This document shows, in pieces, positions 1 to 64,000 of a stretch of DNA of 64,000 bases. Position 1 is the stretch's first letter. Each line of letters begins with the position of its first letter. Origin of the DNA: Opeltia flavorubescens (taxonomy: Eukaryota > Ascomycota > Lecanoromycetes > Teloschistales > Teloschistaceae); the NCBI GenBank assembly GCA_000442125.1, contig KE546965.1:744001-808000 (forward strand), given 5' to 3'. Position numbers and translations under genes: made by a program. Under the pieces are notes generated by a model, which ran no database searches, was not told where the DNA came from, and saw only the letters and a program-made list of their open reading frames with translations.

Positions 1-1
1 G

Positions 2-1150
2 GGTCTGACTGCAGTGCAGAAGCTGGCTAAGTTGTTTGCGGACAATGGTGCAGCAGCCGTCCACTTTGAGGATCAGTTGCATGGTGGGAAAAAGTGTGGG
101 CATCTGGCGGGCAAGGTGCTGGTCCCTATTTCGGAGCACATCAATCGCCTGAAAGCCGCGCGTTTTCAGTGGGATCTGATGGGTAGTGAGAACCTCCTGA
201 TCGCTAGAACTGACTCCGAGTCCGGCAAGTTGCTGAGTAGCAATGTCGATGTTCGGGATCATGAATACATACTTGGTGTTATCGAGGATGTTGAGCCATT
301 GGCGGAAAGATTGCAAGAAATGGAGTTTCAAGGTGCGCCTGGGAATGAGATTGACGAATTTGAAGCAACATGGGTGAAGGATCATAAGCTGTTCACATTT
401 GATGAAGGTAGGTGTTCCTTGCGACCTTTGCCATTTGGAATATCATTTGGTTGACGATGTGTAGCTGTGGTGCAACGCATGCAAGCCGAAAATGCGTCTG
501 ACGCAAAGATCAATGACTACTTTGCTCGGATCCAAAAAGACCGAAATCTCTCCTTGACGCGTCGCAGAGTGTTAGCAAGTGAATATACGCAAGAGCCCGT
601 GTTTTTCTCTTGGGACATTCCTCGAACCCGAGAAGGCTTCTATCATTACAAAGCTGGCATTCCAGCAGCTACCAAACGAGCCATCGAGTTTGCACCGTAC
701 GCAGAACTACTCTGGCTTGAAACTGCGGACCCCAGCATTCAAAAAGCCGGGGCTTTCGCTTCCGATATCAGGACGGCTTACCCTGGGAAGCACCTGGTGT
801 ACAACTTGAGCCCATCCTTCAATTGGATGGGCTATGGTTTTGATGAAGCGTCATTGAAGTCGTTTATCTGGGATCTGGCGAAGCATGGTTTCGTCCTGCA
901 ACTCATCTCACTTGCTGGTCTTCATTCCAATGCGACCGTTACCGCCGAGCTCTCCCGCGCTTTTCAAAAGGACGGCATGCTCGCGTATGTCAACTTGATT
1001 CAACGACGGGAGAAGGAGCTCGGGGTAGACGTTTTGACACATCAGAAGTGGAGTGGCGCTGCCTACGTTGATGCTATGCTCGGCGCTTACCAGAGCGGTA
1101 GTAGTGGTAGTAAGAGCATGGGTGAAGGCAATACAGAGCAACAATTCTGA
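2..1150 (+). CDS. 2-methylisocitrate lyase, 5' end cut by window
   Basis: Isocitrate lyase superfamily. Exons 2..407 and 465..1150 with a 57-nt phase-1 intron. The signature KKCGH lies near the start of the visible part, followed by [23 protein letters not shown] and NLSPSFNW; the C-terminus is TEQQF. The sequence before the signature ([14 protein letters not shown]) and the FQWD segment match, from memory, the mitochondrial methylcitrate-cycle enzyme better than the glyoxysomal isocitrate lyase. That enzyme splits 2-methylisocitrate into pyruvate and succinate during propionyl-CoA detoxification. The N-terminus and any mitochondrial targeting peptide lie upstream of the window. Glyoxylate-cycle isocitrate lyase is the alternative. 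Family certain, paralogue likely. Confidence 0.85.
408..464 (+). other. intron of the lyase gene
   Basis: GTAGGT donor, GTGTAG acceptor, phase 1. Splicing restores the conserved stretch [14 protein letters not shown] across the junction. Confidence 0.9.
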
Positions 1151-1634
1151 AGAGTATGAATAGCACCTCAGGATGTGAGGACGCTTGCACAATGATTTTT
1201 GGAGCCTCTTACAGGATGGCAATCATTGTCACGCGCAGAATTCTTCATCAATCAGTGGACTGGACCGTACATTATTTTCAATGCCGATCAGTTCGGAAAA
1301 TACTTCAGCACTCATGATAACCCGCAGAAGAAATAGCTGTATGAGGGACCTGACATGATTGGCTGTTAGCTTCCGGGGCCACGTATGCATGGTGATGCAA
1401 TGTGCCCTCTATGTCAGATTCCAATTGATCAGCCTCGTCCGCATGTCTTTCGAGCAGGGCAACCTCAAGCTTCACGTCGAGAGATTCTGAAGCTATCTAT
1501 TGATAATTCTTTTTCTGTCGAGTTCATGAATCTACACTCTACTCTTTTACTACTCTGGAATCTTCTATCACACACGAAAACTCACTAATTCGCTTGAAAA
1601 AAAGATTGGCATAGGGATAGGCTGAGCATTCAAC
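1151..1634. other. intergenic, no gene seen
   Basis: Presumably the 3' UTR of the lyase and the promoter of the HeLo gene. The short open frame at 1385..1588 shows no protein-like features. Confidence 0.6.
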
Positions 1635-2453
1635 ATGGCCGAAGCAGTCGGTGTTGCAGCAAGCTTGATCTCATTAGCTTCACTCTTCAGCACCTGCATT
1701 GAATGTTTTGGATATTACAGAGCTGCAAGAGATTATCCACGGCAAATCAAAATGAAGCTCGTCAAACTCGACTTCGAAAAGACACGCCTATTGATATGGG
1801 CGAATCAAGTTGGTCTGACCGACACAAACCCTTCTCATAGGCGACTTAGCCTCCAAAGCAACGAGACCGGTCTGCGAGCGACTCTGGAACAGATCCAGAG
1901 TCTGTTGGCGGAAGCGAACAAGGTACAGGATAAGTATGGTGTGTTGCAAGCAGATAGCTCATCCGAAAGTGTCGAAACATCGACAGATCTGGTCAGCAGA
2001 AACAGCTTTGCCACTTTCAAAGAATCGTATCGCCGATTCTGTGGTAGACCTCTAGAGCATAATACAAGACCGAAGCTGAGTATACGCGTCCGCTGGGCAA
2101 TCATCGATGAACATAGATTTGAAATCCTCATTAAGACGTTGAGAAAATTTGTCGACAACTTATTTTGGCTCGTGGAAGTTGATCGAAGCGTTCAAGACCA
2201 TATTGTTGGGGAGAATATTATGACCGTCACTGATATCGAAGATCTGGAGATGATCAGAGATGCTTCTGAACATGATTATCAGGCCTGGTCAGACGTCGCC
2301 AGTCACGCAGTAGAGTCGAGCGATCGAGATACTGCGAGCAATACAGATATGCAAGATCAGGAGAAAAGCAACGTAGAGGGTGAGCTTCCCTCAGTTTCAC
2401 GCGATTTCTCCGAGGGCCGGATAATCAGCGAAGTCTATAGCCAAAGTCTGTGA
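1635..2453 (+). CDS. HeLo-domain (prion-inhibition and propagation) protein
   Basis: 272 aa. The N-terminus MAEAVGVAASLISLASLFST followed by CIECFGYYRAARDYPRQ and a KLDFEKTRLLIWANQVGL helix matches the HeLo fold of HET-S, whose first 220 residues are a helical bundle that, when activated, inserts into membranes and kills the cell. The first helix is hydrophobic as in pore-forming members. The last 60 residues are acidic and Ser-rich, and I see no HET-s type amyloid repeat. Alternative: a donor at 2380 (GTGAGC) and an acceptor at 2540 or 2561 would splice in phase into the next open frame (to 3703) and give a protein of about 630 aa. The domain is secure; the 3' boundary is not. Confidence 0.75.
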   Translation: MAEAVGVAASLISLASLFSTCIECFGYYRAARDYPRQIKMKLVKLDFEKTRLLIWANQVGLTDTNPSHRRLSLQSNETGLRATLEQIQSLLAEANKVQDKYGVLQADSSSESVETSTDLVSRNSFATFKESYRRFCGRPLEHNTRPKLSIRVRWAIIDEHRFEILIKTLRKFVDNLFWLVEVDRSVQDHIVGENIMTVTDIEDLEMIRDASEHDYQAWSDVASHAVESSDRDTASNTDMQDQEKSNVEGELPSVSRDFSEGRIISEVYSQSL

Positions 2454-2747
2454 TGCTCATCTCAATTGACATGTTTGCAATTGACTGTTACATAGATGCA
2501 TGGGCCAATTCTCCTCCACCAGCGTGCTTCGTCCTCACAGACTCATGCATATCTATTTCAGATCCACCTCCTTGTTTCGAGCGGCATCCAAATCGTGGAC
2601 GTTCATCTTTACTTTCATGCTTACGCGATTACCCTCAGGATCCCTCCTCTCCTGATGTTCGTCACCATCATTACAGTGCGTGCTCCTATCATCGGTGGGA
2701 GAAGGGACAATACAGTCTCGGGGGCAAGTTGCATTCACAATTTCGCA

Positions 2748-3703
2748 TGGGGTCTCACAATCGTGAGACTGTCCAAACCTTTCGATTGAAGCAAGCGAGC
2801 AGTGGTGAAGTACACCATGAAAAACTGGCAACGGCCTATATCTATGTTGCACCGTGTGATCGCCTTCTCAGCCAGGCATTCGGTATATGCTGGGAGACCA
2901 CCACTTCGGAATTGTTTAGTGTACGCATTCGGGTTGATGATCGTTTGGCCGTGACGTGCTGTCAGCCTGGTATTGCTTGTGGCCGCCTGGTCTCCCTTTT
3001 GAGGAATATTCGCCTAGATGGGATCAACAGCTACTGGTCACAATTTGTTGATCAAACGTGGCTAGAGCAACGCATCTACGAGATCGCGGAAGAGAAAGCG
3101 CAATGGGCGTCAGGGTCCGATACTGCCGAAAGGATATCGTTTATCTACCAAGAGAGTAGTTATGAACCTCTGGAAACCGTTGGGGCAATATCAGTAGTTG
3201 GAGAAGAGGCACAAGTCAGGAAGATCATGTCATCCAGCTCATTCCCGCAGCACCCACGCATACCTTCGGCGTCGGAAATCTACGTCATGCACCGTTCAAA
3301 CCTTTACCCTGGTCCGTGCCGGCGCCAGTATTCAGGAACCTTTATCCGCAATCCCCATCTTTCTATACGCAAGAATCCGAGTCTTATTGCCTCTTCTATG
3401 GATACTTGTTCGCAGCTTGGTTCAACCTCCCGTTCAGCTAGCCCAGCAATCTCAGAGCGAATGCTGAAAAGGCGGAGGAGTTTTGAAGAAGGTGGCCCTC
3501 AACAAAGCAGAGCGAACATTGGTAGAAGTGTACAACGGACGTGCGTGGATCGAGGCCCACGAGGGCAGAGATTGCCGCTGCATCCTCATTCCCTCCATCC
3601 CAGAAGATCAAGCAGCCAACAAACCTCGACATCCTATCAACAGAGATCTCCTGGGCTCATGGCATCTGCTCCACCTCGGGTTTCTCTCCTATTCAACGCG
3701 TGA
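2748..3703 (+). CDS. unidentified ORF downstream of the HeLo gene
   Basis: The frame is open from 2450 to 3703 (417 codons), long for chance at this base composition. The region from about codon 100 (HEKLATAYIYVAPCDRLLSQ) to about codon 270 reads like a folded protein, with SYWSQFVDQTWLEQRIYEIA as a helix-like stretch. The last 120 residues are Ser/Arg/Pro-rich and low in complexity. The start given is the ATG of MGSHNRETVQTF, chosen because the codons before it look non-coding. It may instead be the second exon of the HeLo gene. From 3483 a different frame also reads plausibly (KAERTLVEVYNGRAWIEAHE), so an unrecognised intron is possible. No family recognised. Confidence 0.4.
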
Positions 3704-5021
3704 TCTACTCTGTGTCTTGAATTGTCAAGCACTGATTCCTCCTCGAGCGATTACCATCTCCTCAATCACCCTTTATCCCTGACGGTGATGATCGTTGAAT
3801 CTTCCCTCGATACGTCAACATCACCTTGCTCGGGCTTAGTGTTGGTATTTTGAGGGGTTACTAGTGGTCAAGACTCGGATAAACCATGATGGACTCTGGC
3901 TTGAACAAATCGTGCAGGGTTATACAAAAGAGCCTATCTATTCCAAAAACACACATTGAAAAATCCTGCTCCATGTGATAGCAATGTCCGTAGACTAGAG
4001 GCATCAATTTAGAGACTATTTGTATCCGACACCTGGCTCTTTCCCTCGCTTTCTTCTTCATCTTAATTGTTTCCCCTTCCTTTTCCCCTTTTAGTCTTCC
4101 AGGGTCAGAACACTTTCATATTAGTAGTCAAATGACAATAAGGATGACCTCTGCTTCTCCTCCGTTATGTTGCCATGGTCAAATTCTCTCCTCTTCTTTC
4201 TCTTCTCACTCCTTTCCCATATTTTTTGGTTTTTGGATCTTAATTTTCTACTCTTCTATTCTATTCCCTTTTGCTAAAAGACTGTGATCTCTAAGTTTCT
4301 TACTGCCCCACCCTCTTTGTATTATCTATTAATTATATCGAGGAAACACTCATCATAATTGCTCGTAAGTTCCTCCTCTGGAGCATGTTTAAGAGCTATG
4401 CGCTTTGTGAGTGGGGATTGGGGATGCTGATTCCAATGAAGTTATTGGAGATGAGAAAGATGGCCCCGTGGGGGGTGGGGAAGAGAGACGAATGCAGAGA
4501 TGAATTAGGTTGAGCAAAGTAGCAAAACAAAACATGAATGAGAAAATGGAAGAGGATAGGAGTTTTGAGGAAATATGAAATCAAATTTTCTTGCGGTAAA
4601 ATCGGGACAGAAGGTATAAATTGGGAGTAAGATGAACTGATTCCTGGGGTGTGTATAATTCATCGCGGTATAGAAGTTAAATTGGATTACCTCTTATTTG
4701 AGCGAGTGTATTGTTTCTCGTTTCTGGCAAGTTTAGGAAGCGGATGTCCTACTCCTCCAAGCCCTACTCATCCCCATTCCTCCCGACCTTCACCCTCCAT
4801 TTTGAAAAGAGAAAGATAAATCAGCCCAGCCAGCGCAACTCTCGATAATTTCCCCATTACACATTCCCAGTCCTTTCTTCAATACCCATACCTCATTTCA
4901 CATGTCTTACTCCCATGCATTCATAAAATTCATCCAATCAGTCTTCCTCTCTCAATACGTTTTACGTTACTTATCACAATACCTACCCAACTCCCCCCTT
5001 TTGCCCCGCCAACCCACCACG
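3704..5021. other. intergenic, pyrimidine-rich stretches, no gene seen
   Basis: Long C/T-rich tracts near 4060-4300 and 4740-5080 and several short open frames without codon bias or motifs. It separates the 3' ends of the convergent upstream ORF and the permease. Confidence 0.6.
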
Positions 5022-7219
5022 TCAACCCACCCGCATACCCCCCAAAACCTTCCCCGGAACCCCAGCCCCAACACCACTTCCCACGATCTTATCAGTTTCA
5101 AGGTGCCTCTGCCCCTGACCGCGATACTGCTGTCTTCCGCGCAGGAACCAATCCGCCACAATAATAAGGACTAAGATCCCATACACCGCGGCGACATAGT
5201 TCATATCTACCATCAAACTCATCAGCGCTCCCAAAACATGTTTACATCAGGGAAGGAAGACACGACTTACTTCCCGCCGTCACAGGCATCACACTGGGGA
5301 AAGAGTACATAATCAACGTAAACACCGTCCACAGCAGCAATACAATATTCGAGAACAGACCAATGGGGCCCATCCAAAAGGGGCCATGGGGGATGTTGTT
5401 GCGGCCGCGGATAAGGAGGCAGATGACTGGTATGGAGTAGGAGATGTAGAGGAGGACGATGCATGCGGTCACCATACTAGAATTGAACTTAAAGTTAGCG
5501 TGAAGTCTGTATCGATCATGGTGATGATCATTGCAGAGAAAGGTTTATGCAAAAGGAATCCAATAGGAGGTTTCATGTGACTGAATGAAGCGGTGAGGAG
5601 GGAGGGTGCTGTTTCAGCAATTCAAGCGGCTGATTTTGCGCTGCAATAATTCGGTGTCGCATGTCTCTTAACGTTCTCCGGAGAGTAACATCGGGAGTTT
5701 CCTTGACACATTATGGCCGAACTGCATTGTCATTCTCGTTGCGCATTGATCTCCAACGACGTATGGTGAGTAGATCGATCGTCCACGCCGAAGTTTCCCA
5801 TGAAACAAGGCAACCAAATTTTTTTCTCAACGTAACATACCTGTTGAAAGCGGTGTACGCGCCCAAGTACAAGCATCCCACAACAGCGACAATAACACAA
5901 CTCATCGCATGGGCCCGAATCGGTACCCCGAGCCTCTCATCCACCTTTGCAAAGAATGAAGAGAAGGGTATACCACGATCTCGTGCAAAGCTCCAGCATA
6001 AGCGGCTTTGCCAGGTATGGCAGGCAATCAGACAGCCAATTCCTGTCGCAATGACGAGCGCTTCCAGAGCGATCGCTCCAGCTTTGGAATTCAGGGCTTG
6101 ATCGAAGAGAGCGAGGAGCGGCACCCCGGTTGGCGTAAGACTGAGATCTTGATCGGTCATGCTGAAGAAAAGGGCAATAGAGTAGGTCCAGGATGTGATG
6201 AAGCCGATGGCAACGGTGCCTAGGATGGCGACAGGAATCATCTTCTCTGGACGGTGGATCTCTTCTGATAGGTGGGTTGCACAGTCCAGGCAAGCGAATG
6301 CCCAATTCGTATTGATGAGGCCGACGATGAATGCTTCAAAATCTATCAGTTACACTACGTTCCTCGAAGATGCAGGATATTCTTACCGATACCATTTTGT
6401 GACCATCCAGTCTCGTTGACAAAATTAGCAAAGACGAATTTTGCATGTTGATGAGTTGGTGCTTTGGCTGGGACAGCGACGAGAATGACGAAGAACGAGA
6501 CCAGGGATGTCCAGAGGGTGATCTGACCGAGCACGGGAAGGGTCCTTCCATAGCAGTTAAAGAAGAAGGAGAAGACATTTGTGATTTGATAGCCGACAAA
6601 TACATGCCAGGGATGGATTGTGCTATCACTATCAGTATAACCAAGTAAACCAAGGTCATCCGAATCACTTACAAGTCAGGATGAGCCAGCTGCCAGCATC
6701 CAACTGCTGCAGCACCTACTGCCAAGGCGATGCTAGCAGAGGTGAAGATGCTACCTGCCCATGCAAACCATCCGGTCAGGTATGATGCAAAATTGGCGTA
6801 CTTTCTTGGAGCAAGCTCATTGGCCCAGAAGTATTGGCCGCCTGGCAGTGTCAGTGTAGTAATTCTACAATCACTCAGGGTAATTCGATTCGGGACCTAC
6901 CAGCGTTGGGGTATGCGCTTGCTAATTCAGACAAGGTGATGCCAACGCACGTGGATATCAGAGTGATAAGGATGATCCCATACACGATAAGCACAGGTCC
7001 TCCCGAGTTGATACCAGTGATAAGGCCTGCGGAGATACCGAACCATGAATTGGTCAGAGAGAAGCCGACGCCAAGGACAGAGAGGACGGAATAGTTGCGT
7101 CGAAGGTCTTGTGTATAGCCCATGCCTGCTAATTTGAGTGCATCGGAATCGAGATTCGTCAGATCGGTTACGACCAAGCCAGCCACGTAGGCCGATTTGG
7201 TACCCTCTTTCTCGGTCAT
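5022..7219 (-). CDS. APC-family permease (choline/GABA permease type)
   Basis: Six exons: complement(5022..5206, 5271..5476, 5841..6333, 6387..6622, 6673..6841, 6901..7219), 1608 nt, 535 aa. The N-terminal half has MGYTQDLRRNYSVLSVLGVG and FSLTNSWFGISAGLITGINS, then GGPVLIVYGIIL, the consensus start of fungal Hnm1/Uga4-like carriers. Later exons give NCYGRTLPVLGQITLW, AFACLDCATHLSEEIHRPEK and LIACHTWQSRLCWSFARD. About 12 hydrophobic helices are expected. It should be a plasma-membrane proton-coupled importer of an amino acid, GABA or choline; the substrate cannot be fixed from sequence. All exon junctions restore the family consensus. The C-terminus ends in a basic tail after DWFLRGRQQYRGQ. 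Confidence 0.9.
5477..5840 (-). other. unusually long intron (364 nt) in the permease gene
   Basis: Donor GTATGT, acceptor TTCTAG, branch-like GCTAAC just before it. The flanking exons join directly as AYTAFNS-MVTACIVLLY, so no coding exon appears to be missing. The other introns of this gene are 50-64 nt. Confidence 0.75.
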
Positions 7220-8350
7220 TGTCGCCGTTGTGTCGATTGATGGTGTGTGAGTTGCTCTGCCTTGAGGGTGAAGTAGATGGTTGTGTGCGGTAATTGTTAG
7301 GTTCGGCCGAATAAAATGATATTGAAGCTTGTGATGGGTGATGCGGATGGAAGGAGATGGAAATCCTGAAATGTTGATGGGTACAAGAAGATAATGACGA
7401 GAGAGAACAATATTGGAAGGGTCCAATAATGATAATACATCAGACTAAGACTCTATGCTCCTCGTCATTACTATGCGTCTCTTTTTGCTAATTCACGCGA
7501 GGCCAAAGCCACAGTGCAAAGCAAATGTCAGGCTTCATATACTCGTTGAGGAGACAACTTTGCACAGTTAACATGCCTGAAGAAGAGAAATTGCAACGCA
7601 GGAAATAGCATCATGCTGGTAGCATGGTGTTCCAACGACGGTATGTTCAACATCACAGTCCCCGTCAATTTTCTGTATCCTGCCAGGGACCACAAAGTGG
7701 GGAAACAACGAAGCACGACAGCTTTCCGAGATCTTTCGTCTGCTCATGTCTGACGTTCCGAGTTGCCACTGGTATGCATGAAGAGAGGAGGTGAGAGGCA
7801 TCTCATGCTCGGACAAGTAAGGGTTTCTGCTGCCAGCCGTCACCGCTTGTACCTTTTGCTTCAGGAAACTGCAAGATAATGCATCGTATGTTGCAGCTAC
7901 GATGCAGATTCTCTGCAACAGCACCTGTGAATATCGGCCGCAAGAAGTCTGTTGCCAACCGCTGCATCATAATATGGTCTTTGGTCAGCTCGGCTGTAAG
8001 ATTGATGGACGATAACTCATAGTCGTACTTGGTAAAATTCGAGCGACGTAGTTGCACTTTCCCTTTCAAGCCTAGCACCCTCCGCTTGAAAACGATGATG
8101 TTGTATTCAAATGAAGACATTCCATTCAGCATCTATGATGGACGACGTTCAATCGATTTGCCGACCAACGGCAAGAAACCATAAATACCATAATCACCCA
8201 AGTCTATCTATCCTCCTTCCTATGAATGCGAATAAATATGAACCCCATCACCGTCTATCCGAGCGCCATGCATTCTGTAATCCCAGGTCCATCGTCTAAC
8301 GAAGCAGCCATAACTCCGAACGTTACACTCGTTCTTTTCTCCAACCTTAC
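7220..8350. other. intergenic, no gene seen
   Basis: Permease promoter and 3' flank of the ABCF gene. The open frames at 7568..8132 on the minus strand lack coding character. Confidence 0.6.
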
Positions 8351-11300
8351 TTATGCATCATCGTCAGTATCTGGAGGATGAGGAGTTCCCTTGGGCGAAT
8401 TGAGCCATTCAATATGCCTCAGTCTCCTTCGCACTTCCCTCTCCTTCATCTGTGCTCGTGTCATCTTCTTCTTCTTCCTCGACTTGAACTTCAAGTCTCC
8501 ACCATCTTCTGCCCCACTGACGTTCGCACTCGGCGCAGCACTGCTGACTGCGCTAGAACCGCCTTTCGGACTGGCCACCGCGCTAGACATGCTACTGCCC
8601 GGTCTGCTATCCTCGAAACGATCAACAGACACGGCCAAATGTCCTTTATGCGTCACCCGTCCGTCCGCCACGTGCCATTGCTCCGGGCAAAGGGCCCCGA
8701 CGAATTCTTCGTTATGCGAGATCATCACCACCCCGCCTTTGTAGTCGCGGATAGCCACAGCGAGGCCCCCGAGACTGTCCCGATCAAGGAAATTCGTCGG
8801 TTCGTCCAGGACAAGCAAATGGGGATTGTTCCACATCGCTCCTGCAAGTACCACTTTGACTTTTTGGCCACCTGATAAGCCCGAGATTTCGTTGTGGTTG
8901 GCAATGTCAGGGTCCAGTCCAATGTCGGCAAAATGCTGAGCTATCACCTTTGGTTCGAGAATCCGGAAGCCGAGACCTTCCCGTGATGCTTCATGATCAT
9001 CAAATTCTTGAATCAGCTTGTCATACCCCCATGAAAGTAGCGTCTCCCGTGAGACCTGTGAGTTGTACTTCGGAAGCATTCCAATCCATTTTCTGTGTGC
9101 AGCGTTAGTTGATTGACTTCATGGTGGGCTTTTCGAGGGGAGCGCCATCAGGGATGGGACTTACACTTCATATTGAAAGGTCTTCTTCCACTTTTGCCGA
9201 CCCATCAAGGCCTCGAGTCTACGTTCGCCCTTTCCATCACCAAGATCGACAAACTTGTTCATCTGTGCCCTGTCCTCCTCACTCAGTATGCGTGTCTGCT
9301 TCAGGAGTACTTCGCGGTCATCGCCATTTGCGTATCGCCATTGAAGGTATTGATTAGGGGTCTTCTCCATATGCATCTCCACATGCTCAAGCGCATGCTG
9401 TTTGATATACCCGATACGGAGATTGGGATGTTTCTCGACCTTTCCTGTTTGCGGAATGGTTTCACCTGTGAGGAGTTTGATGAGAGTGGACTTCCCAGCA
9501 CCATTTGCGCCGATTATGGCTGTTCGCGAAGAAAGGGTTAGTGCGCACGTTACATCTTGGAGAGAAGGTTTGGATGCGCCTGGATACGTGTAGGAGCAGT
9601 TCGTCATCCGAATGATAGCTCTGGTTGCTGATTTGATGCCCGTGAGGATCCCTGGGTTCGGGAATTTGAATGACATTTGCGAAGCGGAAAGTGTGTAGTA
9701 GGATTTTCCCTCGGGTTTGACCTGGACAAACGCAGCAAGATTTCCTGGATAGCATACAAGTTTCTTCTGCTCGTAATGATAGATGTCTGTACAAACATTA
9801 TCGAGGAAGCCGGAGTCGTGGCTAACGATGAGACTTGTGATCTCTGTGTGACTCTTCAAGTATTCTTCGAGCCATTTGACGTTACCGACATCGAGATGAT
9901 TTGTCGGTTCGTCAAGAAGAAGAACGTCAGCGCCCATCAGCATAGCGCGAGCCAAGGCGAGCTTCATCTTCCATCCTCCCGAGAGCGAGCCCACCTTCTC
10001 CTGTTGCCGGCCACCCGGGCCCGCCGTGAAGCCTACCTCGCTGAGTACTTGGGAAATACGTTCTTTGCCAGCAGCCGCGAGCTCGGGATCTTTCGAGACA
10101 AACTCTAGAATGCTGAGATCGGCATCTTCGCCCTGATTGTGCTCGACAAAGCATGTCTTCAACTCTTCTTTGCTTGGGAAACCTTCCAATTTACCCTCGG
10201 CGATACTACGCATGAGCGTCGACTTGCCCGCTCCGTTCCTACCACAGAGACCATATCGATGCCCCTTGTGGAGTGTAATGTTGGTATGGGAGAGCAGCAG
10301 CATGCCGCCGTAGGCTAAGGAAAAGTCCGTGTTGACGATCTCAACTTCACCAGAGGCTGGTTTGATGGGTTGACCAAACTTACGATGATCCTCGTCTATG
10401 AAATGCTGGTTGAGTGCTTCTCCAACAAGATCGGCTTTGTTGTTGTCAAGGAGCTGTGTCAGATATGGCGCGCTAGACCGGCTGACGCGAGATATGTGGC
10501 GAAGGTTGACGTCTTCCACTACCATCTCTGCTACATAAGACCTGGCAAGCGACCATATTTCGTCGTCACCTGGAAACCCGGCCAGGTCTTGTTTAACATC
10601 CACCAATTTATCCAGTACCTTGAGGACATCGTTTGTGGTTGTTGGTGCGATTTGTCCACTTGCCAGGTTACCATCGTCGTCTCCCATCGCCTTCTTGATG
10701 ACATCCAGCGCCCTTGTGGCCAACTCTCGTACTTCCGGCAGAGATGCTCTATCCTTGACACTTTGCACACCAGGCCTGAGCTTTGGCAAGAATGTTCGCG
10801 CTTCGACGGGATCATGGACCAGTTTTGTAAGATTCTCCACCACCACCACAGTCTGCCTCAAAACCTCTTGTGATGTTGCGGGAGTATTCAAAGATCGCTC
10901 GAGAAGTGGTGTCAGAAGTGCCAAAACGGGAGAAGTGACGATTGCGACAAAGGTAGTTTGAGATAGAGCGTGAATGGCTTTTTGCAGGGTTTCGGTGGAC
11001 GGTTTTTCCATGGTCTTGATGAGAAGAGGTATTCGAGGTGCAACGTCGTCATTGGAGAGAAGGGTCGTCAGAGCTGTCATGGTTTTCAACGCTTGTTTCA
11101 TGACCTCAGCCTTTAGGTCGTGCATTCCAGCCTCGACAATGGGTATCAATCCAGCAAGCTTTTTGCCCATAGATTCTCTTAGCAGATCCTTGAGGCTCTC
11201 CTCTTCCTTGCTTCCTGTACCCATTTTTGCTTTGTCCGCCATTCTCCCAATGAGGTCATATGCGCCCACAGTACCCTGCCATTTACCAGATCTCTTGCTG

Positions 11301-11800
11301 AGGTATCTTGATAATGCAGGTTGAAGCGCTACCACCATTGCTTCGGGTGATAAATAAGAGAACAGAGCGTCCAGAGCATATTGGGCGGACTCCCGTATAA
11401 CGCTCCCTTTATCCGCCAGAGCATCCAATGCCAGGTTCAGGCATCCTCCATCTTGTACCAGAAAACAGATCTCACTGACTGGTTGTGCTGGAGGAACTCT
11501 TTCAAATAGGGCGCCCAGAATGTTCATCGCACTTTCTCGACGTGACCCATCCTTCTTGTCCGTAGCCGCTTTACGTATCTCACCCAGTATACCATAAATG
11601 CGTAAACCCCGGAAGCCAACAGAATTGATGAGAAGATTTGATAAGGCATAAGCGGCGTCTAAAGACTGTTGTGACGTTTGCGCGGTGAAGGAAGTATTTA
11701 GGAGCGAAGAGATTTCCTCCTGAGTTGGTGGGACGCCCGAAGGACCCGAAGGTTTGACTATCATTGCGGGAATGGCAGGAGGTGAGATCTGATGTGGCAT
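8351..11800 (-). CDS. new1: ABCF ATPase New1/Elf1 (EF3-like translation/mRNA factor)
   Basis: Two exons, complement(8351..9092, 9165..11800), 1125 aa. HEAT-like repeats fill residues 1-400. ABC1 has Walker A GRNGAGKST near residue 527, signature LSGGWKMKLALARAM near 608 and LLLDEPTNHLD. ABC2 has GANGAGKST near 767, LSGGQKVKVVLAGAM near 953 and LVLDEPTNFLDRDSLG. Between the ABC2 halves lies FDDHEASREGLGF, and after them ISHNEEFVGALCPEQW, both hallmarks (from memory) of yeast New1 and S. pombe Elf1 rather than of EF3. The tail FKSRKKKKMTRAQMKEREVR-RRLRHIEWL ending SPKGTPHPPDTDDD is also New1-like. The yeast protein binds ribosomes and acts in termination/recycling; Elf1 is linked to mRNA export. 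The yeast Q/N-rich prion segment is absent from the N-terminus here. The start is the first ATG in frame. Confidence 0.95.
9093..9164 (-). other. intron of new1
   Basis: 72 nt, GTAAGT...CACACAG. Splicing yields TFQYEVKWIGMLPKYNS, which is continuous with the family. Confidence 0.9.
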
Positions 11801-12929
11801 CTTATTAGACTTTTGTACTCTCAAACGTCAAGATTGCAGCGCTGCAGTTAGTTGCCCATATGCTGATGTTGACGTTGCTTCCATGCATAAGCAAAGACCT
11901 TTTACGATATCGGACGTGAATTGAAAATTGGGGGTGTAGCAGAATATGAGATGGGTACAAGAAAATCGAAGGACCGGAAGATATTGTAGCGTAAGCACAT
12001 GAAAATATAAAGTGGCTTTCAAGAAAATTTAGAACTCGGCTCAGCTAGCGGCAGCCTTAGCCGAGGCATTAGAGCAGGTTGCGCCTAGCGCAGATCCCAA
12101 TCTAATCTAATCTCTAAGCCTCATTTTGTCAGAGTGACGCCTGCGCTTAACATAAAGGAAATTCGAATTGTCCAAGCGCTTCAACACCGCCAATATGCCT
12201 ATTGAGCGCTCCTTGACTCACTTGGATGTAGCCAAAGTCAGCTGCAGGATCAAGGTAGATTCATGCTCCTGTGGACAACTTGGAATTGTTCATACTTTGG
12301 TAAGACAGCTGGCAATTGCTTATTGGCGAGCAAAGTGTGCTGATGATCGCATTTGGTCTTGTGCTGAGCGTGACCATCATCGCCTCATAAGTGCTGATGC
12401 TTCTTTGGATGCTCACCTATAGGATTTCTCCGATGATGCTTGCGATATCAAGTAATCTTATAATCCTACCTGTGCTGTCACTAGGCTGTGTGCTTGCAGC
12501 AAGGCAAAGCCTCATATGCGCTATGCGCAACCGCCCCTGGTATCTACCAGTCCTTTTGCTATGGTTGCGGGAACTATCCGGAAATGTAGTAGGTATCCAT
12601 CATCCGCACGTATCGCACTTGGAAATGTGGGGGTTTGTAGAGTACTATTCGCGCGGGACCTTCGTCTGTCTTCACAGGGACCCAGGTCCGCATAGCCTGA
12701 CGACTCGGGTATCTCATGCAGCTTCTGAAAGTCGCTTATTAGCCTACTCTTCGTCATATTGTGTTACGAATTCCTATCCGCGCCTAAGTACTCCTTATTT
12801 TGATATATGGCCTTCGTTACTCTCCTTTCAATTCACTTCTTTTGCTCGCCGATTATGTTTGATCGGCCCCAAATTTCTTAATATTGCTACTTCTATCGAT
12901 GAATTCCTGTGAGAAACTGGATAATTAAG
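11801..12929. other. divergent intergenic region, no gene seen
   Basis: Shared upstream region of new1 (-) and the STAND-N ORF (+). Short open frames at 12168..12912 show no motif. Confidence 0.6.
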
Positions 12930-13376
12930 ATGCCCGATTCAATCTCCATATCATCCACCATTGGTGGGACAGCGGCATTAGTGGCGGCGTGCGGAAAGAC
13001 TATCAAATATCTTTATGGCATTAATCAGACATACCGAGATGCTGGCTCGATCACCAGGTCGATCACTCAAGAGTTGGCTACTATACAATGTGCCTGGAAC
13101 GTCATACAGGATATGTTGGAACAGCGGAAGTACCTGGATGATATGAACCATGAGCTTCTTTTACAACTTAATCAAACCATCGAGCATGGGAGGCAAACCC
13201 TCACACTTCTGAACAACGAGTTATCTTCAGCTATGAAGCTCTCATCTACCGGAGAGCAGGTTCTCCGCCGGCGGTCCGCGATCGTCTGGAATGAGAGGCG
13301 TTTAAGAACCCACCAAGACAGGATCAGGGGACAAATAATGTCTATGAGCCTACTCATCTCCCTTCTTCGATCGTAA
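12930..13376 (+). CDS. fungal STAND-type N-terminal helical domain ORF
   Basis: MPDSISISSTIGGTAALVAA then helices ending in RRRSAIVWNERRLRTHQDRI and SLLISLL match the roughly 140-residue N-terminal signalling domain found on fungal NLR/STAND and ankyrin proteins. It is 148 aa if it ends at the stop at 13374. A good intron (GTAAGG...TTACAG, 13373..13414, 42 nt) begins exactly at that point and leads into the ankyrin ORF, but the joined frames do not agree. It is either the first exon of one gene with a frame problem, or a stand-alone small domain protein. The start ATG is the second in the open frame, chosen because MPDSI fits the family. Confidence 0.65.
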   Translation: MPDSISISSTIGGTAALVAACGKTIKYLYGINQTYRDAGSITRSITQELATIQCAWNVIQDMLEQRKYLDDMNHELLLQLNQTIEHGRQTLTLLNNELSSAMKLSSTGEQVLRRRSAIVWNERRLRTHQDRIRGQIMSMSLLISLLRS

Positions 13377-13423
13377 GGTCCCTTGCTCTGAGTCACCTGG
13401 GGAGAAAGTTACAGGCTCTCAAG

Positions 13424-15343
13424 ATGCCCCAACACCACCACAAGAACACGACTGAGGACCGGCTGACTCGTTTTAGGCCTGCATCACGGCAGCAACGGGA
13501 ATCCGTAGAATACGATAGCCCGATCATCTACCACTCGCCACACTCATCCTCCTATTTGCCTGATCAGTCATCTGCTTTACCCTTCGAACTCGAAGGTCAG
13601 GATCTTGAGAATCATCACGTATATCACGAAATGAGCATTGGCGGCACCACTCATCGCGAGCTGAGTGTTATCAACGAAGCCCTCTACGAACTGGAAGACG
13701 ACAATTTCAACCATCAACGATCATTCGTATCGAGTCTTCCATCAAGTCCAACGATTAAACGAAAGTCACAGTTCAAAGATACCAGAAAGCATCAACACAA
13801 TTTAAATGTTGAGAGATCTTCAAGACCTATCGTGCAGAACAAGCGGCGCCATTCAGATGGTGAACTCGCAACTCAAGTCATGTTCCGGCGTCCGGAAGAC
13901 ATCAATCACATCCCGACTGATTCTGCGAGTGACGCCGACGAAGAATCTATCAAAGACGCGACCTGTATGAGGCTTGCCCCCTTGAATGCAAAAGTCATTA
14001 TGATATCCAAACAAAAGATACAGGACGGAGTGGTGAATGATAGTGTTCCTTCCCTTGTGGGGAATCCCTTGCGTGATTCTCCAAAACGACAGAGCAAGGG
14101 CCACGCAGACGAAGGGAATATAGCTGTCCAGTTACCCGCGGAGGACTTGAAGGACCAAAGCAGTCCGGATCAACTGGAGTCGGCCCTACACTATGCGTGT
14201 CAGCGTGGCGATATCCGAATTGTCAATGAAATCCTTAAAGAGAACGTGAACGTGCACAGCCGCGTTCAGGAGGCCAACTCTGATCTCCTTGGCCCTACAA
14301 CCATTCACCTCACAGCTATGCACGGTCACTCTGACGTAGCTCTGATTCTGCTCAAACACGGCGCTCGTCCTAACGATCATGGCCACGGTCACCGCCGGCC
14401 ACTTCACGAAGCTGCCGAAAGCAGCAATGAGACCATGATCTCGGTACTACTTGAGCACGGGGCTCGACCCAATGTCTTCGACAACGATGGGATCGAACCT
14501 CTGCATATTGCGTGTAGGAACGGGTCATTGAAAATTGCACGGCTACTCATTGACGCCGGAGCTTCGGTCTCAGCTCTTGACAATGACATGTATCACCCAT
14601 TGCATCACCTCGCGCAGGGTTGTGGCGATCCATACTTTGCCACATTTCTCATTGATCAAGGCTGCGACCTCGAAGCAAAGACGTCCCAAGGGTATACTGC
14701 TCTCCAACTTGCATGCATATCTGGTAACATCCAATTACTTGAGGTATTGCTTTACCATGGTGCTTCTCCAGAAGCTGGAGAACGACTAGCAAAACCTCTA
14801 GCATTGGCAATTGCCGGTGGCCACATGAGAACTGCTCGTTACTTACTGGAAAGTGGCGTGGAAGTCAATTATCACAGCCCCAATACACACGAGACGATAG
14901 TGCACCTTGTCGCCGGAGACATTGGTAGTAAGAGCGGTCGTAACCGAGTGGTCAATGGAGACGTCATTTCTTTGCTGCGCCAGTATGGTGCTAACATCAA
15001 CTCACAAGATGCCAGAGGAGACACTCCACTGCACGTTGCGGTTTCAGCAGTTACCTCGAGAAATCGCCAAAGCCAACGAGCTACTGTAAACGCTCTATTG
15101 AAAAACGGAGCTAGGGCCGACATCCAGAATTATGATGGCTGCTACCCGCTGACTTTGGCGTCCCGCAATCCTGACTTTCAAATCTTCCGGGTTGTGCTGG
15201 CCGCTTCGATTGACAGACTCCCTGACAAGCATCTAGCCGGCATTGACCGAGAAATGCGCAAGGAGAAGGAGCCCGCCCTCCGTTCTAGTTTGAAGGAGAT
15301 CACTCCTCTACTGAGAACAGCCTTAGTTGCACGTGCTCTGTAG
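13424..15343 (+). CDS. ankyrin-repeat protein
   Basis: 639 aa. Residues 1-230 are a disordered Ser/His/Arg-rich linker. From about residue 245 (ALHYACQRGDIRIVNEILKE) eight to nine ankyrin repeats follow, for example TIHLTAMHGHSDVALILLKH, PLHEAAESSNETMISVLLEH, PLHIACRNGSLKIARLLIDA, ALQLACISGNIQLLEVLLYH and PLHVAVSAV, running to about residue 600. It has no nucleotide-binding domain. Read with the helical ORF just upstream, this looks like the C-terminal part of a signalling-domain/ankyrin receptor. Ankyrin repeats suggest ligand or partner recognition in the cytoplasm. The ATG at 13424 may be internal to a longer protein. Confidence 0.85.
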   Translation: MPQHHHKNTTEDRLTRFRPASRQQRESVEYDSPIIYHSPHSSSYLPDQSSALPFELEGQDLENHHVYHEMSIGGTTHRELSVINEALYELEDDNFNHQRSFVSSLPSSPTIKRKSQFKDTRKHQHNLNVERSSRPIVQNKRRHSDGELATQVMFRRPEDINHIPTDSASDADEESIKDATCMRLAPLNAKVIMISKQKIQDGVVNDSVPSLVGNPLRDSPKRQSKGHADEGNIAVQLPAEDLKDQSSPDQLESALHYACQRGDIRIVNEILKENVNVHSRVQEANSDLLGPTTIHLTAMHGHSDVALILLKHGARPNDHGHGHRRPLHEAAESSNETMISVLLEHGARPNVFDNDGIEPLHIACRNGSLKIARLLIDAGASVSALDNDMYHPLHHLAQGCGDPYFATFLIDQGCDLEAKTSQGYTALQLACISGNIQLLEVLLYHGASPEAGERLAKPLALAIAGGHMRTARYLLESGVEVNYHSPNTHETIVHLVAGDIGSKSGRNRVVNGDVISLLRQYGANINSQDARGDTPLHVAVSAVTSRNRQSQRATVNALLKNGARADIQNYDGCYPLTLASRNPDFQIFRVVLAASIDRLPDKHLAGIDREMRKEKEPALRSSLKEITPLLRTALVARAL

Positions 15344-15758
15344 GCCTAGTCTCGAATAGCAAGTCAAGTTTCCTGATAGCATTACTGGGGTCATCAATAT
15401 ACCAATGCTTTTACAGCGAAGGCGTTTGAATGTTCTCGACACCGGGTTGGAATTTATGAATTACGCAGCATTTTGGAGAGAATGATAACAAATTCGGCGT
15501 TTCTCTTCTCTTTCGCATAATAGAATGTCATACTTTCCAGTCTCGGGTCCTTTCAAAATATCGCTGGCGTCGCTCCTTCCCTAACGAGCATCATCTAGGC
15601 TGTTTCCCCAGAAATTCAGCCTTACTTATTGAACTCATCTTGAGAAATATGCACATTGAACTATTCAAGCATTCCTAGGGTGATATCACCTGGTCTATCC
15701 TCATATCTTATTCAAAAACGCGCTGTGCGCCTGTCCGAGCTTCGCTCCAGGCATCATA
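15344..15758. other. intergenic, no gene seen
   Basis: 3' flank of the ankyrin gene and promoter of the lysozyme-like gene. Confidence 0.6.
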
Positions 15759-16834
15759 ATGATCACAGAACCTGTCAGTATCCGCTTTTCCATCCTATGT
15801 CCTGACTGATCTGGATTCAGTTATTCGCCGCGATGATGGCCAGCATCTGGGTTCTGATATGGAGCCTATGCAACGTCTACGAAGCTGAGATCGTGGCCTT
15901 CTTCAACAAACCCGGGAGGATTCCTCATCGTTCTCTCCTACGGAGTGAATTTGATTACTCGGTCAATCCTTTTGGAGATCTTCCACTCGCTACGCCAGTA
16001 CCGGCGCCTGCACCTGCACCTATACCTGATTGGACGGAAGACCTTCCTCACAGCCCTGGAGTCGATGAATACAAGCTCTACACCGGCGATGGCAGTGTCG
16101 GGGCTGGTTGGCCCCATAAAGCTGAGTGGATGTCCTATAATGAGATGTACAGCCCTCTTCCTATCAATCATCAGCAGATAAAAAAAGCCTTGGGAAAAAT
16201 CTGACACGTCTACTTTTTTTCAAACAGGTTCACCGCCAACCTCCCCCTCATCTCCAAATCCTGCGCCCTATTCCACGTCCCCCCCAACACCGACCACGAA
16301 ATCGCATCCATCCACAACGCAACCCTCATCATCGCCCTCGAAACCAACACAGACCCGCGCTTCATCCTCGCTATCATAATGCAGGAATCCAACGGCTGCG
16401 TTCGAGCACCTACATCGTATTACTCCATCCGCAACCCAGGCCTCATGCAATCCCACAACGGACCCGCGACTTGTAATGAAGATGCCTCGCCCCGTACTCC
16501 ATGCCCCTACGTCATGATCGAGGAGATGATCCGTGAAGGTACCGCGGGCGCTGGAAGCGAGAATGATATCATGGGATTGGTGGAGGCGCTCAGGGCGGCG
16601 GAGGGGGAAGTGGATGATGTGGCGAGGTATTACCGCGCTGCGAGGATTTATAATAGTGGGAGTGTGGATCCGAGTGGGGATTTGGGGAGGGGAGTCGCGA
16701 CGCATTGTTATGCGAGCGATATTGCGAATCGGCTTAGGGGGTGGGTTATGAGTGAGGATGGTTGTGCGGAGTGTATGCAAAAGGGGTTGTTTGGGGTTTT
16801 GTGTGCGAGGAGTGGAAGTGCGGTTGCTGCTTAG
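15759..16834 (+). CDS. lysozyme-like (GH23/SLT-type) secreted or membrane-anchored protein
   Basis: Exons 15759..15773, 15821..16146, 16228..16834, 948 nt, 315 aa. The N-terminus MITEPLFAAMMASIWVLIWS is a hydrophobic signal or anchor, then a linker with a PVPAPAPAPIP run. The second half has FILAIIMQESNGCVRAPTSY and RNPGLMQSHNGPATCN. These match, from memory, fungal proteins with the lysozyme-like fold of bacterial soluble lytic transglycosylases, the E in QESNG being the candidate catalytic acid. Such enzymes cut peptidoglycan and could act against bacteria. Exon joins restore SYNEMFTANLPLISKSC. The small first exon is less certain; starting at 15833 instead gives 306 aa. Confidence 0.75.
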
Positions 16835-18089
16835 GGGACGATGGAGAATGGTGCTGGAGAAGATGCGGTCCTAGGAGACTTGGAATGACTATCCTTTTTA
16901 GTTTCATGAGAATTTTATATCTCCTGAACGGGTTTGATTGAGAGTTTCACTTCGGATACGTGTATCACTCGAGAGAGAGAATGATAGAGGAGTCCCTTCT
17001 GGCGATACAAAATTCTCAGCTTGTTATGAGACCAGCAGGTAGTTCGTAACCTTCGAATAACGAGGGTTGAGAAGAAATAGACAAACTTTTTGGAATCATC
17101 TCGTTTCTCTTTAGATTTGGGACTGTGTTGAATTGATGACATATTTCGCTCATACATAGCCGCAATGGCTTTCAGGTCCTCTATTGACATGAGACACGTA
17201 TGGCTTTCATTGTGTTCAACTCGTGGCAGAGATGGAGTTTCGTAAGATATAATTATGGAGGATTTTGGTGCTTTGATTTGATTAGTGAAGGGAAGGCCCG
17301 GGGGGGGGGGTTTAGTGCCGACTGATTTTTTTGTTTTTCGTTAAGGGGGAGAAGGGAAGGGGGACGGCGTAGGTCCTAAATATTCAGAATAAAGATTGTG
17401 TTGACCGTTGCTAGATTTTTCTTGTGCGTGGAAGCTTTTGGATGGAAAGATATTTGGCGATAGGCTATGGGGTATATGAATGTTTGTTCTTTCCAGATAT
17501 GAGCAAATTTCCGTGGTGAAAATACTTACTGATCACATTTTATAGGATCATTTGATCACTGAGACTTTCATGCTGTCAACATTCGGTGTTTGGTGGAGTT
17601 TGGATGAAGGAGTCAGGAGGAAAAGGCGTAGGATGACTGGAAATGACCGCAATGCAGGAAAGTAGATACCAGGGATGATGTTGTTGTTTGAACTCTGGTG
17701 ACTGAGCATCGTATTTGGCAATGAAGGTGGTGACTCTCTTCATTGCTCTTTGCGTCATTCAAAATTTGGTAAAATTGGCAAAGACCATTTAGAATGACAT
17801 CGAAGGCTGTAATGAGAATTCAATAATCGTAGCCGATGGCTGTGCCTCTTTATCGCTAGCATTTTTAAAGCCCAGTCTAGAATCTTTTCGAAAGGTGGTT
17901 GACATAATACATACTATTGTGAACTTTACTAGTGCCATAACATTCAGGGTCGTAACCACTTTTATCAGCGGTGATGTCTTACCAAATACTTTTACTCAAC
18001 AGCCGAGGTTGAACAGACTAGATTGCGGGGAAAATCGATCTATGAAATGGTCATCTCTCGTTACCGTTGGAACCCTTTGTGCTGACGTT
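16835..18089. other. intergenic, no gene seen
   Basis: Convergent 3' flanks of the lysozyme-like and DUF6594 genes. A run of G occurs near 17300. No open frame has coding character. Confidence 0.55.
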
Positions 18090-19239
18090 TCAATGACTTT
18101 TGTTGTTGATGTTTCCCAGAAACACGACTAAGACAGCACAGTACCTAATCAAGACCATCAACAAGCGTTTTTTGACTCGAACGAGGATCGACACAAACCC
18201 TAGGATGTAAAGAGAGTGATGTACCACATGATGGGGAGGGACTCACCCAGCGGAAGCCGCAACAATCTCATGCCTCTTTGCTTTTGTAAACGCCGAAAGG
18301 ACGGCAGAGAATACCAGGGTGAACGCCAAGATTAAGACTATTGTATCCGTAGTCCTGGTGATGTGATTGTGGACGGATGCGTGGTAAAGCAGCCATATCG
18401 GTACCATAAGTAGGAATAAGATGAATGACGTGATGACCATTGTGACGCATTTTGAGATTCGGCGGCGGTCGTAGTAGTGAATTTTAGGGTTGTCCGTCCG
18501 GGCATTCGTTTCCTAATCGGGAATTAGTCATAGTAGTGGATATATTCCTCGTATTAGGGAGGCGGACCGCAGTGCAGAAGATCCACTGGGAACACATTAG
18601 ATCATCTAGTCTATAGAACAGTGATTAAGAATACTTACTCGAACAATTCGAATACCCCTGAAGAGCCTCAGCAAGCGCTCGAGAATGCCGTCAAGCCATG
18701 CATGTTCTCGGCCGGGTCGAAGCGTAACGAGATCTTCTTTCTCGTAGATCCAGGCCTGTTCCTCTTCGAAGAGCTGACCCCCACCCATTTCCATGTAACG
18801 GAGGACACTCCGGTAGTCTTTGGAAGAAGGCTTTTCGAGAGCTTGAAGTTGAGAGGCCTTGAGTATTAGCTCTGCTGCTGATACATTAGACACCTGAGCA
18901 ACTCGGATGTGTTACATCATGATTACAGTATTCAAGGAGGGTCTTTTCTAACGACCGCAGTAATTCTGGCCGGGTTCCAGATGATGTATTTGTGATGCTT
19001 TGTGGATCTCGATCTACGTCTTCTTTCCTAGACATAAGGTAGTTCCTTCTGTCATTGACGTTATCTGCTTGGTCCATAGCACGTAAATCGTTCTCCATGT
19101 GCCGAATCTCATCCTGCTTGTTGAGCAAGAGTCGTGAGAAGACAATGCCAAATCGTTTGTACACCATAAACGCCTCGTCGCTATCGAGGAAGCAAGCTAA
19201 TCTTGGAAATCCTTTGGGAAAGTCTTCGACTTGATTCAT
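18090..19239 (-). CDS. DUF6594-family membrane protein
   Basis: Four exons, complement(18090..18144, 18247..18512, 18639..18874, 18927..19239), 870 nt, 289 aa. The N-terminus has DFPKGFPRLACFLDSDEAFM and YKRFGIVFSRLLLNKQDEI, then ELILKASQLQALEKPSSKDY, LVTLRPGREHAWLDGILERL and three C-terminal membrane helices ending in FTKAKRHEIVAASAGYCAVL and VVFLGN. This is the full order of the fungal DUF6594 family: a cytosolic helical domain plus three TM helices. Molecular role unknown. Every junction rebuilt the family consensus, including a 52-nt intron with branch TCTAAT at 18875..18926. Confidence 0.88.
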
Positions 19240-19822
19240 CGATTATAATCAGCACACGCTGCGATTGGCAATGGCCATAATCATACGTTTTGGAATGCTG
19301 ATATCGGCCATTGCTTCGTCCATGCGAAGACTCGTTCTAATCGAGAATTTGGTCGTGGGAATCGATGGAATCAAACCCCAAAATCTCGATTTGAGATCAT
19401 CGGCTTTGGATAATTAGCTAAAGTCCATCAAATCTCATCAGGACACAGGCTTACGCCACGTAGACCTCGACGTGCTTGTCACTGTAGGGGACGACACAAC
19501 TGCTGTGCTCCCTGTAGGAGTCTTCGTCATGTCACAGGGTTTTTCATCGTTAAAATTGCTTCCGTGACCTTCTTCCAGAGTCATCAGATGTCCAATGGAC
19601 ATAGCGTCTGCGGAATGCATCTTGACTTCGTATGAGGCACATAAAGAAATATTTGGAATGTGGATAATTGAGCAAACCAACAGGCTACATGAGCCGATTA
19701 AATAACATCTCGTCCACGGCTTCAGCCTTGGCTTGGGAGATATAAGGAAACTTGGTATACGTCTCAGCAAACAGTAAGCAAGGGAGGTGTGGGCAGCCGC
19801 CTGAATCCACCCAATCCTGCAT
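19240..19822. other. intergenic, no gene seen
   Basis: DUF6594 promoter side. The open frame 19438..19770 on the minus strand is Ser/Thr-rich at its end but shows no domain. Confidence 0.5.
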
Positions 19823-20193
19823 TCATTGGAGATCTCTCTCTGCGGTCACACCTGCAATCGCATTGCCTTTGTAGTCGTTCAAAGTGTACTCCCAGCGATG
19901 GCTGACGGCGTTATACTTCGCCGATACCACTGTGACGTCGTAGACGAATGCTCCTCTCGAGTCCTTCTTTCGTAGCTTCCTGCCGTTGGAATATTTTCGC
20001 GGGCGCTAGAAGACGGGCATCAATTGGTACATATCTTTGATGAGGCTGCATTATGCCTTCTTACTTCCTCATTTTCTGTCCTATCAACATCCGCCCTGTC
20101 GGTAGGAACATAGACTCCTTGCTACGGTATGATCATCAGTCCTCCGATATCCAATTGGTGGTCGCAATGTCTCACAGCCGAAGGTTCGCTCAT
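19823..20193 (-). CDS. small protein of unknown function (85 aa)
   Basis: Too short and split to appear as one open frame. Exons complement(19823..20005, 20065..20121, 20176..20193), 258 nt, with GTGAGA and GTAAGA donors, CCGTAG and TTCTAG acceptors. The protein reads MSEPSAQGVYVPTDRADV..., then KLRKKDSRGAFVYDVTVVSA and HRWEYTLNDYKGNAIAGVTA, ending ERDLQ. The alternating beta-strand pattern recalls small fungal proteins with an SH3/Tudor-like barrel, but this is only an impression. A 5' extension is possible: the frame is open upstream through the region containing SLDFHQIKHKTIH. Confidence 0.6.
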
Positions 20194-20337
20194 TGTGATA
20201 CGATGGATGGTTTTATGCTTGATTTGATGGAAATCGAGAGACTGGTTGGCAAAGTTAAAGGCAAACCGCAAAAGGCGTCGGGCAGGATCCAATTTGTAAT
20301 GACCTAGGCAGACGCCCATTTGGACAGCCCATCTGTG

Positions 20338-20559
20338 CTACAGGAATTGAGGCTCTACCTTCGGCCTGGATTGGCATTGCAGACATTGGAGCGCTTCGTA
20401 ATTTCCCAGAGCTTTCATGAGATTGCAGTCTTGTGCTACACGAAAGAGGGGATCTTCCAGATGTGGGAGGTGTGCTATGCAACACGATTGGCAGTCCAGA
20501 CCAGGCAAAGTGCCAGCGCACCACGCCCGACAAGCAGCTCCCCGACTTTCGCGGTCGCT
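20338..20559 (-). other. open frame with paired cysteines, possible exon
   Basis: Reads CAGTLPGLDCQSCCIAHLPH, then LEDPLFRVAQDCNLMKALGN and ALQCLQCQSRPK. It looks coding but has no suitable ATG. A donor AAG|GTAGAG and an acceptor CCAACCAG could splice it in phase onto the 85-aa gene just downstream on the same strand. No family recognised. Confidence 0.35.
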
Positions 20560-20873
20560 TTACTTCCTCCATCTCTATTCCGAACAACGCAATGCATTCG
20601 GAGGAGAAGCCTTGCACCCAGCCGCGAGCAGATGATGAGGGGCACAAAGCACTCGAGGCAACGTTCTCGGCAAAGAAGCTCTTGGTGACGGGGCGCGATT
20701 ACAGCAGTGCCTTCTTCCCTCAGCCTCTACGTCCACCAGACCGTGTTTGCTGCAGGAAAACAGGTTCAGTATCAGGCGTGATCAGAATCAATACCATAAG
20801 AAGCCTTAGGCTCCGGATTACTTCGAAATGGATTTGCTTGGCCTGTGCCGCGATTGGTTGTTTGCGTGCCGAT

Positions 20874-20879
20874 TTATAA
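20874..20879 (+). promoter_or_regulatory. TATA-like element before the caspase-like gene
   Basis: TTATAA about 95 nt upstream of the ATG at 20973, a spacing usual for a core promoter plus 5' UTR. Seen by eye only. Confidence 0.3.
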
Positions 20880-20972
20880 GGGAGTCTCTCAATTTCAGGC
20901 GTGTCTTTTTCGAAAGCAAAGGTCCAGCAGTGTTAAATACTCGCCCACCAATCCTGACCATTGTGGAGCTCC

Positions 20973-22515
20973 ATGGATTCCATCAAACCAGCTCCACTCC
21001 CAACCAATCCCCGCATCGAATTGGAAGATCCCTCCACCGTAGATTACGAAACGGAAGACGAGATCGACGCTTCCAAATACCAAGTTGCCTGGACCAATGT
21101 CATGGAAGAGGGGGAGTATGTGACACCTTCAACATATCAGAATGTCGTGGTCTTGATTCTCTGCTGGGCCGACGATTGCTCAGACTTTGATACTAAAGAT
21201 GAGATCTCCAGACTCAAATTGGTCTTTGAAGAAGGCTTTAGGTACCTCGTTACCATTGAATACCTGGACGCGAAAGCAGAGCAACGTCTTCAGGTCCAAT
21301 TGAACGGAAAGGTTGCTCGTTTTGTCGAAGTCCACGACAAGCCCAATACATTACTTATTGTATACTACGCCGGTCATGGCAAGCCTGGAGAATATTGGGG
21401 CGACTTGGAGATATTTGGGTATACCAGATCGAAGGGCGACCAAGAAGAAAGGCTTGCTAATTTAGTTTTGTAGCCAGACATCGCCAAACGATCCTCGAGA
21501 CCCGACCAAACGTGCTTGCAACCGTGTCGTGTGGAATAAGACTGAGGAGCTATTGAAGCCCGCAGCCTCAGACGTCTTCGAGATATTTGACTGGTGAGTC
21601 CATATATATTGTCAAGAGATGACTGTTGATTGTGAAACGTAGCTGCTACGCCGGCGTCCTGGGACAAACTCGTGGAGGCAACAGGTTGGTAAATCTGTAC
21701 CGCAGCGTGGCACAGGGTTAATTGATATTAGGCTTTTCGAATACCTTGCCGCAGCAGGGAGCCTGGGAACCACGGAGGTCCCAGGACCAGCGTCCTTTAC
21801 ATCTGCGCTCATCTTTGCCCTCGAAAGTTTGAGAGAGGAGAAGGCGGAGGGCCGATTTACGACAGACGAGCTTTTGCGTAAGATTACGAAGGAGGCTCCA
21901 TATTTTCCTAAAAACCAAAACCCGGTGTTGTCCGATCGAGAGCATAAGAAACCAGCAGGAGGTCGTATCATGCTCCACCCTCTGCGATCCGATCAGACAA
22001 AAATTGGGAATACTTCTTCCGATATCTCAGGGATTCATGCAAACGGTCACGTCGTGACTATGCACTTCGAGTTTGGGAGAGGAAAGCCGTCGGAAGAACA
22101 AGTGAAGACCCTTGGACGACATTTCAACCACTTGTTCGAGCGCAACACTTTTGGAGTCCATCGCGTTCGGTGGGGAGGCATACGGAGGTCGACTTTTGGA
22201 CTCGTCGCACACAGATTTCGTGGCTCCTTGCGAAAGCGTCGAGCGAGTGGCATAGGCCGGCCTGCCATACTCACAAAGTACGGAGGTCCTCGATCATTAC
22301 CTGCAATAGCCACAAAGAACAATGGACTCCTGTCTCCACAAACGGCAGGATCCGAATGTCATGAATCGGCAGGGGACGAATCATCTGGGTCAGTTGTACT
22401 ATCGTCAGTCCAAAATTCTGACGTGGAGGGAGAGCTGGACTCGGCTACGATGAATGCTCGGCAACTTCAGGAGACAACTGAAAGACCAGAGGAGAGTATT
22501 TCACATGCTAAATGA
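20973..22515 (+). CDS. caspase-like domain protein (peptidase C14 fold)
   Basis: Exons 20973..21418, 21474..21593, 21643..21684, 21732..22515, 1392 nt, 463 aa. The dyad is visible: LLIVYYAGHGKPG (His near residue 136) and DVFEIFDCCYAG (Cys near residue 190). Between them lies GQTSPNDPRDPTKRACNRVV. After the caspase fold comes an accessory region (FTSALIFALESLREEKAEGR, TTDELLRKITKEAPYFPKNQ) and a Ser-rich tail. It differs from classic fungal metacaspases in lacking the Pro/Gln-rich N-terminus. Related caspase-like domains are found as effectors near or fused to fungal NLRs. It is likely a cytosolic cysteine protease; specificity is unknown. The third exon is only 42 nt but carries the residues just after the catalytic Cys. 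Confidence 0.88.
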
Positions 22516-22874
22516 CATGACAAGACGTTGGCTGGCAAGAAAGAATGTTCCTCTTGCTAAGTCAATTTTTCTTTAGACCTTTCGCCACTAGCGCGTCTTG
22601 GCAAGTTGCTGACCAAGCTTCATCATTGTCCAATTAAACCAATCTATTCCCTCTCTCCCAACATCTTGATTCTAGATCACTTGTAATCTTTCCTATGTAC
22701 ACTCATTGAAGTTGAAAATGGTTCACGATATACTTAGAGACGCTCTCATACCTCCTAATTGCTTACATAAAACGAAGTTGTTTCCTGCACCGGTGTGAAA
22801 ATGACATGACCGAGAGACTGATGTACTGACACTATGTACGGGCAACTGCATCCAGGGCGACACCTCGAAGATTA
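22516..22874. other. intergenic, no gene seen
   Basis: 3' flank of the caspase-like gene. Confidence 0.6.
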
Positions 22875-23478
22875 CTACGGAACAGTCGTTGACATGATAT
22901 AGTCATTCCCGTACGTTGTGCAGTCAGACGAATCACATCCCGTGTTCTGTAGATCTCCCGTCCCGTCCTTTGATCTCGACGTGAGACAGAGGTAGAGGGA
23001 ACGAGATATACCGTCATTGACTCGTCTTGGCTTCTCTTGTTTCACGTTTCTGATCGTGTCAACGTGCGAGTAGGAATACGAGATGAAAGATTACCATGCT
23101 TACCGAACCGTTTCCGCGTTTCAGAAATCCTCCGATGGTCAGAGCTTTTTTCTCGTTGCCGTCAAACTTCATTCCCGCAAAAGGTATAATTAGAATATAG
23201 ATAGAGGATGAGGATGTACATGGAGTATTGCCCCTCTTCACAAGTTTTGTTGTCTTGCTTTGTACCAATGATCTGCAGTCAGGGGGAATATAGTTTCCGT
23301 CTTGAGCTCTTGGCTCCTCGTGGTTGCCGTGTAGGAGCGACACCTCATCCTGAAGCTATCATATGATGGCCTTTCTGTTACCTCAGCTTTCATGGTTGAC
23401 CTAGACATACTCTCCCGTACCAGTGTCCCGCTGTATGATGAGTAGGATGATCAGGGTGATGGTAGTGAACCGAAGCAT
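22875..23478 (-). other. possible small secreted-protein gene, exon structure unresolved
   Basis: An ATG at 23478 begins MLRFTTITLIILLIIQRDTG, a credible signal peptide, followed by a GTATGT donor at 23410. Further down the minus strand comes an open stretch with NYIPPDCRSLVQ, LVKRGNTPC and FLKRGNGS ending at a GTAAGC donor. Then comes a frame ending GDLQNTGCDSSDCTTYGNDY-IMSTTVP at the stop 22875..22877. I could not find one set of introns that keeps all pieces in frame. It may be a real small cysteine-containing secreted protein with dibasic sites, or a decayed one. Confidence 0.3.
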
Positions 23479-23716
23479 TCCTCCAGACCGTGGGACAGGT
23501 ATCCCTGTGACATACTTATAAAGTCCCTTGGTCATGGTTTTCGTACAATACTCTTTCTTTTGTTGTAACGGTGATAGTATTCTCTCGTTATCTTCCCTCA
23601 AACTGAAGCTGGACCTTCGCATTATACATGGTAGCCGTGATATCTGCTTCATTCCTTAACCTTCTACTGGGTATTCCTGGCCTCCCCAACCGAGTGTACC
23701 CAGCATACAAACCCTC

Positions 23717-24678
23717 ATGGCCCGCCTCAACTTCCTCGCTCTCACCGCAACCCTCACTCTCCTCTCCCGAGTCTCCGCCCACGGCGTCATCACCCAAATC
23801 ACCGCCGATGGAAAACAGTATCTCCTCCCCCTCCCCCCCAACCCCTCCACCATCCCATCCAACTTAATCTAACTCATCTTTCCCCAAAAAGATACCCCGG
23901 CTACCAACCCTCCATGGGCCCCTCCCCCCCCTCCTCCGTCGTAGGCTGGTCCATCCCCCAAGACACAGACCTCGGCCCCATCGAACCCCCAAAATATACC
24001 TCTCCAGATATAATCTGCCACATCGGCGCCACTCCCGCTAAATCCTCCGTGACAGTCACAGCCGGCTCATCCATAAATTTGAAATGGTCTTCCTGGCCTG
24101 ACTCCCACCATGGGCCCGTACTCGACTACCTCGCTCCTTGTGTAAATGGTGACTGCACCTCCATCTCCAAAACCTCACTCAAGTTTCAGAAAATCGCGGA
24201 GTCGGGTCTGCTGGATGATTCCAACCCGCCGGGGTATTGGGGCGCGGATAAGTTGAGGGAGAATGGTGCGAGTTGGACTGTGAGGATTCCGGAGTGTGTG
24301 AAACCGGGGGATTATGTACTCAGGCATGAGATTATTGCGTTGCATGGTGCGTTTCAGAAGGGGAAAGCGCAGAATTATCCTCAGTGTGTGAATTTGAAGG
24401 TCGTTGGGGGAGGGGGGACGGAGGGGTTGGAGGGGGGTGTGGGGGTGATGGGGATGTATAGGGATGGTGATCCGGGGATTTTGGTGGGGATTTATAATGG
24501 TTTGAGGGGGTATGAGGTTCCGGGGCCGAAGGTTTGGAGTTGTGGTGCTGGAAATGGGGGAGGGGGGATGGCGAATGGGACGATGAGTGGGGGGATGATG
24601 GGGAATGGCACGACGATGGGGAATAATGGGACAGCGAAATGCCGGCGACGTCGAGTTCGGAGAGCAGAATTGTATTGA
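23717..24678 (+). CDS. AA9 lytic polysaccharide monooxygenase
   Basis: Exons 23717..23817 and 23892..24678, 888 nt, 295 aa. The signal peptide MARLNFLALTATLTLLSRVS ends before A-HG, so the mature protein starts with His22, the first ligand of the copper histidine brace. The second ligand lies in PDSHHGPV near residue 106. GDYVLRHEIIALHGA and QNYPQCVNLKV carry the conserved Gln/Tyr region. It is a copper enzyme secreted to oxidise cellulose or related glucans. There is no CBM1. Instead the C-terminus has a Gly-rich linker, a Gly/Met/Asn-rich stretch (NGTMSGGMMGNGTTMGNNGT) and a basic end (CRRRRVRRAELY). Splice restores GKQYPGYQPSMG. Confidence 0.93.
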
Positions 24679-25262
24679 GAATAGGCTTTTGGATCTGTAA
24701 TAGGCCGATGTGGTGTGATATATGTGGTATTGTAGGAAAATATTGAGGGAGAGGCCGTTCATAGTTTGAGCATTGCCTCGTCAGCAGAAGTGAACAAGCA
24801 CTGTACCACGAATCATCGAACTCGATCTCGACGCACTGAGTTCATCGCGGGATACATCTCAAGGTTGTTTGATTCATGAGAGTAGACCTAGTAAAGCGGG
24901 TGGAAGGATCAGTGATGTTACTATGGTTGGGATATAGACAGACGTTCAAAGAAATCGAATCGTGTCTCTCGAAAATAGATTGAAATGGTTGGACTGTATT
25001 CCTATGTGACCGAAAGAAGACACCAAGACCTTGTAGAACGTAATGGAAACAAGGGCCGGGTTTAGAGGAATATTAGAATCCTGTTTACGTGATTTGTCAA
25101 AGAAGAACCGACGTCAGGGTCGTTTCAATTTGTGTTTCTGGAACATCTGGGATTAAATCTAGTACAAAAGCAGTTTTCCTATCGCGAACTGCCATTACTT
25201 GTTTCGCTCAGACGTCGGTCCACAGATGAATGAAAAAGGTTTTGACCTCTCGGATGATGTCG
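24679..25262. other. intergenic, no gene seen
   Basis: Convergent 3' ends of the LPMO and NLR-like genes. Confidence 0.6.
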
Positions 25263-28200
25263 CTACTCTCCGACATCCATTGCATCCGGAGCGTCATTAC
25301 TACCGGTAACAGTGACGTGATGGTTAGATTGCTCATAACTTTCATCAATCTTTTGAAGATCCTCCTCCTGAATGTTTTTTCTTCCATGATGATCCAGAAC
25401 CTTCAGCACCTCTTCCTGTCCGGAACTTCGCGCCATTCTTTCTGCCGACATTACTGCCGACAATTTGATTTCTCGAGCGGCTCCACGAGAAAGAAGACTA
25501 GCGACTGCCGCCGTGTGACCCCTGGCACAGGCAACCATGAGTGCCGAGCCAAAAACCTTTCCCGGGTGGGCAAGATCGATCTTAGCGCCGTGAGAGAGGA
25601 GCAGATCAATCATGGGGACAGAATCGAGGTTTGCGGCGACGTGCAGAGGTGTTCCGTACTTCCAGCTGATAGCGTCCACGCTTTCACTTGGCGAGGCTAG
25701 ACGTCCTAGAAGCTGTCCGGCAAGCTTTATGTCGTCTTGTTGACATGCTAGATGCAGTGGAATCGTTCCATACTTATCAGGCCGAGTGCAATTGACTCCC
25801 CTGTCGAGAAGAGCAGAGATCATGATTTTATCCCTCGTTTCAATCGCGATGTGCAATGCGCCGCTGCCATCGTAAAGTATTGCGTGAATATCCGCCCCGT
25901 TATCCAGAAGGGCTTCTAGTGAGCTCAAATGTCCTTGATGAATCGTAGCGAGAAGCGGTGTCCATCCCCCAAGGCTTCGGTATTCGGGTTCAGCACCAAA
26001 TTGCAGGAGAAGCAGCAGATTCACGACGTACCCACCATGGGCGGCGACGCATAATGGAGTGGTGTGTTTGGACGAGACTGCATTGGGGTTCGCTCCATGC
26101 TTCAATAGCAACTCCAAAGCATCGTCCGTACGCTGAGAAGCGTAGTGAATGGCATACCAACTCTCGGTGTTGGCGCGATCTACGTCTATCTCTGGATGTA
26201 GCGTGAGAAGCTCCCAAGCTTCATGCCATTTACCACACGAGAATGCATTGATAAACGGTTTCTGGAAGTCTTCCCCGGTGGAAGTGGAAGATGGAGACCC
26301 CGACTTGTTGTCGGTAAGCCTCTCGTATTGCAACAACTGCCATTCTGCTAATTCCATTGCTAACTTTTCGTATCCGCCTAGATCGATGACATGTTGCACG
26401 ATATCCTCGAGTTCATTATCGATATCTAGAAGTTGCTTTACCGAACATAGGTCGATCGCATCCTCCAGGTTGATGCGTGAGCTTGTGTTCCAGTCTGCGC
26501 CTGCATCGAGTAGTAATTGGGCCGTTTGAGTATCCTTACAGATGAATGAACATATCAGAGGAGTGACAATAAACGGTGACCCAATCATATGATAAGTATT
26601 GAAATCATTACCTTCTTTCATGGGAAATTGCCGATTCACATCTCCGCCATATTCGACGAGTCTTCTGACCATTTTGAAGCCATGTCGTCGATCTTGAGTC
26701 ATGCTTTGCTTGTAAGACAGATTTAGGATGAGACTCGAATGGTCAAAATCAATGAGTTCCATAGTTGCAGCACAAATGGCTAAGTGTAGAGGTGTGAAAC
26801 GAGAATATCCCAAGGTCCCAGCAGCGTCCGGGTCCGCACCGGCAGAGAGCAACCGCTCCGTTTGATTGACCAGCAACGATGCACATGTCAAATGGAGTGG
26901 GGAAGCCAGTAGATGGAATGAGCGTTCCCAATCATCTTGGCTATCTTGGCGATCAAGAAGTCTATGACATGACTCCCACAGCTTAAATGTAGAAGTAGGA
27001 GGCATCGAGAGAAAACTTTGGATGAGCTGGTCGTTCTCCGCGTCGGGGTCATTGAAGCTGTATAGGTGATAAGGAAGAGCGAGCGCTGCATACTGATAGA
27101 AGGGATTTCTTGATACGAAATCATTAGTCTCCTCCCAAGACATGACTTTAATGCACTCGAAGTGACGATGCGATATGTAAGTAAGGCAGACACGGGCGAT
27201 GTACTCCCAGCGCTCCGCTTCCCCAGCATCGACGAGGAACTTTTGAGCGATAGGGCTAGAAATGCTCTCTGGTTCCTTAGAGAGAAATTCTTTGATCGTA
27301 AAATGAGAGAGATGCACGGTATCATCAGCTTGATCCCAACGAACTAAGCATCCCATCCAACGAAGAACCTGCTCTTTGCTTGGGATCGCGTCAATAGTAG
27401 GCCAATCGATGTCATTTTCAACACATATTGCCACACATAGCGCATCGAGTCGAAGCCGTCTGAGGGCTCTAATGCTCTTTTCTGAGAAGTAAACGAAGTC
27501 AATGTCCGTAGCGGAGTTCAACCATTCAAGCCATCTAAGAACACGCTGAATATATTTGATCGTTTGCGGTGCATACGTGCTATGAATAGTCTCAAAAATG
27601 CGGATGTAGGCCTGTGGAAGATCTGGTGGAAGCTGTTTCAAGGCTCTTCGCTTTTCCTTGTCGTTGGGCAGTCGCATCAAGTAATCAATTTGAGCACGTA
27701 CCCACATGAACCTAACGTCACTGTCAGCCAGCTAGCATGGGGCCTCTGTAAGCTTCGTAAAGCCAAAGACCTCTAGATCGAAAGATGACTACCGTACATT
27801 CCGTTGGCCTCAATGATCAAGGTTTCAACTACCTCAATTCTAAGATCTGGACTTTGAATGTCTAGCTTTTCGAGCCAGGCGTTAGCGAATAAGCGGAGAT
27901 CTGCCGATTCTGCCGCGATTGACAAAGGGACAAATCCGGCTCGAGTGAGATGGGACCTGATATCTTGCTCATCCCGGCTGAAGATTATTATTCGAACCGA
28001 GTTTTTATTATTATTGTGGAACCCAGCAAGTATTTCGATCAAGTGACTTCGATTTCGATCAAGGCAAGAACCAGACTCATCAAGCCCGTCTACCATAATG
28101 TATGTTTCATCAAATATTTCAAACATGTCGCCCAGTGTCTCACCTAGCTCGTGCTCATCCCAAGTCGCTGCCTCTTGAGCATTAGACTGCGCGTGCCTGC

Positions 28201-29319
28201 GCATAAGGCCAGCAAGAGCCGCGTGATTCTGACGTGCAAGCTGGGACACTATCGAACCCAAGACGTTCACTGGGTTGTGGCTGTTTCTATCGTCATGGCG
28301 GATGTAAAAATATGCCGTTCCAACGGAAGTGCTACGCTGATGAGTAAAAATCTCATCCACGACGAGTGTACTCAGCGTCGTCTTGCCGGCACCAGGAATA
28401 CCATAGATCCATAGAGCGCTGTTGGGATCCTCAAGCCAATTTGACAGCTCGGGAAGATCGAACAGCCACATGCCGGTACCCGGATGTCGTTCACGTTTGA
28501 AATTTCGATGCTTGTCGGCCGCGTTTACCGCGGACAACTCGTATAAAACCTTTTCTAGATTTGTTATCACTTTCAGAATTCATGATATGAGAAGAAGAAT
28601 AAACTAGTTGTGCTTGAGGCTAGGGTCATATCCACCAACTAACCTTCTTGCTGATTGAGCTGCAATTCCAGTATTTTTTCTTGCCGATCGCGAATTTTCG
28701 CTAAATTTTGTTTGCTAGTCTCTGCGTTCATGAGTACCTTGTGGATACTCGTCAACCCGATCTCCGAGAGTGCGATTGTGCAAGTGGACTTGTGTCGCTC
28801 TAACGTTTGAGTAAGTTGTAGAGTCTTCGACTTCGACAATGGCCAAACTAAGTCCTTTGGCTGAAGATGCTGAAGTGCGGAGAGACTGAAACGATGTTTT
28901 GTATGTGAGTTTACCGATGACGTGTTCGAATGCTCGAATTTCTGGAGAATGCACTGGATTTCCCGAAGGGTCCTTTCACATTCGTAGATGAAGCTGGGAG
29001 TCTCAAGTGTCTCCTCGGAAGGCTCCGTTTCCTCGTTGCCATCGGAAGTCACACCCATGTCTATGTCGCCAGTTTCGTTGTGTCCCACGTCATTACTTGG
29101 ATCAGATATTGCACCGTATGGCAATTTTTGTTTATCTTGAAGCAGTACTTTCAGTCTATACAACATACCGCAGAGGACGTTGACTTCTGCCATTAATTTG
29201 CGAACATCATCCCGGCAATGCTTGACAGTCCTGAGGTATCCATAGCCCTTTGTCACCACAGTCTCAGCAAGCGATGCGATGGCAATAATAGACGCAACAA
29301 ATTGAACAGGCTCCGTCAT
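25263..29319 (-). CDS. NACHT-ankyrin NLR-like protein
   Basis: Exons complement(25263..27711, 27798..28569, 28644..29319), 3897 nt, 1298 aa. Residues 1-225 are a fungal STAND N-terminal helical domain (MTEPVQFVASIIAIASLAET). The NACHT follows: P-loop WIYGIPGAGKTTL near residue 283, Walker B YIMVDGLDESG near 385, then EANGMFMWVRAQIDYL and the helical region with HLSHFTIKEFLS. The C-terminal half holds ankyrin units such as PLHLAICAA, PLCVAAHGGYVVNLLLLLQF, PLHLACQQDDIKLAGQLLGR and PLHVAANLDSVPMIDLLLSH. It is a tripartite receptor: the repeats sense, NACHT switches by nucleotide exchange and oligomerises, the N-domain signals. Roles known for relatives are vegetative incompatibility and defence; the ligand is unknown. 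The second intron uses donor GTACGG, chosen because it restores NGMFMWV. Confidence 0.92.
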
Positions 29320-31240
29320 TGTAGAGAAGTAGCGTATCTCTGCTGAAGCTCTTGTGCGTAAGGACGATGGTCAATACCTTCATCATCGTTGTCCAACAGA
29401 CGAGTTCAATATACATTACTGCTTGGAATTTGAATCCACAGAGGGTAGTGCGAAGTGGGGTAATCAATCATAGCCTCGTTCAAAGCCTCATACCAGCCTT
29501 GTTGAAAAGCAGGTCAACCGGGATTGCAGCCCTAGCGGTGCGATGTACATGAAAATGCGCCCGGTGACAACACATACATACCCTTGGAACCATTGCATGA
29601 ATCAGCCACAAGATATTGCTCGGAACAATATCTCCTCCCAAGCGCTGGAACAGCGCATGTTGATGCTGCAGTATAGATAAGACGTGTCACTTGCCTCGAG
29701 GCAGAGACCATCAAGCTCATACGAATAGTAGAGGTACCTTGGTGTTGGTGCGATGAAACGGTTGCTTGAAACTTCGTCAGATTAGACCATTCCAACACTC
29801 GGGTATAAGCTGATTGCATGCATGACGCAACAGCTAGCTCCGTCTCTCACGCACGGAAAATTGCTGAAGTGCGCAAGCTTATGACTCGCAGCCTGACTGC
29901 ATGACCTCGAAACCCTCTCTAGAGGCAAGTGAGTCACGCCATGGGAAAATACAGTACTCAATCGGTTCTTGTCGAAGAGCACTAGAGTAGGAAATATACA
30001 AGTACTATTCGGCAAGGACAAGCCGCTGCGCTCTTGTAAGGAATGACAACGCAGTAGAGCGGCAAGAATTGGGAGCTTCGTCGATCTCTTTAAACGTCGA
30101 ATAGGCCATATGAAGCTGATGATGACTACTCCCTAGACCGTATACCGCTTGGGTAGACTTACATAACGTCCTCAGGAATTCGCCATTATTCGGACCAAAG
30201 CCAAATGTTAGATAGCAGCTGTACATGTTGAGTGGTAGTATACACAGCCTTTTGATACCGAAAGCTGCGAATTTGTGAGCACGGGCTGACTCAGCAGTGT
30301 AGAGTCCGCAAGTCCGACGACCAGGATTTTGCAGCCATTCCACAATTCATTCACCCTCAATCTCATTTTTAATCTGATCCCACAAATCTCGATGGAATTA
30401 TGCACCCTTCCGTATTGCCACAAGCTGATTTCCTATATCGCCATCTAATTTCGGTTGGTCAATGGCCTATGACTGGCTGGAGCACGCCAATAAGAGCCTC
30501 CTCTCGAGCGTGTTTTTCCTTGCGATTTCCAGTGGAGGAATTCAAAATATCATTTTACTTAGTTTCTAACATTTCTTCATCCTATGTCTCTTTGCTTGAC
30601 GTGATTTTGGGTGGGCTTGTCTGGAAAATCAGACATGAGGCTGCAAGGCAGGAACATTTCTAATGGATCTTGTGCGAGCTGTCTATCGGTTCGTTGCTTG
30701 CGGCGCAATAGCTCTATCAGCTTTTCGCTTCCGAAGTCTTTGTTTCGAAATGCATGCCCCGTAGGTAACGAGCAACAGATGGTCCAGATGGTCCTTCGCC
30801 ACACGAAATTCGGAACTCGAGTCTCAATATTGAATAAGTTGAACACTGGAAGGCTCATCACGGTCGCAGATCCTATGGTGTGTATTATTGACAGCTCGGT
30901 CTCTGGATCCACTGCTCGGAGGATCTCGGTGCTGATGGCACACAAAACACCTGTATCCCTTCCTGTGTGGCGGGCGAAACATCGATACGTTTGCCTTTTG
31001 TTGCTTACCATAATGATGGATCATCATTAAATTGCTATTTTATTCAAGAGGCTACATATCGCTCGCTTTTGATCTATATACGTGAGTATAGGATCTCAAG
31101 GTGCCTTTCTTCACACTGAGCTTTCCATGTAAAAGTATGGATACGAGATTTTGACATCGATGTCGGCCGCTCTGCTTTATTTTTCCTTCCACCTGTAGCT
31201 GCCAGCCCTTGGTTTCGGTCCTTTTTCCTCGTCCTCTGCA
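29320..31240. other. intergenic, 1.9 kb, no gene supported
   Basis: Divergent region between the NLR-like gene (-) and the large secreted protein (+). Several open frames of 60-145 codons occur on both strands (e.g. 30577..31011) but none shows a motif or a consistent splice structure. Confidence 0.5.
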
Positions 31241-34200
31241 ATGCATTTTCTCTGTCTAACATTTCTTTCCGTCTTTTGGAAGCTGGCTGTTGGTCAGACA
31301 GTTACTTCACCATCCGCAGGTTCCACGCCGTCATGTCTTCAACCTCGACAATCTTCATATCCGACTGTGAGCGCTATCGACTCAGTCCTAGCCTCGGCTA
31401 TCCCAAACGCCTGCAACGCTGAACTTGAGGAATCAATAACCGACAATTCCGAATCGATCCGGACCTACCATATCCAATCTTTTAACTTCAACATCTCCCA
31501 AGATGCTGCCAGCCAGGTCACTGCAGCTGCCTCGGCATGTATAAATGCCTTTCAAAGCATCGTCTCAACATGCATTGACTCATCCAATACCGGATTTTGG
31601 GGCGGATGGATATTCCTAGACGCATTGAATTATTCCATTTCGGATCCTGAGCATCCAAAGAATGCATTCCTCGCGGCCTCGTCCACGCTTGATAACCTTG
31701 CCACGAGCTCGAACGCTAGAGAGACCGGATCACCTCCCTCTGGAGTAACCAACACTGGGTCTGGTCTCGCTCCGACCAATCTTGAAACCACCGCCGTTGA
31801 TATAAAGCCGACAGGATTCCAGCCCTCTGGATCCATCAATGTTGTTTCTGGGACCGCAGATACAAACCCGAGCAATATTCAAGGTCCGACAGTATCAGGC
31901 AGCCACGCCGCTAGCTCCAGAACTGGGTTCAACCCATCAAATACTGTTGAACAATCAAGGTCAAGCTCTGACGGAACAGCAACAGGTCAATCTGGCGTCG
32001 ACATCAGCAATACCATTAACATTCAACCGAGCAGCGCGCCATCAGGCTCTAAACCGGTCACGAGCAGTCCTATTGGCACTGGCACGGACTCTTCAATCGA
32101 CGGCACTGGCAGCGGTGCGACAGGTACCGGCAATAGTCCTTTATCGGGAGATCTGACTGGGACTCGTACGAGTAGCGGAGGAAGTGCCGCCTTGTCTGGG
32201 TTCAGTTTTGGTGCTTCCCAAAGTTCAGGCACTACTTCGAGTCTCAACATAGGTCTTTCCTCGGACCAAAATACTCATGCACTGTCCAGTACAAGAAACC
32301 CTTCGGGTCAAATGTCGAGCGTTCCTTTGGGCCAAGATACCATAGGTCTTCCAAACACGAACGTTGGCACGCCTTCAAACCAAAACCCAAGCGATCCCTC
32401 CAGTACAGCGTCGCAAGGTGATTCACGACCTGATACGACGGAGCCAGGGAATGGTCCAATCACACCTCCACCTGTTATTCCTACCACACTCATAGACCAA
32501 CATAGCCCCCAAGCTACCTCGGACGGGGTCATAATTGGCGGACTGCTCTTTGGACTCTCCAAGTCGGCCAAGAGCCTTTCCAATGACATTACGATTCCTG
32601 ATACTAAAACAGCATTTTTGAAAAACATCGAGGACACTGAGCATCAGCTTGAAACCCTATACAAAGATATGGGGGGCACGGTTCCACCAGACACCGGTGG
32701 GTGCAGTGGCGGTGCCCGCAGGAAGAAACGCGGTCTTGGTAGCCTGGTAGGTGATGTGTTTAACACAGTCAGGTGCGCCATCAATAGCCTCGATACGCTC
32801 AAGGGACATCTCAATGTGCCGGAACCGGACATCTCAACCATCGAAGGCGATCTTGATGATGTGGGAACGCTGGGCGAGAACGTTGACAAGGACAATGAAA
32901 ATGACAATGACAATTCTTCCTCCGACAATCAAGAATCGACCAGAAAACAAACAGAAGAACCATCTACTAATGATCCTTCCACCAACGAGCCATCCACCAG
33001 ACCTTCTTCAAGCCGGCCTTCCTCTGCTAGTGCAACGACAACGGGAACAAGGTCTAGTACTGGTAACACTTGTGGTGGATGCTGTCCAACAGAGGAACCC
33101 TTGCTGCCAACCGATGGAACTCCTGCTGTCACAGCTGCCCCTACAGACTTTGATACCATTGACAAGAGAGTAGTCCCACCTGGACGCTTAAGGCGACTCG
33201 TCAAACGCAGAGATCCAAAACCATTGCCAAAGCTCAATGGATGCAACTTGCAAACACCGAACAACATGCAAGTCACTATCCCTGCCTATCCTGGTGGCTT
33301 CGAATTCTACACGAGCGTTACCATGAACCAACTGGGCAAATTGACGTCTATCTCTCGGTACTACAGAAGCACCACAACGGGAGAACCTGCTTGTACACCG
33401 ACGATAACCCAAATTAATGCAGCTCAATGGACATTTTCACAGAGTGGTAGCGTACCGGAAAATGACAAGGTCTCCGTGGATCATGCTTACGAAATTGGGT
33501 TCCTCAAGAGTTTCATGGAGTCGATAATCGACAAATCGGATGGTATCAACTGCGAAGACGCCAACGCCCAGTTCTTTGACCAAGGTGACCAAGGATCCTG
33601 CCCAGACAATCGTCTGGAGCCAATCTTCGGCTCTCTACCAAGCTACCGAAATCCGGACTTTGTCGCCATGAGTCAGTGGCTGAACGGTGATGCCAAGGGC
33701 TGGGTAAGCATTGACCATATTTGTTGATACCTTCCTCTTTGCTCATCTCAGAATACAGGTGCTTGGACCTGATTATGACCCTCAGCTAGGTGGAGCCAAT
33801 TTAGTAGGGAATAAGGTCCGAGCAAAGGATAATTGGGCGACTGCAATGAAGAAAATCAAGAACAAGATGACCTTGCCCAAATTTTAGTTGGGGCAGCTCT
33901 GATCATCAATGCTGATGACACCGTTGTAGCGATGCAGAAGACAAACAATCGAATCTATGCGGCATTGTAAGTCCTTTTCGAGCAATTTTCGTGAACGAGT
34001 AGTAACGACATGAATATAGCCAAGCACATGACACGTACTTGAGTCAGCATGCAGGCTTGCCGCAGGCGAGGTTTGGTTGGGCGGCAAAGTACAAAACCTA
34101 CATGGACAATTATGTCAACTATCGAAATGGAGCCTCTGCCAGTCTCCTCCAGCCGCTGTTGACAACCGTAGGTAACGATCTTAAGGTCGCGAACAATAAT

Positions 34201-34905
34201 GTGGCCAATAAGGTTTCAACTGAAATCGACCCGTACATAAATCTCCACCAAATGATGACAAATTACTACACTGGCTCTGGCGCTGGTGCCTCGGAATTGA
34301 ACTGGGCGATTAATCGGGAGTGGAATACAGCTAATGTGAAACGTGAGGAATTCGAGAACGCCATCTTCAAGCGTCAAGCCTGTTCGCGTCCGATTGGCAC
34401 TCAGCAAAGCACCAGGAGCGCGACCGGATCTGCGAGTGGTACCGGCGCAAGTGACATTACTACCAATGAGCCTGATGCAACTTCTACGGGCAGTCCGACT
34501 AACACCCAGCAAAGCACCGGAAACGTAAATGAATCGATGACTGGTACTGGTGGGAGCGACGTAACTACTCACAAACCCGACGCTTCGATTACTCAACCTA
34601 ATGCATCTACCACTAAGCCCGACGCCACGACTACGAAACCCAATGCTTCTACTACAATCAGTCCTAGCATCGCTGTATACACTGGCGGTGCTGAAGAACC
34701 GGTGAACGATATTACCTTCTGTCAGACTTGGAAAGATTGCCCTGACTGCAGTCCTGGCGTCGACGATGGCAAGATTTGCGCCGCTACCTGGGAAATAACC
34801 ACCCAGAGTCCCGGGTAAGTTTGCATGACAGCGAACATCCATACTTCATTTCCCTTTTGGTACTAATTTTGCCTCAGACATTGCGGTTGTACGACACCAG
34901 GATGA
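31241..34905 (+). CDS. large secreted Ser/Thr-rich protein, unknown conserved C-terminal domain
   Basis: Exons about 31241..33703, 33759..33966, 34020..34814, 34878..34905. It has a signal peptide (MHFLCLTFLSVFWKLAVG) and an N-terminal domain to about residue 150. A long Ser/Thr/Gly linker follows, then a middle domain with CSGGARRKKRGLGSLVGDVF, an acidic/Ser linker and TCGGCCP. Two dibasic sites (TIDKR, RRLVKR) come before a C-terminal domain with YPGGFEFYTSVTMNQLG, SVDHAYEIGFLKSFMESIID and FGSLPSYRNPDFVAMSQWLN. From memory this domain recurs in large secreted Pezizomycotina proteins of unknown role. It ends in a second Thr/Pro linker and a Cys-rich tail (CQTWKDCPDCSPG, GHCGCTTPG). The frame is not continuous between about 33800 and 33880; an unrecognised intron, a sequence error or a real lesion are all possible. 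Confidence 0.7.
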
Positions 34906-35477
34906 TCGTCTGTCGAAAAGAGAGAGAGTGAGCCGAATAGAAAATCCGGCCGCTTCGTGTGCCGATAATATCAGCCTGCAAAAAATTCGGCGTGTTGTAA
35001 TTAGGTGCTAAGTTCTTAGATTCTGAAACCATGTACAGTACAAAGATGATAGATATGTATTAAAATGCTGGCGTTCCAGGATTCATCTAAAAGCTAAATC
35101 AAGATAAATTGCTGTTGCGAGTCAACTTTTTGGGGGGTCGAATACGAGCTTACAACACTTTGCAATATCAGGTCGAATAAGTACCGCCACATATACCTAT
35201 TGCATCGTTGCTCCCATGACATCGAAATGTCGGCCTAAATTTCTCCGTGTCGATGCATAGCCTCAATCCCTTGTTTCAGAACGGCTTATGTAGGGCCAGC
35301 AGGCTGTGCTTCTGACCACGATTTATATAATCAACTTCTAGCGTATCAAACACATGATTGATCTCTATAAACGGTGATTACCTCGATATTTGTCCCTCTG
35401 TCCATCAGATTTGGTGACAAAGTCCATATCAGAGTGGAGCGCTATTTAGCTATTCGTCTCCCGTATAGTGAGCGAAG
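34906..35477. other. intergenic, no gene seen
   Basis: No open frame of note. Confidence 0.6.
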
Positions 35478-36642
35478 ATGACTTTCCTCATGGAAATGAC
35501 AATGTACTGTACGATATGCGGAGGTCCTGTATGGCAGCTAGATGACGTCAGTAAGAGAGATTACCACGAATCAGCCCATTCTAACGAGACGGAAGGATCT
35601 AAACGGACAAAGCTGGCTAGCAAAGGTGTTACTACTACACAAGCCCGCCCCTACCTCGGACGAAGGAAGCGAACCACCGCCCATCAATAATGCAGCACCA
35701 GAAACCGATATAAAACTCATCCCGGCCCGAAACAAGTGCGGGCCTTATTTTATCCTCACCGACGACGACGCCGCCAAGCAAATCACTGCCTGCGACGTCC
35801 CCACCTTCACCAACTTCTTCGCGCCCGACCTCTACTTCCCCTGCCACGAAAACTGCGTCCAGATCACCGAGTGGACCGCCCGAGCCAGAGGCATTACGAG
35901 AGAAAAGGCGTGGAGGAAAATCCAGGCAGTGCTGAAAAAGCAGCTGGAACAGAACATCGACATGAACAATAAGATCCAGCCGGTGACGAACCTCGCGAAC
36001 GCGGGGAAATACGGGACGTTGTGGCAGATTCAGGAGCTGGAATGGAGGAGCTATCTTGATGGGGCGGAGGTGAGTGAGTGTAGTATTTCCTTTGGTCGGA
36101 TATATAGATATGATATATATCATCATCTCCCCAACATTTTTCTGATTATATGGGGGAAAAATTATATAAAGTATATGTGAGAAAAGGAAAAAAAGGCTTT
36201 CTAACCCCCCAACCATAACGATATACAGAGATACGAAGCCGATCCCCTCGACATCCCCAACCTAAGCGACTTCCTCCTCCGGCAACTCCCTGCGTTTTCT
36301 CTTCTTCGCCCTTCTTCCACCGCTGCTCCTCCACAACCTATTAACGGGGACGACGACTCGAAAAAAATACAAGCGCAAGCATCATCCCATCTGCCGACGA
36401 CTTTCAACGGGTTTCCCATCCCGCCCGAGAAAATGCATCCCATCCTTGCGCATATATGGGATTTCGAGCAAGTTCCCAAGGATGCGAGGGCGAGAGACTG
36501 GCCCAGACTGATGGAACGGATGTGTTCGATTGAGATTCTCGAGCCGGAAGGGGGGGGTTTTGAGGATGTACCGGAGGGGATCAGGAATCAGAGGCGGATT
36601 TGGGCGCTTGTTGATGATTTGTTGGACGCGGAGAGTGGCTGA
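35478..36642 (+). CDS. fungal protein of unknown function with CxxC start
   Basis: Exons 35478..35550, 35621..36069, 36229..36642, 936 nt, 311 aa. The first exon encodes MYCTICGGPVWQLDD, a CxxC knuckle often seen at the start of fungal F-box-neighbour proteins. The middle has DVPTFTNFFAPDLYFPCHEN-CVQITEW and LEQNIDMNNKIQPVTNLANA. The end has FNGFPIPPEKMHPILAHIWD and WALVDDLLDAESG. The start could also be one of the Met codons before MYCTIC. Introns are clean (GTAAGA with branch CTAAC; GTGAGT). It probably binds zinc; role unknown. Confidence 0.75.
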
Positions 36643-37620
36643 ACTTAGGGAGAAATGGAGTGGGGAGAAGGGAGAAGGGGGAGTTTGGAGCAAAGAGGAC
36701 AGATTAGTAGCGATGCTCGGTTTGGGTTTTTGCGGTGTAGTTGGACTACTACTGTAGTGCGTCCGGGGTGAAAAGTTAAGAGCAGATAAGTCTGCTGCAA
36801 TAATCTTAAGTATTTTTGAAGATTGATAGATCAAGAACAAAGCGTGAGTCTGATAAAGGATGATGGTATTTAAGAAAAGTCATATTTGGGGTCTGCGTTG
36901 AGATAGGGGTCCCGACTGGATTGTAGGATTAAACAGATATATTTGGTTTCTCAGAATTTGACAATGTTTTCATACACTTGCTTTGTTGCTCGTTGTCGGC
37001 ACGTTAGTAGAGAAGGTCTCTGAATGTATAATTTACGCGTGATGTGGCAATTTACTATGGTGATGAGATAAAAGGATGACATATGGTATTGCTGCTTCCT
37101 AAATCTTTAGAAAGCTAAACAAGCCTGTCGACTTCTTTTCGCGTGAAATATTTTTCTATTCTATCACTTACTACAACTATTTTTGATTTCAATAAATTGA
37201 GACAATAAAATGTTTAGAATCAGTATTATAAAATCATAATAGTATTAGAGTCATATTTTCTTCCTCGATAAAATTTAAAGAATTCATTCCCTTTGATACA
37301 AGGTATAAACATCCCTTATCACTGAGCGAAAGCTGAATTTTCATCATCGGGATACAGTCAGCATCACGAGATATTCTTCCCCGTTCCCGAACATACATTG
37401 GAGCGCTACGTAATGCCCCATTGAGTTAGCGTAGTGTGAGCTTACTCTCAGCCCTATAAGCTTCTTCGCTGCTGATCTCATGCCGCCAAACCATTAATTT
37501 GCACGCACTCTGGCTATGACATGGCTTCGACAAATCAAGCGGCTCATCAGACCTTATCAGTCTTAGGATTTTATCTTCACTCAGATCACCCATGGCGATG
37601 ATCAAATAAGTTGACAGATT
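36643..37620. other. intergenic, AT-rich, no gene seen
   Basis: A clearly AT-rich stretch at about 37080-37340 separates two plus-strand genes. No repeat or element was recognised. Confidence 0.6.
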
Positions 37621-39169
37621 ATGCCCGGAGTCCCTTCGGGTCGCGCATGTGACGCCTGCCGCCAGCAAAAGAAGAAGGTGAAGCTGAACAACTCATGAGC
37701 CGTGGTAGAGTAGTCCACTGAACCTCTACGTTATCATTGTAGTGTGATCTCGAGAACTTCCCCTGTCGTAGATGCCGAAGACTAAACATCGACTGCACTG
37801 GACACGGCCAACAGCGGTTTAAGTTCGTTCCCCAACACCAGACTACTGGCCTTGATGTCGCTCATCGTCATGCTTCCAATTCCAAGTCGATCCGTCAAGA
37901 AGAGAGAAGCTTGATTCTTCATCCAGCTCGCAATCCAAGCAATGGGCTCACCAAGCTCACTTCAGCGTTTGTCCACAGTCTTGACCAAGAGGTCGATATC
38001 AGATTCCAGCTGGCCTGGAATTTTGGATTTTACCTTACGGACATACCGCGACGCTTAGGTCGTAGCGCAGCCCTCGATGCCGCCACGAACGCCCTTGTTG
38101 CTGCTCATTCGGGATTTTGCGCGGGTGATCTTGCATCGAACCCTTCCGTTTGGGGCAAGTATTCGCAAGCACTTACCATGTTACGACATGATCTCGATGA
38201 TGTGACCAAAGCACGCTCTTCAGAGAGCTTATGTGCCGTCATGCTCCTTTCAGTCGTTCAGGTATGCCACGGATTAGTAGCTGTTGAGGAGATATGACCT
38301 TGTCTAAACCTTCCTCAGCTACTCATAGATCCAGGTTCCGGGAATCTTGTCGGTCATACAGAAGGCGCCGCTACAATAATGAAAAGTCGAGGTTTCGTCA
38401 CCCCTGATGATGATTTTGAGAAGCTGCTAACCTTGACCCTGCGTGGCCCTGTGGTAATGCATCACCAGCCTCACTTATCTCCAACCTCGCTAACCCTTTC
38501 GAGGTCTTTGAAGCTTTATTGACGGATAAAATCCGATATTCTAGCCACGAGTGGAAGCTCTTCAATGCTCAAGGCCCAGAAACCCAATTGCACACTGAAG
38601 GACAATGGTTCGAATGCATCGCGGTTGTGCCCGACCTGATTCAACGCTGCCGAGCCGCTGTAAAGCTCCATGAGCCTCCAAGCCTACACCTTTTAAGTTT
38701 GGAGCTTGAAACGAGGTCCTTACTTGACAGATGCACGTCGATCATCACAGTCTTACGCGAGCGTTTGGAAAAGTATGATCCAGAACTGATGCCCGCTATT
38801 TTAAGAAACAATTTGCATGCGCATTATCTAAGGTCGTTGGGATTAGCTTTTGGCACAGGTATCATATTGAATTGCATAATCGGCGGATTGGAAGGTACGA
38901 GCGACTGTGTTCCCGAGGAATCGTCTACATGGTCAGAGGAAATCGTCCAGCTTTCGGAAAAGGCCAAAAAGTACCGACCACTCGGAGCCATGGCTATGAT
39001 TCTTTGTCTTCGGTTCGCCTGTTTGGGGGCTGCGGAAGCGGCAGCTCAAGAGAGAGTGAAGGCTCTCTTGTACGACTATGAATTGGCGTGTATAGGCATC
39101 ACATCGGTAGAAAGTAAATGTGGGGATCTAACACACGACTTTCGGCGATTTACTCTGCAGGACACTTGA
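37621..39169 (+). CDS. Zn2Cys6 transcription factor
   Basis: Exons 37621..37677, 37743..38261, 38319..38453, 38504..39169, 1377 nt, 458 aa. The binuclear cluster is CDACRQQKKKC-DLENFPCRRCRRLNIDC at residues 10-37, split by the first intron after KKK, giving spacing C-x2-C-x6-C-x6-C-x2-C-x6-C. The rest is a helical regulatory region with SLCAVMLLSVVQLLIDPGSG, HTEGAATIMKSRGF and RGPVVFEALLTDKIRYSSHE, typical of the fungal-specific transcription factor domain. It should be a nuclear regulator binding CGG-type half sites. Target genes are unknown; neighbours do not form an obvious metabolic cluster. All exon joins keep phase 0. Confidence 0.9.
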
Positions 39170-39541
39170 AACATATGTTTCCTACCCGTACACTCTAAAT
39201 CGAATCGTTTCGCTCCCTGCCGGTGCATATGGGCAAGTTTTTTCTAGCCATTTGTTGCATGAGCTAGGACTCGTGGAGCCTCGAGCGTGGCTGGTTCCAG
39301 ATTTCGTCCTCATTGATGAATGGGAAGTCCAATAGCAAATCAATACTTTCATCGCGCATCTGCATTTCGGTATGTCGATTATCGCAAAAAAAAAAATTGA
39401 TCCTTGAGAATTCATCACATGCGACTCATCAGCAATCTCCCACACCATTCAAGAAACAAATAAGCTACATAAACCAACCCGTCTATCGCTCTCCTAATTC
39501 TGGCATAATACATACCCTCGCCTACGAATCCCTCTGCAACG
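39170..39541. other. intergenic, no gene seen
   Basis: Contains a short A run near 39388 and nothing else notable. Confidence 0.6.
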
Positions 39542-40122
39542 ATGTCTACGCCTCCACCATCATCCTCAAACGAGGATGAAGACTTCTCCGACGATCTGGA
39601 CTCCGAAACCATCGGATTCTACACTTCCAACCCAAATCACACACCTCGTGTCCCTGACGTAAGTCTCCTTCTCCTTCTCCTCCTCCTCCTCCTCCTCCTC
39701 CTCCTCTTGCAAACCAAAACGACAGTCCAACTTACTAATCCCTTTTCCCCTCCCAGAAAATCATCGCTTCCAGACACTTCACCTACAACTACTACTCCGT
39801 TGTCCGGTTCTGCGTGACAGAAATCAACAAAGCTGAAGTCCGCCGCTTTCGTTCCGATTATTGGCATCTCAAGACCTTGCTCCCGGATTTGCTGGATCAT
39901 GCTATACAACGTAGAGAGTGGATATTGGTAGACAATCAGCACAATCGCAAGCTTTGTGGTGGTATAGCACCTGCCTTTTTGGAAATGTGGGTAAAAAGTA
40001 TGGGGGATGTTAAGGTGAAGGTGGACGCTTTGAAATGGGAACTGCAGGCTCTGGCAGGGGAAATGAGGGCTAGGTTTCCGGATGAAAGATATGGGCTTCT
40101 GAGGGATGAGGTCTTTGAGTGA
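39542..40122 (+). CDS. small protein of unknown function (160 aa)
   Basis: Exons 39542..39658 and 39757..40122, 483 nt. The N-terminus is acidic and Ser-rich (SSSNEDEDFSDDLDSETIGF). The second exon gives KIIASRHFTYNYYSVVRFCV, EVRRFRSDYWHLKTLLPDLL and VDALKWELQALAGEMRARFP, predicted helices. The phase-0 intron is well defined (GTAAGT...TCCCAG). No family recognised. Confidence 0.65.
39664..39706 (+). repeat. CTC/CTT trinucleotide microsatellite in an intron
   Basis: A run of CTT and CTC triplets fills the first half of the intron 39659..39756. It could vary in length between isolates without changing the protein. Confidence 0.85.
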
Positions 40123-40447
40123 GGGTTTTGATGGAGAGAGAGAGGGATAATGTGTTTGCTTTCGCCGGAGATCGTTTCGTGTAGGCTATCTGGTCTCTAT
40201 GATGGGGCATGATATTCAGGCAAGGATAGGGGCATAGATATCCCAATCCTTGTTCGTAGGCGCCATTGACAAGCAGAGGAGATGATGTGGGACCTGATAG
40301 AATAGATATAATCAAGAAGATAGATGACGAAATGACAATTTGGAGATTTGCCTGTTCTTGTTCTACGAATACAATTGTACAGGGTTTCATCCATGACAGC
40401 AATGACACCGACAAAAGTAAAATCGATGTATATCTTTAGTTGGTACC
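40123..40447. other. convergent 3' flanks, no gene seen
   Basis: A short GA-rich run (gagagagagaggg) sits near 40135. Confidence 0.6.
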
Positions 40448-41092
40448 CTAACCGATCGCTATATTCTCGTCATCAGGCTCCCTCAATTCGTAGCACCGCC
40501 GTGCCCTCGCCCTCATGCTCTCCAGCGCCAGCTCCGATGGCGTCCACATAACTTCACCTCCATACCAAAAGCAATGGTCAAAGTACCGTCCTCGTATTCG
40601 ATTCAGTGTATCCTGTATCTGCATCCGAAATCGCGGCTCGAGCACGAAAAGCCGATTCAGTTTTTCCATATCGCTTAAGATCCTACGCCCAAGTTCCTCC
40701 CAGTTGCAATTTTCGATCAGCGTTTCCACATCATCGTAGCGTCCGGCTGACTTCCTTGCGAATGCAGAGATCTCATACCTGATTACTGGTTTGTCGAGCT
40801 GGAGTTCATGAGCCGCGAAGATGATGCTATCGGAGCATGGCGTTTCTGGGCAGACGAGATTCGAGTATCCTGCACGACGGCGGTCATTGTGGTATTTTGT
40901 CATGGCATCTTCTTCTTTCTCAAGCTGTGCGTTGAAATCTCGCCAGTTACTGCCTCCGTTGCCGAAGTGCCTTGATATCGAATTATGTCTGTCGTGGCTT
41001 GCTGATGATGAATGGTATGCGTGAGACATATAGCTACTGTATTCGCTGCTGATTCGCATTTCCATCATGGCGTCTATACTCTCTACCAGCAT
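40448..41092 (-). CDS. protein of unknown function (214 aa or longer)
   Basis: Single open frame: MLVESIDAMMEMRISSEYSS, SISRHFGNGGSNWRDFNAQL, LVCPETPCSDSIIFAAHELQ, and a helical C-terminus with RRILSDMEKLNRLFVLEPRF and RIRGRYFDHCFWYGGEVMW. It looks like a lineage-specific fungal protein. An upstream exon is possible: a minus-strand frame ending SAEPDHSFSDLEVGSPSVSS near 41140 is followed by GAC|GTAGAT and a 46-nt gap ending CAAG just before this ATG, in phase. No domain recognised. Confidence 0.65.
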   Translation of the reverse strand: MLVESIDAMMEMRISSEYSSYMSHAYHSSSASHDRHNSISRHFGNGGSNWRDFNAQLEKEEDAMTKYHNDRRRAGYSNLVCPETPCSDSIIFAAHELQLDKPVIRYEISAFARKSAGRYDDVETLIENCNWEELGRRILSDMEKLNRLFVLEPRFRMQIQDTLNRIRGRYFDHCFWYGGEVMWTPSELALESMRARARRCYELREPDDENIAIG

Positions 41093-42169
41093 TCTTGTTA
41101 TGTTCTCAATGATCTATATCTTCAAAATCTATCTACGTCAAGTGGACCTGACGACACTGAAGGTGATCCGACCTCTAGATCGGAGAAGGAGTGGTCAGGT
41201 TCTGCGGATGAGTTTCTATCAAGGATAGAAGTTTCACCAGAGTATATCAGCGTGGTGTGAGCCAAGGACTTCCAACATCGTCGAAAAATTGTGCCATGAG
41301 GGATAGATGTAATTTTCCTGATACAAGCAATTGAATAGATCTGTTCTGCAGAGGTAGAGATTACGACGGACGGACGAAGCGATTTGCGTGCGAGATGAAT
41401 TTTGGAAAATCGACACAAGTCGGTGGAAAAAGATTGTGTCAGTATTTTTAGAGCTTCAAAAAAATTTACAATGGAGATGAGTGCGATATCGTGTTTGATC
41501 ATATTCCTGCTCTCTGTTCTTATCCTTGGCAATCCTCGCAAAAAACCCGCTCAAACGTGCTCTATTTGACTACATTGAAGAAAATTACTCCGAAGAGACT
41601 GTGTCGTATGAGCAGCTTTAGAACAGAAGGACCCATAGCACTCCCCAAAGGACATGTTCTGGGCAAAAAAATTTGAGATGAGATGATGCTTCAATGACAA
41701 TTTTGGATGGAATCTTCTCGATACACACATAGCGCTATCACCCATATGGCTGCGATACGTCTTCTCGCATGGACTCCCCTGAGCTACGTTGAAGGTAAGA
41801 TTCGGGGTTATAGGCGAGATGATTTCAATGTTGGCTGTGGCTTTTGAAAGATTTGGTGGATATGTGAGACTGAAAGTCAAATACATTCCGGAACTGGTTT
41901 GACATCATCACCACCACCATTTTTGAGCGGATGTCCTTGACTTTACATCAGACGACAAAAGGTAATAGTTGAGATATGTTGCATAGGCTGTAGCTGTAAT
42001 CACCGAGTGTATGTGTTACTTTGCCAAAATCTAATAGCTACACTGTAATTGTAGCCACCCTCGGGCTTGTCCCATTTGCGAGCCAGAAAAATTTAAAATA
42101 CAATGACCAGCGATCAGGCTCCACCGACAAAGGAGCGACAGCCTTACAGCCTTACAGCCTTTTTGAACC
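41093..42169. other. mostly intergenic, possible upstream exon at 41140-41270
   Basis: Minus-strand frames 41122..41541 and 41551..41886 are open but mostly lack coding character apart from the Ser/acidic stretch noted for the neighbouring gene. Confidence 0.45.
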
Positions 42170-43854
42170 TCAAGAGCATACCTCGTGATAATCGTAGCAA
42201 TCTGGTGGGAACTGACAAAATGATTTCGGAGTCTTCACTGTATGACATTTGGGTTGGTGCTTGGTCACATCCACTGTACCATATTCCGGTTCCGACTGTT
42301 CAAGAGCGTTTCGTCTGTTTAACAGCGGAGCATATGTATTGTTGTTGTCGCATGCATTAGGTGGAAATTGGTAACATTTGTCAATGAGGGTTCGATCCCA
42401 NATATATTGACCTTTTTGTAGTTCGTTGAAGCATTTCGCTGCGTGAGTATGGCAACCTTGGTAGTAATACGGGAGATAGTATACGGAGCATGTTCCCCAG
42501 CCTGATATGAACCCTTTCGGTCAGATGTAGCTGTTCGGTGGTACGTCAGAGATGAGAGTAAGCTCACCTTGTACGCGTTCTTTGTGCAGATTTGGATCCT
42601 GCTGATTTAGATGGCTGCAGGGACGCTTCTTTTTGGCTACTCGAGTGCTGAGGTGTGTGGTATTTTGTGGATATTTCTTCGAGTCCGTAGGCTCAATTTC
42701 GTGTCCTCGCTTCTTCAGACACTGGCTCTCGGGGATGTTGAAACACTTCCTGATGAGAGATGGCCTCCATATGGCAGGGCCTTTTTGGACTTCTTTACTG
42801 CATGTCCTATAATTATCGTCGTAGTACATAGTGGCCCAGACACTGCAAAGTCCTTTGCCTGGTATGATAGGTGGGTAAGAGCTAAGAACACATTTGGTAT
42901 TGAGAGCTAGGGATGTGGAAGGACTCACCGGGTATGTTGAACTGTATGGGGTATTCCTTCCGTTTAGAGTAGCTTTTCCCTTCTGTATTGCTTCGAGCGA
43001 TGAGAGGTGTGAAATGTGTAGTAGTTCGTTGAAGGTTCTCCAAGTCCATAGATTCAATATCGTCTCGTTTCTGTAGACATGGGCTACTGGCTACGTCGAA
43101 ACACTTGCTGATGAAAATCTTGTTCCATTTGATGGGGCCTTTTGCGATTTCTTTGTTGCATTTGTTAGTGTGCTTTTCGTTGTCTTCGTAGTACGAAGAT
43201 GACCAGATATAGCNCCAGCCGATATCTGGTTCGTATGACAAATGAATGAGAATTAGGAACACTCCTGATGTTGGGAACTTAGGATATAGATACACATACC
43301 GTGTACGTAAGTCAACTGTTCGTAACTCTCCCGCTTGACAAAGTTCCCGCTGTCTACATGGTCACGACCGGATTGAGGATTGAGATACTCTTTTTCAGCT
43401 ACGACATTGCCACACTGCAGGAAACCCTCTGAAGTGTGGACGCATGTGGTGGCCAGATCTCCATCCATATTTGGTGTCATATCGTTGGTCGTCGAGTCGA
43501 TGTCTGTGACAATGAGTGAGGGCGATGAAGAAGGCAAGTTAGTGGGAGTAGCGTCCATAGTGGCTAGGTCGCGTGGGAGCTTGATATTACCAGACGGAGA
43601 AGGATCCGCCTGACAATGAACCTCCCTGTCTGAAGAGTGCCAACAATTCACACTCATACTATCTATAAGTTTGGCCTTCTCGTGAGACACGGGCTCGAAG
43701 CCGGAAGATTGATAGTTTTCATTCGCTACGAGGACAGTCAGTACGAAATATTGTTTTCATAGGATGTAGAATCACCGTTGGCCGGGGCACCATCTACGCC
43801 ATAGATGACAACAACAATGGCACAGACGACGGCCGGACCACTTATGAGCCTCAT
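42170..43854 (-). CDS. secreted protein with three tandem exon-encoded cysteine-rich modules
   Basis: Five exons, complement(42170..42501, 42568..42858, 42929..43225, 43300..43725, 43776..43854), 1425 nt, 474 aa. The signal peptide is MRLISGPAVVCAIVVVVIYG before VDGAPAN. Exon 2 is a Ser/Thr/Asp-rich region with four Cys ending in a dibasic site (NFVKRES). Exons 3, 4 and 5 each encode one copy of a module: aromatic/Cys start (GLCSVWATMYY in copy 2, GTCSVYYLPYY in copy 3), C-x3-4-(Q/A)KG-x3-W (CSKEVQKGPAIW, CNKEIAKGPIKW, CFNELQKGQYIW), KCF/KCY, then a last Cys followed by LQKR, LKKR or NRR. All four introns are phase 1, so modules can be added or lost without frameshift. No known family recognised. 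Confidence 0.85.
42402..42402. other. ambiguous base (N)
   Basis: Falls in the third position of an Ile/Met codon (KGQYI-W) of the third module. The W right after it is conserved in all modules. Confidence 1.
43214..43214. other. ambiguous base (N)
   Basis: First position of codon NGC in the first module. Alignment with the other two modules places a Cys here, so T on the coding strand (TGC) is the likely base. Confidence 1.
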
Positions 43855-45125
43855 ACTGAAGGTCAATGGGCGACTAAATTTCATTCGATGCCTTTACCCT
43901 CATACCAAAAGGAATGTAACAGATTTGTATATGGTCGAGGGCCCCCGTCTCTGTCATTGAAAAGATGAGATCAAGGAAGATACCAGAAATTTAGGACTCG
44001 ATGCCGACTACGAGAGGAATGTTCCAGTATTGAATGAAGCTTTAAATATATTCTTGATTTTAGGCTTTTTGTTACATACTCGAAATCTGCTGTTGCCTTC
44101 TGCAGATGAATTCAGTATGTACGAAATTCATCTTTTTGAAATTATGCCAACCATTTTCCAAGCATATAAACATAAATTCTTCATAATCCACTGAAGAAGG
44201 TCGAGATTAATATCCCTGCGATAGTTACATTCGAGCGCGTCTTTCCTGCATGTCCACGTAGGAACCAGCTCACAAAGAAAGACCAAAAGGAGTAACCATT
44301 CTAATATCTGGGACGTCCGTTCCTGGCCATACACGTGTTCGTTTCAACCACGAATAAATGAAAGCTAATAGTAAGACAAGCGATGAAAAATCTTTTTTGA
44401 GCATCAGGCTTAGTACTTTGAATTAGACTTATGCTTAGGCTAGCATCAAACCTTGGGAGATAGCATCTGTTAATGAGTTGATAAGTCATATTCAGCTCTG
44501 CAAGTTTGTAGGTCTAGCATCGTGTCAAGAAGCATTTCAAGGATAATTGAATCTGCTAGTACTAGTGCTCTTCAGAGCAGATCGATTGGAAAGATATCTA
44601 CACCTTCTTCAGTTGTTGCTCCTATAGACTCACTGGTATCCTCCCTCATCTCATTGCTCTCAACGACGTGCCGAAGAGTCTCTCTTCTCTACGCTTGCAT
44701 CATTCATCTCATACTACTACCATGAACTAATTCTTGACTAAGTTTTTGTGGAAGAACGTGCTATGGCTTCAACCAGCAACATCAAGCCTTTTTGGGTTAC
44801 AAGGCGATGTCACGGTCAAGGCGTTGTGTATCCATATTACAGGATTCGCTTTATCTTATGGACAATCGAGGTATCGAATGCTCTACTACGGAAGTATAGT
44901 CCGCGTCCGCATGTAATTTCACCGACTCATCATAACGTCATGATTCACTTCACTGGAGTTACCTTCATTTCCCACTCCCCACGTTTCAGATTCATTCTTT
45001 GGTTCTTCTCTGCCATAAAAGCCTTCACGGACACCCACAAACCACCTTCTCTCCACCATCACTCACAGTCACTCATACACTCATAACTCATACATTCAGA
45101 TCTACTTCGCGAAATCTCCTTCACA
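43855..45125. other. divergent intergenic region, no gene seen
   Basis: Shared upstream region of the cysteine-module gene (-) and the ferritin-like gene (+). Short open frames lack coding character. Confidence 0.6.
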
Positions 45126-46240
45126 ATGCGTTTCACCAATCCTCTTGTGATCTCTGCTCTCGTTGGTAGTGCACTGGCCGTCCCCACTCCATTCAAATTT
45201 CCACTTCCAGATGGATTTCCCACTCCCAGCGCAGAGCAGCTCGCTCTCATCCAAAAAGAAGCCGGAGGTACACTATCAAATGCATTCGCCCCTCTGGCCT
45301 TAAGAAGCGGCGCAATCACCGCTTTGAACCTCCTCGCAAACAATGAGATCTTCGAGGTTGCCTTCTTCACCGAGTTTTTGACCAACATCACCAACAATGT
45401 GCCTGGGTACGACCCAGCTTCCATCGCACCCTTAGACCGTGACCACATCATCAAATCCCTCTCAGCGATCGCGCATGTAAGTAACTCCATCTCCCAACCA
45501 AATCACCATGCTAATCTCTTCCTCAGCAAGAAGAGCTTCACTCCATCGGCGCCAACGCCATCCTCGCCGGAGCCGGACAAGCTCCAATCGCACCTTGCCA
45601 ATACGACTTCCCCGTCAGCACCTTCAAGGAGGCCATACTCCTCGCCGAAACCTTCACCGACCTCGCCCTCAGCACAATTCCCGTCATCCAGTCTCTCTTC
45701 GCCAACGAGGGTGGCGAGGAAGTTCGCAACATTCCCGTCATCGGCTCCATCCTTGGCCAAGAAGGCGAACAAGACGGTTTCTTCCGCTACGTCCAGGGAA
45801 AGACACCATCAGCTGCTCCTTTCCTTACCTTGGGGACAATAGACTTCGCGTTCACCGCCCTCCATGCATTCATTGTGCCGGATTCATGCCCGAAACCACT
45901 TTCCACCATCGCTCTCAAGAATTTTGGACCGTTGAATGTCGTTACTAAGCCTCTTGTGAAGAACATGACATTGGTGTACACTGTCGATGGACCTGTGGAC
46001 TGCAAGGAGCAGTCTATCGTTTACCTTTCGGGACTCAATTCGCCGGTCACGGTGCCGATTGCCTGCCCTGTTCACGCGAGAGGAGGGCAGACTTGGTTCA
46101 AGGCTAGCTTTCCATTCGAGGCAGGGTTTGCGTATGGATTGACGATTGCAGCGGTGGTCAATGGGACGGGCGAGTTGGCGAGTGCGGCTGCTGTTGATGA
46201 TGCGACGGTCTATGCGCCGGGGATTATTTTGGTGGATTAG
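45126..46240 (+). CDS. secreted ferritin-like protein (LsdA/Rds1-like)
   Basis: Exons 45126..45476 and 45527..46240, 1065 nt, 354 aa. Signal peptide MRFTNPLVISALVGSALA, then VPTPFKFPLPDGFP. The core has EVAFFTEFLTNITNNVPGYD, HSIGANAILAGAGQAPIAPC, FPVSTFKEAILLAETFTDLA and IGSILGQEGEQDGFFRYVQG, the four-helix ferritin-like arrangement with Glu/His positions typical of fungal late-sexual-development and Rds1 stress proteins. A C-terminal beta-rich domain carries PVDCKEQSIVYLSGLNSPV. It is probably extracellular or wall-associated, expressed in development or stress. Metal binding is inferred from the fold only. Confidence 0.85.
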
Positions 46241-47315
46241 AGCTTCATATGTTTACTGACTAGGTGTTAATGTGCGGAAGCATATTACACTGGAGGACAC
46301 TCGTGTTCTATTCTTGTCATGAAGGGTTTGAAGTTTTCATGTTGGCGATAGACTTCCGAAAGATTTCTAGTGCTGCAGTGCCTACGAGTGGCCTCGCTTT
46401 AGCAGGAAGTAATTCAGCTTCTTACATTCATTACCATCGAATCATAACTTGAGCGTTCTGTGGTCATCGATGGTCTTTTCCAAATCCCAGTCTACATCGC
46501 CCTTCTTCCAAGATACAACTCCACGCAAATACCTAAACCCACGATCAAGATAAATGCGCAGAGACATCTTCCACAACTTTCTAAGCAATCTTTACAACTT
46601 CTCCTCATTTCTATGAGGAAAAATCGTGTCTGCTCTCATGTCACTTTACACACATAACTGCTTGTCGTCCTCTATTTCTCCGACTTCAAAATATTTACGA
46701 TGTTGAAAACATTTTCTATGGTAGTGAAAAGAAGCGCTTTTCTTAGCGAAACCTAGTCCTCTGCAAAAAAGTACTTCTTTTTTGGGGAAATTCCACATTG
46801 CCAAAGACTTTTTCCTTCATGCTCTTTTGCTATTTCTCACAGCTCGTGCTAGCAAGAAAGATGTCACAGCTCTGTGGGGTTTGGTGCTTAGACCTGGTGT
46901 TTTTGCAAACTGATGTCTACTTTTTCCGTGGGATGCTTGTAGTCTGTATACCGGTTGATCAAGAGACAATAGTTGTGTCGATGAAGACGCCATTCCATTC
47001 TAAAGTCGTTTCTCCGGGGGCCTTGTGAATATAAAATTAATATTACTTCTAAACAGATAAAGTTTTTTGGCGGTGAGAATCTCATATCGATCCTCTCACC
47101 AATGGAAAGCCTCTTGCAATTGATCGAATTCTTCCGAAGTTAGATCTTTTTGCGGATTTCAAATTTTGTATTTGACGACGTGAGTGGGCAAAACGCCTTC
47201 CTGCCAATGAATACACGGAGTGGGGTATACAACGCCGACCTTACCAAGAGTGAAGAAAACACTTTCAAACAAATGAATCAATCGCATGACTAGCCACTAC
47301 ATTAGGATTCTCTCC
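46241..47315. other. intergenic, no gene seen
   Basis: Convergent 3' flanks of the ferritin-like and AAA genes. Short open frames only. Confidence 0.6.
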
Positions 47316-49094
47316 CTACCTCCCTCCACCAAACCCCACTGAATTGGCCCCGGACTCCGACTTTGCATCTTTCGAAACACTGTTCTTCTGCGCATCTTCG
47401 ACGCTCTTGCGACTATCCTTCATTTCCTTGCGCAATGTCTCTACTTCCTTGCGCATCGCCTGGTAGAACTCGGAACTTTCTCCTTCATCCGATGAGGAAA
47501 TAGAAGTGGAGTCGGCTGAAAGGGAAGGTGCAGCGAGTCGTGCCCTAGCGATGGATAAAAGGGTGGCGACGAAAGCTTCCTGCAGATAGGCAAAGCTGAA
47601 ACCTTCTGTGAGTTTTGCGATTAGGGGGATTGAGGAGGCAGGGATGGGGATTTTGGATGTGTGCGATAGCTTAGATCTGGAATGCATGTAGTTTGTAAGC
47701 AGGGCTATCGATGCAAGAGGATTACGTTAGGAGTAAAGAAAATGCAGCTGGGTTGTCTTACCTCCAGAATTCGCAGTATCGAGTTCGTTCTGCTTCGGCG
47801 GGGAGGGCGAAATGGTATTTCCGGTCGAATCGGCTTGGTCGTTTGGATATTCCGGCGTCGAGCTTGTCCACTTCAAAGGGGATTGTCAGTCACTGTATAT
47901 ATGGTATATTGAATAGGAATCAAGAGCGTACAGTAATTGGTACTCCCGATCATCATGATACCATCATTACCTTCAAGTCCGTCTACCTCATTCAGGAAGA
48001 AGCTTCGGACACTGTTGGTTACGAGACTATCGATATCTTCAAGGACGAGCAGACATGGCGCTGTATGTCGAGCCTTTTGAAAGATCTCGCGGATGTCATC
48101 TTGAGCACAACTTCTTCCGAGTGACTTGACATACAGCGTTGGGATGGGGTTGGGTCGGTGGGCTAGGGAGTGCATCAGAGCTTTGACTGAGATCGTTTTT
48201 CCATTACCGGGCAACCCGTGTAGAATGATACCGCGCTTCAATTATCAATTCAATTACGGCAGGAATTTGAGTGAGTGAACTTACCTTCCAAGGCACGGCA
48301 AAGGACTTGTAGTCTTCCTTACGGTCGAAGAAGCCTTCAATGTCAGCGATAAGCTGAGCCTTCATTTCAGGATCAAGAATGACATCTTGCCAACTGCATG
48401 CTTGAACGCCCTGCCAGAGTTTGCGGTTCTTTCGCCAATGGCCTCGATCATAAACCCAAATTTCGTCATGGAGCTGTTCTTTTTGCTTGGAAGCTTCAAC
48501 GATCAGTCTGTCCACGAATTGCGATTGGCCGTTGATGACGTCCCCTTCCTTACGTGGATACACTATCCAATGGAAATCGACGTGAGAGTACTCGAACTCG
48601 TAGTAGTTGGCTTCATAGACGTGGAAGTACTCGCCGTTCCAGCAATAGTCATACTTTCCAAACTCGACGTCGTATTTGAGACGTCCAGTGCCTGGAGGGG
48701 CGTCTTCGATTTGCTTATATCTTCTTGATGCGTAGAAATCAAAATTGCCGGTATGTAGCGTGGCAGAAGCAAGCCCAGCTTTGGCAAGCTTAAGTAGCCC
48801 CGTTGATCTTGGTGTTTGAGTGACGGTACATTGAGGATAGTGTCTTCGAAGTGCTTCCAGAATAGAAAAGGCTGGCAGGCGTCTTGAAATGGAAAATTGG
48901 TTGAATATTTCTCTCATGAAGTTGGAACGAGCATCGCCAAAGAAAGCTGACTTCTGATTGGATGGACTGGCAAGTGTGGTAGCGGAGGCTCTGAAACGGC
49001 TAGGGAGAAGGAACAGCTGGCTATCTACTTGTACAGCAGACCAGGATGAAGTGCATGCGAGCGCTCGTGGGCGACATGGGCAACGAGATAGCAT
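47316..49094 (-). CDS. BCS1-like AAA ATPase
   Basis: Exons complement(47316..47676, 47762..47870, 47932..48235, 48285..49094), 1584 nt, 527 aa. A BCS1-type N-terminal region ([59 protein letters not shown]) precedes the AAA module: Walker A GLPGNGKT near residue 279, Walker [11 protein letters not shown], sensor [13 protein letters not shown] and arginine finger [12 protein letters not shown]. The C-terminal tail is a Lys/Glu coiled coil ending in GFGGGR. Fungi hold many such paralogues besides the mitochondrial Rieske-protein chaperone; substrates are unknown. The very N-terminus may lie on an upstream exon because the frame is open to an AG at about 49120. Confidence 0.88.
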
Positions 49095-49741
49095 GACCAG
49101 CTTCAACAGCTCATTGGCGGTCTATATCTGGACGTGACAGCAAGCGTAGACGAAGGATGCTGAGAGCGGGAGCTAGGCTGCGGATGGCTAAAATCGTGGA
49201 CGCTAGCTAACCGAAGCTGGACTACGCCCAATCCTCTGAGTCCTGTAATTTCTTTCCTTCTTCAGCTCTGTCTGCTCGCTCGTAGGAGTGACTGTTGACT
49301 TGTGTCTGAGATTCCCAACACGTAATGGAACAAGCACGGAGAAGCACACTTTCTACGCAATGGTTGCAATGGGACAATCAGATGGTGCTGTTGACGTGGC
49401 TGCTATGACACCACTTGCTATGAAAACGGGGATCGCTGTTCACGATTGATGTTTACCTGAAGGTAGTGCCAAATCTCATCGTGTAGTTTGACCACCTATG
49501 TCGGCTGTGGCGTCTCGCCTGGTAAGGATAGATAACGGCGGCATGATTCAAGGATTGAGGCGATGCACCAATCCTCCAGATTGCGGTCATCCTCAGCCAT
49601 GCCTAATTCAATAATCTTATTGTATATATCACATCTATCCGTCATAGTATTGAAAGCTTGTTATCCTGCAGTTCTCTTTTCATCTCGAAATCCTTCGTCC
49701 TCGACACCCTCCCAAATTCGTACCGCCCTTTCGCTGCGATC
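49095..49741. other. divergent intergenic region, no gene seen
   Basis: Shared upstream region of the AAA gene (-) and the RTA1-like gene (+). Confidence 0.6.
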
Positions 49742-51127
49742 ATGACGAATTCCACAAATTCCACGTGTATGTCGCTTCCAATCGTCAGCGATCAAGATGC
49801 TGACTCTCGACAGCAACCGACAATGGCCCCGACAAATTTTATCCTTACGACCCCTCGTTCCCCCTCGCTCTTGTTTTCGCCTTTCTCTTCTCCATCGCTG
49901 GCCTGTATCACCTATACCTATATTTCCGTAATCGTGCCTGGTTCTTGTACTTCATCCTCGTGGGTATCGCAAGTAAGTCCAGCCTTGACATTTACCCAAC
50001 CAGATATTAATCGCTGTCTAGTGGAGGCACTAGGCTTTTGGGCAAGAGCATACAACGCCAAGAACCTCAAAAATTTCAATAGCTACAGCACATCCTTTCT
50101 CCTTGTCATGTACGTTGATCTCCACTGGTGCCCAATCGCATGAATCCGCCTCTGGTCGATGAGGGATTCCAGATATCAGTCGGCTGACATCATCTCGCTA
50201 GGCTTGCGCCTTCGTTCTTAGCTGCAGGTCTCTACCAGACGTTTGGTCGTATGCTCTACTTCACCGTTCCACCGTCCCACCGTACCTTCCGAAGCCTGTT
50301 CCTTCCTGCCCGCTTCATCGCTCCATTCTTTGTCGTTTTCGACGTCGTCTCCTTTTTCGTTCAACTTATCGGATTGACCGTTGCTATCCAGAAAATCAGG
50401 GCAAAGGACCCCAAGGGCCAAAAGACAGGTATAGACATACTGCGCTTTGGTTTGATAATGCAGACATGTGTCTTTGGCATCTTCGCCATTCTTTCAATGC
50501 GCATCGTGCTAATTAGCAAACGTTGGCAATTCGCGTGGCCTGACGGCGGAGAGTGGAAACGCTTGGGCTGGGTCGTATCGATTGGGAGTTATCTGATCAC
50601 GGTAAGCCTTCACGTCAGAGTCGTTGTATGGACAAGCTCGTGGTTGCTAATTTGGGTTCGCGCAGTTTCGCGCAGTATACCGCATCTTTGAGTATACAAT
50701 CAACGGTGGGGAGAATTACTTAGGAGACCACGAATGGCCTGGTTACGCTTTCGATGCGCTACCAATGGTTGTCCTTCTCGTCATCGTCGCCCTATTTCAC
50801 CCTGGCAACTACCTCCCAGGGACCCATATGTCCTTCAACCACGCTTACAAGAGGATCGGTAACCCTGGAAACAAATCGTCGGAGTTGAGATCCAAAGGAG
50901 TAGAGCTTAACAGGGCTCCATATGTGGCTATACAGTCAGCCGAAAATGGTGATTGGAGGGCGCCCCAGCACAACCGTCAAATATCAACATCTTCGCAAGA
51001 CGAATGGGGCTCGTCGCTTCCGCAAGTGGTAGATCCACATAACCCGGAGGAGAACGTCTATAGGCCATACAGACCGCGGAGCCCAAGTCCGAATCCCCAA
51101 GAAGGCTTGCTACATGATCGAGCATAG
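49742..51127 (+). CDS. RTA1-like seven-TM protein (lipid-translocating exporter family)
   Basis: Exons 49742..49766, 49814..49972, 50022..50109, 50202..50601, 50666..51127, 1134 nt, 377 aa. YPYDPSFPLALVFAFLFSIA, then APSFLAAGLYQTFGRMLYF, ARFIAPFFVVFDVVSFFVQL, TFRAVYRIFEYTINGGE and HEWPGYAFDALPMVVLLVIV mark the RTA1 family, with seven hydrophobic helices. Members sit in plasma or vacuolar membrane and are linked to lipid movement, azole and aminocholesterol resistance, and stress. The 90-residue C-terminus is polar, Ser/Pro/Asn-rich and probably cytosolic. The first exon is only 25 nt (MTNSTNST) and adds N-glycosylation sites at the outer N-terminus. Confidence 0.9.
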
Positions 51128-52765
51128 TTGTTACTGATCTGATACCCTGATATGCTGTTTTAGCACGGCATGAGTATATATAATAGATTGCGCTGCTTGG
51201 AGTAATACAAACCTGACTTAGGTTACATTACGGTTATCTCATTGGGGGATATCTCCGAACAAATGCTACCATTCAACCAATATTTAAAGAAGACTGCCAG
51301 GCTTCCAAATCACTCCCTGTCTAGTTTTGGGTCTGTTAGGCATGGCGATTTTGCCGAATCGACATTCCTCATCATCACTAGCACCCGGACTGCGGCTCTT
51401 GAGGTATTATAAGAAGAGCATGGGTATAGTTGTACAGAAATACAAATTGCTGTCAGATACGATCTCGGGTGGACCATATAGTCTTATGCGGATGAGACTG
51501 ATTGTTGTTGTCGCACTTTTCAGACCCGGTAGAAGAATCCTTCACGATAGTAAATCGATTCAACAGGCAATTTCTTTTTGCTAAACTCGAATTGGTGATA
51601 TTCTGCTTGGTTTCGTTCTTTTCAGAATCATTACTTTACTTCTTTTCGCTTGCTCTGCAGATCATTTCGTTGTTGAACTTGTTACACGCTCTCTATCAGC
51701 GGTCAGCCTGGAATCTCTACTTGGAAAACGTCATCTCGTAGAAGGCCTGTCTCATACTTCGCTCCATGTACTACCAATCAACTAGATCGGGACCCAACAT
51801 TTTTTGCGTCTGAATTGTCAAGGAATCTCTGGATACTTGGCATACCACTATTACTGGCTGCGCAAGGCGTTGCATTTCTACTTAGGTTTCTCTCGGTGTC
51901 ATACCCGATTGCGATAGCCCAAGTAGGCCAAGCCCGTGAAGACTCGGCAGCTTCCGTTCTTTGGTAGTTCATTCTGTCATCAAAGAAGCCAAGTCTTATG
52001 TCGTACAGGTCAGAAACGGCTCAGTTGTGGTGCGCAACCGTGTGTTATGCATGTCAGCTTTTAGCAACCCCCACAACGCTTCGTCTCAACATCCGCGGAT
52101 CCTGCACATCATCACGGATGTCCGTGGTCTACGCTCACTCAGATATTCATGTCTGCAGACACGCTTACAGAATGCCTCTGATTGATCGTTCGAATTGGAT
52201 ACTGTAGTATCTCATGCTGACATGCATCATAGCCTTACGCCACCAGGATTTCTCTAGATCCGCTCGGATAGCCCCCGCGCAGAAATCCGTACTTCGCCTC
52301 GCAGATGCATCGACAAGAGATCCATCGTGCATTTCCCAGCAACAGAAAAAGCTTGGACTCGCCCACCTCGCGAGATGTTCTCGCAGGTCGTAACGCTTCA
52401 ATGCGCACCCCTTGAATACAAATCCTCTTTCAATTTGGCAAAAGTCTTATTTCCAGGCAAACGGGCATCTGCATCAGGTAACAATCTGCAAGCTTTCTGA
52501 CCTGATCCATGTGAAAGACGGCAGCCTCGTCGCAGGACATACTGGGTTTCCGCAACCATCATTGATGAACAACCCGCTGCTGCCCCAGCGTTCGACTTGA
52601 GGGCGACATCCACCGCTTGCTGGCTTATAAGGGTATCGCATGCCCCTACTCGAAGCTGTTCGTCACAAGTTCTTACTTGGCCTCTGGTTTTCACCAACCG
52701 AAGTACAACCCATTAATTTCGATTTTTTCAATTATCTCTTCAGCAACTTGCGACAGTGAACAGTG
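51128..52765. other. intergenic, 1.6 kb, no gene supported
   Basis: A plus-strand stretch at about 51785-51966 reads as a hydrophobic peptide (LWILGIPLLLAAQGVAFLLR) without a start or neighbours that splice to it. It may be a chance frame or a gene remnant. Confidence 0.45.
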
Positions 52766-54031
52766 ATGTCAGAAAAGCCTAAACCGCTGTCCGACTACTC
52801 ACCCGAATACCTGCACGAATACAATGGCGACAGCCTCTACGCCGTCTCCATACTTTTCATCGTCCTCGTCTTTCTATGCGTCACCCTCCGCTTCTACGCC
52901 CGGAGGATGGGTGACGTTGCCTGGGGTCTCGATGATTCCCTCATCATTCCCGGCGCAATATTCTGTCTCGCCCTCTGTACCGCCGCCTTGAGTGAGTACC
53001 CATTTAATCCCTCCGAAAAACCGAACCCCAGCCATTGACTTTTCCCCTTCCAATTAGTCGACCTTTCCGACAAAGCCCTCGGCTACCACGAACCCTACAT
53101 CCTAGCCACCCACCCTTCAAAACTAATCCGCCGCGCGAAATTCATCCTCGTAGCCCCCCTCCTCTACCTCAACGCTGTCCTCTTCCCAAAACTCGCAATC
53201 CTAGCCACATACCTCCGTATCTTCACCCCCTCCTCCTACCGAAAAATCTCCTGGGCGCTATTCATATTCTTGATAGCAAACTGGTTCACCTTCACCGTCG
53301 CGTGCTTCAAGATGTGTACGCCCTTGGCGTATCTTTGGGATCGAGGGATTGAGGGGGGAAGGTGTTTCGATATCAATTTGTTTTACAGGTGGAGTGCGTT
53401 TCCGAATATTGCTAGTGATGTTGCGATGTTGATATTGCCGATTCCGGTGGTGTGGAAGCTGCATACTAGTCGGAATGTTAAGGTTGGGTTGACGGTTATG
53501 TTTGCTACGGGGAGCATGTGAGTCATTCATTTCGCGACGCTTCTCTTTGACTCGATGTTGAGAAAAATTGTTTTTTTTTCGGCAATGGACGTTGATAAAG
53601 GGTATAGTGGCCTATTCACATCCATCCTCCGCTTCGCCGGCTACTTCCTCCACAACCCCATCGCCGACAACACCCACGCCGGCACATACCTCTACATCTA
53701 CGTCATCTGCGAAAGCGGCATGTATCTCATCGCTGCGTGCCTGCTCACGTATAAACCCCTCGGTAGGGTGTTTCGCAAAGATGGACCGCTGTCGATATCG
53801 AGTTTTAAGGCTAGGATGATGAGGACGGGGGGTTCGACGAGGACGAAGATGAGTTGGAGGTCTTCGTTGATGAAGAGGGGGGGTTCTGGGGGTGGGGAGA
53901 CGAGTGATGATGATGGGATTAGGTTGAGGGAGGCTAGTTTGGGGAGTGGGGGGTTGAGGGAGCTTGAGGGGGCGGTAGATGGGGGTGGGGGGAGGTATTC
54001 GGGTGGGGATGGGAAGGTATCACCAGTGTAG
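52766..54031 (+). CDS. Pth11-like/fungal rhodopsin-domain membrane protein
   Basis: Exons 52766..52991, 53058..53517, 53608..54031, 1110 nt, 369 aa. Seven-TM core: YAVSILFIVLVFLCVTLRFY-ARRM, WGLDDSLIIPGAIFCLALCT, KALGYHEPY, LYLNAVLFPKLAILATYLRI, ACFKMCTPLAYLWDRGIEGG, RCFDINLFYRWSAFPNIASD, MLILPIPVVWKLH and ESGMYLIAACLLTYKPLGRV. These are the hallmarks of the fungal rhodopsin domain shared with Pth11-type receptors. It lacks the extracellular CFEM domain. The C-terminal tail is Gly/Ser/Arg-rich. Role: possible surface sensing, ligand unknown. Confidence 0.88.
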
Positions 54032-54758
54032 GAGTTCTTTCTGGAAGGGAGGTGTATATGGGAACAAGGGAAACAAATTGGGAGGGAGTGGGATTTTGTA
54101 ATATGAATCTTGAGGTACATTTTATTGTCAGTCAGTAAAAAGCAATGTCTGAAGATCTATCGATTATCTATCCCGAGAATTATGTTTTTCATGCCTTACA
54201 CCCGTCACCCTATGCGCATTCCAAGCGCGGATTTCCCGAGTTTCATGGTACCTTGGGGGAAGAGGAATGGAGATACAGGCGCCTCGGCATTACTTTAAGT
54301 GCTCCGAAAAAAGATCGATTTGGATCTCTGGTCGCGTCGATGGAGAAATGTAGTGGTGGTCAAACTTTTCTCCTATGGGAGGCACTGCTTCTTTTTGTTA
54401 GGCGAAGCTTGATATTTATTGAATTCTTTCATCTATCAAAATACCGAGATGCGAGTAAATGTGTTGACCGCACGGATTTTACGTTAATCATGGGAAAAAG
54501 CTCTAATAGATTTTTCGAAAACGAACTTGTGCAGTAAAATGCGAGCGAGCTATTGTGCTTCATTTTATAAGGGAAAAAGAATTGGTGGTCATTGAAAATT
54601 GGTGATTATTGAGGACTGGAGATGTCTATCGCTCCTAGTGGCCAGTATTGTGTTCAGATATGAGGTGGATGAGAAGTCTACAATAGAAGGTTCTTCACCA
54701 TTCCCAAATTCAAGTCTTTCATCAATTAGCAGCTTACTTATGAATTCCAGTTCCCCGC
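54032..54758. other. intergenic, no gene seen
   Basis: Convergent 3' flanks. Confidence 0.6.
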
Positions 54759-56297
54759 CTAGGGTAGAGTAGTATAGTGTACTCCCGGTCGATAGTAGAG
54801 CATCTCGATACCTACCTCATCAAGAGATTCATTCATAGATGCCTGCAAAGTAAACATTCCCTCAATATTGATCGCGCGCAGATGTGGAAACTCCTGCTCT
54901 TTTCTTCTCGCAAGGCCTTCAAACATGTCCGCCGGATGTCCATCTTCCAGTTCCTGCTCGAAAAGGATCCACACCGTTACGATTGACGAAGGCAATATAT
55001 CCGCGAGTCGTCGGAACTTATTCTTTATGCCTGGTGTTTGAAAGGCTTTGGCGTTCAATTGTACACGTTGCAGAACTTTGAAGTCCTTGAGATCGCCGTC
55101 GATGAATTTCTGAAGATGGAAGCACGGGAAATAGCTGAACCTACGACGTTCTGGACTTGCCGATGAAGTAATGTCCAGCTCGATGAGGCTATGTGTCGCG
55201 TACGTCTTGAGCAAATTGATTATTCCGCGCATGTCGTAAATGGCCTGACCAGCCACGACGCCTACATGATGATACGTGAACTTTCGGAGGTGGGGGACTG
55301 TTCGGAGGAGCGCCTGCCAACGCCGGAGCTCGACAGCGCTCAGCTGGAAATTGATCGCTTCAATATGAAATCGATTAAGGAATCCGAGATCGAGATTAAG
55401 CTGTCTTGAGACTCGGTACAATTCATCATCAGCATCGTTCCCAATTCCTTCGCCGTCAATCCCCGAACCAAATAAGTGGCGCATCGACGGTAGGGCTGCG
55501 AAATAATAAAAGAGCCCGAAGTCTTCCGTACACTGGGGCTCAGCGCTTTCTATCCAGACAGATCGCAGCTTTCCCAAAGCCTTGCCTCTGAGTGGAGATT
55601 CTGGATCATTATTGGCCGCTGTAATGGTTCGCAACGTTTCTCTCATCGGCTCGATCTCGTACCAATTCCCACCAGTCACTTTCATTCTCTGGAGGTTTGG
55701 CAGCATTGTGAGAAGGAGAGCGATATGGTATTGGTACTCTCGTGGCTTCGGCAGCATTTCGTGCCATATTTCGCGATCAGAAAAGGTGGTCACCCACGGA
55801 TTGCTAGCTGCTTGAGCTTTTAGAAAGGGACGGCAATAAGCCGCTACTTCCTCTAGCTCACCAGCTTCATCTAGATCTTCGTCTTCCTCTGAACCGTCAT
55901 CTTCATCCGTATCGTCATCTTCGTCCGTATCGTCATCTTCGTCCGTATCGTCATCTTCATCCGTATCATCATCCTCATCAAGATTGTCCAGGCCCAAGCC
56001 GCCAATTCTGAGGTCGACAACATAGAACGCCATCCTCGGATTATCCAATATCCACCTCAAGAAGAGAAGCGGGTGATCATATATTGCAGGTTCTCCCCTT
56101 GGTGCTTCTTCAGGATCGGGGCCTTTTCCAAATTTTATCGTGGAATGTTGTTGCATCAACGCTCGGTGGTTCTGTAGCGCCAGTCCTGAAAGTCCATAGA
56201 TGTACTTATTCGTCAAGGCAAAGGAAATGAGATCATCCGGATCGAGTTCATCGATCAATACCAGGATGAGCTCAGGTGGGAGGGAAAAGAAACTCAT
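54759..56297 (-). CDS. F-box protein with acidic pentapeptide repeat
   Basis: Intronless, 512 aa. The N-terminal F-box is MSFFSLPPELILVLIDELDP-DDLISFALTNKYIYGLSG. Residues about 105-140 are a DTDED-type acidic repeat. The rest is a leucine-rich substrate-recognition region (LLLTMLPNLQRMKVTGGNWY, RLADILPSSIVTVWILFEQE). It should act in an SCF ubiquitin ligase through Skp1; target unknown. The open frame continues upstream to 56456, but the F-box begins at this ATG and the upstream residues look like 5' UTR. Confidence 0.88.
   Translation of the reverse strand: MSFFSLPPELILVLIDELDPDDLISFALTNKYIYGLSGLALQNHRALMQQHSTIKFGKGPDPEEAPRGEPAIYDHPLLFLRWILDNPRMAFYVVDLRIGGLGLDNLDEDDDTDEDDDTDEDDDTDEDDDTDEDDGSEEDEDLDEAGELEEVAAYCRPFLKAQAASNPWVTTFSDREIWHEMLPKPREYQYHIALLLTMLPNLQRMKVTGGNWYEIEPMRETLRTITAANNDPESPLRGKALGKLRSVWIESAEPQCTEDFGLFYYFAALPSMRHLFGSGIDGEGIGNDADDELYRVSRQLNLDLGFLNRFHIEAINFQLSAVELRRWQALLRTVPHLRKFTYHHVGVVAGQAIYDMRGIINLLKTYATHSLIELDITSSASPERRRFSYFPCFHLQKFIDGDLKDFKVLQRVQLNAKAFQTPGIKNKFRRLADILPSSIVTVWILFEQELEDGHPADMFEGLARRKEQEFPHLRAINIEGMFTLQASMNESLDEVGIEMLYYRPGVHYTTLP
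55894..55977 (-). repeat. 15-nt coding minisatellite in the F-box gene
   Basis: About four near-identical copies of a 15-nt unit encoding a DTDED-type pentapeptide. Whole-codon units keep the frame, so copy number can vary. Confidence 0.85.
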
Positions 56298-56787
56298 GAT
56301 CGTAAATGCGATGCCTCGCTTTTCGATTCGACAGAATGGTCGTGGTTGGATGCAACTTCCAATGGTAGTAGAGGGGCCTAGTCGGATTTCTTTTTCTTCG
56401 ATAAGGATCGTCGCAAAAGAGAATGTTTTGCAGGTCAGCGAATTTGAAGTAAACAAAGTGTAGAAATAATGTGTCTATCGAACAATGACACAACAAAATC
56501 CACATGGACAAAGAACTTTGAACAGATAATAATGTAACATTTTCATATGCATCATATGAGATATATGGTTGGAAATCCTTTGTTCAAAACCGCTTGATGT
56601 TATGACTTTGTCCTCTCAACAGTATCTATCAACACTCTCGCGGCTCCATGACAATTCCAAACATGACATAACAGCCAAAGGAGTCTGCGCCAGATTAGAT
56701 TTCGAGATCAGCAGAACGAGGAGCCTCTCCAGGGTTCGGTAGTGTTTGGGGCATCAAATCATATGAATGGTGTCATCCGCACAGCCG
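56298..56787. other. intergenic, no gene seen
   Basis: F-box gene promoter and 3' flank of the proline-rich gene. Confidence 0.55.
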
Positions 56788-57348
56788 TCATCTCAAGTCC
56801 AGCGGTGTCGTGGCGCTCGCCCACCTTGCCGATATGGCCCTGGGCACGACACGCTCGCCATAGGTCGGGTACAGCACGTGCCGAGGTACGTATCGTTCTT
56901 GTTGTTTCTCAGCAGGTCTATACCGTTCGTATGAAGAGACTCTGGGCTTTTGGCGCTCAATCCGGGGAGGTGGTGGCGGAGGTGGAGAGGGCTCTCGTTG
57001 ACGGTGGGTCACGCTTGGCTGAATAGACCGGGTATGGCGTTCCTGTCTCCGTTCGATTTTGGGGTGATATGAACTTGGCTTCCGAGACTGGTGATCTGAC
57101 TCTACTTCTTCGGCAATATCCTCTTCTTCATCTGATACATGCTCTTGGGCGTGCAATTGTTGGGCTTGCTGAAGGCTTCGAAGGATCGGATCGCGAGAGA
57201 GTGGAGTGGCGGTTACGATTTGCTTTGTGGGTGATGAAGGACGAGGAGTGATGCGTCGGTTGCTGAAGTAGCTGAGCATAGGGACGAGGGTTTCTACAGG
57301 GTCCGCTTTGGGTTTGGGTTTTGGATGCTTGGGACGTACCCATGCCAT
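56788..57348 (-). CDS. proline- and arginine-rich protein of unknown function
   Basis: Single exon, 186 aa. MAWVRPKHPKPKPKADPVET leads to VPMLSYFSNRRITPRPSSPT, an acidic stretch (VSDEEEDIAEEVESDHQ) and a proline run (PSPPPPPPPRIERQKPR). Composition suggests a disordered, possibly nuclear protein. No domain. Coding status rests on length, a good ATG and coherent composition. Confidence 0.55.
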   Translation of the reverse strand: MAWVRPKHPKPKPKADPVETLVPMLSYFSNRRITPRPSSPTKQIVTATPLSRDPILRSLQQAQQLHAQEHVSDEEEDIAEEVESDHQSRKPSSYHPKIERRQERHTRSIQPSVTHRQREPSPPPPPPPRIERQKPRVSSYERYRPAEKQQERYVPRHVLYPTYGERVVPRAISARWASATTPLDLR

Positions 57349-57716
57349 GCTGAGCAGAGGGAAATGATCGCTGGGGACTAAAGAGAAATTGTTTCTGATT
57401 CAAAATGCCCTGTCAGCTCTACTGTACGAGAGAGCAATGTCCGTGAGAACGATACTGAAAACCTTGAAGTGCAGTTTGGTTGATGAATTGCGGTGGCTGG
57501 TGTAAAGTGGCTGGCGTAGCGCGAAGTTAGTGCCACGAACTGGATGCCAAGGCTTGGCACGCAACCTCGTCCTCCGTCCCCCCCTCTTTGTCCTACCTAG
57601 GTTGTCAAGACATTATCATTGCGTAGATATTTCGGTACTTTGGTATTGTTGTAAGATATGTTGGAATTTAGCACTTCGTCGTTCGCATCGAATATTATTT
57701 CTCAGAAACTGTCAAT
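57349..57716. other. divergent intergenic region, no gene seen
   Basis: Between the proline-rich (-) and HET (+) genes. Confidence 0.6.
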
Positions 57717-59750
57717 ATGTCAGGTGATGCTCAAGTATGCAATGAATGCGAGCAACTGTTCTTAGAGCCAGAGCACCTCCAGGTTCTATGCTCGGACTTC
57801 TCACTTCACAACGTAGAAAGGCACACGCTATCCTACCGACGTAAAACCAGGGCCCTAAAGTCGAACTCAATCCGAGGATGTGGGCTGTGTAGGATACTAG
57901 TCAACTATTTCAAGCTAGATACAGACTTTTGGAAAGGAGTCAACCTAGGATTATCAGACAAGAGTCCTGAAGAAGTAGTCTTTGCTTTATACCTGGTCGA
58001 TATTGCCCCGCTCGTTCTATCCGTAAATTTGGAAGGTGTAAAGGAAATTAGAGGAGACAAGGACTGGCTTGCATTTGAGCTCCTCACGACACCAGGTATA
58101 TCGAATGTAAATTTACATCTTCGCGTGGCTGAACTCTTTCAGATGATCCTGCGGCGCAGTATTTTCCTGGTCGGCTTGCGAACCATGATGTCGGCAGTAG
58201 CCAAAGCTTTAAGCTCGTGAGGCAGTGGATGACTGAATGCGATATCAACCATCCCAATTGCACCAAAGTCGAGGAACCGAGTCTCCCAACGCGTGTCCTG
58301 GATGTATTCTCGGCGACGAGTCCTACAGGTCTAAATCTGTTCGTGGCTGAAGGTCGAACAGGAGAGTACGCTTGCCTCAGCTATTGCTGGGGGTTCTACA
58401 AACCAGCAAATGCAGTTAACAGGTGCTAGTCTGCCGACTCTGCTTAGAAGCATTTCACCAACGCACTTACCACAGTCCATACAAGATGCAGTACTCACTG
58501 CCCGGAGGATAGGCATACGCTACCTTTGGGTTGATGCACTTTGCATCCTTCAAGACTCGGCAGAAGACAAAGGTCGAGAAATTGAAAGGATGGGTGAGAT
58601 TTATAGTAATGCAAACCTTACCATTGCGGCGGCTAATGCCGACGACTGTTCTGATGGTTTTCTTGCCAAACGTGATCGATGGTGGTCTGACGCCGACAGC
58701 CCCCCGATCCGTCTTCCTTTTCTCTGTCCGGACTGGAGCGAAGGGAATATTTCTTTGGTGAGATATGGTACTCCAGCTGGCCGAGAACCACTTTATAGCC
58801 GGTCTTGGCCATTCCAAGAGCATTTGCTCTCGCCTCGAGTACTCATGTATGGGTCAGAGCAGGTGCTGTGGGTTTGCCAGCAAGATGCACCAATTGGGAC
58901 AGGCGCGACCTTCAAAGACGGAGGGCCAGCGTACGATTCCTCAGTGACGGAGCAAAAATACATGAGGATGTTCCTTCACAAGCCTTCTGTAATATCACGT
59001 GGATTCGCAAGACGAAATCTTTGGATTGATCTAGTGGCTGAATACTCACCTCGAAAACAAAGCATACCGGATGACAAAATCCATGCTCTCCGTGGCATCG
59101 CTTCTCGGTACCAGCGTTATATGAAGGACGAGTATATCGCTGGCCTGTGGAAAAGCTGGCTCATACCCGGTTTGATGTGGAAAAGATCTCAAGAGATTCA
59201 GGGCCAACAGAAACGGCAATATCCTTCATGGTCGTGGTTATCCATCGATAGTGGGGTGGTCATGGAGAAAGCCGATAATGATATCTACAGCTTCGAGAAT
59301 CTTTGCAATGTCGAATATGTTGCCTACAGCGCCGACATTGATAACGCCTCTCGTAGTCCATTTGGCTTACTCCCAAACGCGGTCCTACATCTGCGTGGCC
59401 ACATTACGAGATTTGAGGACCCGGCGTGGAACAAGATGCGACACCTAACCACTGATCCAGAAGTAGATAATGTGAGATTTCTGCGACCACAACCGGCGCG
59501 CATAGTCTTGGACTTCACGACATTATCATTGTTGGACTTGATGGCTGAGAGACCGATTTGGTGTTTGCCTGTCATACGAACAAAGGTGGCGGATCAAAGG
59601 ACTGATAGGTATGTAGGCTGGGCTGTGCAGGGTCTGTTGCTTTCACATGACTCGCATTTCAATTTTTACAAGCGCATTGGATGGTTCATCAGTGATGTTG
59701 GCAATGGAGAGTTTTCGGGAGGGCGGCGGCAGGATATTTTCGTCCGATGA
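57717..59750 (+). CDS. HET-domain (heterokaryon incompatibility) protein
   Basis: Exon 57717..58096, a 46-nt intron, then coding to 59750. The N-terminus MSGDAQVCNECEQLFLEPEH and CGLCRILVNYF are the usual Cys-rich lead. After splicing come RLANHDVGSSQSFKLVRQWM, then YACLSYCWG (HET block A), YLWVDALCILQDS and REIERMGEIYSNANLTIAAA (blocks B and C), YSRSWPFQEHLLSPRVL, and SWSWLSIDSG. HET proteins trigger cell death when unlike strains fuse. The part before about 58390 and the part after it lie in different frames across a short G run. No intron of normal size fits there, so this copy may be inactive or the run may be miscounted. Confidence 0.8.
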
Positions 59751-60312
59751 TCAATCCGTCGCAGGGCTGAGGGGAGCTTCGAGCTAAACGAAGATAAGCC
59801 TAGTGCTGGCCCACTCGTCTGGTTTGAGTTGATTTAGCTTTGACTTCAATCTTATGCCGAGCTTTCGACGATGAGGATGCTTCAGCTGAAGAGTCGAGCA
59901 GTTGCAACGTCAACGTTCCATCTCTGTCCGAAGATGTGCACGCTCAAACAGAGCGATCATGCTGGCGTCGCTATCCCGTCTGATGTGGCCTTCGGAGTGA
60001 GTATGGCTTGTAGGACTCGGGCTAGATTCCGCTAATCTCCTGCAGCCATCCTCCGAGCCTCTCCCTGCATAGCCTCTGTCCTCGGAAGCCAGCTGGATCT
60101 TTCCTACCGCTCCCTTTCAGCCTTGCCTCAGGCGCTTACGATATGCTTGATCATCTTCTCTGTCCCTTCCCTACATACGGCCAAATCGACCCATTGCTGG
60201 GACTTCCCGTTCGCTTTCCCAGTCATGGTAGACTTCACTCAATGAATCAGCCCTCCAATTTTACTTTTCCTGGTCAATTGATCCATGAACGCTTTCTCCT
60301 GGTCTATCTGCG
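59751..60312. other. intergenic, no gene seen
   Basis: Pyrimidine-rich near the following start codon, as usual for a fungal promoter. Confidence 0.6.
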
Positions 60313-63213
60313 ATGAGCCGCTCTCAAGACGAAATTCCTGACCCGCCGCCGCGCCTACCGACACCCAATTTCTCCGACTATACCGTCGATTCCACAACCA
60401 CATTCGTCAATACCCCCTCGGCCGCACCAACTCCAGGCTCTCCCGTTCACCATCGAACTGGCTACCGTCGCATTGCTTCGTTCAACGAGCAAGACACTGC
60501 ATACCATGGTCCTGATGTATCGCCGCAGTCCACTAGGAACTTACAAGAGCATGGACTGGGCATCAAGAACCTCAAACCCTTACCGTCAGCATCGCCCGCT
60601 GAGCATAGTAGCCCAGAACCTTCTGGCTCAGCAAACCCTCTACTTTCCCCTCCACTCCTACAGTCACGACGAGAATACAAGCCACTACAGGCAACGATAA
60701 CAGAAGGCCATGGAGACTGGGAAAACTATGTACCCAGGTCGGACCCATATCAGCCGTTCGTAGCTGATTCAGAAACCGAGAACCTTCGCAAACAGGATAC
60801 GGCACCAACCGTGCAATCCTTTGAACCATCAGGTACTCACACGATCTTCCCCTATTTTTGAGAGCCATACCCTTGACCGTCGTCTTTCATCCCTCTTCAA
60901 TGAACATGCAATCGATATGACGTGCTGCTAACTTTTTTGTTGCACGCAGAACCTTGGTGCAAAGCCAAAAGAAAATTACACCATGGCAAAGGCAATTGGC
61001 TTGCGATTTCCATCATGGTCCTTTCTGTATACTCAACGATTATGTCTGGTCTATGGTTTGGAGTTGCTGTCGCAAAACCCCGTTTCGGTCATGGCATTGC
61101 CCACACTGGGAGGTTGCCGCCACCTACAGCGACCCTGATCGCCGCTGCTATTGCCAAAAGCATCGAATTGTCCTTCGTTACCGTCTTCGTTGCCTTTCTT
61201 GGTCAGGTACTCAGTCGGCGAGCCTTGATCAAAAAGTCCAAGGGAATCACCATTGCCGAGATGTCGATGAGAGGTTGGGTCATGCAGCCAGGAACGCTAA
61301 TAACACGCACGTCTCTCCAATAAAGACCTTTTCGATATTTTGCTAATCCTTTGCAGATTGGGAGACCGTTCGATATGCGGCGTTGACTTTCCTTGGCCTG
61401 ATTGCCCTGTCTGGTGCTCTGATCGCTATGCTTTACACCACAGCTTCGGAATCGCTAGTCTCTCCGAAGCTGAAGATGGGTGCTACGGAAGACAGACAAT
61501 TGTATGGTAAGGTTGCGACACAATTTGCAAACGAGGTATACATCCAGCAACACTGTCAAACACCAATATCGGAGCAGATTGATCCTGAATATTCTGGTTC
61601 GACATGTATTGCTATTGAGCACTCTGGTCAAGCGTGAGTGATCACGTTAGCGAGCCAGTAGTCACACGCTGAATGGCATTAGGTACCACAACTACATGCA
61701 GTATCTCTCCAACTGGACCAACAGTATTTCGAGAGGTACGGGTTCTGACGATCTCACGAAGCGACCTGCTCCTCTGGCAATGCTGTATGACAATACTACT
61801 GTACAAGGAAGCTGGATTGATGTCCAGAACATGACAGATCTTTCCAAAAAGTACAGCCCCGATGGTTACGATCGGATCGTTCTGAATGTCACAATGGCTA
61901 TGCCCCATACTGGCGTGTTTTCGGCGATGCGTGATCCTATCAACAATATCATGCAGCCTCAAGATTTGGAGGTAGATTCTATTCTCTAGCTTGTCATTGT
62001 CTGTGGCTGACATTTTGGTTAGGGTCTGGGTCAATATGACGTGCACGCCTCCGTACCATCTCCAGTGACTAACATCATCTGTGCCAGCATGCAGCCAGAG
62101 GAGCTGACGCCGATCGTGTTTTCCGAATGGCCAGCTGGTAACGGCTCCAAGACGAATCTCACAAACTGGCCTATCGGTTTCGACATCCCTGCATACCCCG
62201 ATTGGCTCAATTCTACTTCAGTCGATGACCTCTTTGGATTCGGAGGAAAATATGATCGGAGACCACCGACATTTCCTAAGCTGCCAATTCCCTATAATTC
62301 TGTGGTCAATGTGACAGGCTGGTTTGCAGACTCCATATATTTACTGGCCACGTCAGCGACTGGTAACTATACCATGTGCTCGTTAAGGGCATCCATGACG
62401 ACCAAGTGTTCTACACGGTACCATGCTAGCCTCTCCGGTGGGACCATGGAGACAAACTGTGAGGATGACAAGGATGAGCTGGCTTATGGCAAGTCGTATA
62501 AAAACGCCACAGATGGAGTGATCAACAAAGATTGGGCGATCGTTGCAGCCGAATGGGCAAGAGCATTGAGTTTGAATGCTGGCATAACAGACGGTGCAGC
62601 GAGCAATGCTCGTCTGTTGACCCAATTGATCCCAACGGCCCAAGCATTAGACCCTTCACTTCCTTCTATTGCCGAAGCATTGTCAGTACTCGCCGGCTGT
62701 ACTTTACTTCTGAGTGCGACCGACGCGCCCTTTATTCATTTCTGGAATTACTCGACCACTGTGCCCACTCTTACGGAACCTCAGTACCAAAACTTTCGAG
62801 CAATGCTCCGCACCAAAGATTTTGCTTCTGGAGGCACGCAAAAATGGCAAGGCATCTTCTACATCGTCCTTTTCCTTACCTTTGCCACCAACGTCTTTTG
62901 CCTGGTGTACTTGTTTGTTCGCCATGGCCTTGTGACGGATTTCATCGAACCTCAGAATTTGTTTTCCCTATCACTAAATTCGCCACCCAGTCGAGCCCTG
63001 GACGGCGCTTGCGGCAGTGGACCGGAAGGAGAGCAGCTGATCATGAATTGGCACATCAAAATGGACCAGGAACGGGAGCATTTCTACATTGAAAACGGGA
63101 AAGGGCCTCCTATCAAACGCCGACCCACACGGCCTTTGGATTTTGAAATGGATACAAGTCCGATCGTGAATACCTACACGAAGCTCTCCAGCAGGCATTC
63201 GAGCCTTCTCTGA
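60313..63213 (+). CDS. large four-TM glycoprotein of unknown function
   Basis: Exons 60313..60832, 60950..61306, 61357..61633, 61683..61971, 62023..63213, 2634 nt, 877 aa. A Pro/Ser-rich cytosolic N-terminus of about 175 residues is followed by TM1 (NWLAISIMVLSVYSTIMSGL), TM2 (IAKSIELSFVTVFVAFLGQV), TM3 (AALTFLGLIALSGALIAMLY), a large outer domain with many NxT/S sites (NWTNSI, DNTTVQ, NVTMAMP) and TM4 (GIFYIVLFLTFATNVFCLVY). From memory it belongs to a conserved Pezizomycotina family that databases often mislabel as Mcm2-3-5. Role unknown. The second intron appears to use a GC donor. Confidence 0.85.
61307..61356 (+). other. GC-AG intron
   Basis: Donor AC|GCACGT, acceptor TTTGCAG, branch-like GCTAAT, 50 nt. 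Only this choice gives the family junction GTLITH-WETVRYAAL; the nearby GT donor is out of phase. Confidence 0.7.
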
Positions 63214-63579
63214 CAGCAGAATAATGATCACCGAATGATATCATTTCAAGATTTATTAATCGAATGATTTGGAATGACCAACCACATAGACTTCTTTTCT
63301 GCTTCAAATGCGATGATACCTTGTATTTAATTCATTGAACGAATGATTAATCTTCATCGGGTTTTTCAAGTTCGTCGGACTTATGGATGGAGATAAGCCG
63401 GCTTTAAGATTAGTTTGCAGGAAGGAATGCTTTGACGAAGAGTTCACTTCAAAAGATATCATGTAAGTGTCTTTCAGAGCGTATATAAGCCCAGTTATTC
63501 CCTTCTGACCAATCCGACAATCTCATTTCAGGAATTTTCATTCTTCTCCTTATTTGAATTGATTTTTCAACTCTCCGCC
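63214..63579. other. intergenic with promoter of the aldo-keto reductase
   Basis: AT-rich 3' flank followed by a TATA-like element; no gene. Confidence 0.6.
63482..63488 (+). promoter_or_regulatory. TATA box
   Basis: TATATAA about 95 nt upstream of the ATG at 63580, in a pyrimidine-rich promoter. Confidence 0.45.
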
Positions 63580-64000
63580 ATGTCTAGCACCCAAAGCTCT
63601 CGAATGTACCCGCTCCCAAAGCGATCTGTCAACTCCGCTCTAGGGCGCCATAGAGTATTAGCTCCGAGCGCAGGTGTCAAGGTCAGCCCGATATGCCTGG
63701 GTGCGATGAACTTCGGGAATGCGTGGAAGGACTTTATGGGCGAATGTACCAAGGAAACGGCGTGGGAGATGTTGGATTATTTTTATGAGATGGGAGGGAA
63801 CTTTATTGATACGTATGTGTAAAAGTTCACTAGACCAGATATCGTATCATCGATGCGTCGATTGTCGATGGACCTATGTCTATGGGAGAGGATGAAATTT
63901 AATTGGAGGGTACTAACGGAGGATGACCACAGGGCAAGCAATTACCAAGCCGAAGAGTCCGAACAATGGCTAGGCGAATGGATGGAGGAAAGAGGTAGGC
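63580..64000 (+). CDS. aldo-keto reductase (aryl-alcohol dehydrogenase type), 3' end cut by window
   Basis: Exon 63580..63812, intron 63813..63932 with a perfect TACTAAC branch, exon from 63933 to a probable donor at 63995. MSSTQSSRMYPLPKRSVNSA, GVKVSPICLGAMNFGNAW, then GNFIDTASNYQAEESEQWLG matches the N-terminus of fungal AAD/norsolorinic-reductase-like AKRs: beta-alpha barrel, NADPH-dependent reduction of aromatic aldehydes. The catalytic Asp is in FIDTASNYQ, the Tyr of the tetrad in SNY. The Lys and His lie outside the window. Confidence 0.88.

Follow-up and report, generated by a model that had tools for sequence, protein, structure and literature searches.

The systems closest to the gene reported here have been described in fungi and in animals. 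According to PMC6339444 and PMC7329392, the fungal Kex2-processed repeat proteins (KEPs) are secreted-type precursors with identical or nearly identical motifs and are recognized by a minimum of three repeats set between Kex2 sites, with four or more fragments. Candidates for the Kex2 pro-domain-processed (K2PP) class of secreted proteins are recognized by KR or RR in the first half of the protein, after a disordered N-terminal region. In animals, progranulin appears in PMC4527844 as a chain of cysteine-rich modules that are released by proteolysis and the number of which has changed by exon duplication, with 12 cysteines and two exons per module in mammals.

The gene analyzed here lies in a 64,000-nucleotide stretch of Opeltia flavorubescens DNA (contig KE546965.1; hereafter the window) and can be compared with each of these systems. 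Like the KEPs, its predicted product would be a secreted-type precursor with three repeated units set between KR or RR pairs, the six KR/RR sites of which would delimit seven fragments, a count made outside the published pipelines. Unlike the motifs of KEPs, these units are not near-identical, since their cores are 30, 40 and 42% identical and share four conserved cysteine positions. The predicted protein, the length of which follows from the exons, has approximately 474 residues and its first KR ends at about residue 158; the equivalent of the preceding pro-region in a relative (P0004, see below) was modeled with low pLDDT, which is not a measure of disorder. With progranulin it would share the chain of cysteine-rich modules, their proteolytic release and a module number changing by exon duplication, but the four conserved cysteines and single exon of each module, and the lack of a granulin match in Pfam, set it apart from progranulin proper and make the comparison one of analogy only. 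The reading we favor, with a probability of about 0.55, is that of a secreted precursor that would be cut by Kex2 into small disulfide-rich proteins, would have grown by exon duplication and would act outside the cell.

The gene occupies positions 43854-42170 of the reverse strand, and its five exons and four introns were established by reading the coding frame from the DNA and by homology. Exon 1 (43776..43854; 79 nt, 26 codons plus one base) provides the start codon and a hydrophobic, signal-peptide-like N-terminus, as judged by eye, which resembles in a by-eye comparison those of two database proteins introduced below (P0004 and P0002). Exon 2 (43300..43725; 426 nt) encodes a pro-region in which the C-x9-C motif occurs twice (Cys codons at 43645/43615 and 43444/43414), followed by a KR (43336-43331) on the N-terminal side of module 1. 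Exon 3 (42929..43225; 297 nt) comprises module 1, in which an N at 43214 leaves the first-Cys position as X, the LQKR at the module end (KR at 43070-43065), a linker and a second KR (42965-42960), and exon 4 (42568..42858; 291 nt) has the same arrangement, with a four-Cys module 2, LKKR (KR at 42712-42707), a linker, KR (42628-42623) and, past it, an extra Cys that would fall in the module 3 fragment. Exon 5 (42170..42501; 332 nt with the stop) encodes a five-Cys module 3, an RR (42316-42311) and a C-terminal tail with four cysteines, the codons of which start at 42247, 42217, 42199 and 42178; its N at 42401 was likewise kept as X in the translation. The four introns (43726..43775, 43226..43299, 42859..42928 and 42502..42567; 50, 74, 70 and 66 nt) are all GT-AG and all in phase 1, with an intron 1 (GTGATT..TAG) the donor of which departs from the usual consensus. 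None of the five exons has a stop in the coding frame, against zero to eight per exon in the other two frames. The DNA reading and the match to P0004 thus bear out the five-exon model of the first-pass annotation, with its phase-1 introns and the lengths of exons 2 to 4 as multiples of three.

The homology of the modules in exons 3, 4 and 5, with cores of 49, 46 and 50 residues, was likewise confirmed. Local alignment scores of 152 (exons 3 and 4), 83 (exons 3 and 5) and 90 (exons 4 and 5) were not reached by any of 2000 shuffles for any pair, and in whole-genome searches exons 3 and 4 find each other (E ~1e-12), while exon 5 matches both reciprocally (E 1.3e-4 to 4.5e-3). Position 2 is a G in all three modules, which also share YY, one Cys, an E, KGxxxW, KC[FY] and the last Cys, so that the KGx3W and KC(F/Y) elements claimed beforehand occur in all three, with the first Cys of exon 3 reading as X. 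The dibasic site that had been placed after the final cysteine of every module stands there in exons 3 and 4, two residues on, and in exon 5 only 11 residues on (LLNRR). Beyond that first description, our reading adds the KR before each module, the two Cys pairs of exon 2 and the four-Cys tail.

A protein search with exon 2, its length set for a longer protein, returned a single match, the hypothetical protein LQ343_005588 (P0004) of Gyalolechia ehrenbergii, a species of the Teloschistaceae that we take to be a lichen fungus. The protein matches every larger exon of the window gene, with pairwise E-values, calculated with the database size set nominally at 1e6 letters, of 1e-16 (exon 2), 1e-11 (exon 3), 1e-10 (exon 4) and 4e-28 (exon 5 module with the tail), and as a query in the genome of the window it again matches all four. 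The listing of PMC9907504 agrees with G. ehrenbergii being a lichen fungus. Like the window gene, P0004 presents a signal-like N-terminus, two C-x9-C motifs, modules of the form C..KC/RC..E..KGPxxW..KC[FY]..C that are flanked by KR at either end, and a tail of the form KC..VKT.K.FCQFPPDCY....VC. Unlike it, P0004 has two modules instead of three, with which exons 3, 4 and 5 all align best in the second and less well in the first, as well as RR pairs inside module 1, a KR directly before the tail (TTKR, where the window gene has VTKH) and 12 extra residues between the modules that look like an unspliced intron. An exon may have been overlooked in its annotation, or part of an intron retained, and two is therefore its annotated number of modules. 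From KC to VC, 18 of 25 tail residues are identical in the two proteins, as counted by hand on the alignment, against 35-49% identity for the module cores, and the tail is the best conserved part of the protein. A search of the protein database with exon 4 alone, its candidates limited to proteins of similar length, gave no match, and neither a transcript nor a full-length database protein could be found for the window gene itself, the exon-2 protein search having covered lengths of ~474 residues.

Within the genome, searches with six exon or paralogue queries and two relatives recovered the window gene, one paralogue on contig 12 and, otherwise, one low-complexity match. The paralogue reads as three exons, the first signal-like, the second with TTCVHTSDGYIECG and the third with a single module, separated by two phase-1 introns. 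Its exon-2 motif matches that of the window gene with an E-value of 8.5e-6 in the genome search and of 3e-10 as a single pair, and its module aligns with that of the window gene in hhalign (E 4.6e-5, probability 68%). In whole-genome searches, module queries from either gene failed to recover the modules of the other; the genome-scale link between the two genes rests on exon 2, and more diverged paralogues could hence be missed. A database protein, P0002, found on two contigs of which the longest has 1122 nt, carries exactly the joins predicted from the paralogue DNA, and most simply derives from transcripts, since introns seem to be read through in its sister match P0003, which comes from a 38-kb contig and is 47% identical over exon 2. 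By eye, the protein letters of P0003 seem to hold translated introns where the contig 12 paralogue has introns. P0002 and P0003 resemble the window gene in the TTCVHT.DG...CG motif of exon 2 and in the order of cysteines, with a KR four residues upstream of the Cys in their C-terminal module. They differ from it in their single module (one clear and one doubtful in P0003), in nine extra residues before the Trp and in an acidic or Ser-Gly end instead of the tail.

No named family could be assigned to these proteins. Searches found no relative in Pfam (exons 2 to 5 and three relatives), in NCBIfam (exons 4 and 5 and three relatives) or in the PDB (module alignment and P0004); the known single-domain family that would have contradicted a repeat structure did not turn up in these libraries, and the single-module paralogue belongs to the same unnamed family. 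Structure models were poor (mean pLDDT 50, from five to seven aligned rows), with a mostly helical core for the exon 4 module (pLDDT 72-76 in residues 11-40) and averages of 82-89 for residues 291-310 (second module) and 341-365 (tail) of P0004, and fold comparison of the models found no match. In a literature collection without preprints and most subscription papers, none of the matches listed dealt with this family, and the locus tag LQ343_005588 was absent from the main texts searched.

The distribution of dibasic pairs makes Kex2 processing of the precursor likely. Across exons 2 to 5 of the window gene, P0002, P0003 and P0004, KR appears 17 times where shuffled sequences lead one to expect 4.5, although these are not independent events, since the proteins are related, and the excess within each sequence set is modest (P 0.0002-0.03). 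The reversed pair RK, in the same sequences, occurs 6 times against 4.5 expected. In the window gene, exons 2, 3 and 4 each carry a KR immediately ahead of the next module, at 10, 10 and 18 residues from the exon end, and in all five modules of the window gene and P0004 a KR or RR starts at most 12 residues past the last Cys; no dibasic site follows the C-terminal module of P0002 or that of P0003. All three module-end sites of the window gene have Leu at P4, where Kex2 is reported to prefer Leu or another aliphatic residue (PMC8528282). The genome contains one match to a Kex2-type P-domain (PF01483), over 57 of 86 positions and with one stop read through. Cuts at KR alone would give even cysteine numbers in every fragment of the three relatives, and also of the window gene when X is taken for a Cys, one of its fragments being odd otherwise, yet this evenness carries little weight, since random cuts achieve it with a probability of 0.20-0.60 per protein and the addition of RR cuts gives P0004 two odd-Cys fragments.

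The alternative that fares best is that the protein remains uncut, or loses only its exon-2 pro-region, and works as a multivalent extracellular binder, in which repeated modules would hold a wall polymer or a partner surface with higher avidity and the dibasic pairs of the linkers would be partly incidental. The two RR pairs inside the first module core of P0004 (residues 205 and 208) lend it some weight, since cutting at every dibasic would break that module, as do the divergence of the window modules, which is that of multidomain binding proteins, and the fungal secreted proteins documented to lose nothing but an N-terminal pro-domain (PMC8528282); the lack of a KR directly before the window tail also counts against processing. 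We nevertheless regard it as unlikely, given that the excess seen in all four sequence sets is one of KR and not of RK and that the sites of the window modules flank the cysteine cores at both ends. A signal-like N-terminus, repeats and KR sites would also suit a precursor of short Kex2-released peptides, be it an alpha-type pheromone or a ustiloxin-type RiPP with its UstYa enzymes, but cores of 46-50 residues with four conserved Cys positions are not short near-identical peptides, which makes such a precursor very improbable; none of the 19 UstYa (DUF3328) matches scored in the genome lies on contig 1, which speaks against the ustiloxin type. Those 19 stretches, located elsewhere in the genome, point to possible RiPP clusters. 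Least credible of all is an artefact of wrong joins or frame, or a decaying gene, for which the two Ns, the intron 1 donor and the empty transcript search might speak, but against which stand a single annotated protein of another species matching all four larger exons, a coding frame free of stops and the agreement of the joins read from the paralogue DNA with those of P0002.

The preferred reading of a processed precursor also comprises its growth by exon duplication, as already proposed in the first-pass annotation. Family members carry one, two or three modules, all six introns read (four in the window gene and two in the paralogue) are in phase 1 and the module exons are homologous and symmetric, which is what exon duplication predicts. 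From a single-module ancestor like the contig 12 paralogue, module copies would have arisen by duplication of a symmetric phase-1 exon that carries the module, the linker and the next KR. Identity between modules within the gene (30-42%) is about that between species (35-49%) and the module tree does not resolve, so that either the duplications are ancient or the gene is evolving rapidly. Judging from the sequences, intron positions in the two genes are similar, not identical: in the paralogue, 19 residues separate the second junction from the first Cys downstream of it and the KR comes after the junction, while in the window gene the junction lies three residues before the first-Cys position and the preceding exon holds the KR.

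A Pfam scan of 17 of the 33 window ORFs of at least 190 residues revealed no gene that would explain a modular precursor. The neighbors include an AAA ATPase and a secreted-looking gene (45087-46240, forward strand) with a ferritin-like domain match that falls narrowly short of the Pfam cut-off (E 6.1e-5); this gene probably has two exons, since it was read in two overlapping frames. Further off lie an ankyrin-repeat ORF (25263-29370, reverse strand; E 1.5e-50), in the vicinity of an ORF that matches PigL_N weakly and below the cut-off, and a heterokaryon incompatibility (HET) domain ORF (58335-59750, forward strand; E 2.8e-23), which together may mark an allorecognition-rich stretch. In the wider genome, 2 of 20 sampled 10-kb stretches (1000001-1010000 on both contig 3 and contig 10) have a GC content of 16-17%, against 46-51% in the other 18, as in a two-compartment genome, perhaps shaped by repeat-induced mutation.

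If the favored reading is correct, the signal peptide would be removed first and the Golgi protease Kex2 would then cut the KR/RR sites around each module, releasing three related but different module proteins of ~60-80 residues each, presumably stabilized by disulfide pairing. A four-Cys C-terminal peptide of ~46 residues, short linkers and the pro-region with its two Cys pairs would be set free as well. These products would act outside the cell, where the fungus, probably lichen-forming, meets its alga or other microbes. An action towards the algal partner is our tentative first choice; a role as antimicrobials against competitors comes second and is more doubtful, and the net charge of the module cores (+2, +3 and +1) is too weak to sustain an argument from charge. 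PMC9232553 calls the roles of small secreted proteins of lichen fungi unclear and most of them genus- or species-specific, and reports, in general and not for this gene, that most such specific proteins of G. flavorubescens are upregulated at early-resynthesis time points. It is a speculative and rather improbable extension that the gene is a fungal counterpart of progranulin, in which one lichen-fungus precursor would yield a set of different disulfide-stabilized signal or antimicrobial proteins and symmetric phase-1 exon duplication would let module number evolve in step with algal or microbial partners. None of the literature matches listed concerned module-by-module growth of fungal secreted proteins through exon duplication. 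The gene stands as a candidate case of such growth and, with its defined modules, candidate cut sites, single-module paralogue and a relative whose module number differs, offers products that can be tested.
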